64,000 nt of DNA from NCBI RefSeq assembly GCF_008630495.1, contig NZ_VWOJ01000004.1, forward strand, positions 124,001 through 188,000. The letters are read 5' to 3'. The position numbers were made by a program, and so were the translations under genes. This document shows positions 1 to 64,000 of this stretch, piece after piece. Position 1 is the stretch's first letter; every line of letters starts with the position of its first letter. This DNA is from Alkalicaulis satelles (GTDB lineage Bacteria; Pseudomonadota; Alphaproteobacteria; Caulobacterales; Maricaulaceae). The notes under the pieces are model-generated. The model was not told the origin of the DNA and searched no databases. It saw nothing but the letters and a program-made list of their open reading frames with translations.

Positions 1-709
1 GGGCGTCTTCAATCGCCCACATTCGGAAATTTAATATAACCTCCGACAATTCTTCTATTTCTCTGACGCCACAAATTGCACCAGTCATTGAGGGGTTAAA
101 CAGCACTAATATCGGCGGCGTGGGGGGAGCGTTTTCTTCAAGCCATTGCAAGAGTTGCTTGGCGGATGGGCGGTGGCTGTTCTCGGGCGAAGTGGGAATA
201 ACGCAAAGCTTCAATCCACGATATGCACACCAGGCGGCAAGCGGATGATAGAATCCTGAAAAAGTAATGACTGTATCGCCGCGCTGAGCCATTAAATCCA
301 GACCTGCAATGATCAAGCGCGTTGTGCCTGCATCAATTGCGGTATTGCCAGCGAGGTCGGGCGGAACGCCAATCTCCATGAAGTGTCTGGTGATTTCTGC
401 GCTTAAACTTTTGAATTTCTGCAAAAACATATAGTTTTCAATTGGAAGCAGAGTGGGGTCTGACAAGGCGTGACGCATCGCTGTAATGGATTCAGGATAG
501 GCTCTGCGCAGACCCTCGCCGTGTGCAAAAGACACCACGTCGGCATCAAACATGGACGGTCCTGGCCCGTGGCCGGAATCTTCTTCTCCCAACAGTGCGC
601 TGCGTGCGCGCTTCAATGAAGTATAAGCGCTGCACTCAACCGGGAGCTCTAATGTCAGAGGGTTTAATTTCGACCTGAGATGATATGGAGAGGGCGCATC
701 AGGTTTCAT
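1..709 (-). CDS. PLP-dependent class I/II aminotransferase, N-terminal part, cut by window edge
   Basis: The reverse strand reads open from an ATG at 709 to the window edge, giving the first 236 residues without a stop. The sequence fits a fold-type I PLP aminotransferase of the histidinol-phosphate/aspartate type: a glycine-rich cofactor region (AGTTRLIIAGLDLMAQRGD, about residues 128-146), then an aromatic SGFYHP segment, then NPSMTGAI (about 210-217), which matches the family NPxNPTG substrate motif, and finally a WAIEDA stretch corresponding to the Asp that holds the pyridine nitrogen. The catalytic lysine would lie beyond the edge. The start overlaps the stop of the small ORF upstream by 4 nt. 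No strong ribosome site precedes the ATG, so coupling to that ORF is plausible. The surrounding DNA is more AT-rich than the rest of the window, which suggests acquired DNA. Substrate unknown. Confidence 0.8.
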   Translation of the reverse strand, partial: MKPDAPSPYHLRSKLNPLTLELPVECSAYTSLKRARSALLGEEDSGHGPGPSMFDADVVSFAHGEGLRRAYPESITAMRHALSDPTLLPIENYMFLQKFKSLSAEITRHFMEIGVPPDLAGNTAIDAGTTRLIIAGLDLMAQRGDTVITFSGFYHPLAAWCAYRGLKLCVIPTSPENSHRPSAKQLLQWLEENAPPTPPILVLFNPSMTGAICGVREIEELSEVILNFRMWAIEDA

Positions 710-909
710 CTGTTGGCGCAGCCCCAAATCGTTATTTTATTTGGGTAAATCGCTTGTTTTGCGCTGATGATATGGTCGGGATAAATTATAATATTGCCGC
801 ATAATTCATTATGGCGGCCGGCCTTGAAGAAATTCGCCGTGATATATTCACAGGGTTGAGGCATCTGGCGTCGCCATGCTTGTTCAAAAGGCAGCGTCGC
901 GCATAGCAA
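706..909 (-). CDS. Small hypothetical protein (67 aa) overlapping the aminotransferase start
   Basis: This 67-residue ORF has no family I recognise. Its stop overlaps the aminotransferase ATG in an ATGA arrangement, which is the usual sign of translational coupling and the main reason for listing it. It contains four cysteines and ends in a short hydrophobic stretch with a tryptophan. No signal peptide or transmembrane segment is evident. It could be a real small protein, the remnant of a longer gene, or chance, since AT-rich DNA gives fewer long shadows but the ORF is short. Confidence 0.3.
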   Translation of the reverse strand: MLCATLPFEQAWRRQMPQPCEYITANFFKAGRHNELCGNIIIYPDHIISAKQAIYPNKITIWGCANR

Positions 910-1287
910 CCCAAAGTTTTTAGATTGTCAATATGCTACTCATAATGGTCTATTGTGCCGGCGCCCGCGAACTCAAGCGAGTGAGCCAGATGGAAGATCC
1001 GGACCATATTTTCGACGGATCATACGGGGTTCACATTGTAACAAGCAGCCACAATAGTCCAGATAAAGATAATTGCATCAATGTGAAAGCGCTATATCAT
1101 GCATCGCTCCGAATAGATTAAATCATTAAAGCAATAAAACGATTATTTGTTGCTCGCCGCACTGATTTTTCTTATGACTTGAGGTGTATTCGGGGCCGCG
1201 ATCGCATCAGGCGTCCGGCATGGCGGCGTCGCGGAGCGCATGCAAGCTGCGCGCATAAGGCGAGTGCCGAAGATGCAGCCCTCATCC
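910..1287. other. AT-rich intergenic stretch without a convincing gene
   Basis: About 380 nt between the minus-strand small ORF and the end of the Mrp operon. Base composition is clearly more AT-rich than the neighbouring antiporter genes up to about 1200, where GC-rich DNA resumes. A 62-codon plus-strand ORF (933-1121) has no recognisable features and a weak start. The boundary near 1200 may be the edge of an acquired segment. No terminator with a clear U-tract was found for the Mrp operon, which ends at 1288. Confidence 0.5.
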
Positions 1288-2976
1288 TCACAGGGCCAGA
1301 GCCGCGGTGATCAGGACCAGCAAAAGCATCAGGCTGGCGAGACGGTTGGCCAGGACGCGCTCGATCCGGTGCGCCATTTCACCAGCGCTCATCATGAGCC
1401 TGCGCGCACTCCGCCCGCCCGGTTGCGGCAGCGCGTCAGCAAGGCGTTTGGCCATCGCGCCCGCCAATGCGCTCGATATTTCCAGCGCCGTCCATGCCGT
1501 CGCCAGCAAATCGCCCTGCGGGGCCTGCAGCCCGGTCAGCCGCCAGCGCTGTGCGGCCAGGATAACCAGCGCCGCCAGCATGAGCGGTCCCGCCCCGGAG
1601 ACCAGGGCCTGAACCTGCCAGGCATAACCATGCGGCAGCCCGCTCTGTGGCCAGACAGCCCAGGGCAGGGCCAGCGCGCCCGCGCCCAGAACCAGAACCG
1701 GCAGAGACCGTGATAAGGGCGCGCGCGCGCCTGCCGCGCCGTCCGGACGCAACAGGGCCAGGGCGCGGGCGAGGAGAAGCGCTGTGGTGAAGGCCGAGGC
1801 GGTGATCAGCATCTCGCTGAACGGGTCCAGAGGCGCCTTCAGCGCCAGCTTGGCCAGCGACCCGCCTGTGAGCGGCAATCCCGCCACCGACAGCGCGATC
1901 AGGGCCAGCACTGCGCGCTGGCGCAGGGCGGCCGCGCCCGAGCCGGCCTGTACGGCGCCCACGCCCAGAAACAGCGCCCCCTTGGCCAGGGCGTGGTGGA
2001 GCGCATAGATCGCCGCAGCGGCTGTGAGCACGCCCGCTTCCAGCCCCGCCGCCAGTCCGGCGCCCAGAGCGGCCATGATCAGGCCCATCTGGCTGACGGT
2101 GGAATAGGCCAGCACCGCCTTTGGGTCACGCTGGGTCAGGCCGTAGAGAGCCGCGCCAAACGCGCCGGCGAAGCCCAGCACCGCCAGCGCGCCCCCGCTC
2201 ATCGTCAGGCTCTCGCCTAAGGGCAAGAAGATCAGCAGGCCGAAAATACCGGCCTTGACGATGGCGCCCGACAAGACCGCCGAGGCCGGCACGGGCGCGG
2301 CGGGATGGGCTACGGGCAGCCAGACATGGAGCGGGACCAGGCCCGCCTTGATGCCGAACCCGGCGATCAGGAGGGCGAGGATGAGCGCACGGTCCTGCGA
2401 CAGCCAGAGGGCGTCGGCGATGGCGTCAATATCTGTCACGCCCCCCGCAGCGCCCGCCGCCAGCATCAGCCCGGCCAGCAGCGCCGCCTCGCCTATGACG
2501 GCCAGTACGATATAGGCGAGGCCCGCCTTGAGCGCCTTGGGGCTGCGGTCATGAATGATCAGCGGGAAGGCCATCAGCGAGACCAGGGCGAAGGCCACAT
2601 AGAAAGTGACCGCGTCCGCCGCCAGGAACACGCCCAGATTTCCGGCCAGGCACAGATTCCAGAACAGGGCGAAATGGCCCGCCCGGTCCTTGCCGCGCAT
2701 GTAAAAGCGCGCATAGAGCCCGGCGGCGAGCCAGAGCAGGCTGGCCGCGCCCAGAAACAGCGCGCCGGTCTCGCTCAGCGCCAGGCTCGCCCCTAATACC
2801 AGATCGGGCAGGACCAGAAGCTCTCCGCGCGGCGCGAGCAGGGCGGCGGCCAGGCCCGGCAGGGGCGCTGCGGCGGCCAGGCTCAGGCTTCTGTCGCGCA
2901 CGATGGGCAGTGCGCTCAGCAACGCCAGCGTGAGCGGCAGGGCCAGGGCGAGGGGAAGCAGCCAGATCGCACTCAT
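1288..2976 (-). CDS. MrpD-like antiporter subunit, third copy (562 aa)
   Basis: Proton-pumping NADH dehydrogenase/Mrp antiporter membrane subunit (NuoL/M/N-MrpD superfamily) with about 14 hydrophobic helices. The channel-lysine block is present (GIKAGLVPLHVWLP, then SGAIVKAG), as is the LAYSTVSQMG signature. The helix-5 region reads VAFALVSLMAFPL, whereas the neighbouring copy has VFYEILTLATWPL. The conserved helix-5 glutamate is therefore replaced by alanine here. The protein is about 70 residues longer than its sisters through a C-terminal extension. It is the last gene of the operon and its ATG overlaps the preceding stop by 4 nt. By family knowledge such subunits carry the proton or cation path. 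The missing glutamate suggests a specialised or structural role for this copy (inference). Confidence 0.88.
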   Translation of the reverse strand: MSAIWLLPLALALPLTLALLSALPIVRDRSLSLAAAAPLPGLAAALLAPRGELLVLPDLVLGASLALSETGALFLGAASLLWLAAGLYARFYMRGKDRAGHFALFWNLCLAGNLGVFLAADAVTFYVAFALVSLMAFPLIIHDRSPKALKAGLAYIVLAVIGEAALLAGLMLAAGAAGGVTDIDAIADALWLSQDRALILALLIAGFGIKAGLVPLHVWLPVAHPAAPVPASAVLSGAIVKAGIFGLLIFLPLGESLTMSGGALAVLGFAGAFGAALYGLTQRDPKAVLAYSTVSQMGLIMAALGAGLAAGLEAGVLTAAAAIYALHHALAKGALFLGVGAVQAGSGAAALRQRAVLALIALSVAGLPLTGGSLAKLALKAPLDPFSEMLITASAFTTALLLARALALLRPDGAAGARAPLSRSLPVLVLGAGALALPWAVWPQSGLPHGYAWQVQALVSGAGPLMLAALVILAAQRWRLTGLQAPQGDLLATAWTALEISSALAGAMAKRLADALPQPGGRSARRLMMSAGEMAHRIERVLANRLASLMLLLVLITAALAL

Positions 2977-4454
2977 GGCAGATAGATCCGTTCGGCGATG
3001 AGAGCGGCCCAGCTCAGCGGGCTCAGTTCAAAACCGGCAAACAGCCCGGCGCCCAGCGCTGCGGCGGCCGTGAAGGCCCCTGGTGCGATCAGCAGCCAGG
3101 TGCGGCTGGCGGCCAGGGCGTTCCGGTCCGGCAGGCCCGGCGCAGCAGGCTTCAGCCAGGCGCGATAGAGCAAGGGCAGGAAATAGGCGGCGTTGAGCAG
3201 GCTGGAGACGATCAGCACGGCGATCACCCAGCTTGCGCCCGACTGGTATCCGCCAATGGCCAGATACCATTTGGACACAAATCCTGCGACGGGCGGCACG
3301 CCGATCATGCCCAATGCGGCGATGCTGAACGCGGCCATGGTGACCGGCATGCGCCGCCCGACGCCGTCCAACTGGCGGATGTCGGTCACGCCCGCGCGCT
3401 CGGCCAGCACGCCCGCGCCGAAAAACAGCGTGATCTTCATCAGGCCCTGATGAACCAGGTGCACCAGCCCGCCAATGACGGCGAACGGTCCGGCCAGGCT
3501 CGCGCCCAGCACGATATAGCTGACCTGGCTGACGGTGGAGTAGGCGAGACGTTTCTTGATATCGCTCTGGCGCAAGGCCTGGAGCGAACCATAGAGGATG
3601 GTGGCCGAGGCCAGCGCCGCCAGTGGCAGGCCCAAACCGAGGGCGGCCACCGTCTCGATGCCGTAGACATCATAGATCACCCTGACCACGCCGAATGCGC
3701 CCGCCTTCACCACGGCCACCGCATGCAGCAGCGCGCTGACCGGGGCGGGCGCGGCCATGGCGGCGGGCAGCCAGGCATGCAGCGGTATAAGGGCCGTCTT
3801 GGCGCCCAGCCCGCCGATCAGCAGGACGAAGATCATGCTGGCGGCCAGGGGTGAGAATGCTGAGAGGTCCGCCCCTGCGGCGAACTCCACCGGGCCTGAT
3901 CCGCTTTCCAGCCAGACGATGCCGGCCAGCAAAGCCGCGCTGCCCGCCAGCGTGTAGGCCAGATAGGTGCGCCCGGCGGCCATGGCCTTGGCGCTGCCGG
4001 TGTGAACCACCAGCGGCCAGGTCGCCAGCGTCAGGATTTCGTAAAACACAAAGAAGGTGATCAACGAGCCCGACATGGCGATGCCGGACGCCGCCACCAC
4101 GCACAGATTGAAGAAGGCGAAGAAGCGCGCCTGATGCGCAGAGCCCTTCAGATAGGCGATGGCGTAGAGCGTGGTCGCCATCCACAATACAGCCGACAGG
4201 GTGACGAACAGCAGCGCCAGCGCATCCAGGCGCAAGACCATGTCCAGGCCCGGCACGAAGGCGATGCGCCATTCATAGAACGCACCGGCCTCCACGCCCG
4301 CCAGCGCATAGGCGACGACCCCCAGCTTGAAAGCGGCGAAAGCGATATTGATGGCGTTGCGCGCGCGCGCACGGCCTGAAAGCAGCGCGCTGGCCAGTGC
4401 GGGGACCAGCGGCGCCAGCACCAGAAGTATGGGCACAAGCATGGCTGCGCTCAT
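2973..4454 (-). CDS. MrpD-like antiporter subunit, second copy (493 aa)
   Basis: Member of the proton-conducting membrane transporter family, of normal MrpD/NuoN length. The helix-5 glutamate is present (VFYEILTLATWPLVV). The channel lysines are also present (GGLGAKTALIPLHAWLP and HAVAVVKAGAFG), as is KKRLAYSTVSQVSYI. These are the residues that define a working antiporter-like half channel in Mrp and complex I. It lies in the middle of three MrpD-like genes and overlaps both neighbours by 4 nt, so the three are probably translated together. MrpD itself and the N-terminal half of MrpA are homologous, so this copy or the third may take the MrpA place in the complex; sequence alone does not decide which. 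Confidence 0.9.
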   Translation of the reverse strand: MSAAMLVPILLVLAPLVPALASALLSGRARARNAINIAFAAFKLGVVAYALAGVEAGAFYEWRIAFVPGLDMVLRLDALALLFVTLSAVLWMATTLYAIAYLKGSAHQARFFAFFNLCVVAASGIAMSGSLITFFVFYEILTLATWPLVVHTGSAKAMAAGRTYLAYTLAGSAALLAGIVWLESGSGPVEFAAGADLSAFSPLAASMIFVLLIGGLGAKTALIPLHAWLPAAMAAPAPVSALLHAVAVVKAGAFGVVRVIYDVYGIETVAALGLGLPLAALASATILYGSLQALRQSDIKKRLAYSTVSQVSYIVLGASLAGPFAVIGGLVHLVHQGLMKITLFFGAGVLAERAGVTDIRQLDGVGRRMPVTMAAFSIAALGMIGVPPVAGFVSKWYLAIGGYQSGASWVIAVLIVSSLLNAAYFLPLLYRAWLKPAAPGLPDRNALAASRTWLLIAPGAFTAAAALGAGLFAGFELSPLSWAALIAERIYLP

Positions 4455-5926
4455 GGCTCAGCCTCTTCCAGTCCGGCCTCGCCCGCCTCAGGCAGCCCCG
4501 ACACCATGAGCGCATAGGGCTCAGCGGACAGAAGTCCCAGCGCAATCGCCGCCGCACCCAGCACCAGCGGCGCCAGCGCCATGGACCTGTGCGGCAAAGC
4601 CCGGATGGCAGGAGTCCCGGTTCCGGCGAACAGGCGCGCCAGAGGCTTGAACAGATAGGCCGCCGCCATCAGCCCGCCCGCCAGGATCACCAGCGCATAG
4701 TGCCACTGGCCTGAGGCCAGCGCGGCGATGAGCATGAGATATTTGGCCATGAACCCGCCACTGGGCGGCAATCCCATCAGCGATACCGCGCACAGCCCGA
4801 AGGCCAGAGATGTCACCGGCATGGCGCGCGCCAGCCCGGTCAGATCAGCGATACGCCCGCCGCCTGCGCCATAGATCATCAGCCCTGCGGCCAGGAACAG
4901 CCCGGCCTTGGCCAGCATATGGGCGCTGAGATGAAAGCCCATGGCGCCCCATGCTCCGGCTGTCCAGGGCGTGGCGGATTCCCCGCCCCCCGCCAGGGGA
5001 AAGACCAGAAACAGATAACCGAGCTGGGCGACGGTGGAGTACGCGATCAGGGCCTTGAGCCCGGTTTGCGTGATCGCCAGCACGGATCCGTACACAATCG
5101 CTGCAGCGCCCAGAACGCCAAACGCGGTGATGACTCCGGCGCCGGCCAGGCCCGGCAGGCCCTCGAACCAGACTCGCGCCAGAATGACGAAAGAGGCTTT
5201 CACCACCAGGGCCGACAGCAGCGCGCTGACCGCAGTCGGCGCTGCGCCATGGGCTGGCGGGAGCCAGCCATGCAGGGGGAACAGGGCGGTCTTGGCCATA
5301 AGCCCCCCCGTGATCAAAGCCGCGGCGATGAGGACGCTTGCGCGCGCTTCAGGGGCGCGCTGAGCGATGAGCGACATATCCAGAGTGCCCAGGGCGGCAT
5401 AGATCAGAACCGCGCCCAGGAGATAGGCGAGCGACCCTGCCAGCGCGATCATCATATAGTTCACCGCCGCCTGGCGGGACCCAAAAGCGGCCAGCGCCAC
5501 GGCGCAAATCGACAACAGCTCGATGGCCACATAGAGATTGAACAGGTCGCGGCTGACCAGCACCGCATTCATTCCCGCCCAAAGCCCGTAGAAGAGCGGC
5601 CAGAAAGTGTAGCGCCGGGCCGATTCCGGACGTGCACCGCCATAGCGGCCCAGCGCAAACAGTCCGGTGACAGAGGCGGTCAAAGCACAAGTGAGCAGCA
5701 GGACGGCGCCCAGCCCGTCCGCCTCCAGCGCTATGCCCAGCGGCGGCATCCAGCCGCCCAGCGCCCCGCCTTGCGGCCGGGCATGGGTTTCGAGCGCCAG
5801 CCAGAAGGCCAGGGCCGTGATCACGGGCGCGGCGATCCAGATCAGGCGCGCGCCATGGCGCCCGGCGATCAGGCTGGCCAGCAGAAAGGCCAAAGGGGCG
5901 CCGGCAAGTGCGAAGAGCAGGTTCAC
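4451..5926 (-). CDS. MrpD-like antiporter subunit, first copy (491 aa)
   Basis: Polytopic membrane subunit of the NuoN/MrpD type. Key residues are visible: the helix-5 glutamate in YVAIELLSICAVALAAF, the first channel lysine in GLMAKTALFPLHGWLPPAHG, the second in SALVVKASF, and KALIAYSTVAQLGYLF. It follows mrpC directly with a 4-nt overlap, the position occupied by mrpD in canonical mrpABCDEFG operons, so of the three copies it is the best candidate for the true MrpD. The role expected from the family is Na+ (or K+) export in exchange for protons, supporting pH and salt tolerance. Confidence 0.9.
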   Translation of the reverse strand: MNLLFALAGAPLAFLLASLIAGRHGARLIWIAAPVITALAFWLALETHARPQGGALGGWMPPLGIALEADGLGAVLLLTCALTASVTGLFALGRYGGARPESARRYTFWPLFYGLWAGMNAVLVSRDLFNLYVAIELLSICAVALAAFGSRQAAVNYMMIALAGSLAYLLGAVLIYAALGTLDMSLIAQRAPEARASVLIAAALITGGLMAKTALFPLHGWLPPAHGAAPTAVSALLSALVVKASFVILARVWFEGLPGLAGAGVITAFGVLGAAAIVYGSVLAITQTGLKALIAYSTVAQLGYLFLVFPLAGGGESATPWTAGAWGAMGFHLSAHMLAKAGLFLAAGLMIYGAGGGRIADLTGLARAMPVTSLAFGLCAVSLMGLPPSGGFMAKYLMLIAALASGQWHYALVILAGGLMAAAYLFKPLARLFAGTGTPAIRALPHRSMALAPLVLGAAAIALGLLSAEPYALMVSGLPEAGEAGLEEAEP

Positions 5927-6246
5927 GGACCCGCCTCCCCGTCGTCGGTCCCATCATCCCGGTCCCCGCCCTGCGCCAGTCGCACCGCCAGCGCGGCCGC
6001 AAAGGCGGTCAGGGCCAGGGCCACCACGATGCCGGTGATGATCAGCGCCTGGGGGACGGGATCCACGCCGGCGGCTGAATACCCCGTCCCGCCGAACAGC
6101 AGGAACACGCCGCTGCCGATCACGTTGAAGGAGATCAGGCGCCGGATCACGGCGCGCTGCGCCATGAAGCCGTAAAAGCCCAGCGCGATGAGCGCCGCGC
6201 CGGTCAGCGCAAACACGTGTCCGCGTTCGGCCAGCAGCTCGGTCAT
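5923..6246 (-). CDS. mrpC: Mrp cation/proton antiporter subunit C (NuoK-like)
   Basis: Small membrane protein of 107 aa with three helices, homologous to NuoK. The segment FNVIGSGVFLLFGG followed by DPVPQALIITGIVVALALTAFAAAL is the typical MrpC/MnhC signature (the DPxPQALVLTAIVIG-like block). The C-terminal tail is acidic (GGDRDDGTDDGE). The start overlaps the stop of the MrpB gene by 4 nt and the stop overlaps the first mrpD-like gene, so it is embedded in the operon. Length and topology are normal for the family. Confidence 0.9.
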   Translation of the reverse strand: MTELLAERGHVFALTGAALIALGFYGFMAQRAVIRRLISFNVIGSGVFLLFGGTGYSAAGVDPVPQALIITGIVVALALTAFAAALAVRLAQGGDRDDGTDDGEAGP

Positions 6247-7172
6247 GACAACCGCCTGGCCGGTCCGGCGATGAGCAGGGCCAGGGTGGCCGCAATCGAC
6301 ACGGTCAAGGCGTATTCGATGATCAGGATCGCTGTCCGGGCGTAACCGGGCGGATAGCCAAGCGCCTGCCCGGCCAGCGCCCCGGCGAGCCCTGCGCCCA
6401 GAAACACCGCCGGTCCGGCGATGATGACCGCACGCAAGGGCAGGCTGGACACGCGCGGCTCATCGCGCAGGCCTGACAGTACGATTAGGATCCACACCGC
6501 CGCCAGCACGGTCCCGGCCTGGAAGGCGCCCCCGGGCTGATCGGCGCCCGCCCAGACAAGATACACGCCCACCAACAGGCCCAGGGGCGGCAGTAGACGG
6601 CCAAAACTGGCCATGACCCCATCGGGCCGGGAGACATGCTTCGGACCGGGTATGCCGCCCCAGACCCGTTCGGGAGACAGTGACCAGACCGCCGCCAGCG
6701 CAGCGCTGAGCACCAGCGTCTCAAGAAGGGTGTCATAGGCCCTGAAACCCAAAAGCACAGCCGTGACAGGATTGCCGAGCGCCAGCGCGCCCTGCTCATC
6801 GGCCACCGTGCGGGTCAAACCGTCCTGTCCGGGCAGGGCGATAATCGCGGTGATCACGAGCCCGCCCGTCAGTGCTGCGCCCAGCGCGGCCCAGAGACGT
6901 ACTGGCCAGGGCGGCGCCTGTGAGTCCTCCAGAGCGCCCGCCTCCTTCATACCCTGCCAGGCGCCGATCAGCAGCACGCCGGTCACGCCCGCGCCAATGG
7001 CCGCTTCGGCCAGCGCCACATCCACCGCGCCCAGGCTCAGCCAGGCCAGGGCGATGAGCACGCCATAAACGATGTAGAACACGACCGAACCAAACAGATT
7101 GCGCCCGGCCACCGCCAAAGCGGCGGCGCCCAGAATGAAGGCGCACAGGGCAAGATCGAACGCCAGGCTCAC
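6243..7172 (-). CDS. mrpB: Fused MrpA C-terminal domain (DUF4040) plus MrpB, 309 aa
   Basis: The reading frame stays open far upstream, but the start is best placed at a GTG at 7172 that overlaps the mrpG stop (GTGA). Residues about 1-75 form a three-helix DUF4040 domain (LSLGAVDVALAEAAIGAGVTGVLL), which in canonical systems is the C-terminal part of MrpA and resembles NuoJ. Residues about 120-305 are an MnhB/MrpB domain (LSPERVWGGIPG, then a LGLLVGVYLVWAGADQPGGA block, the family GHxxPGGGF region). The MrpA tail is therefore fused to MrpB here instead of to an antiporter half. This split is known from many alphaproteobacterial Mrp clusters. The fusion makes sense only together with the separate MrpD-like subunits downstream. 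Confidence 0.85.
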   Translation of the reverse strand: MSLAFDLALCAFILGAAALAVAGRNLFGSVVFYIVYGVLIALAWLSLGAVDVALAEAAIGAGVTGVLLIGAWQGMKEAGALEDSQAPPWPVRLWAALGAALTGGLVITAIIALPGQDGLTRTVADEQGALALGNPVTAVLLGFRAYDTLLETLVLSAALAAVWSLSPERVWGGIPGPKHVSRPDGVMASFGRLLPPLGLLVGVYLVWAGADQPGGAFQAGTVLAAVWILIVLSGLRDEPRVSSLPLRAVIIAGPAVFLGAGLAGALAGQALGYPPGYARTAILIIEYALTVSIAATLALLIAGPARRLS

Positions 7173-7459
7173 TCGCGCGGCTCCGGCTTGAGGGCGGCGC
7201 GCGCCACCAGCTGGGCGGCCATGCCCGCCGCAAACAGCGCCAGCAGCCAGATCAGCGCCAGCTTGCCCGCGATCCAGGCGTCGCCCCAATGAAGGCCCGC
7301 CGCCAGAACGATGAAGCCCAGTCCCAGATTGTCCGCCTTGGTCAGGGCGTGCAGGCGCGAATGGGTGTCGGGAAAACGGATCAGGCCGACCGTGCCGGCG
7401 GCGTAGAAGAACACGCCCAGCGCCAGCAGGGCGGTGATGAGTAGCTCGCCTGGGCTCAT
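7169..7459 (-). CDS. mrpG: Mrp antiporter subunit G
   Basis: MrpG/PhaG family, 96 aa, three hydrophobic helices. The family hallmark GTVGLIRFPDTHSRLHALTKADNLG is recognisable (positively charged loop with FPD and RLHA). The ATG overlaps the mrpF stop by 4 nt, and its own stop overlaps the GTG of the MrpB fusion. It is needed for assembly of the Mrp complex in studied systems. Confidence 0.92.
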   Translation of the reverse strand: MSPGELLITALLALGVFFYAAGTVGLIRFPDTHSRLHALTKADNLGLGFIVLAAGLHWGDAWIAGKLALIWLLALFAAGMAAQLVARAALKPEPRE

Positions 7460-7752
7460 GGCGCCGGGTCCTCCTCGCTTTCAGGATCGCCCGCGCCCTG
7501 AACCGTAACTGTCTTGACAAACGCCAGGGCGGCGAACGCGGCCAGCAGGGCCAGCACCAGCGCCACATCCAGAATGGCGGGCTCTTCGCGCGCAGCGGCG
7601 ATCAGCACGGCCAGGCCCACACCGCCCGCGCCGATCAGCTGGGCGCTCATCATGCGGTCCGCGCGTCCCGGGCCGCGCCAGGCCCGCCACAGCGCCCCGG
7701 CCATCGAGATGAGCACGCCCAGCGCCGCCAGCATGAACAGATCAGCCATCAT
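7456..7752 (-). CDS. mrpF: Mrp antiporter subunit F
   Basis: MrpF/MnhF family, 98 aa. The region WRGPGRADRMMSAQLIGAGG corresponds to the family GPTxxDRVxAxDxxG block after the first helix, and AILDVALVLALLAAFAALAFVK is the typical C-terminal helix. The C-terminus is acidic and proline-containing. Two adjacent ATGs are possible (7752 or 7749); the first overlaps the mrpE stop. Small integral membrane subunit of the antiporter. Confidence 0.9.
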   Translation of the reverse strand: MMADLFMLAALGVLISMAGALWRAWRGPGRADRMMSAQLIGAGGVGLAVLIAAAREEPAILDVALVLALLAAFAALAFVKTVTVQGAGDPESEEDPAP

Positions 7753-8255
7753 GGCTCAGGGCCGTCATGCTGGGAGAACGCGCGCGCCAGGCGCGCCTCC
7801 TCGGCCTCAAGGCGGGCCCGGGTGCGGGCATCCAGATCCAGACAGTGGATCTTCAATCCGTCACCGTCGCAGCCCGCCGAGAGCGTGCCGGGCAGAAGGC
7901 TGGTCTCGGCCCCGAACAGAGCACGCGCCGGGCCGTCAGTCATGCGCGTTGGTAGATTGATCCAGCCCGGCCTTACGGGCAGGTGCGGATGCAGGGCCCG
8001 CCAGGCCACATCCACTCCGCCCAGTATGGACCTGACGAGGAAATCCGGCGCTAGCGCCGCCAGACGGATCAGCACCGCAGGGCGCGGCCCGGGCGGCAGC
8101 AGGACAAGGCTGAGCGCCGCCGCGGCCAGTACCGCAACAAGGCCATAGACAAGCGCACCCGCCGCTCCGCCGGTCATCACCAGCCAGGCCAGGCCGAGCA
8201 GGGCTGTGCGCTTGATGAAGGATATGATCGAAGATGTTGGCACGGCCTGAAGCAT
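7749..8255 (-). CDS. mrpE: Mrp antiporter subunit E
   Basis: MrpE family, 168 aa from the ATG at 8255. A TTG at 8303 would extend the N-terminus, but it lacks a ribosome site and adds residues not typical of the family. Two or three N-terminal helices are followed by a DFLVRSILGGVDVAWRALHP segment and a soluble C-terminal domain (GTLSAGCDGDGLKIHCLD), which match the MnhE signature. It is the first gene of the eight-gene operon, so the promoter should lie between 8256 and about 8510. That stretch is bounded on the other side by the divergent Anbu operon. Confidence 0.85.
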   Translation of the reverse strand: MLQAVPTSSIISFIKRTALLGLAWLVMTGGAAGALVYGLVAVLAAAALSLVLLPPGPRPAVLIRLAALAPDFLVRSILGGVDVAWRALHPHLPVRPGWINLPTRMTDGPARALFGAETSLLPGTLSAGCDGDGLKIHCLDLDARTRARLEAEEARLARAFSQHDGPEP

Positions 8256-8513
8256 CAACCCGTCTGGCTGTCTCGGCCCAGTAAATAACGCAGAGCGGAC
8301 CAAGGCAAATGCACACGCGGTAAAGGGCGTGCGTTTGAGGCAGACCGCGCAGTGCGCCTGCGCGCGCTCGTTATGGCAAGCCTCGGCCAGGACATGTTCT
8401 GCCAGAACCGCGCTGCCCCAGCCTCATATCGGCGCCGTGGTCGTGGCGCCCGGCTTTGGCGTCTCACGCCAAAGACCTGTGTTGCCGTCACCCGGATCCA
8501 AACTATCTTGCTT

Positions 8514-8531
8514 TGCAACATTTTTGTTGCA
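8514..8531. promoter_or_regulatory. Inverted repeat in the divergent Mrp/Anbu-operon promoter region
   Basis: TGCAACA-TTTT-TGTTGCA, perfect 7-bp arms around an AT loop, lies 48 nt before the ATP-grasp start in a 323-nt intergenic stretch (8256-8578) between two divergent operons. Position and symmetry suit an operator near the plus-strand promoter. No -10/-35 pair stood out convincingly. Nothing else gene-like was seen in the stretch. Confidence 0.4.
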
Positions 8532-8578
8532 GCCGCGTCGGATTGAGCCCCACACTCCAGGCGGGGAGGACGGGCGTG

Positions 8579-9997
8579 ATGAGTTTTGACGAGATGACAG
8601 GACAGCCGGGGTCAGGCGAGGTGCGCGAGAGCTATCGCGCCCTGGCCCGCTGGCTGGACGAGTCGCCGCCTGATCTGCTTGAAGCACGCGCGCGCCAGGC
8701 CGAGTTCTTTTTCCGGCGGATGGGCATCACCTTCGCCCTTTATGGCGAGCACAACACCAGTGAACGGCTGATCCCGTTTGATATCGTGCCGCGCATTCTC
8801 TCGGCGCGCGAATGGCGGATGATGGAGGCGGGACTGGTGCAGCGCGTCCATGCGCTCAACCTGTTCCTGGCCGATATATACGGGGCTCAGGAGTGTATCC
8901 GCGCCGGGATCATTCCCGCCGACATTGTCCTGACCAATCCCTATTTCCGGCCGGAAATGACAGGCTGGCGCCCGCCGGGAGACATCTGGGTCCATATCGC
9001 CGGGATTGATCTGGTGCGCACCGGCGAGGACGCCTTCTATGTGCTCGAAGACAATGCGCGCACGCCTTCGGGCGTCTCCTACATGCTGGAAAACCGCGAA
9101 ATGATGATGCGGCTTTTTCCCGACCTGTTCAGCGAGCACCGGGTCCGGCCCGTCGACACCTATACCGATCTCCTGCTTCAGACCCTCAAGGACGCCGCCC
9201 CCGCTAGCGCAGCCCGCGAACCTTGTGTGGTGGTGCTGACCCCGGGGCCATATAATTCAGCCTATTACGAGCACTCTTTTCTGGCTGACAAGCTGGGGGT
9301 TGAGCTGGTGGAGGGCTCCGACCTTTATGTCGACAACGCCCAGGTTTTCATGCGCACCACCCAGGGGCCGTGCAAGGTGGATGTGATCTACCGGCGCGTC
9401 GATGACGACTTCCTCGACCCGCTGACCTTCAATCCTGACAGCGCGCTGGGCGTACCGGGGCTGATGCTGGCCTATCAGGCGGGCCATGTGACGCTGGCCA
9501 ATGCGGTGGGTACCGGCGTGGCCGACGACAAGGCGGTCTATACCTACATGCCTGAGATCATCCGCTTCTTCACCGGCGAGGACCCGATCCTTCACAACGT
9601 GCCCACCTGGCGGTGCCGTGAACCAGATGCGCTCAAGGAAGTCCTGTCGCGTCTGGATGAGCTGGTGGTCAAGGAGGTTGGCGGATCGGGCGGGTACGGC
9701 ATGCTGGTGGGCCCCGCCGCAACCCAGGAGGAGATCGAGATCTTCCGGCGCAAGCTGATTGCGGATCCGGCCGCCTTCATCGCCCAGCCCACCTTGCAGC
9801 TGTCCACCGCGCCCACCCTGTGCGGTACGCAGCTGGCCGGTCGCCATGTGGACCTGCGCCCGTTCGTGCTGACAGGACCGCAGGGCGCCAGGGCCACGCC
9901 GGGCGGGCTGACGCGTGTGGCGCTCAAGGAAGGCTCTCTGGTCGTCAACTCCAGCCAGGGAGGCGGCACCAAGGACACCTGGGTGCTGGATGCGTGA
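8579..9997 (+). CDS. Circularly permuted ATP-grasp protein, Anbu operon (472 aa)
   Basis: Circularly permuted ATP-grasp family (formerly DUF404/DUF407). Recognisable blocks are GDIWVHIAGIDLVRTG, YVLEDNARTPSGVSYMLENR, the YRRVDDDFLDPL segment, VKEVGGSGGYGMLVGP (nucleotide-binding) and LRPFVLTG. The start at 8579 follows a GGAGG 9 nt upstream; an upstream in-frame extension to 8456 lacks such a site. ATP-grasp enzymes join a carboxylate to an amine using ATP, so this member is predicted to make a peptide or amide bond. Its product is unknown. It heads the operon ATP-grasp / alpha-E / transglutaminase / Anbu and overlaps the next gene by 1 nt (TGATG). Confidence 0.92.
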   Translation: MSFDEMTGQPGSGEVRESYRALARWLDESPPDLLEARARQAEFFFRRMGITFALYGEHNTSERLIPFDIVPRILSAREWRMMEAGLVQRVHALNLFLADIYGAQECIRAGIIPADIVLTNPYFRPEMTGWRPPGDIWVHIAGIDLVRTGEDAFYVLEDNARTPSGVSYMLENREMMMRLFPDLFSEHRVRPVDTYTDLLLQTLKDAAPASAAREPCVVVLTPGPYNSAYYEHSFLADKLGVELVEGSDLYVDNAQVFMRTTQGPCKVDVIYRRVDDDFLDPLTFNPDSALGVPGLMLAYQAGHVTLANAVGTGVADDKAVYTYMPEIIRFFTGEDPILHNVPTWRCREPDALKEVLSRLDELVVKEVGGSGGYGMLVGPAATQEEIEIFRRKLIADPAAFIAQPTLQLSTAPTLCGTQLAGRHVDLRPFVLTGPQGARATPGGLTRVALKEGSLVVNSSQGGGTKDTWVLDA

Positions 9998-10935
9998 TGC
10001 TGGCCAGAAGCGCTGACAATCTGTTCTGGGTCGGCCGCTATGTGGAGCGCGCCGATTTCATCGCCCGCATACTGGAAGCCTCCTTGCGCCTGTCGGTCGT
10101 GCCTTCGCGCGAGGACAACGCAGACCAGGTCTGGCGCAGCGCGCTGGACTCCTCGGGCGCAGGCGCGCTGTTCGACGCCAGCGGCCGGACGCTGGACGAG
10201 TTGGCGGTGCGCGAGTTTCTGGCGTTCAACAGTGAAAATCCCTCATCCATCTGCAATTGCATCATCCGGGCGCGCACCAATGCCCGCGCCGTGCGCACCG
10301 CGCTGACTGTGGAGCTATGGGAGGGGATCAATGGCGCCTGGAATGCGCTGGAAGACCAGGGCCGGCCCGCGCGCCGGGCCGAATTCGCCGAATTCCTGAG
10401 CTGGGTCAAGTCGGTCACCGTGGCGGTGGAGGGGGCGGCCAGCCGCTCCATGCTGCGCAATGACGCCTACTGGTTTCTGCGCTTGGGCGCGGCGATCGAG
10501 CGGGCTGACAACACCGCGCGCCTGCTGGATGTGAAATATCACCTGCTCTTGCCCGAGGATGAACCGGTGGGCGGGCAGCTGGACTATTACCAGTGGACCA
10601 CCCTGCTGCGTCAGGTCTCGGCCCTGACCGCCTATCGCTGGGTCTATCGCGACAGCGTGAAGCCCTGGCTGGTGGCCGACCTGCTGGTGCTCAACCGGCA
10701 AATGCCGCGTTCGCTGGCCAGCTGCCAGGGCGCCATTGTGGATGCGCTGGAGCGCCTGGCGGCCGATTATGGCCGGCGCGGTCCGGCCCAGCGCCTGGCT
10801 GCGGCCCGGCTGGGCCAGCTGGAAAGCGCGTCCATCAACGCCATCTTCCAGTCCGGACTGCATGAATTCATCGAGGAGTTTCTCGCTGCGAACAATCAGC
10901 TGGGTCAGGCGATCACCGAGCAATATCTGAGCTGA
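9997..10935 (+). CDS. Alpha-E domain protein (312 aa)
   Basis: Alpha-E (DUF403) family: all-helical protein beginning MLARSADNLFWVGRYVERAD, the conserved N-terminus of the family. A second ExxDN motif is seen in AAIERADNTARLLDVKYH. The ATG at 9997 overlaps the ATP-grasp stop. An in-frame extension upstream is only a shadow of the previous gene. Alpha-E proteins accompany permuted ATP-grasp and transglutaminase proteins in many bacteria and were proposed to take part in a peptide-ligation and processing system; the biochemical role is not established. Confidence 0.92.
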   Translation: MLARSADNLFWVGRYVERADFIARILEASLRLSVVPSREDNADQVWRSALDSSGAGALFDASGRTLDELAVREFLAFNSENPSSICNCIIRARTNARAVRTALTVELWEGINGAWNALEDQGRPARRAEFAEFLSWVKSVTVAVEGAASRSMLRNDAYWFLRLGAAIERADNTARLLDVKYHLLLPEDEPVGGQLDYYQWTTLLRQVSALTAYRWVYRDSVKPWLVADLLVLNRQMPRSLASCQGAIVDALERLAADYGRRGPAQRLAAARLGQLESASINAIFQSGLHEFIEEFLAANNQLGQAITEQYLS

Positions 10936-10946
10936 GGAGCGCGTCC

Positions 10947-11783
10947 ATGCTGATCCGCGTCGAACACCAGACCACATATCGCTATGACCGTGCGCCCCGG
11001 CTGGTGATCCAGGCCCTGCGCAAGACGCCGCGCTCATGCGCCAGCCAGCATGTGCGCCGCTGGCGGATCAATGCCGACGCGGACGTGCGCATCCATCAAA
11101 GCGAGGACGCCTTCGGCAATATCATGCATGCGCTCTATACCGACGGGCCTGTGGAGGCGCTGTCGGTGACCGTGTCCGGCGAGGTGGAGACGTCCGACAC
11201 CGCCGGCGCGCTTGAGGGCTGGCCGGAGCGCCAGCCGGAGCTCGTCTTCCTGCGCACAACACCCCTGACAGAGCCCGGCGAGGCGATCCGCAGTTTTGCC
11301 GATCCGCTCAGGCGCAAGGACCGGCTCGACCTGCTGCACGGCCTCATGAGCTCGATCCATGCGCAGATCGCATTTGATGCTGGCGCGACGGATGTCAGCC
11401 ATAGCGCACAGGAAGCCTTCGAGCTCGGCCGGGGCGTATGCCAGGACCACACCCATATCTTTCTGGCCGCGGCGCGCTGGCTCGGCGTGCCGGCCCGCTA
11501 TGTGTCCGGCCATCTGCGTCGCAGGGATGGCGAAGCCGGACAGGAAGCCGCCCATGCCTGGGCCGAGGCGAAGGTGGAAGGTTTGGGCTGGGTCGGATTT
11601 GATGCGGCCAATGGCGTCTGCCCGGACGCAAATTATGTACGCGTTGCCTCGGCTCTGGACTATCTGGGCGCGGCGCCGGTGCGCGGCGCCAGCTATGGAG
11701 GACAGGGTGAGCGCCTCAGCGTCAGCCTGCAGGTGGACAGCCCGCCCGCCGCATCGCCGCCCCCGTCCCAGCTGCAGCAATAG
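10947..11783 (+). CDS. Transglutaminase-like cysteine peptidase (278 aa)
   Basis: An N-terminal beta-rich transglutaminase-associated domain (about residues 1-90, starting MLIRVEHQTTYRYD) precedes a transglutaminase-like core. The catalytic triad is visible: Cys165 in GRGVCQDHTHIF, His203 in AAHAWAEAKV and Asp219 in GWVGFDAANG. The ATG has a GGAG site and lies 11 nt after the alpha-E stop. In this family the fold usually acts as a peptidase or amidase on peptide bonds rather than a cross-linker. In the operon it is the natural candidate to cleave what the ATP-grasp enzyme builds (inference). Confidence 0.92.
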   Translation: MLIRVEHQTTYRYDRAPRLVIQALRKTPRSCASQHVRRWRINADADVRIHQSEDAFGNIMHALYTDGPVEALSVTVSGEVETSDTAGALEGWPERQPELVFLRTTPLTEPGEAIRSFADPLRRKDRLDLLHGLMSSIHAQIAFDAGATDVSHSAQEAFELGRGVCQDHTHIFLAAARWLGVPARYVSGHLRRRDGEAGQEAAHAWAEAKVEGLGWVGFDAANGVCPDANYVRVASALDYLGAAPVRGASYGGQGERLSVSLQVDSPPAASPPPSQLQQ

Positions 11784-11851
11784 CGCGCGCGCCTGGCGGT
11801 GGAATCGGCTATCACTGGGCGCTCCTTTTCCCGGGCGGGAGCGTCCAGTTC

Positions 11852-12592
11852 ATGACCTATTGCGTCGGCATGCTGCTCAATGACGGGCTGGCGATGATCG
11901 CCGACACCCGCACCAATGCGGGCGTCGACAATGTCTCCACATACCGCAAGCTGTTCGTCACCGAGCAGCCCGGCGAGCGCGTCATCGCCATCGCCACCGC
12001 CGGCAATCTGTCCGTCACGCAAACCGCGCTCAGCCGGCTCAAGAGCGGCGTCAAGCTGCCCGGCTCCGATAAGGCCGAAACCCTCATGAGCGCGCCGGAC
12101 CTGCAGCGCGCGGTGGAGCTGGTGGGCCATACCATCAAGTCGGTGCGCCAGGATTTCACCACCGGGCTTGAAGCCGAGACAGTGGATATGGGCGCCACGG
12201 TGCTTCTGGGCGGCCAGATCAGGGGCGGGCCGCTCGGTCTGTATCTGATTTATCCGCAAGGCAACGCCATCGAGTGCGGGCCGGAAACGCCCTATCTCCA
12301 GATCGGAGAGCTGAAATACGGCAAGCCGATCCTGGACCGGGCCCTGCGTCCCGACACGCCCCTGGTGGAGGCGGTCAAGCTGGGCCTGATCTCGTTCGAT
12401 TCCACTTTGCGCTCTAATCTGGGCGTGGGCCTGCCCTTTGACATGATCACCATCAGGCCGGACCGGTTCAGCGGATCGCAGCGGCGCATAGAGGCCGATG
12501 ATCCTTATTTTCGCGAGTTGGGCGCGCAATGGTCGGAGGCCATCGCCAAGGCCCACCGCGCCATGCCCGCCCCGCCCTGGATCGAGAGCTGA
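11852..12592 (+). CDS. Anbu, proteasome-like peptidase (ancestral beta subunit type)
   Basis: Predicted proteasome-type protease (COG3484), 246 aa, the usual Anbu length. It begins MTYCVGMLLNDGLAMIADTRTNAG: removal of Met1 exposes Thr2 as N-terminal nucleophile, Asp in ADTRTNAG and Lys in STYRKLF complete the Ntn-hydrolase active site. There is no propeptide, as expected for Anbu. It lies 68 nt after the transglutaminase gene, and its gene neighbours (ATP-grasp, alpha-E, transglutaminase) are the conserved Anbu context. Structural work on other Anbu proteins found open helical or ring assemblies, and the physiological substrate remains unknown. Confidence 0.93.
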   Translation: MTYCVGMLLNDGLAMIADTRTNAGVDNVSTYRKLFVTEQPGERVIAIATAGNLSVTQTALSRLKSGVKLPGSDKAETLMSAPDLQRAVELVGHTIKSVRQDFTTGLEAETVDMGATVLLGGQIRGGPLGLYLIYPQGNAIECGPETPYLQIGELKYGKPILDRALRPDTPLVEAVKLGLISFDSTLRSNLGVGLPFDMITIRPDRFSGSQRRIEADDPYFRELGAQWSEAIAKAHRAMPAPPWIES

Positions 12593-12847
12593 TACCGGCT
12601 CCACCAGGCCCGCCCGCATAATGTCTTGAAAGAGGGGAGGGTGTTTTCCATCCTTGAAAGTCGGCATTCAGGACAGGACGCAATGCGCTATGTGCTTTTG
12701 TCAGCGCCTTGGCGTCTCTTCGCCGCCCTGCGGCTAACCTGTCAAAACGAGGTCCGTATTGAGGGCCGCTGCCCCTGAGCGGCGCTGCGCATCCTGGCTT
12801 AATCCTTTGCGCATGAACGCGCTGAGATGCGCCATGGCAAAGAAAAA
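12593..12847. other. Intergenic stretch between convergent Anbu operon and TonB receptor
   Basis: With the terminator that follows, this is a gap of about 310 nt between convergent genes. I see no convincing ORF or RNA gene in it. No U-tract hairpin was found close to the Anbu stop. Confidence 0.4.
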
Positions 12848-12876
12848 CCGGCAATCCCGGTGGGATTGCCGGTTGC
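12841..12876 (-). terminator. Rho-independent terminator of the TonB receptor gene
   Basis: Perfect 13-bp stem (AACCGGCAATCCC, 12848-12860, with its complement at 12864-12876) and a 3-nt loop. On the minus strand it is followed by TTTTTCTTT. It sits 26 nt past the receptor stop at 12902. Confidence 0.85.
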
Positions 12877-12901
12877 AAGGTCAGGGAGGCTGGTTCCGGG
12901 T

Positions 12902-15223
12902 CTAGAACTGGACCCGCAGCGAGGCGCCGAAATACCGCTCGGCCCGGCGCGGCGCGAACTGGAAGATGTTCAGCGTCGCGGTCTCCGTCGGGTGCTGCAG
13001 GAGGAAGTCGGTATAGTTCTGGTCAAACAGGTTGTTGACGAACACGGAGAGCAGATAGCTCCCGTCATCAGGGCCGAAGCCGATGCTGGCGTCTACGACG
13101 GTGAAGCCGTCCTGGATGGTGTTCGGGTTCTGGCTGATCGAGTACTGGACCTCGCTCTGATAGCGCGCCGAGGCCTGGGCGAAGGCATAGCCTGAAACCA
13201 TGGCCAGCGGGTGCTCATAGCGCGCCGTGGTTACGGCCCGCCAGCGCGGCGCATTGGACAGGCGCCCTCCGGAAATGTCCTTCACCCCTTCGGGGAGCGT
13301 GCAGTCAGGGTCCTGGGAGACCGGCTGGAAGCACTGGGCGTTGGGGAATGAGCGCACTTCGGCGTCGGTATAGGTCACCCCGCCGCGCAGGGTGAACCGG
13401 TCAGTGGGCGCCCAGACATATTCCACCTCCGCGCCGGCGGTGGAGATTTCGCCCACATTGTCCAGGATGAAGGCCGCCGAACCCGGCACGCCAGGCGTGC
13501 CCGAATTAAAGCCCTGCGCCTGGTAATCGCTGAAGACGGCGTGGAACAGGGCGATATTGAGCTGCAGCGTGTTGTCGAACAAAAGGGATTTCAGGCCCAG
13601 TTCGAACGCGTCCGAAGTCTCGGGATCCACCTTGCCTTCGCGGGTGTTGAAGTCCACGTCCACGGTCGGCCCCTTATAGCCGCGGTTATAGGTGGCGTAG
13701 AGATTGATCGCGTCTGACAGCTCGTACATTACGCCCAGCCGTGCGGCGAAGCCGGTGTCGGAAATACGCCCGGTGACGTCGAAAAACGGCTCCAGAGGCA
13801 GATCGCCCGGGCGCAGCGTCGCATTGGTGCGCACTGACGTGTAGTCGATCTGCTCGTGGATGATCCGCGCGCCCGCGATCAGCGATAGCCGCTCGGAGAG
13901 ATTCCATGTCCCCTGGCCAAACAGGGCCAGATTGCGGTTCTCGACACTGGCGTCGAAGAAGGACGATAACTGCCCCGGCAGGGTGACGCCCGGTGCCGGC
14001 GTGATGGTCTGCGGGCACGGGTCAAGGTCAATGAAGCAGATGGCACGCTCGAACCGGCGGTCCAGATCGAGGAAGAAGGCATAGGCTCCCACGATGTATT
14101 CAAACGCGCCGCCAGTGGGTGAGGCGATGCGCACCTCCTGGCTGAACTGGGTGAGGTCGGTGCGCCCGTCATTGATATTGAGCGAGCCGACCTGAGGCCA
14201 GTTCGGGTTGGGGCCAAGCAATTGGGATGGCGTGCCAGTGGTGTCGGGCGTGGAGTCTACATCCCCGGAATTGAAGAAATCCCAGGTCCGCCAGGCGGAG
14301 ATGGACGTGACGGTGTGATCGCCCAGCATCCATTCAGCTTCCAGCGAAACGCCGGCGGCTTCGGCCGTGCTTTGCGGCACGGCGCGGATATTGAGATCGC
14401 GATTGCCCAGGCCCTCGGTCAGGACCGGGCCGTTGACCGCCTGCAGAAAGGGGCTGGTGGCGCGCACCTGGGTGAAGGCGCAGCAATTGTCTTCCTGTTC
14501 GGAATAGTCCGCGATCAGGGTGAAGCGCGCATCGCCAGGCGTCCAGTCCAGCCGCCCGCGCACGCCCCAGCTGTCGCCGCCATTGACGCGTTGTCCGTCA
14601 AAGACATTGCGCAGATGGCCATCCACTTCCCTGTAATTGCCGGTTATGCGGAATCCCAGGTCCTGAGCGATTGGACCGGAGAGCGTGGCGCGCAACGCGC
14701 GCTCACCCCCCTCGGCGACGCGCAGGTCGGCAATCGCGCTGAGCGTGTCGGTCGGCCCACGGGTAATGATGGACACCACGCCCGCCGAGGCGTTCTTGCC
14801 AAACAGCGTGCTCTGGGGCCCGCGCAGAACCTCGATGCGCTCGATATCGATCAGGTCCACATAGGCCTGCCCCTGGCGGGCCAGCACCACGCCATCCACC
14901 ACGAAAGAGACGCTGGGTTCAACCGCATTGGAGAACACCGACGTGCCCACGCCGCGTATGTTTTGCGAGGAATTGAGGGCGTTGACCGATTGGCTGAACG
15001 TGACCGACGGAGCGATCAGCTGCAGGTCCTGCGCGCTGTTCACGCCGGCGTCCCGCAACACTTCGCCGTCAAAGGCGGACACCGCCACCGGTACGTCCTG
15101 CAGGCTGGCCGCGCGCCGTTCTGCTGTAACTGTGATGACGTCAACTTGAGCCTGCGCGGCGGCTCCCAAGGTCAGTGCAAAGAACGATACTGAGGCCAAA
15201 AGGCCTTTGTGTGTACGCTTCAT
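12902..15223 (-). CDS. TonB-dependent receptor of the sulfatase/glycosidase locus (773 aa)
   Basis: Outer-membrane TonB-dependent receptor. The signal peptide (about residues 1-25, ending AAAQA) is followed by DVITVTAERRAASLQDVPVAV, a plug domain with IRGVGTS, VDGV and IERIEVLRGPQSTLFGKNASAG, and a long beta-barrel ending in the typical terminal Phe (ASLRVQF). A GGGAGGAG site precedes the ATG. A copy of the TTATCC-N4-GGATAA palindrome lies 42 nt upstream of the start. No SusD partner is present, as usual in Proteobacteria. With sulfatase, GH3 glycosidase and GPH symporter nearby, the likely cargo is a sulfated glycoside or oligosaccharide; the receptor sequence alone does not identify it. Confidence 0.93.
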   Translation of the reverse strand: MKRTHKGLLASVSFFALTLGAAAQAQVDVITVTAERRAASLQDVPVAVSAFDGEVLRDAGVNSAQDLQLIAPSVTFSQSVNALNSSQNIRGVGTSVFSNAVEPSVSFVVDGVVLARQGQAYVDLIDIERIEVLRGPQSTLFGKNASAGVVSIITRGPTDTLSAIADLRVAEGGERALRATLSGPIAQDLGFRITGNYREVDGHLRNVFDGQRVNGGDSWGVRGRLDWTPGDARFTLIADYSEQEDNCCAFTQVRATSPFLQAVNGPVLTEGLGNRDLNIRAVPQSTAEAAGVSLEAEWMLGDHTVTSISAWRTWDFFNSGDVDSTPDTTGTPSQLLGPNPNWPQVGSLNINDGRTDLTQFSQEVRIASPTGGAFEYIVGAYAFFLDLDRRFERAICFIDLDPCPQTITPAPGVTLPGQLSSFFDASVENRNLALFGQGTWNLSERLSLIAGARIIHEQIDYTSVRTNATLRPGDLPLEPFFDVTGRISDTGFAARLGVMYELSDAINLYATYNRGYKGPTVDVDFNTREGKVDPETSDAFELGLKSLLFDNTLQLNIALFHAVFSDYQAQGFNSGTPGVPGSAAFILDNVGEISTAGAEVEYVWAPTDRFTLRGGVTYTDAEVRSFPNAQCFQPVSQDPDCTLPEGVKDISGGRLSNAPRWRAVTTARYEHPLAMVSGYAFAQASARYQSEVQYSISQNPNTIQDGFTVVDASIGFGPDDGSYLLSVFVNNLFDQNYTDFLLQHPTETATLNIFQFAPRRAERYFGASLRVQF

Positions 15224-15264
15224 GATCTCCTCCCGGTAGTCTTTGGAAGGACGCTAGCAGTTTG

Positions 15265-15280
15265 TTATCCGTTTGGATAG
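15265..15280. promoter_or_regulatory. Palindromic operator copy A, before the TonB receptor
   Basis: TTATCC-GTTT-GGATAG, one mismatch from the consensus TTATCC-N4-GGATAA shared with three other sites in the locus. It lies 42 nt upstream of the receptor ATG, within the expected promoter. Best guess for the binding protein is the TetR regulator encoded at 19062-19712 (inference). Confidence 0.7.
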
Positions 15281-15319
15281 CCCTGAAATTCGAGAGACCA
15301 TCACATTGTAGATAAACAA

Positions 15320-16651
15320 TTATTCGTCACCGGGGAGGTTGAGCGGCGTTTCGCGTTGGGGCAAGCCCTCCAGCTCGGAACGAAGGGTTTCGAGGCGGGC
15401 GGAGAGGCTCTCCACCACGTCGGGATAATCCTCGGCCACGTTGAACAGCTCGTCGCCGTGGGTCTCCAGGTCAAACAGGTGCACGGCTCCGAACTGCTCC
15501 AGGGGCACTAGCCAGTTGCGGTAGAATGTGCGCAGCACCAGGCGCCACCGCTGGGTGCGGATTGCGGCGATCTGGTCATTGTCGAAGAAGACCAGCACCT
15601 CGTGCGGGCTTTCCTGGCCGCCTTGCAGCAGGGCGGTGATATCGCGCCCGTCAATCGGGCGGTCATCGGGCATGGCTGCGCCGGCCAGCCGGGCCAGGGT
15701 GGGCATCAAATCGATCTGCATCGCCATGGCCCTGCTCACTGCGCCGGGCGGCGTCAGGCCTTCGAGATGCGCCACGAAGGGCACACGATAGGCCCCGTCA
15801 TGGGTGTCGCCCTTGCGCCCGCGCACACCGGCTTCGCCCTCGAACCAGGGTCCGTTATCGCTGGTGAAGATGATCAGGGTGGAGTGCGCCACCCCGTGAT
15901 CGGCCAAGGTCTGCCGCAACTGGCCCAGGCTCCAGTCAATCTCCAGGATCGTGTCGCCATAGCGCCCCGCCTGGGACTGGCCCAGAAAGGCGTCTGAAGC
16001 ATAGAGCGGGATGTGGGGAAAGGTATGGGCCAGATAGATGAAGAAGGGCTGCTCGCGGCCCGCCTGGCGCGCGATGAAGTCTATCGCAGCCTCGGTATAG
16101 CGGGCCGTCAGTTGTGTCTGGTCGGCTTCCTCTTCAATCACCTCGCGCTGGGAAATCAGGGGAAACGGGCTCATGTCATTGGAGTAGGGCACGCCGAAAA
16201 ACTCGTCGAATCCGTGTTCGAGCGGATGGGCGTCCGGCACGGTGCCCAAATGCCATTTGCCCACGATCTGGGTAGCGTAGCCCGCCTCTCGCAGAATCGA
16301 GGGCAGGGTGATTTCGCTTTGCGGCAGGCCGTAATCGGAATGGGGATAGATCACCCCGCGCGCCAGCCCGGAGCGCACCGCATAGCGCCCGGTTAGAAGC
16401 GCGGCGCGAGAGGGCGTGCATACATTGGCGCTGGCGTAAAAATCTGTGAGCACCACGCCTTCGGCCGCCATCTGGTCGAGATGGGGCGTTTGGATAAAGC
16501 GCGATCCGCCACCGCTCCAGTCGGCGGCGCCCATGTCATCGGTATTGATCAGAATGATATTGGGCCGGACATGGCCGTCCTGCTCCACGGGGCGTGGCTC
16601 CTGCGCGTTCAGCAAAGCGGCTGCTGCGGCGAGCAGAAATGATGTGACCAT
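15320..16651 (-). CDS. Type I sulfatase, exported (443 aa)
   Basis: Arylsulfatase-type enzyme. The active-site signature CTPSRAALLTGRY (Cys78) is the substrate for conversion to formylglycine. Metal ligands appear in the N-terminal NTDDMG segment (Asp38, Asp39) and in the later FTSDNGPW. GKWHLG is also conserved. The ATG at 16651 gives a hydrophobic signal peptide (SFLLAAAAALLNA), so the enzyme is probably periplasmic; a TTG two codons earlier is less likely. It hydrolyses sulfate esters, and the specificity cannot be read from sequence. It lies upstream of the TonB receptor gene in the same direction and has its own operator-like site 40 nt before the start. An enzyme able to make formylglycine is encoded at 21415-22329. 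Confidence 0.92.
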   Translation of the reverse strand: MVTSFLLAAAAALLNAQEPRPVEQDGHVRPNIILINTDDMGAADWSGGGSRFIQTPHLDQMAAEGVVLTDFYASANVCTPSRAALLTGRYAVRSGLARGVIYPHSDYGLPQSEITLPSILREAGYATQIVGKWHLGTVPDAHPLEHGFDEFFGVPYSNDMSPFPLISQREVIEEEADQTQLTARYTEAAIDFIARQAGREQPFFIYLAHTFPHIPLYASDAFLGQSQAGRYGDTILEIDWSLGQLRQTLADHGVAHSTLIIFTSDNGPWFEGEAGVRGRKGDTHDGAYRVPFVAHLEGLTPPGAVSRAMAMQIDLMPTLARLAGAAMPDDRPIDGRDITALLQGGQESPHEVLVFFDNDQIAAIRTQRWRLVLRTFYRNWLVPLEQFGAVHLFDLETHGDELFNVAEDYPDVVESLSARLETLRSELEGLPQRETPLNLPGDE

Positions 16652-16690
16652 GATCAAAAGCCCTTTTGTCCGCCGGACGCGCCAGCTTTA

Positions 16691-16706
16691 TTATCCATAT
16701 GGTGAG
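16691..16706. promoter_or_regulatory. Degenerate palindromic operator copy B, before the sulfatase
   Basis: TTATCC-ATAT-GGTGAG: the left half-site is intact and the right one matches at GG and two further bases. It lies 40 nt before the sulfatase ATG, the same distance as the other copies from their genes, which is why the weaker match is retained. Confidence 0.5.
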
Positions 16707-16784
16707 TAGACCGGAGGCCTGTCCTCCTGGCAAGCCCGTCCCGGCCGGACATGGCGTTGACGTGAAGCGCGATATCCGAAACAC

Positions 16785-16800
16785 TTATCCGATTGGATAA
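16785..16800. promoter_or_regulatory. Palindromic operator copy C, before the GH3 glycosidase
   Basis: TTATCC-GATT-GGATAA, perfect 6-bp arms, 53 nt upstream of the glycosidase ATG in the divergent region shared with the sulfatase gene. Confidence 0.75.
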
Positions 16801-16852
16801 ATCCGCGGCGATCCGAGCAACCCTACGCCCACATTCCCACAGGCAGGCCTTG

Positions 16853-18970
16853 ATGACCTTACAGACCCGCATACCGCCATCATCAGACAGTATAGAGGAG
16901 CGCGTGGACGCTGTCCTGAGACGGGCCAGCCTGGAAGAAAAAATCGCCATGATGAGCGGGCGGGGTTTTTTCCAGCAATTCATGGCCGATGGAGGGGTTT
17001 GGGGGGCGAGCCCCTATCAGGCGGGCGCGCGGTGTGACCGGCTGGGAGTCCCGGCTTTCTATTTCAGCGACGGCCCGCGCGGCGTGGCGCGGGGACAGTC
17101 GACCTGTTTTCCTGTCTCCATGGCGCGCGGGGCCAGCTTTGATACGGATCTGGAACGCCGCATCGGCGAGGTGATCGGCATCGAGATGCGTGCGCAAGGC
17201 TGTAATCTGTCCGGCGCGGTCTGCATCAATCTCTTGCGCCATCCCGCCTGGGGCCGGGCGCAGGAGACCTATGGCGAGGACCCTTATCTGCTCGGTGAAA
17301 TGGGCGCCGCGCTCAGCGAAGGCATCCAGACCCATAACGTGGCCGCCACGGTCAAACATTTCGCCGCCAATTCGGTGGAGAATGCGCGCTTCAAGATCGA
17401 TGTGCAAATGGATGAGCGCGCCCTTCATGAGGTCTATCTGCCCCATTTCCGGCGTGTCATCGAGGCGGGCTGCCTGACTGTGATGAGCGCCTATAACAAG
17501 CTCAACGGTGAGTATTGCGGGGAGAACCAAACCCTCCTGACCGATATTCTGCGCCGGGAATGGGGGTTTGAGGGGTTTGTCCATTCCGACTGGGTGCTGG
17601 GCGTCTACTCGCCCTGGGGGGCTGCGGCCGGACTGGATGTGGAAAATCCAGAGCCGGTCCATTACGGCGACAAGCTGCGCCAGGCTGTGGAGAGCGGGGC
17701 GATCGCCGCGTCGGTCGTCGATACGGCCTGCAAGCGCATTCTCACAGTCCTGTTTTCTTTGCAGGCTGCACAGGATCCGCTTGAATCCTATGCCCCGTCC
17801 CTGGTGGCCAGTCCCGCCCATTGCGCCCTTGCGCGCGAGGCGGCGGTGAAGTCTGCAGTCCTGCTCAGGAATGAGGGCGCAGCCTTGCCCTTGCCGGAAT
17901 CGGCGGTCATCGCGGTAGCCGGACGCCTTACCGATACGATCAATACCGGTGACGGGGGCTCATCCCGCGTGCGCCCGCCTTACGTCATCACGCCACTGGC
18001 GGGCCTTCAGGAGGCGCTGGCTGAGGAGCGTGTCTGGTTCGCGGGCGATGAAACCGACCCCGCGGCGGCGGCGGCATCAGTTGCAGGCGCCGACGCAGTG
18101 ATCATCGTAGCCGGTTATACCGCTGAAGAGGAAGGTGAATACATTCCCGGCGACATCAATTTGGGGCAGGTTTCGGACGCGTTGCCTGAGGGCGTTCGCG
18201 AGGCCAGCGAAGCGGCCAACACGGAAAGGCAAGGCGGCAAGCCCGTGGGCGGAGACCGCGGTGATCTCGGGCTGCCGGAAGACCAGGTGGCTCTGATAAA
18301 GGCCATCGCAGCCGTCCATCCCCGGGTGATCGTGGTCATTGAGGCGGGCTCGGCTGTGATTGTGCGCGACTGGATCGAGGATGTGTCCGCAGCGATGCAG
18401 ATATTCTATCCCGGCATGGAGGGCGGACGGGCACTGGCTGATCTTCTGACCGGGGCGGAAAACCCGGCCGGGCGCCTGCCATTCACCGTGGCGCGTGACG
18501 CGGCCCATTATCCCTATTTCGACAAAAACGCAGACGCTATCACCTACGATCTCTGGCACGGCTATGCGAAATTCGACCGCGAGGGCTTGGAGCCGGAATT
18601 CGCCTTCGGCCATGGCCTGTCCTACACAAGTTTCAACTACCGCGCCCTCAAGGCGCGCGCTGATAAAGATGGCGGCCTGTCGGTTCAGGTGAGTGTGACC
18701 AATACAGGCGAGTGCGCCGGGGATGAGGTGGTCCAGCTCTATGTGTCCGCGCCCGGCAAGCTGGCCGAGCGCTGGCGCAAGCAGCTCAAGGGCTTCGAGC
18801 GCATCCATCTCGAACCGGGCGAAACGCGCAGCGTATTCTTCACGGTCGCCGCGCGCGACCTGGCCTTCCGCCGCAATGGCGCCTGGATCACCGAGCCGGG
18901 CGCGTACGGCATTCATGTGGGCGGTTCGAGCGCCCCGTCAGCGCTGATTTCAGCTCAGGTCGAACTGTAG
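16853..18970 (+). CDS. Glycoside hydrolase family 3 enzyme, cytoplasmic (705 aa)
   Basis: Beta-glucosidase-type GH3 enzyme with the three-part layout: (beta/alpha)8 domain (about 1-300), alpha/beta sandwich domain (about 340-560, including the YPGMEGGRALADLLTG block) and a C-terminal fibronectin III-like domain (VTNTGECAGDEVVQLYVSAP). The catalytic nucleophile is predicted as Asp246 in GFVHSDW; KHFAAN (168-173) and RAQETYGEDPYL are further family blocks. The start at 16853 has an AGGCAGG site. No signal peptide is present, so it should act on imported glycosides in the cytoplasm. An operator-like palindrome lies 53 nt upstream. Substrate (beta-glucoside, xyloside or other) cannot be told from sequence. 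Confidence 0.93.
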   Translation: MTLQTRIPPSSDSIEERVDAVLRRASLEEKIAMMSGRGFFQQFMADGGVWGASPYQAGARCDRLGVPAFYFSDGPRGVARGQSTCFPVSMARGASFDTDLERRIGEVIGIEMRAQGCNLSGAVCINLLRHPAWGRAQETYGEDPYLLGEMGAALSEGIQTHNVAATVKHFAANSVENARFKIDVQMDERALHEVYLPHFRRVIEAGCLTVMSAYNKLNGEYCGENQTLLTDILRREWGFEGFVHSDWVLGVYSPWGAAAGLDVENPEPVHYGDKLRQAVESGAIAASVVDTACKRILTVLFSLQAAQDPLESYAPSLVASPAHCALAREAAVKSAVLLRNEGAALPLPESAVIAVAGRLTDTINTGDGGSSRVRPPYVITPLAGLQEALAEERVWFAGDETDPAAAAASVAGADAVIIVAGYTAEEEGEYIPGDINLGQVSDALPEGVREASEAANTERQGGKPVGGDRGDLGLPEDQVALIKAIAAVHPRVIVVIEAGSAVIVRDWIEDVSAAMQIFYPGMEGGRALADLLTGAENPAGRLPFTVARDAAHYPYFDKNADAITYDLWHGYAKFDREGLEPEFAFGHGLSYTSFNYRALKARADKDGGLSVQVSVTNTGECAGDEVVQLYVSAPGKLAERWRKQLKGFERIHLEPGETRSVFFTVAARDLAFRRNGAWITEPGAYGIHVGGSSAPSALISAQVEL

Positions 18971-19061
18971 GCGCGCTCGCCCATGTCCGCGCGCCCGCTG
19001 GCCCTCACAAGTTTGTTGCGGTGGCGCGCATCACCGGAAACCTGCGCAGTGACGCAGGCGG

Positions 19062-19712
19062 CTAGCGCAACATCATGGCGATGACGGTGTCAGCATGCCG
19101 GGCGATGACTTCGGGATCGGTCACATCAACCCCGTGCAGCAGCCGCACTTCGGGCGCCAGGGTGAACAGCATCTGGCAAGCAGCCACCAGGATATAGCCA
19201 GCATGCAGCGTGGTTTCGAAACGCGGCAGCACGCCCTTGTCCATCATGGCGAAAAGCACCGGACGCATTTCGCTGTGCTGGCGCTTGATATACTCGCCCG
19301 CCGCCCAGGCCAGGCGTTCATCGTCCCGGATGGAGGCCTGGACCATGATGCGTGCATGGTCGGGATGGCGCGCGCAATAGCCCACATAGCGCCGGATCCA
19401 GTCTTCAAACGCCTTGCGCTCGCCTGTCAGCAGGGCGGTGCGCATCGCATCGTCAACTGACAGTTCCCTGTCGGAGCGTTCGAACAGGAAGCTCACTGCG
19501 GCGCGCCACAGCTCGTCCTTGGAGCCGAAATAATAGCGGATCATGGCGTGATTGCAGTCTGCGCCCGCCGCGATCTGGCGGGTGGACGCGCCCTCGAAAC
19601 CCTCACGCGAGAACACCTCGAGGGCCGAGGCGAGCACGCGCTCACGCTGGGAAGACTCATTGAGCGTATCGAGCTCGATGACCTGCCCGTCGGTTTTGTT
19701 TGGGGTGCTCAT
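19062..19712 (-). CDS. TetR/AcrR-family regulator of the glycoside locus
   Basis: The N-terminal TetR helix-turn-helix is clear: RVLASALEVFSREGFEGAS then TRQIAAGADCNHAMIRYYF, about residues 28-66. The ligand-binding C-terminal domain is specific to this protein. The ATG at 19712 is chosen; a GTG five codons earlier is possible. It lies between the convergent GH3 gene and the GPH symporter gene (same strand) and is the only regulator in the locus. The TTATCC-N4-GGATAA sites are of a size suited to a TetR dimer, so it is the probable repressor, released by an uptake product (inference). No copy of the site was found before its own gene. Confidence 0.9.
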   Translation of the reverse strand: MSTPNKTDGQVIELDTLNESSQRERVLASALEVFSREGFEGASTRQIAAGADCNHAMIRYYFGSKDELWRAAVSFLFERSDRELSVDDAMRTALLTGERKAFEDWIRRYVGYCARHPDHARIMVQASIRDDERLAWAAGEYIKRQHSEMRPVLFAMMDKGVLPRFETTLHAGYILVAACQMLFTLAPEVRLLHGVDVTDPEVIARHADTVIAMMLR

Positions 19713-19857
19713 GGTCTCTATCCGCACTCAGACGCCTGACTGACGGCTTTCATGGCCAAGGCCTAGCGCCTGATGTCTGCCGATGCAATCACAAGCTCGG
19801 GTTCGGACCGATTGCGATGACCGCGCTCTTCGCCCGGCGCCAGCAAGGCGATGCCCG

Positions 19858-21273
19858 TCACAAGGAAGCCTCCTTGATGCTGGATTCGCTCATGCGCGCT
19901 GCAATCTTGTCTCTCAGTCCGGCGTGATAGGCCCGGTCAATCGGATAGCGCCACAGGGCCGCCAGCGTCACCGCCGCGCCAAAGGCCGGGATCAACGCCA
20001 TGATGGCTTTCATGCCGGTAAGCGCCGCTTCGCTCTGTGCTTCATTGGGCGTGAAACCGATGAGGTCCAGCAAGACGCCCAGCAAGAGTGCATTGAGGCC
20101 CAGAGCGGCCTTCTGGGCAAAGGTCGCAAAGCCGAACACCCTTGCCTCATTGCGCTCGCCTGACACCCATTCATCATATTCCACCGTATCGGGCAGCATG
20201 GCCCAGAACATGACCGCGAAGGCCGACACGCCCACCGCAATGAGCGCCAGCATCAGGTATACCGATGCAGGATCGCGCATGGGCAGGATGAAGAAGGCGA
20301 GATAGCCTGCAAATCCGATAGCGCATCCGCTCATGAAAGCGATACGCTTGGACGTTGCTTTTGCCACCGCCACCCAGACAGGCGCCATCACCAGCAGGAC
20401 AAGCGGCGTGACCGCCAGGGCCGGCCCGGCGGCGGCTTCATTGCCGATGGCGTATTTAAACCAGTAAATCAGCATCTTGGACATCATCGCCAGACACAAA
20501 GAGGCCATGGTGATGGCGATGAATACTCGTACCAGCGGCCCGTTCCGGCGCAGCATGGCGGCTGCAGTGAGTATGTCATGCAGGCCCGGACCCGGGCCGG
20601 GGGGCGCGGCCTGGGTGTCCTCAGGCTCGGCGGTGGCGCCGTAGCAGATCCAGAAGATCAGCGTGGCCGTAAGCGCCATCATCACCGCCGCCAGCAGCCA
20701 TCCCAGGCGTGGATCGCCGCCACTGACCGTACTCATGGCCTGGACGATCATGGGCGTGGAGAAGGCCGTGGTCAGTCCGCCCAGCGCTGCGGCCTGCATG
20801 CGCCAGCCCGCCAGCGCGCCGCGCTCGGCGCTGTCAAACGTCATGCGCGCCGACAGCGCGGCATAGGGGATCGACACCACCGTGTAGAGCGTGCGCAGCA
20901 CCAGATGGGTCACCAGGGCGTAAGTCACCAAGGCCCATCCGGGCAAGCCGGGCGGGGCGAAGAATGTGGCGATGAAGCCCAGCCCCAGCACCGGCGCGGC
21001 AAACAGGAGATAGGGCCGGTAGCGCCCGCGCTTGGTGCGCGTGCGGTCAGCGATGCCGCCCATCACCGGATCGGTGATCCCGTCCCAGACCGAAGCGGCA
21101 AAGATGGTGAAACCCGCCCACCAGACCGGTATCCCCATGATGTCGGTGTAGAAGAAAAACAGGAACAGGCTGACGCCCTGCCAGTAGATATTCAGTCCCA
21201 GATCGCCGCTGGCGTACCCGGCCTTGCGCCAGGCGGGCAGATGGTCCTGGCCTGTCATGGCTCCTGATGTCAT
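19858..21273 (-). CDS. GPH-family sugar:cation symporter (MelB-like MFS), 471 aa
   Basis: Glycoside-pentoside-hexuronide:cation symporter family with 12 hydrophobic helices. The diagnostic elements are GYASGDLGLN at the N-terminus and the loop DGITDPVMGGIADRTRTKRGRYRPYLL, corresponding to the MelB cation-site aspartates and RxGRxRP motif. A further conserved stretch is FWAMLPDTVEYDEW. The ATG at 21273 has GGGGAG 8 nt upstream. It is expected to bring a desulfated glycoside across the inner membrane with Na+ or H+. A perfect copy of the operator palindrome lies 44 nt before the start. Confidence 0.92.
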   Translation of the reverse strand: MTSGAMTGQDHLPAWRKAGYASGDLGLNIYWQGVSLFLFFFYTDIMGIPVWWAGFTIFAASVWDGITDPVMGGIADRTRTKRGRYRPYLLFAAPVLGLGFIATFFAPPGLPGWALVTYALVTHLVLRTLYTVVSIPYAALSARMTFDSAERGALAGWRMQAAALGGLTTAFSTPMIVQAMSTVSGGDPRLGWLLAAVMMALTATLIFWICYGATAEPEDTQAAPPGPGPGLHDILTAAAMLRRNGPLVRVFIAITMASLCLAMMSKMLIYWFKYAIGNEAAAGPALAVTPLVLLVMAPVWVAVAKATSKRIAFMSGCAIGFAGYLAFFILPMRDPASVYLMLALIAVGVSAFAVMFWAMLPDTVEYDEWVSGERNEARVFGFATFAQKAALGLNALLLGVLLDLIGFTPNEAQSEAALTGMKAIMALIPAFGAAVTLAALWRYPIDRAYHAGLRDKIAARMSESSIKEASL

Positions 21274-21316
21274 GAGAGTTCTCCCCGGGACGGGCTGACG
21301 TCTGACGCGTCAGTCA

Positions 21317-21332
21317 TTATCCATTCGGATAA
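21317..21332. promoter_or_regulatory. Palindromic operator copy D, between symporter and FGE genes
   Basis: TTATCC-ATTC-GGATAA, perfect, extended to 7-bp arms (A/T flanks). It sits 44 nt before the symporter ATG and 82 nt before the divergent FGE start, so one site could control both. Confidence 0.78.
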
Positions 21333-21414
21333 TACCCTATTCATGCTGGCTCCGCACGTCCATAGTGAGGTCTCATAAAGACTGGTGTTTGATAAAGTCC
21401 GGAGGGCGCCGCCC

Positions 21415-22329
21415 GTGTTCAGACAGGCTTTGATATCTGCGTTCTGCTGTCTGGCCGCGGCCTGCGGGGCGCGCGATTCAGGCCAGGCCGCATGCATGGA
21501 CCTTTTCCTTCCGGATCCGGCCAGGCCCGGCGCGGAAATGGTCTGGATTCCTGACGGGCCGGTGTCGCTGGGCTCGCACGATTTCTTTCCCGAGGAACGC
21601 CCGGTGCGCACGGTGGATGTGGGCGGGTTCTGGATCAGCCCACACGCCGTCACCAATGCAGCCTTCGCGCGCTTTGTGGAGGCTACGGGCTATGTAACCC
21701 TGGCTGAACGCGAGGGGCCGGATACAGGCGGCGGGGCGGTTTTCGGGCCCGGCGTTCATGTGCGCGACTGGTCCGATATCCGGGCCTGGTGGCGGTTTGA
21801 TGCGCGCGCCAGCTGGCGGCGCCCCCAAGGCGCAGGCAGTTCGATTGAGGGCCGAAGCGCCTTTCCGGTGGTGCAGATCGCCTATGAGGACGCGCTGGCC
21901 TACGCCCGCTGGCTGGGCCATGATTTGCCCACGGAAGCCGAATGGGAGCGCGCTGCGCGGGGCGGGCTTGAGGGCGCGGCCTATGTCTGGGGCGATGAGG
22001 CCCGGCCTGACGGCGCTTACATGGCCAATCACTGGCAGGGTGTGTTCCCGGTCGAGGACACGGGGGCGGACGGCTTCGCGGGGCTGGCGCCAGCGGGATG
22101 TTTCCCGCCCAATGGCTATGGTCTTTACGACATGGCCGGCAATGTCTGGGAGTGGACCTCGACCCGGTGGGAGCAGGACGGATTCCGGGTGATCAAGGGC
22201 GGGTCCTTCTTGTGTTCAGATACCTATTGTCACCGCTACCGCCCCGCCGCGCGCCAGCCGGGCGATGAGGCGTTCTCCACCGAACATCTGGGTTTTCGCA
22301 CCATCTGGCGCGGCCCGCCTCCGGAATAA
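21415..22329 (+). CDS. Formylglycine-generating enzyme, predicted lipoprotein (304 aa)
   Basis: FGE/SUMF1 family enzyme that turns the sulfatase active-site Cys into formylglycine. The catalytic pair is present in GGSFLCSDTYCHRYRPAAR (Cys267 and Cys272, the C-x4-C of true FGEs rather than of EgtB/PvdO relatives). Other family blocks are MVWIPDG, PTEAEWERAARGG, YDMAGNVWEWT and EHLGFR. The GTG at 21415 follows GGAGGG by 8 nt and yields an N-terminus with a hydrophobic stretch and AAAC (Cys17) resembling a lipobox, so export and lipid anchoring are predicted. Most bacterial FGEs act in the cytoplasm, so an exported one is unusual. Its evident client is the exported sulfatase 5 kb away. Confidence 0.9.
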   Translation: MFRQALISAFCCLAAACGARDSGQAACMDLFLPDPARPGAEMVWIPDGPVSLGSHDFFPEERPVRTVDVGGFWISPHAVTNAAFARFVEATGYVTLAEREGPDTGGGAVFGPGVHVRDWSDIRAWWRFDARASWRRPQGAGSSIEGRSAFPVVQIAYEDALAYARWLGHDLPTEAEWERAARGGLEGAAYVWGDEARPDGAYMANHWQGVFPVEDTGADGFAGLAPAGCFPPNGYGLYDMAGNVWEWTSTRWEQDGFRVIKGGSFLCSDTYCHRYRPAARQPGDEAFSTEHLGFRTIWRGPPPE

Positions 22330-22423
22330 TGCTGATCAACGCCGCCCATATATTTCAGAAATTTAGATCGTAAGGTTGACGGCGAGCGCGTCACCTATGT
22401 CTCCGGGCCGTACAGGGAAGAAA

Positions 22424-22499
22424 TGGCGCCGGCTGAGGGACTCGAACCCCCGACCTTCGGTTTACAAAACCGCTGCTCTACCAGCTGAGCTAAGCCGGC
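22424..22499 (-). tRNA. tRNA-Thr (anticodon TGT)
   Basis: The 76-nt cloverleaf on the minus strand starts GCCGGCT and ends AGCCGGC-G-CCA, a full 7-bp acceptor stem with an encoded CCA. The D arm is TAGCTCAGCTGGTAGAGC, the T arm is GGGGGTTCGAGTCCC. The seven-base anticodon loop reads TTTGTAA, giving TGT, which reads ACA and related Thr codons. It lies downstream of ndk in the same direction. Confidence 0.95.
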
Positions 22500-22505
22500 G
22501 CCGGG

Positions 22506-22531
22506 CCGCCCCCGCGCGCAGGCGGGGGCGG
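22506..22531. other. Strong GC hairpin between ndk and tRNA-Thr
   Basis: 10-bp stem CCGCCCCCGC with its complement and a 6-nt loop. No U-tract follows in either direction, so it is not a canonical terminator; it may end or stabilise the ndk transcript or mark a processing point before the tRNA. Confidence 0.4.
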
Positions 22532-22547
22532 TGAAATCATTGTGAGC

Positions 22548-22970
<423 letters not shown>

Positions 22971-23066
22971 GGGATGTGTTCCTTCTAGGGTCTTGGGGAG
23001 GATTGGATCGCGGCGGCTTATAGCCGTGCTTCCGCGCCCTGTGAAGGCGTGCTAGGCGCATCGCCC

Positions 23067-24953
23067 ATGTTGCACGTCAATGACCTCACCCACCGCATCC
23101 AGGGCCGCATCCTGTTCGATCAGGCGACGCTCTTCGTGCCCGCCAAGACCCGCATGGGGCTGGTGGGGCGCAATGGCACGGGCAAGTCCACCCTGTTCCG
23201 TCTGATCCTAGGCGATCTGTCGCCCGAGAGCGGCGTGGTGCGCGTCCAGCCCGGCGCGCGAATCGGCACGGTGGAGCAGGAGGCGCCCGCAGGGCCGGTG
23301 AGCGTGCTCGACCATGTGCTGGCGGCCGATCACGAGCGCTCTGCGCTGATGGCCGAGGCCGAAACGGCGAGCGATCCCCATCGCATCGCCGAGATCCAGA
23401 CCCGGCTGGCGGATATTTCGGCTCATTCGGCAGAAGCGCGCGCAGCGGCGATCCTGAGCGGGCTGGGCTTTGACACTGAAGCCCAGGCGCGCGCCTGCGC
23501 GGAGTTCTCCGGCGGCTGGCGCATGCGCGCGGCCATGGCCGCCACGCTGTTTGCAGCGCCTGATCTCCTCCTCTTGGACGAGCCGACCAACTATCTTGAT
23601 CTGGAAGGGGCGGTGTGGCTGGAAAACTATCTCGCCCGCTTTCCGGGCGCGGCGCTGATCATATCCCACGACCGCGAGCTGTTGAACGCCAGCGTCCACG
23701 CCATCGTGCACCTGAAAGAGTGCAAGCTGACGGTCTGGGAGGGCGGGTTTGACGCCTTCCAGCGCCAGCTCGCCGAGCGCCAGCGCCTGCAGATGAAGCT
23801 GGTGGAGCGCCAGGAAGACGAGCGCCGGCGCCTGCAGGCGTTCGTGGACCGCTTCAAGGCCAAGGCCAGCAAGGCCAAGCAGGCCCAGTCGCGGGTCAAA
23901 AGGCTGGAGAAGATGGCGCCGGTGGCCACCATGGTCGAAGACCCGGTCGCGCCCTTCGAGTTTCCCGGCGCCGAGCGCCGCATGGGCAATCCGCTGGTGC
24001 GCTTTGAGGAGTGCGCCACGGGCTATGACGGTGCGCGCCCGGTGCTGCGCGGGCTCAATATGCGTATCGATACCGATGACCGCATCGGGCTGCTGGGCCG
24101 CAATGGCGCGGGCAAATCCACCTTCGCCAAGCTCCTGACCGGGGCGCTGCCGGTCACGGACGGCGCCATGCGCATGCACAAGAAGGCGGTGGTGGCTCAT
24201 TTCGCCCAGCACCAGATCGACGCGCTCTCGCCCCAGCACTCGGCCTATGACCATGTGCTCGAGCGCATGGAGGAAAACACCGAGGCTGAACGCCGGGCGC
24301 GCCTGGCGCGTTTCGGCCTGCCGCGCGACCGTCAGGAGACGCCGGCCAAGAACCTGTCAGGGGGCGAGAAGGCGCGGCTTTTGATGAATCTCATCACGTT
24401 TGACGGCGCCCATCTGCTGATCCTTGATGAGCCGACCAATCACCTCGACATCGACAGCCGCGCCGCGCTGATGGAGGCGATCAATGATTTCCCCGGCGCG
24501 GTGATCCTGATCAGCCACGACCGCAGCCTGATCGAGCAATGCGTGGACCGGCTGTGGATCGCGGAAGCCGGAAGCATCGCCCCCTGGGAGGGCGATCTGG
24601 ACGATTACCGCAAGCGCCTGCTTCAGGGCGAGGTGAAGCCGAAGCCCAAAGGCCAGCCGGCGGGCGGTCAGAAATCACAGGAGCGACGGGATGCGGCCGC
24701 CGCTCGCGAACAGCTCAAACCCCTCAAGGCCCAGATCGCCCGCTGGGAGCGCGAGATCGAGCGCCTCAAAGGCGTTCTGGAGAAGATCGACGCCGGTCTC
24801 GCCGTCAACGGTTTGTGGGAGAAGGATCCCACACTCGCCGCCGAGCTGACCAAGAAGCGCGCGCGCTGCGTGGAACTGATCGACGAGGCCGAAATGAGCT
24901 GGCTGGAGGCGGCGGAGAGGTTGGAAGCGGCGCAGGGCGTGGCGGGGGTTTAG
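23067..24953 (+). CDS. ABC-F family ATPase, YheS-like (628 aa)
   Basis: Two ABC ATPase domains in one chain and no membrane segments, the ABC-F design. Walker A motifs are GRNGTGKST (N-terminal) and GRNGAGKST (C-terminal), signatures FSGGWRMR and LSGGEKARL, and Walker B motifs LLLLDEPTNYLDLEG and LLILDEPTNHLDIDS. A charged linker of about 80 residues (QRLQMKLVERQEDERRRL) and a C-terminal coiled coil (about 540-620) follow the usual plan. ABC-F proteins bind the ribosomal E site and relieve stalled translation. The details of the second half (AHFAQHQIDALSPQHSAYDHVL) fit the YheS group. The ATG at 23067 is preferred over a GTG six codons earlier. Confidence 0.93.
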   Translation: MLHVNDLTHRIQGRILFDQATLFVPAKTRMGLVGRNGTGKSTLFRLILGDLSPESGVVRVQPGARIGTVEQEAPAGPVSVLDHVLAADHERSALMAEAETASDPHRIAEIQTRLADISAHSAEARAAAILSGLGFDTEAQARACAEFSGGWRMRAAMAATLFAAPDLLLLDEPTNYLDLEGAVWLENYLARFPGAALIISHDRELLNASVHAIVHLKECKLTVWEGGFDAFQRQLAERQRLQMKLVERQEDERRRLQAFVDRFKAKASKAKQAQSRVKRLEKMAPVATMVEDPVAPFEFPGAERRMGNPLVRFEECATGYDGARPVLRGLNMRIDTDDRIGLLGRNGAGKSTFAKLLTGALPVTDGAMRMHKKAVVAHFAQHQIDALSPQHSAYDHVLERMEENTEAERRARLARFGLPRDRQETPAKNLSGGEKARLLMNLITFDGAHLLILDEPTNHLDIDSRAALMEAINDFPGAVILISHDRSLIEQCVDRLWIAEAGSIAPWEGDLDDYRKRLLQGEVKPKPKGQPAGGQKSQERRDAAAAREQLKPLKAQIARWEREIERLKGVLEKIDAGLAVNGLWEKDPTLAAELTKKRARCVELIDEAEMSWLEAAERLEAAQGVAGV

Positions 24954-25023
24954 AGCTTATTGCCCTCCCCTTGAGGGGAGGGTGGGGCATAGCGCCCGAG
25001 TCTGAAGTAATTTCACTCGATCC

Positions 25024-25108
25024 CCCCCTTGCGTTTTCCCGGCGAAAGCCGGGACCCAGACTCCAGCGGCCGCCACTGGGCCCCGGCTTTCGCCGGGGAA
25101 ACGCGGGG
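25024..25108. repeat. Long palindromic intergenic repeat, module 1
   Basis: Imperfect inverted repeat with arms of about 34 nt (25024-25058 and 25075-25108) around a 16-nt centre. Each arm itself contains the smaller palindrome CCCGGC-GAAA-GCCGGG or its complement. This style of GC-rich nested palindrome is typical of dispersed intergenic elements in alphaproteobacterial genomes. No ORF of its own. Confidence 0.7.
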
Positions 25109-25145
25109 TAAGGGAGGTTCAGGGGAAAACCATCCAGACGCTGTC

Positions 25146-25257
25146 TTCCCGGACGGCGCAGCCGATCCGGGATCCATCCACCGCTCATTTGCCTCCGCTG
25201 AGGCGGTTGGAGCGTTCCGGGGATGGGTCCCGGACATGGGCTTTGCCCATTCCGGGA
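25146..25257. repeat. Palindromic intergenic repeat, module 2
   Basis: Two nested hairpins: TTCCCGGA...TCCGGGA (25146-25172) and TCCCGGACATGGGC-TTT-GCCCATTCCGGGA-like arms (25228-25257). They share the TCCCGGA element with each other and resemble module 1. Together with module 1 they fill most of the 350-nt gap (24954-25303) between the convergent ABC-F and acyl-CoA dehydrogenase genes; nothing else is seen there. Confidence 0.6.
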
Positions 25258-25303
25258 AAGCAGGCGGGCTTATAACTATCCTGCCAACCGTCCCGCCCCG
25301 CCT

Positions 25304-26428
25304 TTAATACCCGCTCATCCGCGCGACTTCGCCGGCGTTGAAGGCGTCATCGCCGAGGAACTCGCCCGCAGCCTGGGCGCGCTTGTAATAGAGGCCGATA
25401 TCGTACTCGTCGGTCATGCCGACCCCGCCATACATCTGGATGCCTTCCGCGGCGGCCAGGCGCGACACGGCAGTGGCCTTGGCCTTGGCTGCGGCGCACC
25501 AGAGCGGCGCCTGGGCGGGCTGGGTGTCGAGCGTGGTCAGTGCCCGGCGCACCAGCGAGCGGGCCAGCTCCAGCTCGCCATAGAGATGGGCGGCGCGGTG
25601 CTGCATGCCCTGGAAGCTGCCGATGGGCGCGCCGAACTGCTCGCGCTCGCGGATGTAGTCGAGCGTCAGGTCGAAGGCCTTCTGGCCTACGCCCAGCGCC
25701 TCGGCGGCCTGGGCGGCGCGTCCGATGTCCAGGAGATGGCGGTAGGCCGCCTCGCTGTCTTCAGCGCCCGACAGCAGCGCATCGCCGTCGAGTTTCACGT
25801 CCTCGAACGTGATGTCGGCGGGCACATGGCTGTCCAGAGTGCGCCGGGACGTGCGGGTGACGCCCGCAGCCTCGGGCGAGACCAGGAAGAGATTGATGCG
25901 CTCATCCTCGGTGCGCGCGGCCACGATCAGCAGGTCCGCGCCCGCGCCGTTGACGGCGTAGCGCTTGGCGCCGGTGAGGCGGAAGCCATTGCCGTCCTTC
26001 GCCGCGCGGGTGGTGATGTGGGACGGGTTGTGGCGCGCGCGCTCGTCCAGCGCCAGGGCGATGACGGTCTCGCCCGCCGCGATCTTCGGCAGCCAGGCCG
26101 CTTTCTGGGCGTCCGTTCCGGCCAGATTGAAGGCGCTGGCGCCCAGTACGGCAGTGGAGAGGAAAGGCGAGGCGGCCAGATTGCGCCCGATCTGTTCGAG
26201 CACCAGCCCGGCGGCGGCGCAGCCCATATCCACCCCGCCATGGTCTTCACCCACCAGAATTCCGCACCAGCCCATTTCGGCCATGGCGGCCCACAGATCG
26301 CGCGAGAAACCCACCGGATCGCCGCTATCGCGCAGGGCGCGCAGTGCGGTGACGGGCGCCTGCTCTTCCAGGAATTGCTGGGCGCCGTCGCGCAGCATGG
26401 TCTCTTCTTCGTTGAGAACGAAAGACAT
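25304..26428 (-). CDS. Acyl-CoA dehydrogenase, small/non-catalytic-type partner (374 aa)
   Basis: Acyl-CoA dehydrogenase family: N-terminal helical domain, middle beta domain (FRLTGAKRYAVNGAGADLLIVAART) and C-terminal four-helix domain (REREQFGAPIGSFQGMQHRAAHLY, IQMYGGVGMTDEYDIGLYYKRA). No glutamate of the EGxxxIQ type is seen near the C-terminus, in contrast to its upstream partner. Adjacent pairs of this kind often form alpha2-beta2 dehydrogenases with one FAD site per heterodimer, best known from sterol side-chain degradation. The gene lies 28 nt after its partner in the same direction. Substrate unknown; heteromer formation is inference. Confidence 0.9.
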   Translation of the reverse strand: MSFVLNEEETMLRDGAQQFLEEQAPVTALRALRDSGDPVGFSRDLWAAMAEMGWCGILVGEDHGGVDMGCAAAGLVLEQIGRNLAASPFLSTAVLGASAFNLAGTDAQKAAWLPKIAAGETVIALALDERARHNPSHITTRAAKDGNGFRLTGAKRYAVNGAGADLLIVAARTEDERINLFLVSPEAAGVTRTSRRTLDSHVPADITFEDVKLDGDALLSGAEDSEAAYRHLLDIGRAAQAAEALGVGQKAFDLTLDYIREREQFGAPIGSFQGMQHRAAHLYGELELARSLVRRALTTLDTQPAQAPLWCAAAKAKATAVSRLAAAEGIQMYGGVGMTDEYDIGLYYKRAQAAGEFLGDDAFNAGEVARMSGY

Positions 26429-26456
26429 CGTGTAATCCCCTGTTTTTCAATATGCC

Positions 26457-27635
26457 TTACGCGCCGGGCAGGTTCAGCACGCGCTTGGAAATGATGTTGA
26501 GCTGGATTTCGCTGGTGCCGCCCTCGATGGAGTTGGCGCGCGAGCGCAGCCAGGCGCGGGCCGGATCGCCATCGCTCTCCTTGTCGCCCTCCCACAACAG
26601 GCCGTCCATCCCTAAGGCGGACATGTTCAGCTCGTGGCGGCGCTTGTTCAGCTCGGTGCCGACATATTTCAGCATGGAGGCGCGTGCGCCCACGCCCTCG
26701 CCATGGTCGCCTTCTTCCTTGATGCGGCGCAAGGTGGCGTCGAAGGCCAGGCCATCGATGGTCAGGCGGGCGACATCGCCGCGCAGGATGGGATCAGCCA
26801 GGCGCCCTGTTTCGTCCACCTCGCCCGACTGATGGGCGGCGGTGACCGGGTTCATACCCCCGAAAGCGGCTTCGGACACGATGCCCGCGCGTTCGTGGCT
26901 GAGCAGATATTTGGCGATCTCCCAGCCCTGGCCGGCCTCGCCAAGGCGATTGGCGACAAGGGCCTTGGCGTCGTCAAAGAAGGTCTCGCAGAAGGGCGAC
27001 TTGCCCGAGATCAGCTTGATCGGCTTGGTGGTGACGCCCGGCTGGTCCATGTCGATCAAGAGGAAGGAGATGCCCAGATGCTTGGGCGCATCGGCTTCAG
27101 TGCGCACCAGGGCGAAAATCCAGTCCGAGCGATCAGCATAGCTGGTCCAGACCTTCTGGCCGTTGACCACGTAATGATCGCCATTGAGCACGCCCTTGGA
27201 GCGCAGCGAGGCGAGGTCGGAGCCCGCACCCGGTTCGGAATAGCCCTGGCACCAGCGGATCTCGCCGCGCGCGATGGGCGGCAGGTGCTCCAGCTTCTGC
27301 TCATGCGTGCCATATTTCAAAAGCGCCGGGCCGAGCATCCAGATGCCGAAACTGTCCAGCGGCGAGCGTGCATTGATCGCCTTCATCTCTTCCTTGAGGA
27401 TGAAAGCTTCTTCCTTGCTGAGGCCCGCGCCGCCGTATTCCTTGGGCCAGGCCGGAACGGTCCAGCCTTTCTCCACCATACGCTCAAGCCAGATTTTCTG
27501 GTCCTCGCTGGTGAATGTCCAGTCCTTGCCGCCCCAGCAGATATCGGCTTCAGAGGCGATGGGTTTGCGCATGGAAGGCGGGCAATTGGCCTCCAGCCAG
27601 GCGCGGGTTTCGGTGCGGAATGTGTCGAGCGGCAT
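26457..27635 (-). CDS. Acyl-CoA dehydrogenase, catalytic-type partner (392 aa)
   Basis: FAD-dependent acyl-CoA dehydrogenase introducing a 2,3-double bond into an acyl-CoA. Recognisable elements: WPKEYGGAGLSKEEAFIL, QGYSEPGAGSDLASL, the DHYVVNGQKVWTSYA beta-domain segment and the C-terminal NSIEGGTSEIQLNIISKRVL with the likely catalytic Glu. The ATG at 27635 follows GGGAGG closely; the longer open frame upstream is discarded. It is the first gene of a two-gene operon with the second dehydrogenase and diverges from ctaA across 169 nt. Confidence 0.93.
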   Translation of the reverse strand: MPLDTFRTETRAWLEANCPPSMRKPIASEADICWGGKDWTFTSEDQKIWLERMVEKGWTVPAWPKEYGGAGLSKEEAFILKEEMKAINARSPLDSFGIWMLGPALLKYGTHEQKLEHLPPIARGEIRWCQGYSEPGAGSDLASLRSKGVLNGDHYVVNGQKVWTSYADRSDWIFALVRTEADAPKHLGISFLLIDMDQPGVTTKPIKLISGKSPFCETFFDDAKALVANRLGEAGQGWEIAKYLLSHERAGIVSEAAFGGMNPVTAAHQSGEVDETGRLADPILRGDVARLTIDGLAFDATLRRIKEEGDHGEGVGARASMLKYVGTELNKRRHELNMSALGMDGLLWEGDKESDGDPARAWLRSRANSIEGGTSEIQLNIISKRVLNLPGA

Positions 27636-27804
27636 GGCGCTTCCTCCCTGACGTTTACGTAAAGGGTAAGCCGAAGGTGTGCGCCTGACCAGTCCCGGCA
27701 TGCGCCCGCTTTGCGGCGAAACCGCGCGGCCCGCTTGCCTCTGCCGCTGCAGCCGATAAGTACGCGCATGATCTGTTTGTCCCGCGCGCCCGGAGCCGCC
27801 GCCC

Positions 27805-28890
27805 ATGCCTGCGACCGCCCTGTCCATCCCCAGACCCTATAGCGAACCGGGCACGGACCGGGCGATGTTCTGGTGGCTGGTGATCATCGCCGCCTTCGTG
27901 TGCGCCATGATCGTGGTGGGCGGCGCTACGCGCCTGACCGATTCGGGGTTGTCCATCACCGACTGGCGCCCGGTCACCGGCGCCATCCCGCCCCTGACCC
28001 AGGAGGGCTGGGAGCGCGAGCTGGAGCGCTACCGCCAGATACCCCAGTACCAGGAAATCAATCGCGGCATGTCCATGAGCGATTTCCAGTTCATCTACTG
28101 GTGGGAATGGGGCCACCGCCAGCTCGGGCGTACGCTGGGCCTCGTCTATTTCCTGCCCTTTGTCTTCTTCCTGTGGACCGGCCGGGCGCCCAGGCGCCTG
28201 CGCCCGCGCCTGTGGGTGCTGTTTGCGCTGGGTGGCCTGCAAGGCGCCATCGGCTGGTGGATGGTGTCGTCTGGCCTGACCGAACGCGTGGATGTGAGCC
28301 AGTACCGGCTCGCCACCCACCTCTCCATGGCATTCGTGATCCTGGGCCTGACGTTGTGGACCGCTTTGGAGCTGCGCTATGGGCAGACGCGGCTTCTGGT
28401 GCGCTCGCCCCTGTTCAAGTGGAGCGCGGTGTTCTGGGCTGCGGTGTTGTTTCAGATCGTGCTGGGCGCGTTCGTCGCCGGGCTCAATGCGGGCATGATC
28501 TACACCACCTGGCCGGGCTTTAACGGCCAGCTCTGGCCCGAGGATTATCTCTCCGGCCTGCCGCTATGGCAGGCGCTGTTCGAGAGCCGGCCCGCCGTAC
28601 AGCTTCAGCACCGCTGGGCGGCCTATGCGCTGGCGGCGGGCGGGGTGGCGCTGGCCCTGTTGTGGCGGCGCAGCGGCGACGTGATTATGGGCCGCTTTGC
28701 GATCGTGATGCTGGCGGTCCTGTTTGCGCAGATCGTGCTGGGGATCATCACCCTGATCAACGCCGCGCCGCTGGGCCTGTCGCTGGCCCACCAGGCCGGC
28801 GCCATGGTGTTGTTCCTGGTGGCGGGCGCGGCCGCCTGGGCCTCGGCCCGGGCGGTGGAGCAGCCTGCCGGGCGGGTCGCCGCCTCCTAA
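27805..28890 (+). CDS. ctaA: Heme A synthase, COX15/CtaA family
   Basis: Integral membrane enzyme of 361 aa with eight hydrophobic helices in two homologous halves. It oxidises the C8 methyl of heme O to the formyl group of heme A for cytochrome aa3 oxidase. Heme-ligand histidines are seen in WEWGHRQLGR (His104), LATHLSMAF (His172), LQHRWAAY and LAHQAGAM, one pair per half. GGATRLTDSGLSITDWRPVTGAIPP is the conserved COX15 N-terminal block. The gene overlaps the convergent lipoprotein gene by 4 nt at their stops. Confidence 0.95.
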   Translation: MPATALSIPRPYSEPGTDRAMFWWLVIIAAFVCAMIVVGGATRLTDSGLSITDWRPVTGAIPPLTQEGWERELERYRQIPQYQEINRGMSMSDFQFIYWWEWGHRQLGRTLGLVYFLPFVFFLWTGRAPRRLRPRLWVLFALGGLQGAIGWWMVSSGLTERVDVSQYRLATHLSMAFVILGLTLWTALELRYGQTRLLVRSPLFKWSAVFWAAVLFQIVLGAFVAGLNAGMIYTTWPGFNGQLWPEDYLSGLPLWQALFESRPAVQLQHRWAAYALAAGGVALALLWRRSGDVIMGRFAIVMLAVLFAQIVLGIITLINAAPLGLSLAHQAGAMVLFLVAGAAAWASARAVEQPAGRVAAS

Positions 28891-29915
28891 CTATCCTCAG
28901 CCAGCGTGGTGCGGGTGATCACCTCGCGCGCGATCAGCTTGATGCGCCCGTCGGCGCGGTCATAGGCCGCCGCCACGCCGTTGGAAAAAGCGCCGCCGCC
29001 GAAATTCTCGTCAGTGAGGGCCAGGGCCGACGGGCTGTCAAAGCCCGGCGCGCCGAGCCCGGCCTCAAACCGCACGCGGGTGATCAGTTCCAGCGAGCGT
29101 GCGTCGAGCACATCCATCAGCCCGCTCTCGGGCGAGACCATCAGAGCGGCGGGCCGGCCCAGAAGTTCGCTATAGGCAATGCTGGAGCCGGGCAGGCGGT
29201 CGGAGCTGGCGCGCGTTTCGCCGCGCTCATCAACGCGCGCGATCCCGGCGGTGGGGCCGGCGACCAGCAGGTCGCTTCCTGCACGCGCGCAGGAGCGTGC
29301 GGGGAAGGGCAGGGCGCGGGATTCGCGCTGACGGACAGACAGTCCCTGTCCGCCGCCATCGCTCAGGCGGACGATGCGCGCCTCATCACCATCAGCCAGA
29401 ATGGCCAGATCAATATAGCCAATACCCAGTCCATAAAGGCACAGGCTGGACCCGCCGGGAAGATCGCCCTCCAGCGGCAGCTCGATCACCTCGTCAATGG
29501 CGCGCACCACGGCATAGCCTCGAAGGGCGCCGTTCTCGTCCATGCCGAACACCAGCGGCAGTGTTTCTCCACGCAAGGGGAAACCGCCAATGCCCGCCAG
29601 GCCGCGCAGGCGCGGACCGGAGGCGCTGATCAGTTCGCGTCCGTCCATGTTGAAGATCGACAGCCCGCCCTGCAGTCCCGCTGCGGCCAGCATGCCGTTC
29701 CCGGGCGCGCTTTCATCAGGCAGAAAGGCCAGCTCGCGCGCCCCGCCGGGCGCTTCGAACGCGCCGGTGACGATGGCTGTGCGCTCGATCCGGGCCGGAT
29801 CATCCGGTTCATCCGGGCTTTCAAAGAAATTACATCCGGCCAGTGCGCCGGCTATAAAAAGAACGGCGAGCGGGCGCAGGAGGCTGCGGTCAGCGCGGTG
29901 AGGGCGTGCGGTCAT
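28887..29915 (-). CDS. Lipoprotein with degenerate beta-propeller (phytase-like) repeats
   Basis: The start at 29915 gives a signal peptide with a clear lipobox (IAGALAGC, Cys34), then about 300 residues rich in beta-strand repeats. The stretch GGLSIFNMDGRELISASGPRLRGLAGI resembles the blade of beta-propeller phytases (KGGLxVYDLDGKE). The acidic calcium and phosphate ligands typical of active phytases are not evident, so an enzymatic role is doubtful. The open frame extends about 50 codons upstream without a ribosome site; those codons are discarded. It may be a periplasmic sensor or scaffold. No operon partner. Confidence 0.65.
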   Translation of the reverse strand: MTARPHRADRSLLRPLAVLFIAGALAGCNFFESPDEPDDPARIERTAIVTGAFEAPGGARELAFLPDESAPGNGMLAAAGLQGGLSIFNMDGRELISASGPRLRGLAGIGGFPLRGETLPLVFGMDENGALRGYAVVRAIDEVIELPLEGDLPGGSSLCLYGLGIGYIDLAILADGDEARIVRLSDGGGQGLSVRQRESRALPFPARSCARAGSDLLVAGPTAGIARVDERGETRASSDRLPGSSIAYSELLGRPAALMVSPESGLMDVLDARSLELITRVRFEAGLGAPGFDSPSALALTDENFGGGAFSNGVAAAYDRADGRIKLIAREVITRTTLAEDS

Positions 29916-30055
29916 GATCTGGCGTCTCGTCTGGCGCCCGCGCGAATGGCGCGGGCCGGGGCTGGCGCGATGGTACATAACGACCCTGGCGCCGTCACAT
30001 GCCAGATGTACCTTGCGCCTGGCCAGTGAACAGAGGCTGGAAGGGGAGAAAAATA

Positions 30056-30075
30056 TGCGGTAATACAATACCGCA
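30056..30075. promoter_or_regulatory. Inverted repeat in the rplM upstream region
   Basis: TGCGGTA-ATACAA-TACCGCA, perfect 7-bp arms, in an AT-richer patch 60 nt before the likely rplM -35 element. Function unknown. The whole 29916-30204 gap otherwise holds only the rplM promoter and leader described next. Confidence 0.4.
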
Positions 30076-30115
30076 CATGCAAGCAGCTGTTTTTATGTGT
30101 TTTTCACAAAGCCTC

Positions 30116-30144
30116 TTGACCTCAGTCATGCGCGGGCGTATCAG
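30116..30144 (+). promoter_or_regulatory. Possible housekeeping promoter of rplM-rpsI
   Basis: TTGACC at 30116-30121 and TATCAG at 30139-30144 with a 17-nt spacer fit a sigma-70-type promoter. The transcript would then start near 30151 and carry a leader of about 54 nt dominated by the hairpin below. The -10 match is only moderate. Confidence 0.4.
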
Positions 30145-30154
30145 CGCGCCACCT

Positions 30155-30194
30155 CGCGTCCGGGATGGTCCCGGACGTGCCTGTTTCTTTTTGA
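30155..30194 (+). promoter_or_regulatory. Leader hairpin with U-rich tail before rplM (possible attenuator)
   Basis: A 9-bp perfect stem CGTCCGGGA-TGG-TCCCGGACG (30157-30177), extendable by a G-T and a C-G pair, followed after a few bases by CTGTTTCTTTTTG. This is terminator-like yet lies only 10-50 nt before the rplM ATG, in the transcribed leader. The rplM-rpsI operon is feedback-controlled by L13 in E. coli, so a regulatory leader here is reasonable; the mechanism is inference. Confidence 0.5.
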
Positions 30195-30204
30195 GGCTCT
30201 CGTG

Positions 30205-30669
30205 ATGAAGACCTATTCCGCCAAGCCCGCGGACGTCGAGCACAAATGGGTCGTGATTGACGCGGAAGGCGCCGTTGTGGGCCGCCTGGCCGCCTATATC
30301 GCCACCCGTCTGCGCGGCAAGCACCGTCCCGATTTCACCCCCCATGTGGACACTGGCGATCATGTGATCGTGATCAATGCCGACAAGGTGGTGTTCACCG
30401 GGCGCAAGCTGCAGAACAAGCGCTATTACCGCCACACCGGCCACCCGGGCGGCATCAAGGAAACCTCGCCGCGGCGCATTCTGGAAGGCCGCTTCCCCGA
30501 GCGTGTCGTGGAGCAGGCCGTCAAGCGCATGCTGCCCAAGGAGAGCCCGCTGGCGCGCGCCCAGTTCTCCAAACTGCGCGTCTATGCCGGTGGCGAGCAT
30601 CCGCACCAGGCCCAGACCCCTGAAGTCGTCGACTTCAAATCCCTGAACGCCAAGAATGCGCGGAGCTGA
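30205..30669 (+). CDS. rplM: 50S ribosomal protein L13
   Basis: 154 aa. It begins [20 protein letters not shown], followed by [39 protein letters not shown] and the signature [22 protein letters not shown]: all standard L13 blocks. GAGG 8 nt before the ATG serves as ribosome site. An in-frame upstream extension crosses the leader hairpin and is not used. Early-assembly 23S rRNA binding protein. It is followed directly by rpsI. Confidence 0.98.
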
Positions 30670-30671
30670 TG

Positions 30672-31175
30672 ATGGCCGAAGAAACCCGTTCCCTCGAGGA
30701 CCTGAAGTCCGCGCTGCAGCAGGCCGGTTCCCCGGTGGTGCCCGAGGCGCCCCAGGAAGAGACCGCCGCCGAGCCGAAAATCGACGAGCATGGCCGCGCC
30801 TACGCCACCGGCAAGCGCAAGAACGCCGTGGCCCGCGTCTGGATCAAGCCGGGCGCTGGCAAGATCACGGTCAATGGCCGTGAGCAACAGGTCTATTTCG
30901 CCCGCCCCGTTCTGCGCATGCTGCTCCAGCAGCCCTTCGAGGCCGCCGGGCGCATCGACCAGTATGACGTGGTCGCCACGGTGACCGGCGGCGGCCTGTC
31001 GGGCCAGGCCGGCGCGGTGCGTCACGGCATCTCCAAGGCGCTGACCTATTACGAGCCCACGCTGCGCGGCGTGCTGAAAGCCGGCGGCTTCCTGACCCGC
31101 GACAGCCGCGTGGTCGAGCGCAAGAAGTACGGCAAGAAGAAAGCCCGCCGCAGCTTCCAGTTCTCGAAGCGCTAA
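30672..31175 (+). CDS. rpsI: 30S ribosomal protein S9
   Basis: 167 aa. The N-terminal 40 residues form an acidic, proline-containing extension common in alphaproteobacterial S9. The conserved core starts at [18 protein letters not shown] and ends in the basic tail [17 protein letters not shown] that reaches the decoding centre. Two adjacent ATGs overlap or follow the rplM stop; the second (30672) is better spaced from GGAG. Cotranscribed with rplM and followed by a strong terminator. Confidence 0.98.
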
Positions 31176-31200
31176 GCGGACTTGCCTCTGCGACGATCAG

Positions 31201-31232
31201 ACGGGCGGCCCTCGGGCCGCCCGTTTTGTTTT
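31201..31232 (+). terminator. Rho-independent terminator of rplM-rpsI
   Basis: 10-bp stem ACGGGCGGCC-CTCG-GGCCGCCCGT followed by TTTGTTTT, 25 nt after the rpsI stop. Confidence 0.9.
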
Positions 31233-31256
31233 GGCGGGCGAGGTGGAGGCGTGTGC

Positions 31257-33041
31257 CTACTCCGCCGCCATGGCCATCACCTGCCCCGAACGCACCAGCC
31301 GTCCCGGCCTGGCGTCGGTGATCTCGTCATCGCGCACCACGATCTCTCCCGAGACGATGGTGGCGCGATAGCCTTCGGCTTTCTGCAGCAGGCGCTGGCC
31401 GCCGGCGGGCAGGTCGCGCACCAGATAGGGGGCGTGCACGCGCAGGCGCTCGGGATCGATCACATTGAGGTCGGCCTTCAGCCCCGCGCGGATTCGCCCG
31501 CGGTCGGACAGGCTCAGGAAATCGGCCGCATCGGCGGTGAGCATCTGCACGGCGCGCTCAATGGCGATGCGCGGACCCCGGGTGCGCTCGCGCGTCCAGT
31601 AGCTCATCAGATAGGTGGGAAAGCTGGCATCGCACACCGTTCCCACATGGGCGCCGCCATCGGACAGGCCGGGCAGGGCGAGTGGATGGGTGAGCATGGC
31701 GTGGACATTGGCGTAATCGCCTTCGGTATAATTATAGATCGGCATGTAGATCAGCTCGCGGCCCTCGCGCGCGATCACCGTGTCATAGAGCTCCTCCCAG
31801 ATGCTGACCCCGCGCGCTGTGGCGCGCGCGCCGATGGAGCGGTCCAACGCCTGTTCGTAATCGGGATCGCCAGACAGGGTGAACAGCTTGCCGGCCACGA
31901 ACTCCATGTTCTCGATCAGGAGATCGGCGATGGGCGGCACGGACGAGCCCGGCCCGGCGAGCTTGTCGGATTTCTGGCTCAGCAGCTCGGCCTTGAATTC
32001 AGGCTTGGCCATCTCACGCACCCGCTCGTCCAGCGGCAGATGGGCGATGGCCTTGTAGGCGGGATAGCCCATGAAGGGGTGGAAGGTGCATTGCAGCCCC
32101 AGGAACACGCCGATGGCGCGCGGGGCGACCTGGGCGCGCACGGTGAAGCCTTCACTGTCCAGCGCTTCGAGGCCCTTCAAGATCTGGCGCCACTGGTCGG
32201 GGGCGAAATCGCGCTGCATGACCGAGATGGAGAAGGGGCGTCCTCCGGCCGCGCGCACATAGCTGTCCACCACCGACCATTCATCCGGGAAGCGCTCGAG
32301 ATCGCGCTGCAGGTCAAAATCCGACACCGCTTGGATGACGCCGTGATCACGGCCCGCAAAAGCGCTGGCGATGCCGGTGAGCTCGCGCGTGGTGGCTTCC
32401 GAGGCCGGGGTCCATTCGCCATCTGCGGTGCGGTGCAGGTCCGAGCGCCCGGTGGAAAACCCGATGGCGCCCGCGTCCAGCGCCTCGGCGACCAGATCGC
32501 GCATGCGGGCGATGTCCTCATCGCTGGCCTGGGCGTCGAAGCTGGCGCGCTCGTCCATCACATAGACGCGCAGCGGGTCATGGCCGACCATGGCGGCGAT
32601 ATCCATGGTGCGCGGCGTGGCGTCGAGCGCATCCATGTATTCAGGAAAGCTCTCCCAGTTCCAGCTCAGCCCTTCGGCCAGCGCCGTGCCGGGAATGTCC
32701 TCCACCCCCTCCATCAGCCGGATCAGCCGGTCGTGATCGCTGGCGCGCACCGGCGCGAAGCCGACCCCGCAATTGCCCATCACCGCCGTGGTCACGCCAT
32801 GGCGGATGGAGGGCTCCAGCCGGTCGTCCCAGGTGGCCTGGCCGTCATAATGGGTGTGCACGTCGATAAAGCCCGGCGTGACGATGCAGCCGGCCGCGTC
32901 GATGGTCTCGGGCGCGCTGCCCGGCGCTTCCCCAACCGCCACAATGCGACCGTTCTTGATGGCCACATCGCCGGCGAAGGCCTCGCCGCCTGACCCGTCA
33001 TAAATCAGCCCGCCGGTGATCTTGATGTCATAATCGGCCAT
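31257..33041 (-). CDS. N-acyl-D-amino-acid deacylase-type amidohydrolase (594 aa)
   Basis: Amidohydrolase superfamily, D-aminoacylase group (COG3653). The N-terminal beta-sandwich part (ADYDIKITGGLIYDGSG) is followed by the metal-binding GFIDVHTHYDGQ (His62, His64). GVTTAVMGNCGVGFAP carries the group's conserved Cys, and LSDGGAHVG the late Asp/His ligands. The C-terminal GRIRAGLKADLNVIDPERL segment is typical of the fold. Enzymes of this group free D-amino acids or act on related amides; the true substrate is unknown. It lies 24 nt after the BASS transporter gene on the same strand, so uptake and hydrolysis of one compound may be coupled (inference). Confidence 0.85.
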   Translation of the reverse strand: MADYDIKITGGLIYDGSGGEAFAGDVAIKNGRIVAVGEAPGSAPETIDAAGCIVTPGFIDVHTHYDGQATWDDRLEPSIRHGVTTAVMGNCGVGFAPVRASDHDRLIRLMEGVEDIPGTALAEGLSWNWESFPEYMDALDATPRTMDIAAMVGHDPLRVYVMDERASFDAQASDEDIARMRDLVAEALDAGAIGFSTGRSDLHRTADGEWTPASEATTRELTGIASAFAGRDHGVIQAVSDFDLQRDLERFPDEWSVVDSYVRAAGGRPFSISVMQRDFAPDQWRQILKGLEALDSEGFTVRAQVAPRAIGVFLGLQCTFHPFMGYPAYKAIAHLPLDERVREMAKPEFKAELLSQKSDKLAGPGSSVPPIADLLIENMEFVAGKLFTLSGDPDYEQALDRSIGARATARGVSIWEELYDTVIAREGRELIYMPIYNYTEGDYANVHAMLTHPLALPGLSDGGAHVGTVCDASFPTYLMSYWTRERTRGPRIAIERAVQMLTADAADFLSLSDRGRIRAGLKADLNVIDPERLRVHAPYLVRDLPAGGQRLLQKAEGYRATIVSGEIVVRDDEITDARPGRLVRSGQVMAMAAE

Positions 33042-33065
33042 GAGCTTGCCTCTCGTCCTTCTATG

Positions 33066-34007
33066 TTATTCTGCGTTGGTGAGTGCGTTGGTGCGCGCCC
33101 GCCGGCGCCTGTCCAGAAACCTGAACCAGCCCGCCAGCGCCCCGCCGCTGATCAGATGCCAGACCGCCCAGGCGCCGGTAATGGCCGCAGCGCCGCCAAT
33201 CCCCTGGAACTGGCCCAGCAGGATGACGAGCCCGAGGCCAGCATTCTGGATGCCCACCTCGAAGGTCAGCGCCCGGCGCCCGCGCGCGTCAAAGCCCAGC
33301 ACCCGGCCCGAGACGGCCCCCAGCATCAAGGCGAGCGCGTTATGGCCGATAGCGATGGCCACCACGGTCAGCCCGGCGCCCAGGATCAGATCACCATTGG
33401 CCGCCACACCGCCGCCGGCCATCATGGCCAGCGCGGCGATGGCCGTCCAGACCAGCCATGGCCGCATGGCGCGCGCGCTGTTCGGGAAGTAGCGCGCAAA
33501 AACCATCCCCGCCGCCAGCGGCAAAGCGAGGATGAGGGTCATGGAGACAATGAAGGTGAGGGCTGACAGATTGATCTCGTCCACCAGCGCGGCGGACGGC
33601 GCGTACAGGCTCGTCCACACGACGATGGAGACCGGGGTGAGCAACGCCGCGCTCAGCGACGACACCGAGGTCAGCGCGACCGACAGCGCGGCGTCCCCGC
33701 GCGCCATCAGGGTGTAGAAATTGGACACATTGCCGCCCGGGCAGCAGGCCACCACGATCATGCCCAGCGCGATGGAGGCGGGCGGGGTGATGGCGTGAAT
33801 GACGATCAGGGTCAAAAGCGGCAGGCCGATGATCTGCACCGACGCGGCGCCCAGAAAGCGCAAGGGCGCGGTCTTCAGGAATGCGAAGCTCTCCAGCTTC
33901 AGGGTCAGCGCCACCGACAACATGATCACCGCCATGGCCAGGGGCAGGATCACATCCCCGCCCGGCGCGAGGCTGATGCGCGCAGCGTCGAGCGCGGCTG
34001 CGTCCAT
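33066..34007 (-). CDS. Bile acid:sodium symporter (BASS) family transporter (313 aa)
   Basis: About nine to ten hydrophobic helices. The BASS signature is clear: GMIVVACCPGGNVSNFYTLMARGDAALSVALTSVSSLSA and later FEVGIQNAGLGLVILL, the two crossed discontinuous helices that hold Na+ and substrate. The ATG at 34007 follows GGGGAGGA and is preferred over a 52-codon upstream extension. BASS members carry organic anions such as bile acids, pantoate or pyruvate with Na+. It is the upstream gene of a two-gene operon with the amidohydrolase. Confidence 0.88.
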   Translation of the reverse strand: MDAAALDAARISLAPGGDVILPLAMAVIMLSVALTLKLESFAFLKTAPLRFLGAASVQIIGLPLLTLIVIHAITPPASIALGMIVVACCPGGNVSNFYTLMARGDAALSVALTSVSSLSAALLTPVSIVVWTSLYAPSAALVDEINLSALTFIVSMTLILALPLAAGMVFARYFPNSARAMRPWLVWTAIAALAMMAGGGVAANGDLILGAGLTVVAIAIGHNALALMLGAVSGRVLGFDARGRRALTFEVGIQNAGLGLVILLGQFQGIGGAAAITGAWAVWHLISGGALAGWFRFLDRRRRARTNALTNAE

Positions 34008-34187
34008 GGCGGCGTCCTCCCCTGGCGTTCCCCGCGCATCTGACGGCGGACGGGTGAACGCTGTTCGCCCGCCAGCATGGCGGGGCGATGCCGCGATGTC
34101 GAGGGGCGGGCGGCTTGCCAAGCGGGCCGGGCAATGCAGGATGCGCCCCGTAGTGCGCATCACTGCGCATCAGGGAGGAGACACGAT

Positions 34188-35873
34188 ATGAAACACTGGA
34201 TGGGATGGGCGGGCGCCGCCGCCCTCATGCTGGCCGCCTGCGAGGCGCCGCAGGGCGCAGCGCCGGCGCCGCAACAGGCCGGGGAGTTTCCCGGTCATCA
34301 GGAGACCAGCCCGGGCTTTGCCGAAGCCGATTTCCGCTACCGCATCGAGGCGCTGGCCGATGACCGGTTTGCCGGGCGCATGCCGGGCGATCCGCGCGGC
34401 GAGGCCTCGGCGGACTGGATCGCAGCGGAGATGGAGCGTATCGGGCTGGAGCCCGCCGGGGAGAACGGGACGTTCTTCCAGAGCGTGCCGCTGATCGAAT
34501 CCACCAAGGACGAAAGCCGCTCCAGCTTTGACATCGTCATCAATGGCGAGCCCATGGGCCTGCATGGCCGGCGCGACGTGACCTACTGGTCCCAGGACCC
34601 GGTAGAGCATGTGGCGGTCGAGGACAGCGACATGGTGTTCGTGGGCTATGGCGTGGTGGCGCCGGAATATGGCTGGGATGATTACGCAGGCCTCGACGTC
34701 ACTGGCAAGACGGTGGTCATGCTGGTCAATGATCCCGGCTATGCCCGCCCCGAGGCGGGCCGTTTCAATGGCCGGGCCATGACCTATTACGGGCGCTGGA
34801 CCTACAAGTTCGAGGAAGCCGCGCGCCAGGGCGCAGCGGGCGCTATCATCGTCCACCAGACCGCGCCGGCCAGCTATGGCTGGTCCATCGTGGAAAACTC
34901 CTGGAACGGGCCGCAGCTCATTCTTGATGGCGGGGATGAAAGCTTCGTTCCGGTGCAGAGCTGGATCCAGGAATCCGTGGCCGAGCGTCTGTTCGAGGCG
35001 GTGGGGCTGGACTTCCACGCTCTTGCCGAAGCCGCCGCCGAGCCGGGTTTTGCGCCCGTGCCGCTCAATGGCGCCAGCATGTCCTCGCAAATGCACAATG
35101 ATCTGCGCCGCATCAACTCGCGCAATGTGGCCGGGCGCGTGACCGGCGCGGAACGTCCTGATGAGCACCTGATCTATCTGGCGCACTGGGATCATCTGGG
35201 CGAGCGCACCGCCGACACCGGCGAGGTGGAGATTTTCAATGGCGCCATCGATAACGCCACGGGCGTGGCGATGATCCTGGAGCTGGCCGAAGCCTTCGCC
35301 AGCGCTGACAACCGGCCTGCGCGCTCGGTGATGTTCGTGGCGGTCACCGCCGAAGAACAGGGCCTTCTGGGCTCGGAATACTATGCCCGCAATCCGCTGG
35401 TTCCCCTGAACCAGACCGTGGGCGGGTTCAATTTCGACGCCCTTCTGCCCACCGGACCGGTGCGCGATGTGCGCGTGGTGGGTCTAGGCAATTCGCAGAT
35501 GGACGACATCCTGCGCGAGGAAGCCCAGGCGCGCGGGCGCGTGCTGACCCCGGAGCCCAATCCTGAGGCGGGCTCGTTCTACCGCTCGGATCATATCTCG
35601 CTGGCCCGGCGGGGCGTGCCGATGATCTACGCCTCGGGCGGGATCGACCATGTGGAGTTCGGCCGCGACCATGGCGCGGCGATCGCGGCGGACTATCGCG
35701 CGCGCTATCACCAGCCCAGCGACGAGTTCAATCCGGACTGGGATTTCTCGGGCTATGTCGTGGATGCTGAACTGTTCTACGCCGCAGCACGCCGGATCAC
35801 CGACAGCGATGACTGGCCCAACTGGCATGAGGGCAATGAGTTCCGCGCGCTGCGCGACGCGATGATGGAATAA
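34188..35873 (+). CDS. M28-family zinc peptidase with PA domain, lipoprotein (561 aa)
   Basis: A perfect GGGAGGAG site precedes the ATG at 34188. The signal peptide ends in a lipobox (MLAAC, Cys18). A protease-associated insertion (about 145-290) lies before the catalytic M28 domain. Zinc ligands and catalytic residues are visible: LAHWDHLG (His333, Asp335), GAIDNATG (Asp355), TAEEQGLLGSEYYA (Glu389 base, Glu390 ligand), and RSDHISLARRGVPMIY (Asp ligand) near the C-terminus. It probably acts as an aminopeptidase in the periplasm, attached to a membrane. The gene stands alone and ends in a bidirectional terminator. Confidence 0.93.
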   Translation: MKHWMGWAGAAALMLAACEAPQGAAPAPQQAGEFPGHQETSPGFAEADFRYRIEALADDRFAGRMPGDPRGEASADWIAAEMERIGLEPAGENGTFFQSVPLIESTKDESRSSFDIVINGEPMGLHGRRDVTYWSQDPVEHVAVEDSDMVFVGYGVVAPEYGWDDYAGLDVTGKTVVMLVNDPGYARPEAGRFNGRAMTYYGRWTYKFEEAARQGAAGAIIVHQTAPASYGWSIVENSWNGPQLILDGGDESFVPVQSWIQESVAERLFEAVGLDFHALAEAAAEPGFAPVPLNGASMSSQMHNDLRRINSRNVAGRVTGAERPDEHLIYLAHWDHLGERTADTGEVEIFNGAIDNATGVAMILELAEAFASADNRPARSVMFVAVTAEEQGLLGSEYYARNPLVPLNQTVGGFNFDALLPTGPVRDVRVVGLGNSQMDDILREEAQARGRVLTPEPNPEAGSFYRSDHISLARRGVPMIYASGGIDHVEFGRDHGAAIAADYRARYHQPSDEFNPDWDFSGYVVDAELFYAAARRITDSDDWPNWHEGNEFRALRDAMME

Positions 35874-35897
35874 GGCTTTAGGCCCATTCCGGACACG

Positions 35898-35934
35898 AAA
35901 AGGCCGGGCGGAGGCGATCCGCCCGGCCTTTTTT
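35898..35934. terminator. Bidirectional Rho-independent terminator
   Basis: Stem AAAGGCCGGGCGGA with its complement around GGCGA, flanked by an A-run on the left and TTTTTT on the right. It serves both the M28 peptidase gene (plus) and the membrane protein gene (minus). Confidence 0.9.
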
Positions 35935-35954
35935 GTTTGCGTCCGGCGCCCCCT

Positions 35955-36644
35955 TCAGAACGGTTTCACCGAAGCGAAGAAGCAGGTCAGGGCGATCAGG
36001 ATCCAGTAGACATAGGCCACGCCCCGCCCGATCGCGATGGAGCGGTTGAGCCTGGCCTCCACGGCGGCGTCCGGCCCGGCGGCCAGGATGCGGAACTTGT
36101 CCTGCCACTCATGCATAACCCAGCGCAGGATCACCCCGATGATCAGCGCCAGGCCATAGGTGAGCACCTTGGCGGCGTACCAGCCCTCGCCCTCGCCCGC
36201 CGAGAACGGCCCCATCCCCATGAAGGAGGTGATGGCGGTGATGATCAGGGTGGGGATCAGCAGATAGCGCGTGCAGTCCTCAATGAAGTTGAGGGTTTTC
36301 CAGACCGGCTTGCCGCGGGTCATGAAGGCCGCGTAGGTGACGCCCATCCAGGCCGCCCACACGATCCACATGGCCACAAGCCAACCCCCGCCCAGCGGGT
36401 GCACATTCCACAGATAGCCCATGTGCAGGCCCAGCGGCAGAAGCGTGATGATGCCTGTGCGCGCCAGGATGTCGATGCGGTAGGCGGTGTCCATGTGGCG
36501 CATGCGCTCTTCGAAGGACAGGCGCGGATTGACCACCTTGTAGGAGGTCTGGAACACCCCCCATTCCCCGCCCAGCCAGTAGACCATGGCCAGAATGTGC
36601 AGCCAGCGCAGAATCGCCAGCTCGTGCTGGATCCAGAATTCCAT
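35955..36644 (-). CDS. Six-helix integral membrane protein, CopD/PuuD-like, function unknown
   Basis: 229 aa with about six hydrophobic helices. The N-terminus WIQHELAILRWLHILAMVYWLGGEW resembles the first helix of CopD-like and PuuD-like membrane domains, with histidines that could bind metal or heme (HELAILRWLH, GLHMGY, WVMHEW). No catalytic domain is attached. Three consecutive ATGs (36650, 36647, 36644) follow GGGGAGG; the third has the best spacing. An open frame from 36722 starts inside the palindrome described next and is rejected. Control by that palindrome, 57 nt upstream, is likely. The reading frame is certain; the function is not. Confidence 0.75.
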   Translation of the reverse strand: MEFWIQHELAILRWLHILAMVYWLGGEWGVFQTSYKVVNPRLSFEERMRHMDTAYRIDILARTGIITLLPLGLHMGYLWNVHPLGGGWLVAMWIVWAAWMGVTYAAFMTRGKPVWKTLNFIEDCTRYLLIPTLIITAITSFMGMGPFSAGEGEGWYAAKVLTYGLALIIGVILRWVMHEWQDKFRILAAGPDAAVEARLNRSIAIGRGVAYVYWILIALTCFFASVKPF

Positions 36645-36701
36645 CATCATCGCCTCCCCGTCAGCAAGGCAGGAGCGCGCGTGGCGGCGCAATAACCCTG
36701 C

Positions 36702-36731
36702 CCGATTTAAATGATATATCATTTAAATCGG
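36702..36731. promoter_or_regulatory. Perfect 30-bp AT-rich palindrome, probable operator
   Basis: The 15-nt half CCGATTTAAATGATA is followed by its exact reverse complement, with no spacer and no mismatch. The rest of the intergenic DNA is GC-rich. It lies 57 nt before the membrane-protein start, so it overlaps or abuts that gene's promoter. The upstream gene (nitroreductase) ends at 36777. Confidence 0.8.
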
Positions 36732-36776
36732 CTGGCCGTGCAAGCCTTTCACGGATGGACGTGTGTCAGACCGCTC

Positions 36777-37403
36777 TCAGCGGCTCCAGGCGGTGACGCG
36801 CGCGGGCGTGCGGGGGCGCTCGGACGGGGCCTCGCTGGCGGTTCCTATATAGATGAAGCCCGCCACCCGCTCGCCGCCGGCCAGGCCCAGCGCGGCGCCG
36901 GTCAGACGGTCATAGGCGTACCATTCGGTCAGCCATTGTGCGGCAAAGCCCATGGCGCTGGCCGCAATCAGGAGGTTCTGGCACACCGCGCCGGCCGACA
37001 GGATCTGCTCCCATTCGGGGATTTTGTGGTTTGCGGTCACCTCCGAGATCACCGCGATCACCAGCGGCGCGCGGGTGAAGCGGTTGCGCTCAAGATCGAA
37101 GCGCTCGGGCGGCGCGTCCGGCTCCAGATCGCGCAGGCGCGCTTCCAGGATCTCGCCGAAACGCGCGCGCGCCTCGCCCTCGAAGGTGATGAAGCGCCAG
37201 GGAAACAGCTTGCCATGATCAGGAACCCGCGCCGCCAGTCTGATGAGGGCGTCGCGCTGTCCGGTGTCGGGACCCGGCCCGGTCATCACCCGCGCCAGGG
37301 TGGAGCGCCGCTGCGCCAGGAGCGTCAGCGTCTCAGCGCTGGTATGGCAGGCGGGCAGGGCGGCGCCGGGCTCAGGCGCAGGCGGGGGCAGGATGCGGGT
37401 CAT
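36777..37403 (-). CDS. Nitroreductase-family protein, YdjA-like (208 aa)
   Basis: FMN-dependent nitroreductase fold: RRSTLARVMTGPGPD, RLAARVPDHGKLFPWRFITFEG, then AGAVCQNLLIAASAMGFAAQWLT and FIYIGTASEAP. These blocks match the short YdjA/NfnB-like group. The ATG at 37403 is chosen because the upstream extension lacks family similarity. It would reduce quinones or nitro compounds with NAD(P)H; the natural substrate is unknown. It lies divergent to the TetR gene of the RND efflux operon and upstream of the membrane protein gene in the same direction. Confidence 0.9.
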   Translation of the reverse strand: MTRILPPPAPEPGAALPACHTSAETLTLLAQRRSTLARVMTGPGPDTGQRDALIRLAARVPDHGKLFPWRFITFEGEARARFGEILEARLRDLEPDAPPERFDLERNRFTRAPLVIAVISEVTANHKIPEWEQILSAGAVCQNLLIAASAMGFAAQWLTEWYAYDRLTGAALGLAGGERVAGFIYIGTASEAPSERPRTPARVTAWSR

Positions 37404-37535
37404 GGACGGCGTTCCGGGACTTGAAGGGCGGGGAGGGGCCAGTGTGCGGCCCGGGGGCAAACTTGCGCAATGGTGCGGTTCATGGTCATGCTCAGATGTT
37501 GGCCTATATGAAATGTGCGTATTCAAGGACAGCTC

Positions 37536-38213
37536 ATGGCGTCTCAGACCGTAGTCCAGGATGATCTCAGCCCGGCCGAACGGCGCCGGCGGCGCGTGCG
37601 CGACTCCATTATTGGCGCCGCCGAGGAGATCTTCGCTGAAGAAGGCGAGGCGGGCCTGTCCATGCGGCGCATCGCCGAGCGCATCGATTATTCACCGGCT
37701 GCGCTCTACAAGTATTTCGACTCCAAGGAAGCCTTGTTCAAGGAAATCCGCGAAGGGTTTTTCGAGCGCTTGCTCAAGCGCATGCAGGAGGTCTGCGATT
37801 CCATTGAGTCCGGTCCCATGCTGTGCACGGCGTGCCTGCGCGCCTATGTGGAGACAGGGCTGGAGCAGCCAGGCCATTACCGCCTGGCGTTCGCCGGTTT
37901 CAGCGGCGAGATGGATGTGGCCCAGGACACTTACGCCTTCGCCGCATCCGAGCACCTCAGGCAGATGATCAGCGAGAGCGTGCAGGCGGGCTGGTTCCGG
38001 GATGTGGATCTGGATGTGGCGTCCACCAGCGTGTGGTCGTCGGCCCACGGGCTGACCATATTGGCGGTGTCCATCCCCGATTTTCCCCGCGAAAAGCCGG
38101 GCCGGCGGGAGCTGGAGCTGGACGAGCTCATCGATTTCCATAGCGAAATGATGATGCGGGGCCTCGGCGCGGCGCGCCTGATCGGCAAACTCGACGCAGG
38201 CGAGCGCTTCTAG
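37536..38213 (+). CDS. TetR-family regulator of an RND efflux operon
   Basis: 225 aa. The helix-turn-helix lies at about residues 22-65 (SIIGAAEEIFAEEGEAGLS then MRRIAERIDYSPAALYKYF, with FDSKEALF after it), as in AcrR-type repressors. A WHG-like C-terminal domain is likely. The ATG at 37536 has AAGGA 7 nt upstream. It lies 92 nt before the membrane-fusion gene in the same direction, and a 27-bp inverted repeat sits in that gap, so it probably represses the pump genes and reads a pump substrate. Confidence 0.9.
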   Translation: MASQTVVQDDLSPAERRRRRVRDSIIGAAEEIFAEEGEAGLSMRRIAERIDYSPAALYKYFDSKEALFKEIREGFFERLLKRMQEVCDSIESGPMLCTACLRAYVETGLEQPGHYRLAFAGFSGEMDVAQDTYAFAASEHLRQMISESVQAGWFRDVDLDVASTSVWSSAHGLTILAVSIPDFPREKPGRRELELDELIDFHSEMMMRGLGAARLIGKLDAGERF

Positions 38214-38238
38214 GCAAACTCCCTTGTGAATTTAATTT

Positions 38239-38265
38239 AACGCCGTTCACTATTCAAACAGCGTT
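38239..38265. promoter_or_regulatory. Inverted repeat before the RND operon, probable TetR operator
   Basis: Arms AACGCCGTT and AACAGCGTT are complementary in 8 of 9 positions across a 9-nt AT-rich centre (CACTATTCA). The site ends 40 nt before the membrane-fusion ATG and overlaps the region where the promoter should be; TATATA at 38274-38279 could be the -10. Confidence 0.6.
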
Positions 38266-38305
38266 CGCTGAGCTATATACGGTCCTGACACGCAGGAGCG
38301 AAAAT

Positions 38306-39448
38306 ATGGCGGGCGGGCTAACCTCTTCAATTCGCAGCAAGGCGGGCCGGTTAGGGCTGGGCGTCCTGGCTGCAGCGGTGCTCGTGGGCGTGGCGGTGAT
38401 CGCGGTCAGCACGCTGCGCAGCGCGGGCGCCGGTCCCGGTCAGGCGGCGGTGGCCGAGCCTTTGCCGGTGGAGACCTTTACCGCGCGCTATGTCAGTGAA
38501 GCGGCGATGGAGGCGCGCTATCCCGGCCTGGTCTCGCCCTGGCGCATGAGCGCCCTGGGCTTTGAGACCGGCGGGCGGATCGTGGCGATTGACGCGCGTA
38601 TCGGCGATCGCGTCAGCGAAGGCGATGTTCTGGCCCGGCTCGACACCCGCACTCTTGAGGCCCAGGTCTCGGCTGCGCGCGCCGAAGCGTCAGCCGCCGA
38701 GGCCCAGGCGGGTCTGGCGCGGGTCACGCTGGAACGCCAACAGGCGCTGGTGGATCGCGGCCATGTCTCGGGCCAGCGCCTCGATGAATCCGCCGCCAGC
38801 CAGCGCGCCGCGCTCGCCCGCGCCGCCGCCGCGCGCGCCAGCGCCGAGGCGCTGGCTGTCCGGCTCGAGCTTTCAACCCTTACCGCCCCGTTTGACGGCG
38901 TGGTCACCGCCCGTCATCTCGATGAAGGCGCCATCGCCCCCCCTGGCGCGCCGGTCCTGACGCTGGTGGAAGACTCCCGCCTTGAAATGCGCGTCTCAAT
39001 CCCTGCGTCCGAGGCCGGACGGCTGGAGCCCGGGCGCGCCTATCCGGTGGAGTTCGGATCGCAGCGCGCCGAGGCGCGCCTGCGCACCGTCACTGGTGTG
39101 ATCGAGATGGAGCAGCGCGCCGTGACGGCGGTGTTCGACATCGACGGAGGCGAGGGCGCCTCCAGCGGCGCGGTGGGTCGGGTGCGGGTGCGCGCCACAT
39201 TGCAGGAGCGCGGCTTCTGGGCGCCGGTGACAGCGCTCACCGAGGGCCGGCGCGGGCTGTGGTCCATGTATGTGCTGATCGCCGACAATGGCGCCTACCG
39301 CATCGAGCCGCGCCCGGTGGAGGTGATCCATACCGAGGGCGACACGGTGTTCGTGCGCGGTGCGGTCAATGATGGCGACACGGTGATGGCCGCAGGCGTC
39401 AACCGTGTGGCGCCCGGCCAGCGCGTGCGCGCCGAAGGCGGGGCGTGA
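38306..39448 (+). CDS. RND efflux periplasmic adaptor (membrane fusion protein), 380 aa
   Basis: HlyD/AcrA-type adaptor. The N-terminal membrane segment (about residues 16-38) is followed by the lipoyl half-motif SALGFETGGRIVAIDARIGDRVSEGDVLARLD. An alanine-rich coiled-coil hairpin spans about 115-190, the second lipoyl half is LTAPFDGVVTARHLDEGAIAPPG, and beta-barrel and membrane-proximal domains follow. It has no lipobox. It bridges the inner-membrane pump with an outer-membrane channel; no TolC-type gene is adjacent. The stop overlaps the pump ATG (TGATG). Confidence 0.92.
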   Translation: MAGGLTSSIRSKAGRLGLGVLAAAVLVGVAVIAVSTLRSAGAGPGQAAVAEPLPVETFTARYVSEAAMEARYPGLVSPWRMSALGFETGGRIVAIDARIGDRVSEGDVLARLDTRTLEAQVSAARAEASAAEAQAGLARVTLERQQALVDRGHVSGQRLDESAASQRAALARAAAARASAEALAVRLELSTLTAPFDGVVTARHLDEGAIAPPGAPVLTLVEDSRLEMRVSIPASEAGRLEPGRAYPVEFGSQRAEARLRTVTGVIEMEQRAVTAVFDIDGGEGASSGAVGRVRVRATLQERGFWAPVTALTEGRRGLWSMYVLIADNGAYRIEPRPVEVIHTEGDTVFVRGAVNDGDTVMAAGVNRVAPGQRVRAEGGA

Positions 39449-42400
39449 TGACCACGCTGTTCTTCCGCTATCCCCGCCTCATTGTGCTGGCGCTGTTCCT
39501 GGTGGTGGCGGCAGGGCTGGCGGCGCTCAGCGTGCTGGGCCGCCAGGAGGATCCGTCCCTGACCGAGCGCTTCGGCGCGGTGACGGTGATCCTGCCAGGC
39601 GCGGACGCCGCGCGTATGGAGGCGCTGGTCACCCGCCCGCTGGAAGCTGCGCTTCTGGAGCTGATGGAGCTGGACGAGGTGCGCTCCACCACCCGCGCCA
39701 ATGTCTCCCAGCTCAATATCAATATTCGCCCCGATCTGAGCCCCATCCGGGTGGAGCAGGCCTGGTCGCTGGTGCGCGACCGGGTCGCAGAAGTGCGCCC
39801 CAGCCTGCCTGACGGCGTGCAGATGGTCGAGGTGAACCGCCAGTATATGGGCGCGGCGACCCTGATCGTGGCGCTGCGCTGGCCGGAGGGATCGGAAGGC
39901 TCGCTGGGCGCGCTCAGCCGGCTGGCGCGCGATCTGGAAGACAATCTGCGCAATCTGCCCGGCACCAAGGAGACGGCGGTGTTTGGCGAGCCCGAGGAAG
40001 AGGTGCGCGTCGTCCTCGATCCCGAAGCCGCCGCCGCTTTGGGGCTCACTGCCGCTGATGTGGCTGGCCTGCTGGCGCGCTCTGACGCCAAGGTCCCCTC
40101 GGGGCGCCTGGCCGGGCGCTCGCTGGACGTGACGGTGGAAGTGGCCGGGGCGTTCGACAGCCTGGACCGGCTGCGCGCCGCGCCGGTCAGCGCCGGACCC
40201 GGCGGTTTCCTGCAGCTGGCCGATATCGCGCGCATTGAACGGGGCTTGCGCGAACCGGAGGCCACGCTCGCCCTGCGCAACAATAATCGCACCATTCTGG
40301 TGGCCGCCTATCTCGAACCGAGCCTGCAGGTGGATGCCTGGGACCGGCGCGCCCAGAGCGCGGTGGGAGCATTCGCCGACGCCAATCCGGGGCTGGAGAC
40401 GGACATCATCTTCGCCCAGGCCGATTACGTGGTGGACCGGCTGTCGGGCCTGGCGCGCAATCTGGGCTTCTCGGCCCTGATCGTGTTCGCCGTGCTGTTC
40501 CTGCTGATGGGCTGGCGCAGCGCGCTGATCGTGGGCTCGGCCCTGCCGCTCACCGTGCTGCTGGTTATGGTTCTGATCAATGTCTACGGCTCGCCCCTGC
40601 ACCAGATGTCGGTGACGGGCCTGGTGGTGGCGCTAGGGCTCCTGATCGATAACGCCATCGTGGTGGTGGATGATTACCGCCTCCTGCGCGCGCGCGGCAT
40701 GGACCGGACGCAAGCAGTGGACAAGGCCGCGCGAACCCTGTTCGGGCCGCTTCTGGCCTCGACGCTGACCACCATTTTCGCCTTCGCGCCCATCGCCCTG
40801 ATGCCGGGCGTTGCAGGCGAGTTCATCTCCATGATCGGCGTGTCGGTGATCTTTGCGGTGGGATCGAGCTTCGTGCTCGCCTTCACCGTGATCCTGGGGC
40901 TGGCGGTCGTGTTTGATGATACGGGCGCCGGGCAGGGCTATCGCGGCTTCCTGCGCGACGGGCTGCGCTCGCGCCCGCTGGCCTGGGCCTACAGAAAGCT
41001 GCTGGACGCAGTAATCGCCCAGCCCGTGCTGGGCGTAGCGCTCAGCCTGATCCTGCCGGTGGCGGGCTTCGCCGCCGCCACCACACTGCCCAGCCAGTTC
41101 TTCCCGCCCACCGAGCGCGACATGTTCCAGGTGCGCCTCGTGCTGCCCGCCTCCGTCTCCATCGAACAGACCCGCTCGCGGGTTGAGCAGGCGACCGAGA
41201 TGCTTCTGGCCTATGACGGGGTTGAGGATGTGGTCTGGGTGGCCGGTGCGGGCGCGCCGCGTGTCTACTACAACATGATGAATGTGGTGCAGGGCCGGCC
41301 CAATTTCGCCTCCGGCTTTGTGCGCGCAGACTCAAAGGAAACCGCAGCGCGCGTGGTGCGCGACTTCCAGCGCGCGGCCATCACCGCCTTCCCTGATGCG
41401 CAGGTGCTGGCCATTCCGTTCGAGCAGGGTCCGCCTTCGCCCGCCCCGGTGGAGCTTCTGGTGGTGGGGCCGGACTTTGCGGTTCTCGACCGTATCGGAA
41501 CCGATATCCGCCGCATCCTGTCGGGCGTGCCGGGCGTCACTTTCACCCAGGCCGGGCTGGAGCTGGGCCTGCCCGTAGCGCGTCTGGAGACCGACGAGGC
41601 CGAGGTGGGGCTGGCGGGGCTGCGCCTGACGGATCTGGCCGGCCGGCTGCGCGCTGATATCGACGGCGTGCCGGGCGGGTCTGTGCTGGAGGGGGTGGAG
41701 GAACTGCCCGTACGGGTGATCGCTCCGGACGTGCGCCGTGACGCCATTGAAGGCTTGGGCGCCACGCCCCTGCCCGGACGCGGCGGGGCGCCGGTGGGGA
41801 TATCAACGCTGGGCCGCTTCACCCTGGCGCCGGAGACCGCCGCCATAACCCGCCAGGACGGGGAGCGCACCAATCCGGTCTACGCCTTCCTGGAGCCTTA
41901 TGTGCTGCCCGCCCCGGTGCTGGCCGAGTTCCAGCGCCGCTTTGAGGCGGAAGGAATCACCCTGCCGCCGGGCTATCGCATCGAGATCGGGGGCGAGGCG
42001 GAGAACCAGGGCGAGGCCATGGCCGATCTGATGTCCACCGCCATCCCCCTGCTCATTCTGATCATCGCCTCGGTGGTGCTGGCGTTCAATTCCTTCCGCT
42101 ATGCCGGAGTGATCTTCGCGGCGGGATTCCTCTCGGTGGGCCTGGCCATGTTCGGGGTGTGGATGTTCGGCACGCCGCTGGGCTTTAACGCCATTGTCGG
42201 CTCACTGGGCCTTGTGGGCCTGTCCATCAACGGCTCCATCGTGGTGCTGTCAGCCCTGCGCGCCAATCATCTCGCCCGCGCCGGCGATCCCGATGCGATA
42301 CGCGAGACCGTGGTGGACGCCACGCGCCATATCGTGGCCACCACGCTGACCACGATTGGCGGGTTCGCACCGCTGCTCATCGAGGGCGACGCCTTCTGGC

Positions 42401-42543
42401 TGCCCTTCGCCGCAGCGGTGGCGGGGGGCGTGGCCGGATCGGCTCTCCTGGCGCTGATCTTCGCGCCGGCGGCCTTCACGCTGCTGGTGCGGTTTGACCG
42501 CAAGGCCCGCGCGGGCGAGCCTGCCGCCCCTGTCACCGCCTGA
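39448..42543 (+). CDS. RND efflux permease (1031 aa)
   Basis: AcrB/MexB superfamily permease with twelve helices and two large periplasmic loops. Typical blocks: TLFFRYPRLIVLALFLVVAA, VTRPLEAALLELMELDEVRS, the transmembrane-4 proton-relay aspartates in VVALGLLIDNAIVVVDDY, and in the second half VGSLGLVGLSINGSIVVLSAL. The substrate-binding loops differ from AcrB, and the short adaptor suggests the group that handles small hydrophobic or organic compounds (inference). Start ATG at 39448, overlapping the adaptor stop. Confidence 0.93.
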   Translation: MTTLFFRYPRLIVLALFLVVAAGLAALSVLGRQEDPSLTERFGAVTVILPGADAARMEALVTRPLEAALLELMELDEVRSTTRANVSQLNINIRPDLSPIRVEQAWSLVRDRVAEVRPSLPDGVQMVEVNRQYMGAATLIVALRWPEGSEGSLGALSRLARDLEDNLRNLPGTKETAVFGEPEEEVRVVLDPEAAAALGLTAADVAGLLARSDAKVPSGRLAGRSLDVTVEVAGAFDSLDRLRAAPVSAGPGGFLQLADIARIERGLREPEATLALRNNNRTILVAAYLEPSLQVDAWDRRAQSAVGAFADANPGLETDIIFAQADYVVDRLSGLARNLGFSALIVFAVLFLLMGWRSALIVGSALPLTVLLVMVLINVYGSPLHQMSVTGLVVALGLLIDNAIVVVDDYRLLRARGMDRTQAVDKAARTLFGPLLASTLTTIFAFAPIALMPGVAGEFISMIGVSVIFAVGSSFVLAFTVILGLAVVFDDTGAGQGYRGFLRDGLRSRPLAWAYRKLLDAVIAQPVLGVALSLILPVAGFAAATTLPSQFFPPTERDMFQVRLVLPASVSIEQTRSRVEQATEMLLAYDGVEDVVWVAGAGAPRVYYNMMNVVQGRPNFASGFVRADSKETAARVVRDFQRAAITAFPDAQVLAIPFEQGPPSPAPVELLVVGPDFAVLDRIGTDIRRILSGVPGVTFTQAGLELGLPVARLETDEAEVGLAGLRLTDLAGRLRADIDGVPGGSVLEGVEELPVRVIAPDVRRDAIEGLGATPLPGRGGAPVGISTLGRFTLAPETAAITRQDGERTNPVYAFLEPYVLPAPVLAEFQRRFEAEGITLPPGYRIEIGGEAENQGEAMADLMSTAIPLLILIIASVVLAFNSFRYAGVIFAAGFLSVGLAMFGVWMFGTPLGFNAIVGSLGLVGLSINGSIVVLSALRANHLARAGDPDAIRETVVDATRHIVATTLTTIGGFAPLLIEGDAFWLPFAAAVAGGVAGSALLALIFAPAAFTLLVRFDRKARAGEPAAPVTA

Positions 42544-42557
42544 CGCGGGAGAGTGAT

Positions 42558-43172
42558 GTGAGCGAACGCCGCCGCGGCCCGTGGACTATCGTCTCCGAGC
42601 GCCTCGCCTACGAGAACCCGTGGGTGCGGCTGCGCCATTACGAGGTGCGCCAGCCCGACGGTCAGGCCAGCGTCTATGGCGTGTTCGAGCCGCACAATCT
42701 GGCCATCGGCATCGTGCCGGTGTTTGCCGACGGGACCATCATGCTGGTGGGCCAGCACCGGTTTGCGCTGGACGCGTGGAGCTGGGAGCTGCCCGAGGGT
42801 GGGGGGCCGCGCGATGTGGACCCGCTTCTCACCGCCCGGCGCGAGCTGAAGGAGGAGACCGGCCTTACCGCCCGGCGCTGGGCGCAGATCGCCGATTACG
42901 ACGTCTCCAATTCGGTCACCACCGAGCGCGCCATCGGCTTCATCGCCTGGGAGCTGGAACAGGGCGAGCCCGAGCGCGAGGGATCGGAAGCCGACATGCA
43001 GATGCGCCGCGTGGGGTTGCAGCAGGCCCTCGCCATGGCCATGTCTGGCGAGATACGCGACGGCTTCACCCTGACCTTGCTCGCCGCCGCAGACCATGCC
43101 GCCCGCCACGGCCGCCTGGAGCCGGAGCTGGCTGCAGCGGTCCTCAAACCCAGCGCCGGGGAGGGCGTGTGA
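42558..43172 (+). CDS. NUDIX hydrolase (204 aa)
   Basis: ADP-ribose pyrophosphatase-like NUDIX protein. The box is seen in GGGPRDVDPLLTARRELKEETGL: the REL-x-EE-x-GL metal-binding part is intact, while the position of the first Glu of the GX5E element is not conserved. The start is a GTG at 42558, 14 nt after the RND permease stop and preceded by GGGAGAG. It ends in TGATG overlap with cysE, so the two are cotranslated. It would hydrolyse a nucleoside diphosphate linked to another moiety. Confidence 0.9.
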   Translation: MSERRRGPWTIVSERLAYENPWVRLRHYEVRQPDGQASVYGVFEPHNLAIGIVPVFADGTIMLVGQHRFALDAWSWELPEGGGPRDVDPLLTARRELKEETGLTARRWAQIADYDVSNSVTTERAIGFIAWELEQGEPEREGSEADMQMRRVGLQQALAMAMSGEIRDGFTLTLLAAADHAARHGRLEPELAAAVLKPSAGEGV

Positions 43173-44005
43173 TGAGTGCTGACGCCAACACCGGAACGCC
43201 GCTGACCGCCATCAAGTCCGAACAGGGCCAAGTCTGGTCGCGCCTGCGCTTTGACGCCGCCGCCGCGGCGGCCGAAGAGCCCATGCTGGCGAGCATGCTC
43301 AACGCGGCGGTCCTGCGTCATGAGAATTTCTCCGAGGCGCTGGCGCACCGCGTGGCCGAGAAAATGGCCGACGCCCAGCTGGACGCCCTGCAGATGCATC
43401 ACGTGGCCCGCGCCGCCTTCGCCGCCGCGCCCGAGCTGGCCGATCAGGCCGCGCGCGACATGCTGGCGGTGGACGAGCGCGACCCGGCGGTGCGCTCGCT
43501 CCTCCAGCCCTTCCTCTATTTCAAGGGCTTCCACGCCCTGATCAGCTACCGCGTCGCCCACTGGCTGTGGCGCCAGGAGCGCGAAACTCTGGCCTTCCAT
43601 CTGCAGAGCCGCATGTCGGAACGCTTCGCGGTGGACATCCACCCGGCGGCGAAGCTGGGCGCGGGGCTGATGATCGACCACGCCAGCTCGGTGGTGATCG
43701 GCGAGACGGCGGTGGTGGGCGATGACGTCTCCATCCTGCACGAGGTGACGCTGGGCGGCACGGGCGCCGAAACCGGCGACCGCCATCCCAAGATCGGGCG
43801 CGGCGTGATGATCGGCGCGGGCGCCAAGGTGCTGGGCAATATCAAGGTGGGCGATTATGCGCGCATCGCGGCGGGCTCGGTGGTGCTGCAGGACGTGCCA
43901 GCGCGCTGCACGGTGGCGGGGGTGCCCGCCCGGCCCGTGGGCGGCGCCTGCGCGGAACCGGCGCGCTCCATGGACCAGACCTTCAGTGAAGACAGCGCGA
44001 ACTGA
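43172..44005 (+). CDS. cysE: Serine O-acetyltransferase
   Basis: CysE: N-terminal helical domain (about 1-145) followed by a left-handed beta-helix of hexapeptide repeats (IHPAAKLGAGLMIDHASSVVIGETAVVGD). The active-site His/Asp pairs are visible in MIDHASSVVIGE and VSILHEVTLGGTG. DRHPKIGRGVMIGAGAKVLGNI is the conserved acetyl-CoA region. It makes O-acetylserine for cysteine synthesis. The ATG at 43172 overlaps the NUDIX stop; longer upstream frames are shadows. DUF3126 follows, a common arrangement in Alphaproteobacteria. Confidence 0.96.
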   Translation: MSADANTGTPLTAIKSEQGQVWSRLRFDAAAAAAEEPMLASMLNAAVLRHENFSEALAHRVAEKMADAQLDALQMHHVARAAFAAAPELADQAARDMLAVDERDPAVRSLLQPFLYFKGFHALISYRVAHWLWRQERETLAFHLQSRMSERFAVDIHPAAKLGAGLMIDHASSVVIGETAVVGDDVSILHEVTLGGTGAETGDRHPKIGRGVMIGAGAKVLGNIKVGDYARIAAGSVVLQDVPARCTVAGVPARPVGGACAEPARSMDQTFSEDSAN

Positions 44006-44130
44006 GGCGCGTCTGACGCCCCGGTGTTGCGCCGGGCGCGAATGGCGCTAGTTTGCCCTCTCGACAAGGGCCGCTCCGGCCCGTGATCCGATCAGACAGA
44101 TCCCGTCCAACAGATAAAGAGGAAGCGCCG

Positions 44131-44352
44131 ATGGCCGCGCCCGTTTTCACCCCGGCTGAAGCCGCCAAGGTCCAGGTCTTCCTGCGCGGCAAGCTGAACC
44201 CGGAACTCAAGGTCCAGCTCCGCAACCGCCCCGACGAGTGCGCCGAGATCTATATCGGCGCCGAATGCCTGGGCGTGGTCTCCAAGAATGTCGAGGAGGG
44301 CGAAACCTCCTACTCGTTCGAAATCACCATTCTGGATATCGATCTGGATTAG
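44131..44352 (+). CDS. DUF3126 family small protein (73 aa)
   Basis: Short acidic cytoplasmic protein: FTPAEAAKVQVFLRGKLNP, then a block with AEIYIGAECLGVVSKNVEEGE, matches DUF3126. AGAGGAAG precedes the ATG at 44131. The family is nearly confined to Alphaproteobacteria and is usually next to cysE. A role tied to cysteine synthesis is therefore suspected but unproven. Confidence 0.9.
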   Translation: MAAPVFTPAEAAKVQVFLRGKLNPELKVQLRNRPDECAEIYIGAECLGVVSKNVEEGETSYSFEITILDIDLD

Positions 44353-44374
44353 GCTGCCTTATCAGAACGGCAAG

Positions 44375-44397
44375 CGGGGCGGCATGCAGCCGCCCCG
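44375..44397. other. Hairpin between convergent DUF3126 and phoH genes
   Basis: 9-bp perfect stem CGGGGCGGC-ATGCA-GCCGCCCCG. On the plus strand it is followed by seven A, not T; on the minus strand the T-run precedes it. It is not a canonical terminator in either direction, though it sits where one is expected. Confidence 0.5.
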
Positions 44398-44413
44398 AAA
44401 AAACCACCCCCTT

Positions 44414-45166
44414 TCAGAGCACTTCGAGCATCGAGGCCACCAGCGGGTGGCGCACGATGTCTTCGGGCTTGAGCTGGATGACGCCGATATTGTCGACCTC
44501 GCACAGGCGTTCGGCGATGGGTTTGAGGCCCGACAGCTCGGGCAGGAGATCGGTCTGGGCCGGGTCGCCGGTGACCACCATGGTGGAGTTCCAGCCCAGG
44601 CGCGTGAGCAGCATTTTGAGCTGCGCATAGGTGCAGTTCTGGGCCTCATCCACCACCACGAAGGCGTTGTTGAGCGTGCGCCCGCGCATGTATCCGATGG
44701 GTGCGATCTCGATCAGGCCTTCGGCCATCAGCGCCTTGAGGCGTTTCGGGCTCAGCCGGTCGGACAGCGCATCGTAGAGCGGGCGCAGATAGGGGGCGAG
44801 CTTCTCCTCCATGGCGCCGGGCAGGAAGCCGATGGATTCCCCCGCTTCCACCGCCGGGCGCGAGAGCACGATGCGCCCCACCTCGCCCGCTTCCAGCGCC
44901 TCGACCGCCTTGGCCACGGCCAGATAGGTCTTGCCCGTACCCGCCGGGCCCAGGGCCATGACGAGATTGTGCTCGTCGATCGCATCCATCAGCGCCGCCT
45001 GCCCCTCGGAGCGCGGCTTGACTGATTTGATATAGCGCTGGTCGCGCATCGGGTCGGTCTCGTCGGGGCTCCACCCCGTACCGGGAAAGAGCGCGCGCAC
45101 TTTCTCCTCTTCATAGGCTTCTGCGTTGAACCCGCCCTGACGGCGCTTGGCGGCTCGCTTGCCCAT
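44414..45166 (-). CDS. phoH: PhoH-family ATPase
   Basis: 250 aa, the short chromosomal PhoH form. Walker A GPAGTGKT (residues 73-80), Walker B VVVDEAQN, plus SRPAVEAGESIGFLPGAMEEK and VVTGDPAQTDL, all PhoH signatures of this RNA-helicase-like ATPase. It usually sits between miaB/ybeZ and ybeY; here it stands alone. The ribosome site GGAGG lies in the last codons of the leader ORF 45169-45309, whose stop is 2 nt before the phoH ATG. A terminator hairpin inside that leader ends 24 nt before the ATG, so expression probably depends on attenuation. Confidence 0.93.
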   Translation of the reverse strand: MGKRAAKRRQGGFNAEAYEEEKVRALFPGTGWSPDETDPMRDQRYIKSVKPRSEGQAALMDAIDEHNLVMALGPAGTGKTYLAVAKAVEALEAGEVGRIVLSRPAVEAGESIGFLPGAMEEKLAPYLRPLYDALSDRLSPKRLKALMAEGLIEIAPIGYMRGRTLNNAFVVVDEAQNCTYAQLKMLLTRLGWNSTMVVTGDPAQTDLLPELSGLKPIAERLCEVDNIGVIQLKPEDIVRHPLVASMLEVL

Positions 45167-45168
45167 AT

Positions 45169-45309
45169 TCAGTCCCTCCAGATGGCAAGAAAAAACCCCT
45201 CGCGCGGATGCGGAGGGGCGACGGATGCGGCAGATTCAAGGGTCCGGGCCGAAGCCGGCGCTGCTGCGCCCGGCGGCGGGATGTCCCGGTTTGGCGGTGC
45301 GGACGGCAT
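45169..45309 (-). CDS. Proline-rich leader peptide upstream of phoH (46 aa)
   Basis: ORF with a strong AAAGGAGG site before the ATG at 45309, ending 2 nt before phoH. It starts MPSAPPNRDIPPPG and holds ten prolines in its first 35 residues, including one PPP and two PP. Consecutive prolines slow ribosomes and need EF-P. The codons for its C-terminal part (PREGFFLAIWRD) include a complete terminator hairpin and its U-tract (45190-45218). A stored protein function is unlikely; it looks like a regulatory leader whose translation decides whether phoH is transcribed (inference). The longer frame from 45387 lacks a ribosome site. Confidence 0.6.
   Translation of the reverse strand: MPSAPPNRDIPPPGAAAPASARTLESAASVAPPHPREGFFLAIWRD
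45190..45218 (-). terminator. Terminator/attenuator inside the phoH leader ORF
   Basis: On the minus strand CCCCTC-(CGCATCCGCGC)-GAGGGG, with an inner CGC/GCG pairing, followed directly by TTTTTT. It ends 24 nt before the phoH ATG with no other gene between, so it can only act on phoH itself or on a short upstream transcript. Confidence 0.75.
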
Positions 45310-45496
45310 GGGCCCTCCTTTCCAGCTGTCCCGGCGCAGCACGAGGCTGCGCACGAGCCGAGTCGCGCCCTTGATCGCGAATCGCACTCACAGTCTCATC
45401 CTAAGACAGTGAATGAAGTATGAGTCAGTGCTTCACTGAGATGTCGCAAACCTGCGGCGTCCGCGCCACAGACGCCCCTTCCAAGGAGACCTTCCC

Positions 45497-46024
45497 ATGA
45501 CCCTTTATGCGCTCGATGGTGAAAGCCCGCAGATCAGCCCGGACGGCGCCTGGGCTGCGCCGGACGCGGCGTTGATCGGCAAGGTGACGCTGCTGGCGGG
45601 CGCCTCGGTCTGGTTCGGGGCGGTGCTGCGCGGCGACAACGAGATGATCACGCTGGGCGAGGAGGCCAATGTCCAGGACGGGGCGGTGCTGCACACCGAT
45701 ATGGGCTTTCCCCTGACGCTGGGGCGCGGGGTGACGGTGGGCCATAACGCCATGCTGCATGGCTGTACGGTGGGTGATTATACGCTGATCGGTATTGGCG
45801 CGACGGTGCTCAATGGCGCGAAAATCGGCAAGAACTGCATCATCGGCGCCCACGCCCTGATCACCGAGGGCAAGGAGATCCCTGACGGCTCGGTGGTGAT
45901 GGGCGCGCCGGGCAAGGTGGTCAAACAGATCGAGCCGGGCGTGGACGAGCTTCTGAAAGCCAGCGCCGACCATTATGTGGAGAACGCCGCGCGCTACGCC
46001 CGCTCCCTGAAATCCGTGGGCTGA
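45497..46024 (+). CDS. Gamma-carbonic anhydrase-like hexapeptide protein (175 aa)
   Basis: Left-handed beta-helix of the gamma-CA/PaaY type. The three metal-binding histidines are present: His66 in AVLHTD, His83 and His88 in [27 protein letters not shown] and APGKVVKQI are common family blocks. AAGGAGA precedes the ATG. It may hydrate CO2 or act on an acyl group; many bacterial members are untested. It lies 20 nt before the amine oxidase gene on the same strand. Confidence 0.9.
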
Positions 46025-46043
46025 CGGCGGCGGGACGGGGGCC

Positions 46044-47393
46044 ATGACGCAAAACGATGTTTTGGTGATCGGGGCTGGATTTTCCGGGCTGGAGGCTGCG
46101 CGGCGCCTGTCTGGGCGTTTCAGCGTGCGCGTTCTTGAGGCGCGCGCCCGGCCTGGCGGGCGCGCGCTGCTCCATACATTCGCCAATGGCGACGAGGTGG
46201 ATCTGGGCGGACAATGGGCGGGCCCTGCACAGCACCGCCTTAACGCCCTGATCTCTGATCTGGGCGCCAGCACCTATCCCTTGTGGAATGAGGGCGATCA
46301 TCTGGTGGCGCTGAACAGCCGACTCAAGCGCTATCGCGGGACCATCCCCGCCCTGCCGCTCCATGTCCTTCTGGACCTCAACAATATGCTCTCGCGCTTT
46401 GAGGCCATGGCCGCCGGCATCGATCTGGACCAGCCCTGGGCGCATGCCAAAGCGCTGGACTGGGACCGGCGCACGGTGGCCGACTTCATGGCCCGCAACG
46501 GCTTCACGGCTCAGGCGCGCGAGATGTTCGCCATCGGAATCGGGGCGGTGTTCTGCGCCGAGCCGCATGAGCTGTCGCTCCTGCACGCCCTGTTCTACGC
46601 CCGCGCCGGGGGCTCGCTGGATGCTTTGCTGTCCGTCGAGGGCGGCGCCCAGCAGGACCGGGTCCATGGCGGCATGGGCGGGCTGGCCCAACGCATGGCG
46701 GAAGGGCTTGGCGATCAGATCACCTATGAGGCGCCGGTGGAGGCGCTCCACTGGGACCAGGCGGGCGTTCGCGCGATCACGCCAGCTGGCGTGTTCCAGG
46801 CGCGCCGCGCCATTCTCGCCCTGCCGCCCAGTCAGGCGCTGGCGATCCGGTTTGACCCCGTTCTGCCCGCCCAGCGCGATGCGCTCTGGCGGCGCATGCC
46901 GGCGGGCGCGTGCATCAAGTGCGTGGCCCAGTATGAGCGCCCCTTCTGGCGCGAGGCGGGTCTGTCGGGCCAGTCGGTGGGCGGGCCGGCGCCCGTGCGC
47001 GTCACCTTCGACAACACCGAAGCAGGGCGCGAGCACGGCCTGCTTCTGGGCTTTATCGAAGGCGATGAGGCGCGCATCTGGTCCGGCCGCGACCCGGCCG
47101 AACGCCGCGCCGCCGTGCTGGAAAGCTTCGCGGCCGTGTTCGGCGAGGCCGCCCGCCATCCGGTGGATTACGCGGATCAGGACTGGACGGCGGAACCCTA
47201 TACGCGCGGCTGCTACGCCGCCTTCATGGGGCCGGGTGTGTGGACCAGCCTCGGGCGTCATTTGCGCGCCCCGCTGGGCCCCTTGCACATGGCTGGAACC
47301 GAGACGGCGCGCGAAGGCTATGGTTATTTCGAAGGCGCGCTGGAAGCCGCTGAACGTGCCGCGCGCGAGGTGGAGGGCGCGCTCAAGGCCTGA
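46044..47393 (+). CDS. Flavin-containing amine oxidase (449 aa)
   Basis: FAD-dependent monoamine-oxidase family. The N-terminal dinucleotide fold VLVIGAGFSGLEAARRL is followed by LEARARPGGRALLHTF and VDLGGQWAGP. Near the C-terminus WTAEPYTRGCYAAFMGPGVW contains Cys390, aligned with the cysteine that binds FAD covalently in mitochondrial MAO, and LHMAGTETAREGYGYFEGALEAAER is the closing FAD motif. It has no signal peptide. It would oxidise an amine to an aldehyde or ketone with O2; the substrate is not known. Confidence 0.92.
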   Translation: MTQNDVLVIGAGFSGLEAARRLSGRFSVRVLEARARPGGRALLHTFANGDEVDLGGQWAGPAQHRLNALISDLGASTYPLWNEGDHLVALNSRLKRYRGTIPALPLHVLLDLNNMLSRFEAMAAGIDLDQPWAHAKALDWDRRTVADFMARNGFTAQAREMFAIGIGAVFCAEPHELSLLHALFYARAGGSLDALLSVEGGAQQDRVHGGMGGLAQRMAEGLGDQITYEAPVEALHWDQAGVRAITPAGVFQARRAILALPPSQALAIRFDPVLPAQRDALWRRMPAGACIKCVAQYERPFWREAGLSGQSVGGPAPVRVTFDNTEAGREHGLLLGFIEGDEARIWSGRDPAERRAAVLESFAAVFGEAARHPVDYADQDWTAEPYTRGCYAAFMGPGVWTSLGRHLRAPLGPLHMAGTETAREGYGYFEGALEAAERAAREVEGALKA

Positions 47394-48512
47394 TCACTCC
47401 CCCACCCACGCCACCACCACCGCGCCGCCGGGCGTGCGCGGGCCGAGCTGGTGGCTGTGCGGCGTCGCGATCAGGGTCTGGCCGTCTGCGCCCAGATCCC
47501 AGGGTGCGCCGCGGGCGAAGGCCGTCACACCGAGCTGCGCGCTCGTGTCGGCCAGGCGCCGGGGCAGGGAGTGGGCGATCCAGGCTTCAGCCTCGGTGAG
47601 CCGCCCTGCGTCCCTGCGGGGAGCGTCGTCCGGCCAGGGCGTAACATAGCCGCCCCAGGGCGCGTCCCATACGCCAGTGGGCTGGAGGAACGCGGGCACG
47701 GCGATCAGGTCGGGCGCGCCAGCCAGACCCGCATACACGTCCGGATGCCAGGAATCGGCGCAGATCAGCACGCCCAGTGCGCCTGCGGGCGTGTCGAAGA
47801 TGGGCAGGGCGGGCGGGGCGGAGGCCGTGAAGCCGGCCTCGGACGGGATGGGATAGACCTTGCGCACCAGCTCCCGGTGGAGCGATCCGTCAGGCGCGAA
47901 GACCGCCGTGACATTGTATAGCGGCCCGGCGCGATTGACGCTCAGCTGGCCATTCTCGACGCGCGGATCGGGCAGGACGATGGAGCCCGCCACGATCGTG
48001 ACGCCATAACGCCGGGCGAGGGCGGAGAACACGGCTTGGTAATCGCGCGCCATGGCGGGCCCGCGAGCCCGGAACAGCCCGGCGGCGGCCCGCTCGGGCT
48101 CAGGGCTGGCGATCACGGATGTCAGCGTCCCCACCGGACGAGATAGCGCCAGCGCGGCCATGGCGCCGTCCAGGGTTTGCGCCCGGTAGACGCCCGATTG
48201 CGCGTTGGCGGCGGCGAGCCAGGTGCCGGCGTGTTCAGGGAAGACAGCGATGGCCGCGCCCTCAAGAGCGCCGGCGTCATGCGCGCTATCGAGATAAGCC
48301 GATAGCGCCGCCTCCAGCGCCTGTGCGCTGCGGTAGTCGTGAGCGCTAAGACTCGGCTCAATGGCGATCAGGGCGCGGCCGGACGGGGCGCCCTGCTGTT
48401 CAAGCGTGATCGCCGCCGGAGCCGGGGACGGATGCAGCGGCGCCAGCCGCCACACGCCCCATAGCCCGGTGACGAAGGCCAGCGCGATCAGTATGGAGCG
48501 CGCTGCGGCCAT
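47394..48512 (-). CDS. Carbon-nitrogen hydrolase (nitrilase superfamily) with N-terminal anchor
   Basis: 372 aa. A hydrophobic N-terminal segment (about 4-23) suggests a membrane anchor or signal peptide. The nitrilase triad is present: Glu93 in FPEHAGTW, Lys218 in LVRKVYPIP and Cys251 in VLICADSWHP. The family hydrolyses nitriles, amides or N-carbamoyl groups, or transfers acyl groups as Lnt does; a periplasmic-side active site favours the last type of chemistry or an amidase. The start lies 3 nt after the baeRF stop, so the two genes are probably coupled. Confidence 0.88.
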   Translation of the reverse strand: MAAARSILIALAFVTGLWGVWRLAPLHPSPAPAAITLEQQGAPSGRALIAIEPSLSAHDYRSAQALEAALSAYLDSAHDAGALEGAAIAVFPEHAGTWLAAANAQSGVYRAQTLDGAMAALALSRPVGTLTSVIASPEPERAAAGLFRARGPAMARDYQAVFSALARRYGVTIVAGSIVLPDPRVENGQLSVNRAGPLYNVTAVFAPDGSLHRELVRKVYPIPSEAGFTASAPPALPIFDTPAGALGVLICADSWHPDVYAGLAGAPDLIAVPAFLQPTGVWDAPWGGYVTPWPDDAPRRDAGRLTEAEAWIAHSLPRRLADTSAQLGVTAFARGAPWDLGADGQTLIATPHSHQLGPRTPGGAVVVAWVGE

Positions 48513-48515
48513 GTA

Positions 48516-49637
48516 TCAGCTGGCGTAGCGCAGGATCGCGGCCAGCTCGCCCCCGCCCGGGATATCGCCCCTTCGAACGCCCAGCACCCTGGCGCCGGTG
48601 GCCAGCGCCCGCGCTGCGATTTCATCCACAACGCCATAGCTTTGCGCGCTGGCCTTGTCGGAAAGGGTGAGGGCGCCGGTCTCCTCGTTAATGCGGCCGG
48701 GTACTACAGTGTCGATATCCACCAGAAGCGCGTCGATGGCGCCAAACGTCGCCGCGCGCGCCGCATCGGCGATATCAGTGGCCGTGCGCCCCTGCTTGGC
48801 GCGGGTGTCGAACAGGGATTTGAGCTCGCCCAGCTCGCGCGCATAGGCGCTGTCCAGCACCGGGCGCGACCGGTCAGCCAGCTCGCGCTCGGTGAGACGG
48901 TCCGGGCTGTCCTCAATGCCCTCGGGCAACAGATGCGGATAGCTGTTCACCGAGCGGTAGATGGATGCCAGGCGCCCCGTGGCGGCCAGGATAAGCGGCG
49001 TGTCGCGTCCGCTCAGCACCGGGCGCAGGGCGGCGTCCACCTTGCGGGCGAACTGGCGGAATCGCACGTTCTGCCCTTCCGCGCCATGGATGCGGCCTGA
49101 AGGAGAGCGGTCATTAAGCGTGGACTTGCCCAGCGCGCTGGCGGCGTCCCGGGGCAGATCGATGCCGCGCACTTCGCGCGGCGCCATCTCGGCGAACACC
49201 TCCACCAGGCGCACCGCGTTTTCCGACAGCGCCAGCACATAGGCCGCGTGCGGGAAGGTGACGGCGCGCAGGAGCGGTTTCAGGAAGAAGCGGTCGGACA
49301 CCTCGGTCTGCGCTGTGAGCGTGTTGGCCAGGCGGAAGGTGCGCAAGGTGTCGGGCGTGGCCAGCACGGCCAGCGCATTGGCCTGCAAGCGCCAGAACTC
49401 GGCGTCGGCGTCGAGATCTTCAAACTGCTCCATCAGGGCGGCCAGGCGCCGCTTGTCCAGGCCGTTGGTCTCCAGCTGGCTGCGCGCCTCGCGTGCGGCG
49501 TTGGACAGGGCGATGCGCGCGGCGTCACTCTCCTGGCTCAGCGGCGTGGTTTCCAGATAGATCGACACGCAAGCATCCGCGCGCACGCGAGTGAGAGTGT
49601 CGAGATCGCCGCGTGTGGGCAGGTCGATATGCAGCAT
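48516..49637 (-). CDS. baeRF-type (bacterial eRF1/pelota-like) protein (373 aa)
   Basis: Starts MLHIDLPTRGDLDTLTRVR at 49637 after an AGGCTC site; a longer frame is rejected. The pattern DACVSIYLETTPLSQES, FWRLQANALAVLATPDTLRTFRL and the middle PLILAATGRLASIYRSV, ending GDIPGGGELAAILRYAS, matches the bacterial archaeo-eukaryotic release-factor (baeRF) group. These are relatives of eRF1 and pelota, some of which act as ribosome hibernation or rescue factors (Balon is one). The family number is not certain, possibly 7. Function in this organism is inferred to be ribosome-linked. Confidence 0.75.
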   Translation of the reverse strand: MLHIDLPTRGDLDTLTRVRADACVSIYLETTPLSQESDAARIALSNAAREARSQLETNGLDKRRLAALMEQFEDLDADAEFWRLQANALAVLATPDTLRTFRLANTLTAQTEVSDRFFLKPLLRAVTFPHAAYVLALSENAVRLVEVFAEMAPREVRGIDLPRDAASALGKSTLNDRSPSGRIHGAEGQNVRFRQFARKVDAALRPVLSGRDTPLILAATGRLASIYRSVNSYPHLLPEGIEDSPDRLTERELADRSRPVLDSAYARELGELKSLFDTRAKQGRTATDIADAARAATFGAIDALLVDIDTVVPGRINEETGALTLSDKASAQSYGVVDEIAARALATGARVLGVRRGDIPGGGELAAILRYAS

Positions 49638-49736
49638 GCGTGCAGAGCCTCCGCTTGGGTTTGAACGGTGGCGATCATGGGCGCTGCGGGCGTGCGCGCG
49701 CAAGCCTGCGCCGCCCTTTCACGCGTCCGAAATGCA

Positions 49737-49766
49737 GAAGGCCGGAGCGTCGCCGCTCCGGCCTTC
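49737..49766. terminator. Hairpin terminator after the second TonB receptor
   Basis: 13-bp perfect stem GAAGGCCGGAGCG-TCGC-CGCTCCGGCCTTC, 22 nt past the receptor stop. The following bases on the minus strand (TGCATTTCGG) hold only a weak U-tract. Confidence 0.7.
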
Positions 49767-49787
49767 GCATCACGCGTCCGGCGAAGC

Positions 49788-52700
49788 CTAGAAGCTGGCT
49801 TCCACGCCGAAGAAGAAGAACCGCCCGCGCGGACCGGCCGGCCAGGCCCGCTCGGTCACATAGGGGCTCTCGTCGAACACGTTGTTGACGCCGCCATAGA
49901 AGCGGACCGTGTCGTTGAGCCGGAAGGCGGCGTTGAAGTTGTGGATGAACATCTCCGGCGCCCAGCCCGCGTCGCCGAACAGAGCCTCGATGGTATCCAC
50001 TTCCACCCCGCCCAGAGCCTGACGGCCCACATACTGGGTGTTCCAGCCCAGCGACAGACTATCGCGGGTGACGCCGAAGCTGGCATTGCCTGCCCAGACG
50101 GGCCGGCGCAGTTCTTCAAGCCGGTTGGTCACATCGGTGGCGTCCAGCGGGTTGTTGAAGAAGTCCAGACGCTCCTGCCGGGTGCCGCTCAGGCCCAGGC
50201 GGAAGTCGTACTCGCGCCAGTCGAAGCTGTAGCTGGCCGAGAAGTCGTAGCCGCGCGCCTTGATGGACGCGAAGTTCACGAAGGACTGGCGCAGGAAGCG
50301 GAACCCGCCAAACTGCGGCGAGCTGGAGTCCGTCTCCCGGTCGAACAGGCCGCAGAAGGCGCTGTTGGGGAAGTCGGTGGAGTCATAGCATCCATCGACG
50401 ATCTGTTGAGCGGTCACAAAGCCAATGCCGTCCTCGATCTCCACATTCCAGTAGTCGAGTGTGAAGTTGAAGCCCGGCAGGATGCGCGGGGTGAACACCA
50501 AGCCTAGCGTCACCGTGTCGGCTTTTTCCTCCTGGAGATTGGCATTGCCGCCCGCCACGCCCGGGAAACGGGCCGAAAGCGGATCGGTGAAGCCCACCGG
50601 CAGACCCGGCAGGCCGGAGCCGCCCGCCTGGCAGTTGGCCGCCCGCAGCGCCGGGTCGGGCGCATTGGCCAGTTCAGACGCGTCGCAAGGATCGATCGGG
50701 CGGAAGAAGGCCGGATTGTCCGGGCGGAACAATTCGTCAATGTTCGGCGCGCGGATCGCCTGGGAGTAGGTGCCGCGGAAGGAGATGTCATCCACCGGCG
50801 TCCAGATGAAACCCAGCTTCCAGGTCTCGGCGCCGCCCACGGTGGAGTAGTCCGCATAGCGGTAGGCGCCGTCTATCGTGAGCTCTTCAGCCAGCGGCAG
50901 GCCGGCCAGGACCGGCACGGACAGCTCCACGAACACGTCGGTCACGTCAAACTTGCCTGACGAGTTGAAGAACTGGCTGAGCGCATTGAAGCCCAGCGAG
51001 CCGTTCGCCGACACGTCGGAGATCAGCGTGCCCTCGCCGAAGGGCGAGCCGGCCGGCAGGATGCCCAGATCCACGTTGTCGCGGTTCAGGCGGCTGGACT
51101 CGCGGCGGTATTCGATACCGGTGGCGAAGCTGACCGGGCCGGCAGGCAGGGTGAACCAGTTGCCGAAATCGCCGGTCAGGAAGCCGCTGAGCACGGTCTG
51201 CTCAAGGCGAAGCTCGTCAACAGTCGTGGTGGTGATGAAGTCCACCGCGTCTGCGCTGATCGAGTTGGGGCCGCCCCAGATATTGGCCGGGCGGCACTGG
51301 CCGTCTCCCGGGGTGAAGGTGTAGAAGCCCGGATCAAAGTCGGGGATGCCGAAGATCGTGGTCGGCGGCACCGCCGCGGGATCCAGATCAGAGCGGCAGA
51401 CCGGGTTGCCGTTGGCGTCGCTCACCACGTCAATAGCGGCGAAGAAGCGGTCCAGCAGCACGGTGTTGCGGCCCTTGGTGGTGTTGGTGAACTGGCCGAA
51501 ATTGGCGGCCACTTCCCAGCTCCAACCATTGTCGAACTCGCCCTGCAGCCCGGCCACCACGCGATAGGTATCGCGGGTGAACTGGTTGATATTGGGGCCC
51601 AGATCGGTGGGGTCGCGGGTAATGAACAGACCGCCGGTCTGCTGGGCCAGGCCCTGCAGTTCCTGGGGCAGGAAGGGGTTGTCCGGCGCGCCGTAGAGCA
51701 GATCGTAGAAGGTGTTGAGCGGCGTGCCGCGCTCGGTCACCGACTGGGACGCCTTGAACTCGAAGAAGGCGCGCGTGTTCTGGGTCAGGTCATAACGCGC
51801 ATTGAGATTGGCGGTGATCCGTTCGGTTTGCGGGATCAGATAGGTGAGGTCGAATACATCCTCGATGCCGTCCCCGCCGAACTGGTTGAAATTGCCTGCG
51901 ACCAGACCGTCGCGATAGGGCCGCACCGAGCCGTTGTCATTCACAACCCAGCACCCGCCAGCGAAGCCGAACGATCCTGTGCCCGCCAGAGAGTTGTTCC
52001 AGCCGACAAAGGATTCAAGACAGTCGTCAATGCCGCTGCCATTGGTGTCGATGCCCGGCGCCAGCCCGAAATTGCCCGGTGAGATCACGCCGCGGCGTGA
52101 CGAGATGGAGAAGTTCGGCTGGGGCAGGATGGCGCGCGAAGGCGAATTATTGCGCCGCTCGATCAGCGCCAGTTCGGCCGGGCTGAGGTCGGCGACCGTC
52201 AGATTAGTGCCGAAAGTGGCGTTGTACTGGTCGATAAAGGCCTGAGCGCTGCCCGGGATCGCCAGCCCGATCGGGTAACGTCCGGTCTGCTGGAAATTGA
52301 AGAAATTGCCGAACAGGGGCGTGGCGGACGTGATGTCGCCGTGCTGGAAGCGCAGGGCCGGGTTAGGCAGCGAGCGTGACAGGCCGTTATTGGCCGCCCA
52401 GGGGCGGTCGCCGAAGCGCAACACCGAATCGAAGGTGTAGTCGAGCGCGAACGTGACATTGCCTCGGCCCTCGTGGAAATTCTTGCCCCAAAGGCCCTGG
52501 AACGAGGCGTTCTCGGCGTCGCCGCGGCTGGAGATGCCGAAGCGCACATCGTAGTTCTGGCCTTCGAAATCATCGCGCAGAATGAAGTTCACCACCCCGG
52601 TGACGGCGTCCGAGCCGTAGATGGCCGAGGCGCCGCCGGTGAGCACTTCCACCCGCTCCACAAGGGCGCGCGGGATGGAGCCGATATCCACAGACTGCTC

Positions 52701-53111
52701 GCCTTCAAAACCGGCCACATGACGCCGGCCATTGACCAGGGTGAGCGTGCGCACGCTGCCCAGACCGCGCAGATTGAGCGCATTGGCGCCAGTCAAAGTC
52801 TGTTCAGAGGTGGTGGAGGCCAGAAGGGCCGGAATGCGATTGACCACATCAGCCAGGCTGATCTCGCCCGAGAGCTGGAGCGCTTCGGAGTCCAGAGACT
52901 GGACAGGCACAGGCGAGGCCAGGTTGGGATCGCGCGCGATCCGCGAACCGGTCACCAGCACCACATCATCACTGCGCTGAGCGGCCGGAGCGTCTTCTTC
53001 CTGGGCGAACGCCAGGCCCGGCGCGACGGCGGCGGCCAGCGCGAGGCTTGAACCGCCGGCAAGCAGCCGGGACATGTGTCTGAAACGCGATATCATGATG
53101 CCTATCCCCAT
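49788..53111 (-). CDS. TonB-dependent receptor, large type (1107 aa)
   Basis: Signal peptide (ending AAAVAPGLAFAQ) is followed by DDVVLVTGSRIARDPNLASPVPVQ, a plug with LADVVNRIPAL, LNLRGLGSVRTLTLVNGRRH and VERVEVLTGGASAIYGSDAVTGVVN, and a barrel of about 900 residues ending in FFFFGVEASF. A loop with DTNGSGIDD suggests a calcium site. This is the group of very large receptors abundant in marine Alphaproteobacteria, with peptide or oligosaccharide cargo. The ATG at 53111 has AGGA upstream; one at 53096 would also serve. No co-operonic enzyme is present. A serine hydrolase gene diverges from it. Confidence 0.92.
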   Translation of the reverse strand: MGIGIMISRFRHMSRLLAGGSSLALAAAVAPGLAFAQEEDAPAAQRSDDVVLVTGSRIARDPNLASPVPVQSLDSEALQLSGEISLADVVNRIPALLASTTSEQTLTGANALNLRGLGSVRTLTLVNGRRHVAGFEGEQSVDIGSIPRALVERVEVLTGGASAIYGSDAVTGVVNFILRDDFEGQNYDVRFGISSRGDAENASFQGLWGKNFHEGRGNVTFALDYTFDSVLRFGDRPWAANNGLSRSLPNPALRFQHGDITSATPLFGNFFNFQQTGRYPIGLAIPGSAQAFIDQYNATFGTNLTVADLSPAELALIERRNNSPSRAILPQPNFSISSRRGVISPGNFGLAPGIDTNGSGIDDCLESFVGWNNSLAGTGSFGFAGGCWVVNDNGSVRPYRDGLVAGNFNQFGGDGIEDVFDLTYLIPQTERITANLNARYDLTQNTRAFFEFKASQSVTERGTPLNTFYDLLYGAPDNPFLPQELQGLAQQTGGLFITRDPTDLGPNINQFTRDTYRVVAGLQGEFDNGWSWEVAANFGQFTNTTKGRNTVLLDRFFAAIDVVSDANGNPVCRSDLDPAAVPPTTIFGIPDFDPGFYTFTPGDGQCRPANIWGGPNSISADAVDFITTTTVDELRLEQTVLSGFLTGDFGNWFTLPAGPVSFATGIEYRRESSRLNRDNVDLGILPAGSPFGEGTLISDVSANGSLGFNALSQFFNSSGKFDVTDVFVELSVPVLAGLPLAEELTIDGAYRYADYSTVGGAETWKLGFIWTPVDDISFRGTYSQAIRAPNIDELFRPDNPAFFRPIDPCDASELANAPDPALRAANCQAGGSGLPGLPVGFTDPLSARFPGVAGGNANLQEEKADTVTLGLVFTPRILPGFNFTLDYWNVEIEDGIGFVTAQQIVDGCYDSTDFPNSAFCGLFDRETDSSSPQFGGFRFLRQSFVNFASIKARGYDFSASYSFDWREYDFRLGLSGTRQERLDFFNNPLDATDVTNRLEELRRPVWAGNASFGVTRDSLSLGWNTQYVGRQALGGVEVDTIEALFGDAGWAPEMFIHNFNAAFRLNDTVRFYGGVNNVFDESPYVTERAWPAGPRGRFFFFGVEASF

Positions 53112-53277
53112 TGTTGCTGTCCTGGCCGGGCAGGCTGGCTAACCTGCCGGCGCATGTCTTTTGTGTCGCCGCTTCACGCTTGTTGCGCCGCACAAATCAA
53201 TCATTACAGGATTGTATGGTTTTGACGCCCCCTTGAGAGCCGATTTCCGGCATGCTTCACAAATTTGCGATACAGGC

Positions 53278-53293
53278 GTAGCAATTTTGCTAC
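53278..53293. promoter_or_regulatory. Inverted repeat in the divergent receptor/serine hydrolase region
   Basis: GTAGCAA-TT-TTGCTAC, perfect 7-bp arms, in an AT-richer part of the 292-nt gap 53112-53403. It lies 167 nt before the receptor start and 111 nt before the hydrolase start. It is a plausible operator; no regulator gene is adjacent. Confidence 0.45.
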
Positions 53294-53340
53294 AGTTTTC
53301 TTCCCGACGACCCTGTCTATACAGGATGGGTTGAAAAGGG

Positions 53341-53397
53341 TTGGTTTGCGAGAATTGCTCAATTGAATGAGGGGTTTGAGGTTTGGTTTGCAAGAAT
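53341..53397. repeat. Direct repeat just upstream of the serine hydrolase gene
   Basis: TTGGTTTGCGAGAATT (53341-53356) recurs as TTGGTTTGCAAGAATT (53383-53398) at a 42-nt offset, one mismatch, on the same face of the helix about four turns apart. The second copy is close to the ATG at 53404. It may be a tandem binding site or a small duplication. Confidence 0.45.
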
Positions 53398-53403
53398 TTC
53401 CGC

Positions 53404-54636
53404 ATGATCGCACCTGTTCGCCTTCTGGCTGCCGCAGGGCCCGCCTTCGCCTTGTCCAGCTGCGCCGGGCCTGATGTGACGCCCGGGGATCCCTGGCAGG
53501 CGCGATTGGATTCCCTTCTGGAGATGGAGGGCGCTCGCGCTCCGGGCGCAGCCCTGGCGATCTTGCGTCAGGGCGAGCTGGTGTGGTCCGCCGCTGCGGG
53601 CGCTGCGGCCTTCGACGCCGCCGGGCGCGCGCCTGAGCGTCCCTTGACGCCGCAGACCCGCGTGCGCACCGCCTCCATTTCCAAGCTCGCCGTTGCCCTC
53701 ACGGCAGGGGGGATGGCAGAGGCTGGTGTGATCGATCTCGATGCACCCGCTGCGCCTTGGCTGGCTTTTCCTTTTAGCCACCCGGCCGCGCCTGACGCGA
53801 CGGTGAGCTTGCGCCAGCTCCTGTCTCACACAGGCGGGATATGCGACCCGGCGCGCTACTGGGCCGAGCTGGGCGAAGACTTTGGCGCGGTGTTCGAAAG
53901 CGCCTGGTGTGAGCACGCGCCGGGCGGAGGGTTCACCTATTCCAATCTGGCGTTCGGGCTTGCAGCCAGCGTGTTGGAGGCCGCCAGCGAAGAGCGTTTT
54001 GACGCGCTGGCCCGCCATTACGCCCTTGAGCCTATCGGGCTGGGGGGCGCAGGTTTCAACTGGTCAGGTGTGGACAAGGCTGAGCGCCTGGAGGGCGGGG
54101 CGCTGCACCGCTGGATCGATGGCGCCTGGCGGGTGCAGATCGACAGCCCGGCCATGCTCTCGGGCGACGGGCCGGTGGTGCTGATCCAGCCCGGTCACGC
54201 GCTGGAGGATTATGAGCCGGGCGCCAATGGCTCGCTGTTCTCACCTCAGGGCGGCTTGCGCGCCAATGTGATTGAGCTGGCCCTGCTGGCGCAGGCCTTC
54301 GCGCCGGGCGGCCCGGGTGAAGCCCTTTCACAGCCGGTCTGGCGCGGCGATGGCGGGCCGGGCATCCGCGCCTGGGGAACGGGTCCGCAAATTCTCGAAC
54401 AGGGCCAGATACCCGGACGCCCTGATTTAAGCGCCGTGGGCCATCCCGGTCAGGCCTGGGGGTTTTTCGGCGGCGCCTGGCATATCCCCGAACTGGACGC
54501 ATCCATCGCCTATTTCGTCACCGGCGAGGACCCGGACGAGCCCAAACCCTATGACCCGGTGAGCGGGCTGACCCCGGGCGAGACGGCGCTACTGGTGCTG
54601 GCGCTGGACTGGCTGGACGCCCATGACGGGCGCTAG
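53404..54636 (+). CDS. Serine hydrolase, beta-lactamase family class C-like, lipoprotein (410 aa)
   Basis: Penicillin-binding-protein-like serine hydrolase. The nucleophile motif S-x-x-K is seen in RTASISKLAVAL, the second Y-x-N in TYSNLAFGL, and HPGQAWGFFGGA stands at the third (HTG/KTG-like) position. The N-terminus AFALSSC carries a lipobox. The ATG at 53404 gives a good signal peptide; the TTG 21 nt earlier is inferior. Members act as D-Ala-D-Ala peptidases, esterases or D-amino-acid amidases. Diverges from the TonB receptor; no close partner. Confidence 0.88.
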   Translation: MIAPVRLLAAAGPAFALSSCAGPDVTPGDPWQARLDSLLEMEGARAPGAALAILRQGELVWSAAAGAAAFDAAGRAPERPLTPQTRVRTASISKLAVALTAGGMAEAGVIDLDAPAAPWLAFPFSHPAAPDATVSLRQLLSHTGGICDPARYWAELGEDFGAVFESAWCEHAPGGGFTYSNLAFGLAASVLEAASEERFDALARHYALEPIGLGGAGFNWSGVDKAERLEGGALHRWIDGAWRVQIDSPAMLSGDGPVVLIQPGHALEDYEPGANGSLFSPQGGLRANVIELALLAQAFAPGGPGEALSQPVWRGDGGPGIRAWGTGPQILEQGQIPGRPDLSAVGHPGQAWGFFGGAWHIPELDASIAYFVTGEDPDEPKPYDPVSGLTPGETALLVLALDWLDAHDGR

Positions 54637-54719
54637 GGGGCAGCGCCATTTCGCGTGACAGGCCGATAACCGGGATATAAGACCGGTTTTTTGGCGCTTT
54701 TATTCCTGGACGGAAACAT

Positions 54720-55628
54720 ATGGACCGGATTGACGCGCTGCGCCTGTTCTCGGCGGTGGCGGAACTGGAAAGCTTCACCCGCGCCGCCGAGCGCCTGGGC
54801 CTGACGCCCGGCGCGGCCTCCAAACAGATCGCGGCGCTGGAAGAGCGCATGCAGGCGCGCCTGCTGGAGCGCACCACGCGCTCGGTGCGCCTGACCGACG
54901 CCGGCCGGGCGCTCCTGGACCGGGTGCGGCCCTGGCTGATGGAGTATGACGCCATCGAAACCGGCCTGGCCGCCGAGCAGGCGGCGGCGGCGGGCGTGCT
55001 GCGGGTCTCCGCGCCGGTGGATTTCGGCGCCCACAAGCTGATCGCGCCGGTCACAGCCTTCATGACCCGTTGGCCGGGCGTGGAGGTGCGCCTGGAAATG
55101 ACCGACCGCATGGTCGACCTGGTCGACGAGGGCTATGACCTGGGCGTGCGGCTGGGCCATCTCAATGATTCCAGCCTGATCGCCCGGCGCCTGGCTGCTG
55201 CGCCCATGTCGCTGCTGGCGGGATCGGCCTATCTGGAGGCGGCGGGCGCGCCCGCGCATCCCTCAGACCTCTCGCGCCATGACTGCATTATTGACCGCAA
55301 CCGGCCTGCGCCCATGCTCTGGCGCTTCCAGCGCGGCAATGAGCAGGCCGAGGCCAAGGTCTCCGGCCGGCTCACCCTCAACGGCGCCAAGGCGGCGGTG
55401 TGCGCGGCGGCGTCGGGGGCGGGCATCGCCTGCACGCCCGAATGGGCCGCGCGTGAGGCGATTGATGCAGGCGATGTGGTGGAGATCATGAAGGACTGGA
55501 CGCCCGAAGGGCGCGATCTGTGGGCGGTGTTTCCGTCCAACCGCTACCTTGCCCAGCGCGTGCGCCTGTTCGTCGATCACCTGGCCGTCTGGTTCAAGGA
55601 CGGGCTGTGCGCGCGCGAGACCGCATGA
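54720..55628 (+). CDS. LysR-family transcriptional regulator (302 aa)
   Basis: Winged helix-turn-helix at about 1-60 (MDRIDALRLFSAVAELESF then TRAAERLGLTPGAASKQIAAL) and a periplasmic-binding-protein-like effector domain beginning GVLRVSAPVDFGAHKLIAP. The sequence fits the PP1935/YafC-like group. The usual divergent target of a LysR protein is absent: the gene upstream is the serine hydrolase on the same strand, and the one downstream is convergent tgt. Its target is therefore not evident. Confidence 0.92.
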   Translation: MDRIDALRLFSAVAELESFTRAAERLGLTPGAASKQIAALEERMQARLLERTTRSVRLTDAGRALLDRVRPWLMEYDAIETGLAAEQAAAAGVLRVSAPVDFGAHKLIAPVTAFMTRWPGVEVRLEMTDRMVDLVDEGYDLGVRLGHLNDSSLIARRLAAAPMSLLAGSAYLEAAGAPAHPSDLSRHDCIIDRNRPAPMLWRFQRGNEQAEAKVSGRLTLNGAKAAVCAAASGAGIACTPEWAAREAIDAGDVVEIMKDWTPEGRDLWAVFPSNRYLAQRVRLFVDHLAVWFKDGLCARETA

Positions 55629-55631
55629 ACC

Positions 55632-56753
55632 CTAGTCGAAGGGCTGGCCCAGCTTGTCGTGGAAATCCTTGCGGAAGGTCTCGAAGCGGTTGTCGTCGAT
55701 CGCCGCCCGCATGCGCGCCATAAGCGACTGGAAATACGCCGTGTTGTGCCAGGACAGCAGCATCGACCCCAGATACTCGTTTGCCTTGACCAGGTGATGG
55801 AGATAGGCGCGCGAATAGTCCCGGCTGGCCGGACAGTCCGAGCTTTCATCCAGCGGGCGCGGGTCTTCGGCGAAGCGGGCGTTTTTCAGATTGACCGGGC
55901 CGTAATCGCTCCAGGCCTGCCCGTGGCGCCCTGAGCGCGTGGGCAGGACGCAGTCGAACATGTCGATCCCGCGCGCCACCGCTTCGACCAGATCCACCGG
56001 CTTGCCCACGCCCATGAGATAGCGCGGCCGATCGGACGGCAGGAACAGCGTGGTGGCGTCGAGCACCTTGCACATCATCTCGAAGCCTTCGCCGACGGCC
56101 AGCCCGCCCACGGCGTAGCCGTCAAACCCGATGCGTTTGAGCCCTTCGGCGCTGTCGCGGCGCAGATCGTCATACACCGAGCCCTGCACGATGCCGAAAA
56201 TCGCCTGGGTCTTGCGCTCGCCAAAGGCGTCGCGTGAGCGCTGCGCCCAGCGCAGCGACAGCTCCATGGACCGCGCCGCCGCATCGCGCTCGCACGGGAA
56301 GGGCGTGCACTCATCAAGCTGCATGGAGATGTCCGCGCCCAGCAGATCGGCCTGGATCTCGATGGAGCGCTCGGGCGTGAGGTGATGGGATGAGCCGTCC
56401 AGATGGCTCTTGAAGGTCACCCCGTCCTCTTCCAGCTTTCGCAGGCCTGACAGAGACCAGACCTGGAAGCCGCCCGAATCGGTCAGGATCGGCCCGTCCC
56501 AGCGCATGAAGGCGTGCAGGCCGCCCAGCCGCTTCACCCGCTCTGCGCCGGGGCGCAGCATCAGGTGATAGGTATTACCCAGAATGATCTGGGCGCCTGC
56601 ATCGCGCACCTGTTCAGGATAGAGCGCCTTGACCGTGGCGGCGGTGCCCACCGGCATGAAGGCGGGCGTGGCGATGTCGCCGCGCGGGGTTTTCAACACC
56701 CCGGTGCGCGCACCGCCGTCGACGGCGAGGAGTTTGAAGGGGAAACTGGTCAT
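55632..56753 (-). CDS. tgt: tRNA-guanine transglycosylase (queuine tRNA-ribosyltransferase)
   Basis: 373 aa from the ATG at 56753. It exchanges guanine-34 of GUN tRNAs for preQ1. Catalytic and binding blocks: [11 protein letters not shown] (Asp for substrate), [22 protein letters not shown] and the nucleophile Asp in [15 protein letters not shown]. The zinc site is altered: the family CxCxxC preceding YSRAYLHHL reads [18 protein letters not shown], so only the middle Cys remains while the His is kept. The frame runs on upstream for over 1 kb through the antisense strand of the neighbouring gene; that part is a shadow. It diverges from the carboxyltransferase gene across 36 nt. Confidence 0.95.
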
Positions 56754-56789
56754 GGACATCCATTCAAAAGGCGGCGGAGACATAGCCCA

Positions 56790-58343
56790 ATGAGCTGGGA
56801 AGATGAAATCAGCGAACTGCGCAAGCGCCAGGCGCTGGCGCGGGGCATGGGCGGGCCGGACAAGCTGGCGCGCCAGAAGGCGGCGGGCCGGCTGAATGTG
56901 CGCGAACGCCTCGATCTTTTGCTCGATCCGGGCAGTTTCCGCGAGATCGGCTCCATCACCGGCACAGCGCAGACCGGCGCGGACGGGGCTCTGGAAAGTT
57001 TCACCCCGGCCAATTGCGTGTTCGGGCGCGGGCGCATGTCGGGGCGCGACGTGGCGGTGGTGGCCGATGATTTCACGGTGCGCGGCGGGGCGGCGGATGC
57101 GGCGATCATCGACAAGCAGATCCAGGCCGAGACCATGGCCGGGGAACTCGGCCTGCCGCTGATCCGCCTGATCGAGGGCACGGGCGGGGGCGGATCGGTC
57201 AAATCGATCCTGGACATGGGCGCCAGCTATGTCCCGTTCAATCCGGGCTGGGATCAGGTCACAGCCAATCTGGAACGCGTGCCGGTGGTGTCTCTGGCGC
57301 TGGGGCCTGTGGCGGGGCTGGGCGCGGCGCGCGCGGTGTCGAGCCATTACTGCGTGATGGTGAAGGGTCAGTCCCAGATGTTCATCGCTGGCCCGCCCGT
57401 GGTGGCCGGTATTGGCGAGCACGTCACCAAGGAGGAGCTGGGCGGGGCCGATGTCCAGCTCGCCGCCGGGGCCGCCGACGACGCCTATGCCAGTGAAGCC
57501 GACGCCATGGCCGCCGCGCGCTGGTTCCTGTCCTACCTGCCCGACCGGGCCGGAGAAGCCGCGCCGCGCGGGGCCGTCACCGATGATCCGGTTCGCAGCG
57601 ATCCGGCCTTGCGCGCCATCATCCCGCGCGACAAGCGCTATGGCTATGACATGCGCGCCATCCTCAATAGCGTGTGCGATGCGGGCAGCGTATTCGAGAT
57701 GGGCCGCCATTTCGGGTCCAGCGTAATCACCGCGCTGGCGCGCCTGGACGGCTGGCCGGTGGCGGTGCTGGCCAGCAATCCCAATGTCTATGGCGGCGGC
57801 TGGACAGCCGAAGCCGCCCAGAAGGTGACGCGCTTTGTCGATCTGGCCGAGACCTTCCGCCTGCCTGTGACCCATTTCGTGGACATTCCCGGCTTCGTCA
57901 TCGGCGCGCGGGCCGAGCGGGCGGGCACGATCCGTCATGGCGCGCGGGCGCTCAGCGCGATCTATCAGGCTAGCGTGCCCTGGTGCACGATCCTGATCCG
58001 CAAGGCGTTCGGCGTGGCCGGCGCGGCCATGATGAACCACACCCGCTTCCGCTACCGCTACGCCTGGCCGTCAGGCGACTGGGGCTCGTTGCCTCTGGAG
58101 GGCGGGGTGGAGGCCGCGTTCAAGGCTGCGCTCGAACAGTCCGATGATCCCGGCGCCATGAAGGCTGATCTCGCCGCGCGCATGCGCGATCTGGCCTCGC
58201 CCTTCCGCACCGCCGAGCGATTCTGGATCGAGGAGATCATCGATCCGGCCGAAACCCGGTCTGTCCTGACCGAATTCGCGCGCCTTGCAGCACCTTTGCG
58301 CACGCGGGCGCGGGACGTGCCACAGTGCCGGTACAGGCCTTGA
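56790..58343 (+). CDS. Acyl-CoA carboxylase carboxyltransferase (beta) subunit (517 aa)
   Basis: Carboxyltransferase of the propionyl-/methylcrotonyl-/geranyl-CoA carboxylase family. It starts [21 protein letters not shown], then [21 protein letters not shown]. The two crotonase-like halves are seen: [19 protein letters not shown] in the first and [19 protein letters not shown] with [21 protein letters not shown] in the second. It transfers CO2 from biotin to an acyl-CoA. No biotin carboxylase or carrier subunit is adjacent, so the partner is elsewhere. The start at 56790 has only a distant GGAG site. Confidence 0.9.
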
Positions 58344-58447
58344 TGAAGGGGTGTCCAGTTAACGTGACACCTGTAACGTTGAATTAACCATACATCGCGC
58401 ATGCATATTTTATTCACTTACCCCTAGTGGGGACAAAGGAGTAGGTC

Positions 58448-59803
58448 ATGCGTACGGAGGCTCTTGACAAGCGTTTTGAATTTCTTGGCTTTTCTGATGA
58501 TGACCGGCACAGGCTGAGGCGGCTCAAGCCGCTGGTGGAAGGCGCGTTACCTGCTGTTTTGGACGGGTTTTATGCGGAAATCGCCCGCCATGACGCAGTC
58601 AACTCCATGTTCCGCGATGACGCCATGCGCCGCCACGCCCGCGACAAGCAGCTCGAGCACTGGATGAAAATCTGCGAGGCGCGGTTTGACGATGTCTATC
58701 TGCAGTCGGTCAAGCGCATCGGCCAGGCCCATGCGCGCCTGGGCCTCCAGCCGCAATGGTATTTCGGGGGCTATGCGAAGATTGTCGGCGGGCTGGTTTC
58801 GGCCATCACGCGCGGCCACATGGCCCGCGCCGGGATTTTCGGCGCCCGCAAGGCCGGTGATGAGCTGGCGCTTGATCTGGATGCCGTGACCAAGGCGGCC
58901 ATGCTGGATATGGATTTGTGCATGTCCACCATAGAGGCGTGCGCGGAAGAGGAAAAAGCCAACGAGCGCAAGCGTATGGCGGACGAGTTCGAACAATCGG
59001 TCGCAGCCATCGTGGCCTCGGTCGCTTCGGCGGCTGAAGAGCTGGGTCAGATGGCCCGCTCCATGTCCAACACCGCTGACGGCACGTCGGAGAAATCCAC
59101 CGCCGTCGCCGCCGCTGCGGAGGAAGCCACCGTCGCGGCCCAGACCGTCGCCTCGGCTGCTCAGCAGCTCACCGGCGCCATCGCCGAAATCTCCAGCCGG
59201 GCCGGGCAGGCGGCGGAAAGCTCCTCAAGCGCCCACACCCGGGCGCGCCAGACCGGAGAGACCATGGCCGAGCTCGCCGCCGCCGCCGAGAAGATCGGCG
59301 AGATCGTCAATCTCATCGAAAATGTCGCCGAACAGACCAATCTCCTGGCGCTGAACGCCACCATAGAGGCGGCGCGAGCTGGCGAGGCGGGCAAGGGCTT
59401 TGCAGTGGTCGCCAGCGAGGTCAAATCGCTCGCCGCACAGACTGCACGGGCCACCGAGGACATCTCCGCCCAGATAGCAAATGTGCAAGGCGTGGTGCGC
59501 ACTGCAGTGGGCGCCATCGAACAGGTCTCCGGCGCCATTGAATCGGTCAACGAGATCTCGGCGTCGATCTCGGCGGCGGTGGAGGAACAGAACGCGGCCA
59601 CAGCCGAGATCAGCCGCAATACCGGGCAGACCGCAGCCAGCGCGGAGACCGTGTCTCACACCATCACTCAAGTGCTGGCGGGCGCCCAGGAAACCAGCCA
59701 GTCCGCGGGCGCGCTGGTCCATGCCGCCGAGGATCTGGGCAAACAGGCAGAAGACATGCGCGCCTCCGTAGCCCGCTTCCTGGATCATATCCGCGCGGCT
59801 TAA
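58448..59803 (+). CDS. Globin-coupled methyl-accepting chemotaxis protein (451 aa)
   Basis: Soluble transducer without membrane helices. Residues about 5-165 form a globin-coupled sensor domain: [10 protein letters not shown] follows the candidate proximal heme ligand His95 in [18 protein letters not shown]. Residues about 175-450 are the MCP signalling domain, with the hairpin tip [49 protein letters not shown]. This is the HemAT/McpB plan for aerotaxis. AAAGGAG precedes the ATG. No chemotaxis genes are adjacent. The stop overlaps that of convergent xseA by 3 nt. Confidence 0.92.
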
Positions 59804-61239
59804 AACAGACTCCCCTGACCCGCCGGGGGCGGTTTGGGTTTGGCTTTCGGTCTGGGTTTTTGAGGGGCCGGGCGCGGTGATGAATCCGCCGCCCTGGCTC
59901 CAATCACTGCGCCGCGCTTGGTGTCCTGGAATTCCAGCGTCACGGCCTGCCCGTCGTTCAGGGCCGCGCCATGGCGCACCAGCTTGCCCTGTTCATCGGT
60001 GACCAGCGCATAGCCGCGCGCCAGCACGCCCTTGTGCGACACCGAGTTCAGCCGCGCGCCGAGCCCCTGCAGCTCACGCTTGCGCGCGGTCAGGGCGCGC
60101 GTCTGGGCCAGCTTGAGCCGGGCGGCGAGGCTGGCGAGATGGCGGCCTTTCTCCGAAATATCGCGCGTCAGCGCCGCCGGGCGCATGCGGCCTGAAACCG
60201 CTTCGAGCCGGCCTTTCGAGCGCTCCAGACGCAGACGCAGGGCGGCGTCGAGCTTGCCGCTGGCGAAATCAACGCGCTGACGCGCCTCGCCCAGGAGGGC
60301 GTCGGGCCGGGGCAGGGCGCGCGCCGCCGAGCGCAGATCAGCGCCCTTGCGGTCCACCAGCCGGGTGAGGGCGCGCATCAGCCGCTCGCCCAGCGCATGA
60401 GCGCGCTCGGCCAGCTCGCGGCGCACCGGCACGGCCATCTCCGCCGCCCCGGTAGGGGTGGGCGCGCGCCGGTCGGAGGCGAAATCGATGAGGGTGGTGT
60501 CGGTCTCGTGGCCCACCGCCGAGATCAGCGGGATGCGCGATGCGGCGGCGGCGCGCACCACGATCTCCTCGTTGAACGCCCACAGATCCTCCACCGAGCC
60601 GCCCCCGCGCGCCACGATCAGCACGTCCGGGACCGGAACCGGCCCGCCGGGCTCGATCGCGTTGAAGCCTTCAATCGCCGCCGCGATCTGGCCCGCCGCC
60701 TGCTCGCCCTGCACCAGCACCGGCCACAGCAGGACATGGACCGGGAAGCGGTCGTCCAGCCTGTGCAGAATGTCGCGAATCACGGCTCCGGTGGGGGAGG
60801 TGACCACGCCGATCACGCGCGGCAGGAAGGGCAGGGCGCGCTTGCGCTCGGGAGCGAACAGGCCTTCAGCGGCCAGCGCTTTCTTGCGCGCTTCGAGCAG
60901 GGCCATCAGCGCGCCCGCGCCGGCCGGCTCCAGCTTCTCGATGATCAGCTGGTATTTCGACCGGCCCGGAAAGGTGGACAAGCGCCCCTCGGCGATCACC
61001 TCCAGACCCTCCTCGGGCCGGAAGCTCAGGGACGAGGCGAGCCCCTTCCACATCACCGCATCGATGACCGCGCTCTCGTCCTTCATGTCCAGATAGACAT
61101 GGCCGGACTTGGCGATGATCACCCGGCCCAGCTCGCCGCGCACCCGCACATGGCCATAGGCCTCCTCCACCGTGCGCTTGAGCGACCGGGCCAGCTCGGA
61201 GACGGAGTATTCATGCGCGTTGGTGGCAGGTTCGGTCAT
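59800..61239 (-). CDS. xseA: Exodeoxyribonuclease VII large subunit
   Basis: 479 aa. An OB-fold nucleic-acid-binding N-terminus ([28 protein letters not shown] then [21 protein letters not shown]) precedes the catalytic region: [37 protein letters not shown] and [29 protein letters not shown] are all XseA hallmarks. A long helical region and a basic proline-rich tail follow. It degrades single-stranded DNA in both directions together with XseB, whose gene is not in this window. Confidence 0.97.
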
Positions 61240-61384
61240 GTGCGACTCACTGGCGGGCCATTACCCTAGCCCCCGCGAGGGCGGCTGTGAAACAGAGGCC
61301 GCGCGCAAGGTCGACAAGCAGGCCCTGGCCCCGCTAAGAGACCGCCACGCATCCGTGACCCTGCATCAGTGACAAAGGCCCCTC

Positions 61385-62674
61385 ATGAACATCCTCATCA
61401 TCGGTTCGGGCGGGCGCGAGCATGCGCTGGCCTGGAAGATCGCGCAGAGCCCGCTGGTGGAGGTGGTGTGGTCGGCGCCCGGCAGTCCGGCGCTGGACCA
61501 GATCGGGCCGTGCTTTGACGTGCCCGCCGATGATGTTCAGGGCCTGCACGATCTGGCCCTGCAGCTGGAGCCGGACCTGATCATTATCGGTCCCGAGGCG
61601 CCGCTGGCGCTGGGGCTGGCGGACGGGCTGCGCGCGCGCGGGTTTGATGTGTTCGGCCCCGGCGCCGAGGGCGCCAAGCTGGAGGCGTCCAAGGGTTTCG
61701 CCAAGGATCTGATGGCCCAGCTCGGCGTGCCGACGGCCGGATACGCCAAATGCCGCGACATGCATGCGGCGCGCTCCTTCCTGACCACCCAAACGCCGCC
61801 CTACGTGCTCAAGGCGGACGGCCTGGCGGGAGGCAAAGGCGTGGTGATCGCGCCCGATTTGGACACGGCGGTGCGCGAAGCCGAAGCCATGCTGTCGGGC
61901 AAGTTCGGGGAGGCGGGCGCCGAACTGATCCTCGAGGAATTCATGGCGGGCGAGGAGGCCAGCGTCTTCGTCCTCACCGACGGAGTGAACCGGCTGACCC
62001 TGCCGGCCTGCCAGGATCACAAGCGCCTTCTGGACGGCGATGAGGGGCCCAATACCGGCGGCATGGGCGCCTATGCGCCCGCCCCGGTGATGACGCCCGC
62101 ACTTCTGAGCGAAGTGGACGAGACCATCGCCGCGCCGATCATCGACGCGCTGGCCGAGGCCGGTCATCCCTATCAGGGGGTGCTCTATATCGGCCTCATG
62201 ATCACCGATGAGGGGCCGAAAGTCGTTGAATTCAATGTGCGTTTCGGCGATCCTGAGTGCCAGGTGCTGATGGCCTCGCTTACCGATGACATCGTCCCGG
62301 CGCTGCTGGCCTGCGCCACCGGGGGCATGCCCGCGCGCGATTTCGCCCGGCTCCTGCCCGAGCTTGACGCGGCGCAGCCGGCGGCCTGCGTGGTGATGGC
62401 GAGCCCGGGTTATCCCGGCGCCTACGCCAAGGGCTCGGTCATTCGCAATATCAAGGCGGCGGACGCGGTCGAGGGCGTGACGGTGTTTCACGCCGGAACC
62501 GGGGTCAATGAAGACGGCGACTGGATCGCCGCAGGCGGCCGGGTGCTGACCGTCACGGCCACGGGCGACACGCTCGAACAGGCCGTGTCGCGCGCCTATC
62601 AGGCGGTGGACCTGATCGACTGGCCCGAGGGCCAGCACCGCAACGACATCGCCTGGCGTGCGCTCAAACGCTAG
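61385..62674 (+). CDS. purD: Phosphoribosylamine-glycine ligase (GARS)
   Basis: 429 aa, normal length. The start MNILIIGSGGREHALAWKIAQS is the family N-terminus. ATP-grasp blocks: YVLKADGLAGGKGVVIA, the EEFMAGEEASVFVLTDG segment, PNTGGMGAYAPAPV and VEFNVRFGDPECQVL. It makes glycinamide ribonucleotide from phosphoribosylamine and glycine in purine synthesis. It diverges from xseA across 145 nt in which no other feature was found. Confidence 0.97.
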   Translation: MNILIIGSGGREHALAWKIAQSPLVEVVWSAPGSPALDQIGPCFDVPADDVQGLHDLALQLEPDLIIIGPEAPLALGLADGLRARGFDVFGPGAEGAKLEASKGFAKDLMAQLGVPTAGYAKCRDMHAARSFLTTQTPPYVLKADGLAGGKGVVIAPDLDTAVREAEAMLSGKFGEAGAELILEEFMAGEEASVFVLTDGVNRLTLPACQDHKRLLDGDEGPNTGGMGAYAPAPVMTPALLSEVDETIAAPIIDALAEAGHPYQGVLYIGLMITDEGPKVVEFNVRFGDPECQVLMASLTDDIVPALLACATGGMPARDFARLLPELDAAQPAACVVMASPGYPGAYAKGSVIRNIKAADAVEGVTVFHAGTGVNEDGDWIAAGGRVLTVTATGDTLEQAVSRAYQAVDLIDWPEGQHRNDIAWRALKR

Positions 62675-62680
62675 TTCCTG

Positions 62681-63304
62681 CTAGCGCTTGATCTCGTCCT
62701 GGCGGCTGACGATCTTGTGGCACAGGCCGTATGCCACGGCGTCTTTCGCGGTCAGCCAGAAATCGCGGTCGGTGTCCTTCTCGATGCGCGAGAGGGGCTG
62801 GCCGGTGGCGTCGGCGAAAATCTGGTTCAGCCGGTCGCGCATCATGCGCATCTCGCGCACTTGGATCTCGATATCGCTGGCCGGCCCGCCTGCGCCGCCC
62901 GACGGCTGGTGCAGCAGGAAGCGGGTGTTGGGCAGGCAGTAGCGGTCTTCTTTCTCCGCGCCCACGAAGATCAGCGCGCCTGCGCTCGCCACCCAGCCCG
63001 ACCCCAGCGCGATCACGCGCGGTTTGATGAATTTCATGGTGTCATGGATCATGTCGCCGGACTCCACATGTCCACCCGGCGAGGAGATCACCATCAGGAT
63101 GGGATCGTCCGATTTGGCCGCCAGCGCAAAGAGTTGCGCACAAACAGCGCGCGCGATCTTGTCGTTGATGCCGCCGGTGACGAGGATGGTGCGCGCCTCG
63201 AACAGCGCCTTGCCGACATGGTCGCCGGCGGGCTGGGCGTTCTTCTCGTCGCTGTCGTCCTCGTCGTCATTGCGAATCAGGCGGTCATCAAACGCGTAGG
63301 CCAT
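62681..63304 (-). CDS. ClpP-family serine protease, non-canonical (207 aa)
   Basis: ClpP fold with Ser107 in SGWVASAGALIFVGA and His132 in FLLHQPSGG, and Asp near RDFWLTAKDAV (Asp181). The serine motif reads VASAG instead of the usual AASMG of housekeeping ClpP, and the N-terminus has an acidic insert (NDDEDDSDEKNAQPAG). No ClpX or ClpA gene is adjacent, so this is probably a second, specialised ClpP paralog. The ATG at 63304 starts MAYAFDDRLIRND; a longer frame is rejected. It ends 6 nt after the convergent purD stop. Confidence 0.88.
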   Translation of the reverse strand: MAYAFDDRLIRNDDEDDSDEKNAQPAGDHVGKALFEARTILVTGGINDKIARAVCAQLFALAAKSDDPILMVISSPGGHVESGDMIHDTMKFIKPRVIALGSGWVASAGALIFVGAEKEDRYCLPNTRFLLHQPSGGAGGPASDIEIQVREMRMMRDRLNQIFADATGQPLSRIEKDTDRDFWLTAKDAVAYGLCHKIVSRQDEIKR

Positions 63305-63406
63305 CGCCGGTCCTCGTGACTGAAATGAACGGCGCTGCGGACGCGCGCCTTGAGTGAACTCTTGCAAGGGCTGAGCCTAGGGCGCGCCTCCCGGCGCGGC
63401 AAGGCG

Positions 63407-64000
63407 TCACCCCAGCGCTTCCAGCTGGCTGCGCAGGCGGTCCAGTTGCGCGGCGTCCGTGCCGCGCGCCACCAGAGCCACGCCGCGTCTCAGACCGCCG
63501 CCGGGCGCCTCTTCAAACCACGGATAGGAGCCCAGCGAGACCGACGGGTTATCCGCCGCCATGGCGCCCAGGCTTTCGGCGATATCGCCCTCGCGTATCC
63601 CCTCAAGCCGCACGGTGACGCTATGGGTCACCGCGCCGCCCTCAATGCGTGCCGCCACATCCTCCAGCATGCCCCGCGCGATCTTGGGAACCCCGGCCAG
63701 GACAAACACATTTTCGATCTGGAAGCCCGGCGCGCCGGTGACCGGATTGGCGATCAGGCTGGCCCCGTCCGGGATGCGCGCCATACGCAGGCGGGCCGGG
63801 GTAATGTCGGTCTGCGAGCGCGCATACCACTCCTCCAGCACCTCCAGCGCATCCGCGCGCACATCAATGGCGCGCCCGAACGCAGCGGCCATGGCGTCGG
63901 CGGTGATGTCGTCATGGGTCGGACCGATCCCGCCGGTGGTGAAGACATAATCATAGGCCGCCGACAGCGCGCGCACCGCGTCCACGATCACCGCCTGCTC
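63407..64000 (-). CDS. CinA-type molybdopterin-binding domain protein, N-terminus cut
   Basis: The frame runs from the window edge to 63407, about 198 residues. FTTGGIGPTHDDITADAMAAAFGR is the central molybdopterin-cofactor-binding motif of CinA/MoaB-type proteins, followed by PVTGAPGFQIENVFVLAGVPKIARGMLEDV, the conserved CinA N-domain tail. No nicotinamide-deamidase domain follows, so it belongs to the short COG1058 group. The start lies beyond the window. Confidence 0.9.
   Translation of the reverse strand, partial: EQAVIVDAVRALSAAYDYVFTTGGIGPTHDDITADAMAAAFGRAIDVRADALEVLEEWYARSQTDITPARLRMARIPDGASLIANPVTGAPGFQIENVFVLAGVPKIARGMLEDVAARIEGGAVTHSVTVRLEGIREGDIAESLGAMAADNPSVSLGSYPWFEEAPGGGLRRGVALVARGTDAAQLDRLRSQLEALG

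Follow-up and report, generated by a model that had tools for sequence, protein, structure and literature searches.

Polysaccharide utilization loci (PULs) of the SusCD type for sulfated glycans in Bacteroidota combine outer-membrane TonB import with sulfatase and glycosidase. Blanvillain et al. (2007; PMC1790865) describe CUT loci, which serve carbohydrate utilization with TonB-dependent receptors (TBDRs), and the sux locus, which contains a TBDR, an amylosucrase, a transporter and a LacI/GalR-type repressor. The TetR groups treated in PMC5343134 are FabR, FadP, LiuQ, PsrA and RutR, and the regulator in PMC13273656 is likened to the IclR family and hence is not relevant here. The regulon analyzed below was absent from the titles and abstract beginnings among the matches listed, a scope outside subscription papers and regulon databases, and our searches found no description of its TetR clade in the literature.

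The window of this study, i.e., the whole analyzed stretch of 64,000 nucleotides, contains six genes (Table 1) that, similar to the Bacteroidota PULs, include those for TonB import, a sulfatase and a glycosidase. Different from the SusCD type, however, the locus has a single GH3 and a TetR regulator, and no SusD family match was found among its six proteins (E 0.001). The sulfatase possesses the C-x-P-S-R formylglycine motif, as CTPSR, in addition to its sulfatase domain (PF00884), and both active-site cysteines of the C-terminal motif of FGE are present (GGSFLCSDTYCHRYR, aligned to FGE 6s07 and 5nxl, GGSFLCHESYCNRYR). Given a Cys-type sulfatase and an FGE that retains both catalytic cysteines, the reading of a sulfated substrate by an earlier note on this DNA is sound. 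Inspection of the translation by eye showed no evident signal sequence in GH3, which is in line with the route proposed in the earlier note, import followed by cytoplasmic hydrolysis. The tetR gene is 145 nt downstream of the symporter gene on the same strand. These two genes are probably co-transcribed, on which the earlier note was silent. As tetR lies behind the symporter operator, autoregulation is likely. A promoter scan performed at chance level (2 found versus 1.9 expected), and no promoter was assignable.

Table 1. Genes and operator sites of the locus. Start codons are our choice, and longer open reading frames exist for the sulfatase, GH3 and TetR genes. Mismatches are counted against TTATCC-N4-GGATAA.
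Feature	Position	Strand	Mismatches	Location	Matrix rank in window	Support
TonB-dependent outer-membrane receptor (TBDR)	12902..15223	-				PF00593 6e-47, PF07715 9e-18
Operator TTATCCGTTTGGATAG	15265-15280		1	41 nt before TBDR	3	
Cys-type sulfatase, signal-like N terminus, CTPSR motif	15320..16651	-				PF00884 1e-59; translation
Degenerate operator TTATCCATATGGTGAG	16691-16706		3	39 nt before sulfatase	4 (weakest of four)	
Operator TTATCCGATTGGATAA	16785-16800		0 (exact)	52 nt before GH3, 133 nt before sulfatase	1	
GH3 beta-glycosidase, Fn3-like domain, SDW motif	16853..18970	+				PF00933, PF01915, PF14310; aligned to 7ms2
TetR-family regulator, putative locus repressor	19062..19712	-				PF00440 7e-11; AlphaFold model
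GPH (glycoside-pentoside-hexuronide) cation symporter	19858..21273	-				PF13347 2e-90; TIGR00792 above cut-off
Operator TTATCCATTCGGATAA	21317-21332		0 (exact)	between divergent symporter (43 nt) and FGE	2	
Formylglycine-generating enzyme (FGE), lipobox-like N terminus	21385..22329	+				PF03781 2e-72; both catalytic Cys aligned; translation

The genes, the sites and their placement are seen directly in the sequence. The four palindromes of the earlier note were recovered where it had placed them, at 15265, 16691 (degenerate), 16785 and 21317, with 1, 3, 0 and 0 mismatches, respectively, and their distances to the four uptake and breakdown genes, given as 40–53 nt, measured 39–52 nt. The distance of 82 nt from the last site to FGE holds if FGE starts at GTG 21415 and becomes 52 nt if it starts at GTG 21385. 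The only matches with 0–2 mismatches in the window were those at 15265, 16785 and 21317, in agreement with the impression that no comparable symmetric copy exists elsewhere in it. At three or fewer mismatches, 18 matches were found versus 6.5 expected; thus, a match with three mismatches is weak alone. With a matrix from 11 sites of other genomes, however, the four best positions in the window were exactly the four sites. Scores of the three good sites were 25–31, that of the degenerate site was 13.2 (0.35 such scores expected per shuffled window) and that of the next position was 11.3. The 16691 site as sulfatase operator is therefore supported but not proven, and the sulfatase gene, whose own site is imperfect, might instead be served by the 16785 site or by no operator at all. 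Judged from position only, FGE is probably also under operator control.

These two genes bear on the possibility, which we consider unlikely, that TetR is an activator or controls only the symporter-TetR, GH3 and TBDR genes, with sulfatase and FGE being independent. Besides the three mismatches of the sulfatase site, a paralogue with 76% identity to FGE occurs in the own genome (L069), and counterparts with 76–78% identity occur in a genome of the same family (G010) and one of the same genus (G094), each less than 20 kb from other TetR and sulfatase genes; thus, the place of FGE at the operator could be incidental. However, the matrix trained on outside sites still puts the degenerate site fourth in the window, and operators close to start codons, as found here, fit repression by TetR regulators better than activation. 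The genus, with 14 other genomes, did not yield a clear-cut site lacking the locus: G094 has its FGE immediately next to the same proteasome-like gene, though reversed in orientation. A TetR protein search of genome_contigs found no relatives.

By pattern search, the own genome has only two exact copies of the palindrome, both in the locus (16785 and 21317). Its three one-mismatch copies are the 15265 site, one inside an open reading frame (L005) and one 16 nt before a Ppx/GppA-family open reading frame (L003), and the spacers of the latter two break the R-NN-Y rule. At two or fewer mismatches, there were 40 places versus 17 for the reversed pattern; thus, weaker look-alikes, whose surroundings were inspected for a few places only, are scattered over the genome. 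In this genome scan, which the earlier note had suggested, confinement to the locus stood for exact copies but not for looser ones. Among 398 genomes of the order, the exact motif with the RNNY spacer occurred at 19 sites in 17 genomes (reversed pattern, 8). Five of these sites are in TetR loci, one is beside a GH3 fragment (L134) and 13 are unassigned; wider stretches around five of the 13 contained no TetR locus.

The abundance of loose matches, both in the window and in the genome, is what would be expected of chance or other-purpose repeats, such as DnaA-box-like sequences or RNA hairpins before genes, and TTATCC is how the DnaA box TTATNCACA begins. However, the ACA continuation is found at 0/4 sites on either strand, a terminator scan gave no hit at any of the four, exact copies are limited to the locus, and the operator is met again upstream of homologous genes from further genera and classes, including alphaproteobacteria and records labelled gammaproteobacteria. 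We therefore regard this explanation as extremely improbable.

The related loci share a common operator family, xxxTCC-R-NN-Y-GGAxxx. Among 64 palindrome cores, TCC-N4-GGA ranked first in the masked intergenic DNA of 33 TetR-bearing loci, with 42 sites versus 2.5 expected from first-order Markov resamples. These 33 loci, which include close relatives and were chosen after first looks at the TetR loci, are part of 38 with strong TetR matches (L084, L098, L102, L103 and L106 were left out); among 36 matches listed, one (G153:C1:3022292) was left out of the fetched loci. The R..Y spacer, which was not selected for, was present in 37 of the 42 sites. A thinned set of 18 TetR loci had 19 sites in 35.6 kb, and a control set of 37 loci, five of which were fetched for holding the exact motif, had 4 sites in 50.8 kb. 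Eleven of the 33 loci had no TCC-core site in masked intergenic DNA; variant or masked sites are present in six of these, and no convincing operator was found at L071, L086, L099, L107 and L130. The identified sites lie mostly 21–55 nt before the estimated start of a TBDR, GH3 or symporter gene (28 of 37 site-gene pairs, 3 of them from the window). Together with the matrix result, this enrichment supports the view that the six genes form one locus with a common operator.

It could also be that the palindromes are read by another regulator encoded elsewhere, global or of the LacI type, with TetR as a bystander, given that tetR is not adjacent to most putative sites in the window. Loci chosen by GH3 alignment, of which 10 of 80 were dropped as already in the earlier set, argue against it: the 7 loci with a close TetR had 9 operator sites versus 0.8 expected (maximum 2 in 30 shuffles), all nine with the R..Y spacer, whereas 61 loci without one showed no enrichment (5 sites versus 5.1 expected). 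Moreover, the operator triplet tracks the TetR clade on the tree, and residue 56 of TetR is the sole one of 50 helix-turn-helix columns that splits perfectly with the third operator base, in 30/30 labelled loci, a split that perhaps reflects two independent changes on the tree. This comparison covered 30 of 47 TetR rows, with operators assigned by hand, five of them variant sites (L080, L083, L085, L088 and L089), and left out L096, whose sites are CTATCC. Like the recurrence with the TetR clade, this covariation is read from the sequences. With exact copies also limited to the locus, a different reader is quite improbable.

The TetR_N helix-turn-helix domain (PF00440) scored 42.1 bits (cut-off 24), and the AlphaFold model (pLDDT 90.7) is all-helical, with the TetR family as best fold matches; in this model, helix 55–62 is likely the recognition helix. 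The operator position before the symporter-TetR unit and the covariation of residue 56 with the operator would fit binding by TetR, which we infer to be the shared repressor of the locus, the reader that the earlier note had also favored. The best fold matches among solved structures were RutR (TM about 0.7, 19–21% identity), whose solved structure contains the small polar ligand uracil. The window TetR was rejected as a RutR, as its NCBIfam RutR score was 47.8 versus a cut-off of 368 bits; moreover, different from RutR-type TetRs, its neighbors are glycoside genes, not pyrimidine genes. The best PDB sequence match was TM1030, of which one entry holds octanol. The ligand evidence is thus mixed, uracil in RutR versus octanol in TM1030, and does not sustain the suggestion that the presence of a TetR points to an inducer that is small and lipophilic, for instance a sulfated glycolipid or saponin-like glycoside.

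Our results make it probable that one TetR repressor with a 16-bp operator jointly controls a sulfated-glycoside locus. Concerning binding, repression, ligand, substrate and compartments, we infer the following. TetR would be made from the symporter operon under its own control and would bind TTATCC-R-NN-Y-GGATAA in the promoter regions of TBDR, sulfatase, GH3, symporter-TetR and probably FGE, so that the locus is shut when substrate is absent. A sulfated glycoside would enter via the TonB receptor and lose its sulfate in the periplasm to the FGE-matured sulfatase; the GPH symporter would then carry the desulfated glycoside inward, where cytoplasmic GH3 would cut it. The glycoside or the released sugar, the most likely ligand, would free all sites from TetR together.

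In one relative (L131), the same operator precedes a xylose-catabolic operon and lies about 2.4 kb ahead of XylA, a hint that the substrate may be a sulfated xyloside. XylA is absent from the own genome; of 30 genomes with the TetR that were searched, 10 gave a XylA match, 9 of which exceeded the cut-off. The XylA loci were first scanned with a flank of only about 1.5 kb, too short to reveal even the L131 site. A second scan, of eight stretches (seven of 16.5–17 kb and one of 3 kb), revealed no strong operator, with a best matrix score of 15.3 (L245) and others of 13.5 or lower; the xylose link thus comes from L131 alone. A wider reading, which we offer as a tentative and rather doubtful one, sees in the TetR clade a mobile regulatory module that serves the use of (sulfated) beta-glycosides or beta-xylosides and has passed between alpha- and gammaproteobacteria. 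Its operators would keep the TCC-RNNY-GGA core unchanged, and residue 56 of the recognition helix would recognize the third base, with Ala or Gly reading A and Thr reading T. In the present locus, the module would also switch the sulfatase maturase, and the natural substrate would carry a sulfated xylose-like sugar.

A TetR clade for which we found no description is here linked with a specific operator and a consistent pathway; thus, its regulator, ligand and substrate are directly testable. Residue 56 provides a simple rule for operator specificity that can readily be checked, and FGE is predicted to be induced together with its client sulfatase.

The search for syntenic loci suggested earlier did yield related TetR/GH3/symporter loci with the same operator type in other genomes. 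Similar to the window locus, those of Haliea alexandrii (L198), Henriciella (L168, L179 and L190), a Hyphomonadaceae record (L162) and sphingomonad records (L172, L177 and L182) combine TetR with GH3 and a GPH symporter, in most cases also with TBDR and sulfatase, and bear sites of the TCC-RNNY-GGA type. They depart from the window locus in a variable order of genes and a variable outer triplet of the operator. Genes for sulfatase, GH3, symporter and TBDR recur beside TetR in the related loci, and an FGE turned up in just 5 of 38 TetR loci. The stretches examined at L070, L097, L100 and L107 contained no sulfatase, though homologous TetR, GH3 and symporter are present; in the longer stretch L222, which covers the surroundings of L108, a sulfatase is present. 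Similar to the CUT loci, as described in PMC1790865, the window locus clusters a TBDR, an inner-membrane sugar transporter, a degradative enzyme and a local regulator, the combination by which such loci are recognized. Different from the sux locus in the same account, however, it has one TetR, a sulfatase, an FGE and a common operator before its transcripts.

Typing with Pfam and NCBIfam confirmed the gene content claimed in the earlier note: the locus comprises genes for a TonB-dependent receptor (TBDR), a sulfatase, a GH3 glycosidase, a TetR regulator, a GPH symporter and an FGE. As deduced from the protein families, with signal sequences judged by eye, the substrate would cross the outer membrane, lose its sulfate in the periplasm, be taken inward by symport and then be hydrolyzed in the cytoplasm.

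Genes of the locus, typed with Pfam and NCBIfam (signals by eye)
Gene	Position	Strand	Features
TBDR	12902-15223	-	
Sulfatase	15320-16651	-	CTPSR motif, signal-like N terminus
GH3 glycosidase	16853-18970	+	SDW motif, no evident signal
TetR regulator	19062-19712	-	
GPH symporter	19858-21273	-	
FGE	21385-22329	+	both catalytic cysteines retained

The palindrome TTATCC-N4-GGATAA was located in the window by pattern scan at 16785 and 21317 (both exact), 15265 (one mismatch) and 16691 (three mismatches). The gaps to the selected start codons were 41 nt for the TBDR, 39 for the sulfatase, 52 for GH3, 43 for the symporter and 52 or 82 for the FGE. The TetR gene lies 145 nt 3' of the symporter gene on the same strand with no operator site in between, so the operator at 21317 probably controls the TetR gene along with the symporter. 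A scan of the 2.89-Mb genome, as the earlier note had suggested, found exact copies at 16785 and 21317 only, both in the locus. Three places carried one mismatch, of which one was 15265 and two violated the R-NN-Y rule for the spacer between TCC and GGA; with up to two mismatches, 40 places were found genome-wide versus 17 for the reversed pattern. A symmetric matrix trained on 11 sites from six loci, all of other genomes, ranked 16785 (30.9), 21317 (29.0), 15265 (25.1) and 16691 (13.2) highest in the window, followed by a score of 11.3. None of 20 Markov-shuffled windows scored as high as the top three, and the score of 16691 was attained by 0.35 positions per shuffled window. The sites at 16785, 21317 and 15265 are securely beyond chance, and the degenerate site at 16691 is probably genuine.

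TetR matches were found at 1e-25 in 30 of 398 genomes of the order and at 1e-30 in 4 of 385 sampled genomes of the class, own genome counted in both. Among 38 strong-TetR loci, which include the window's and of which some are truncated at contig ends, a hand tally of tblastn matches to the window proteins gave the symporter in 30, GH3 in 27, TBDR in 23, sulfatase in 22 and FGE in 5. The predicted regulator is a member of a recurrent, putative glycoside-uptake cassette. When palindromes of the same geometry were counted for all 64 three-base cores across the intergenic regions of 33 of the 38 loci, TCC-N4-GGA ranked first (42 observed versus 2.5 expected; maximum 7 in 60 shuffles), and its spacer was purine-NN-pyrimidine in 37 of the 42 sites, although the spacer was unselected. 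The intergenic regions lacked such a site in 11 of the 33. Where sites were paired with TBDR, GH3 or symporter genes, 28 of 37 lay 21-55 nt 5' of the estimated start. The outer triplet varied by TetR clade, being TTA in the window's group and (T/C)CA, (C/T)TT or AAT elsewhere; TTATRC-type variants were found in a sister group (loci L080, L085, L088 and L089) and a distant paralogue group.

An independent set of 80 named loci was fetched by GH3 alignment without use of TetR or motif, from which 10 already-seen loci were dropped. Seven loci with a close TetR, three of them (L163, L175 and L214) mutually close relatives, contained 9 TCC palindromes where 0.8 would be expected and none of 30 shuffles exceeded 2; each of the 9 had the R..Y spacer, and the TCC core ranked first. 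The 61 loci without a TetR homologue had 5 palindromes versus 5.1 expected (core rank 30), and two with a weak TetR had none. Additional sites lay beyond the ORF mask in L172, L177 and L182; in L172 two were exact, one before the TBDR and one between TetR and symporter. The putative operator motif travels with the TetR gene. Metagenome bins of Lokiarchaeota encode a GH3 that shares 45-47% identity with that of the window along almost its entire length; these twelve stretches (L218, L219, L221, L223-L226, L228, L230, L232, L233 and L240) contained neither a TetR homologue nor a TCC palindrome.

Among 30 TetR proteins with an assignable operator, residue 56 was the sole one of 50 HTH columns that separated perfectly: the 21 loci whose third operator base is A have Ala or Gly there, and the 9 whose third base is T have Thr. 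In the AlphaFold model (pLDDT 90.7) this residue stands second in helix 55-62, which would be expected to be the recognition helix. The Thr proteins formed two well supported groups on the tree with the non-Thr L106, L107 and (T/C)CA group in between, so the independent changes are few, perhaps two.

Of the 14 other genomes of the genus, 5 showed only remote TetR similarity (31-33% identity), and the remaining 9 had no match at 1e-10. The symporter was 77-80% identical to its counterparts in L163, L175 and L214, metagenome bins labelled Gammaproteobacteria or Pseudomonadales, labels that may be wrong, and at most 47% identical to symporters in the TetR-collected loci compared by tblastn. The genes other than the symporter were only 34-62% identical to those of the same three bins, the TBDR being at 34-35%. 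The G+C contents were 62.5-63.8% for the five genes besides FGE, 66.7% for FGE and 66.2% for the window. The contrast between symporter and TBDR, the G+C gap and the absence in the genus suggest an acquired, mosaic locus adjoining a native FGE. In G094, a genome of the same genus, a proteasome-like gene is directly followed by FGE in opposite orientation (L075:4748-6523), hinting at a rearrangement around the locus; the counterpart gene in the window lies left of the locus (11852-12592).

Similar to the FGE at 21385-22329, those at L069:14892-15818, L075:5732-6676 and L098:3888-4715 had an intact catalytic cysteine motif. The FGE sequence suggests an exported, lipid-anchored sulfatase maturase. 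By eye, its N terminus is lipobox-like (LAAAC), as in three relatives (LLLAAC, IALAAC and LVLAAC), a feature not present in every FGE of related loci. The second sulfatase locus of the genome (L069, C1:758710-763781) encodes two sulfatases, a distant TetR paralogue and an FGE that shares 76% identity with that of the window; TTATAC-GTGT-GTATAA lies 5' of its TetR gene, and a site of this type also occurs in L075. Three strong PF00884 matches were found in the genome, the two L069 sulfatases and the window's (the fourth scored 27.5 bits), and a third FGE-domain protein is encoded at C1:623382-624086.

The small or lipophilic inducer, such as a sulfated glycolipid or saponin-like glycoside, that had been proposed from the TetR class is a weak suggestion, as the best fold matches were RutR structures, some with uracil, although the best sequence match was TM1030, of which one entry contains octanol. 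L131, from another genome of the class, offers a different lead to the substrate: here the exact operator TTATCC-AATT-GGATAA stands at the start of an aldose 1-epimerase/xylulokinase/xylose isomerase operon (L131:5823-9527) beside a homologous TetR locus; the xylulokinase matched TIGR01312 (547.8 bits, cut-off 380) and the xylose isomerase TIGR02630 (675.6 bits, cut-off 533). Further, AATTCC-N4-GGAATT-type sites, which typify the sister TetR clade of L097, L100 and L108, flank genes for a GH43 with a beta-xylosidase C-terminal domain and a carboxylesterase (L097:10606-14435). Against this lead, no XylA was found in the own genome and no strong operator site in eight other XylA stretches, and the NCBIfam search left the GH3 activity unsettled. 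A sulfated xyloside would be a hypothetical substrate.

Our literature search found no published account of the regulon. The locus would work in the manner of a CUT locus (PMC1790865) but has a TetR, the inferred repressor, together with a sulfatase and its maturase that appear to stand under one operator.
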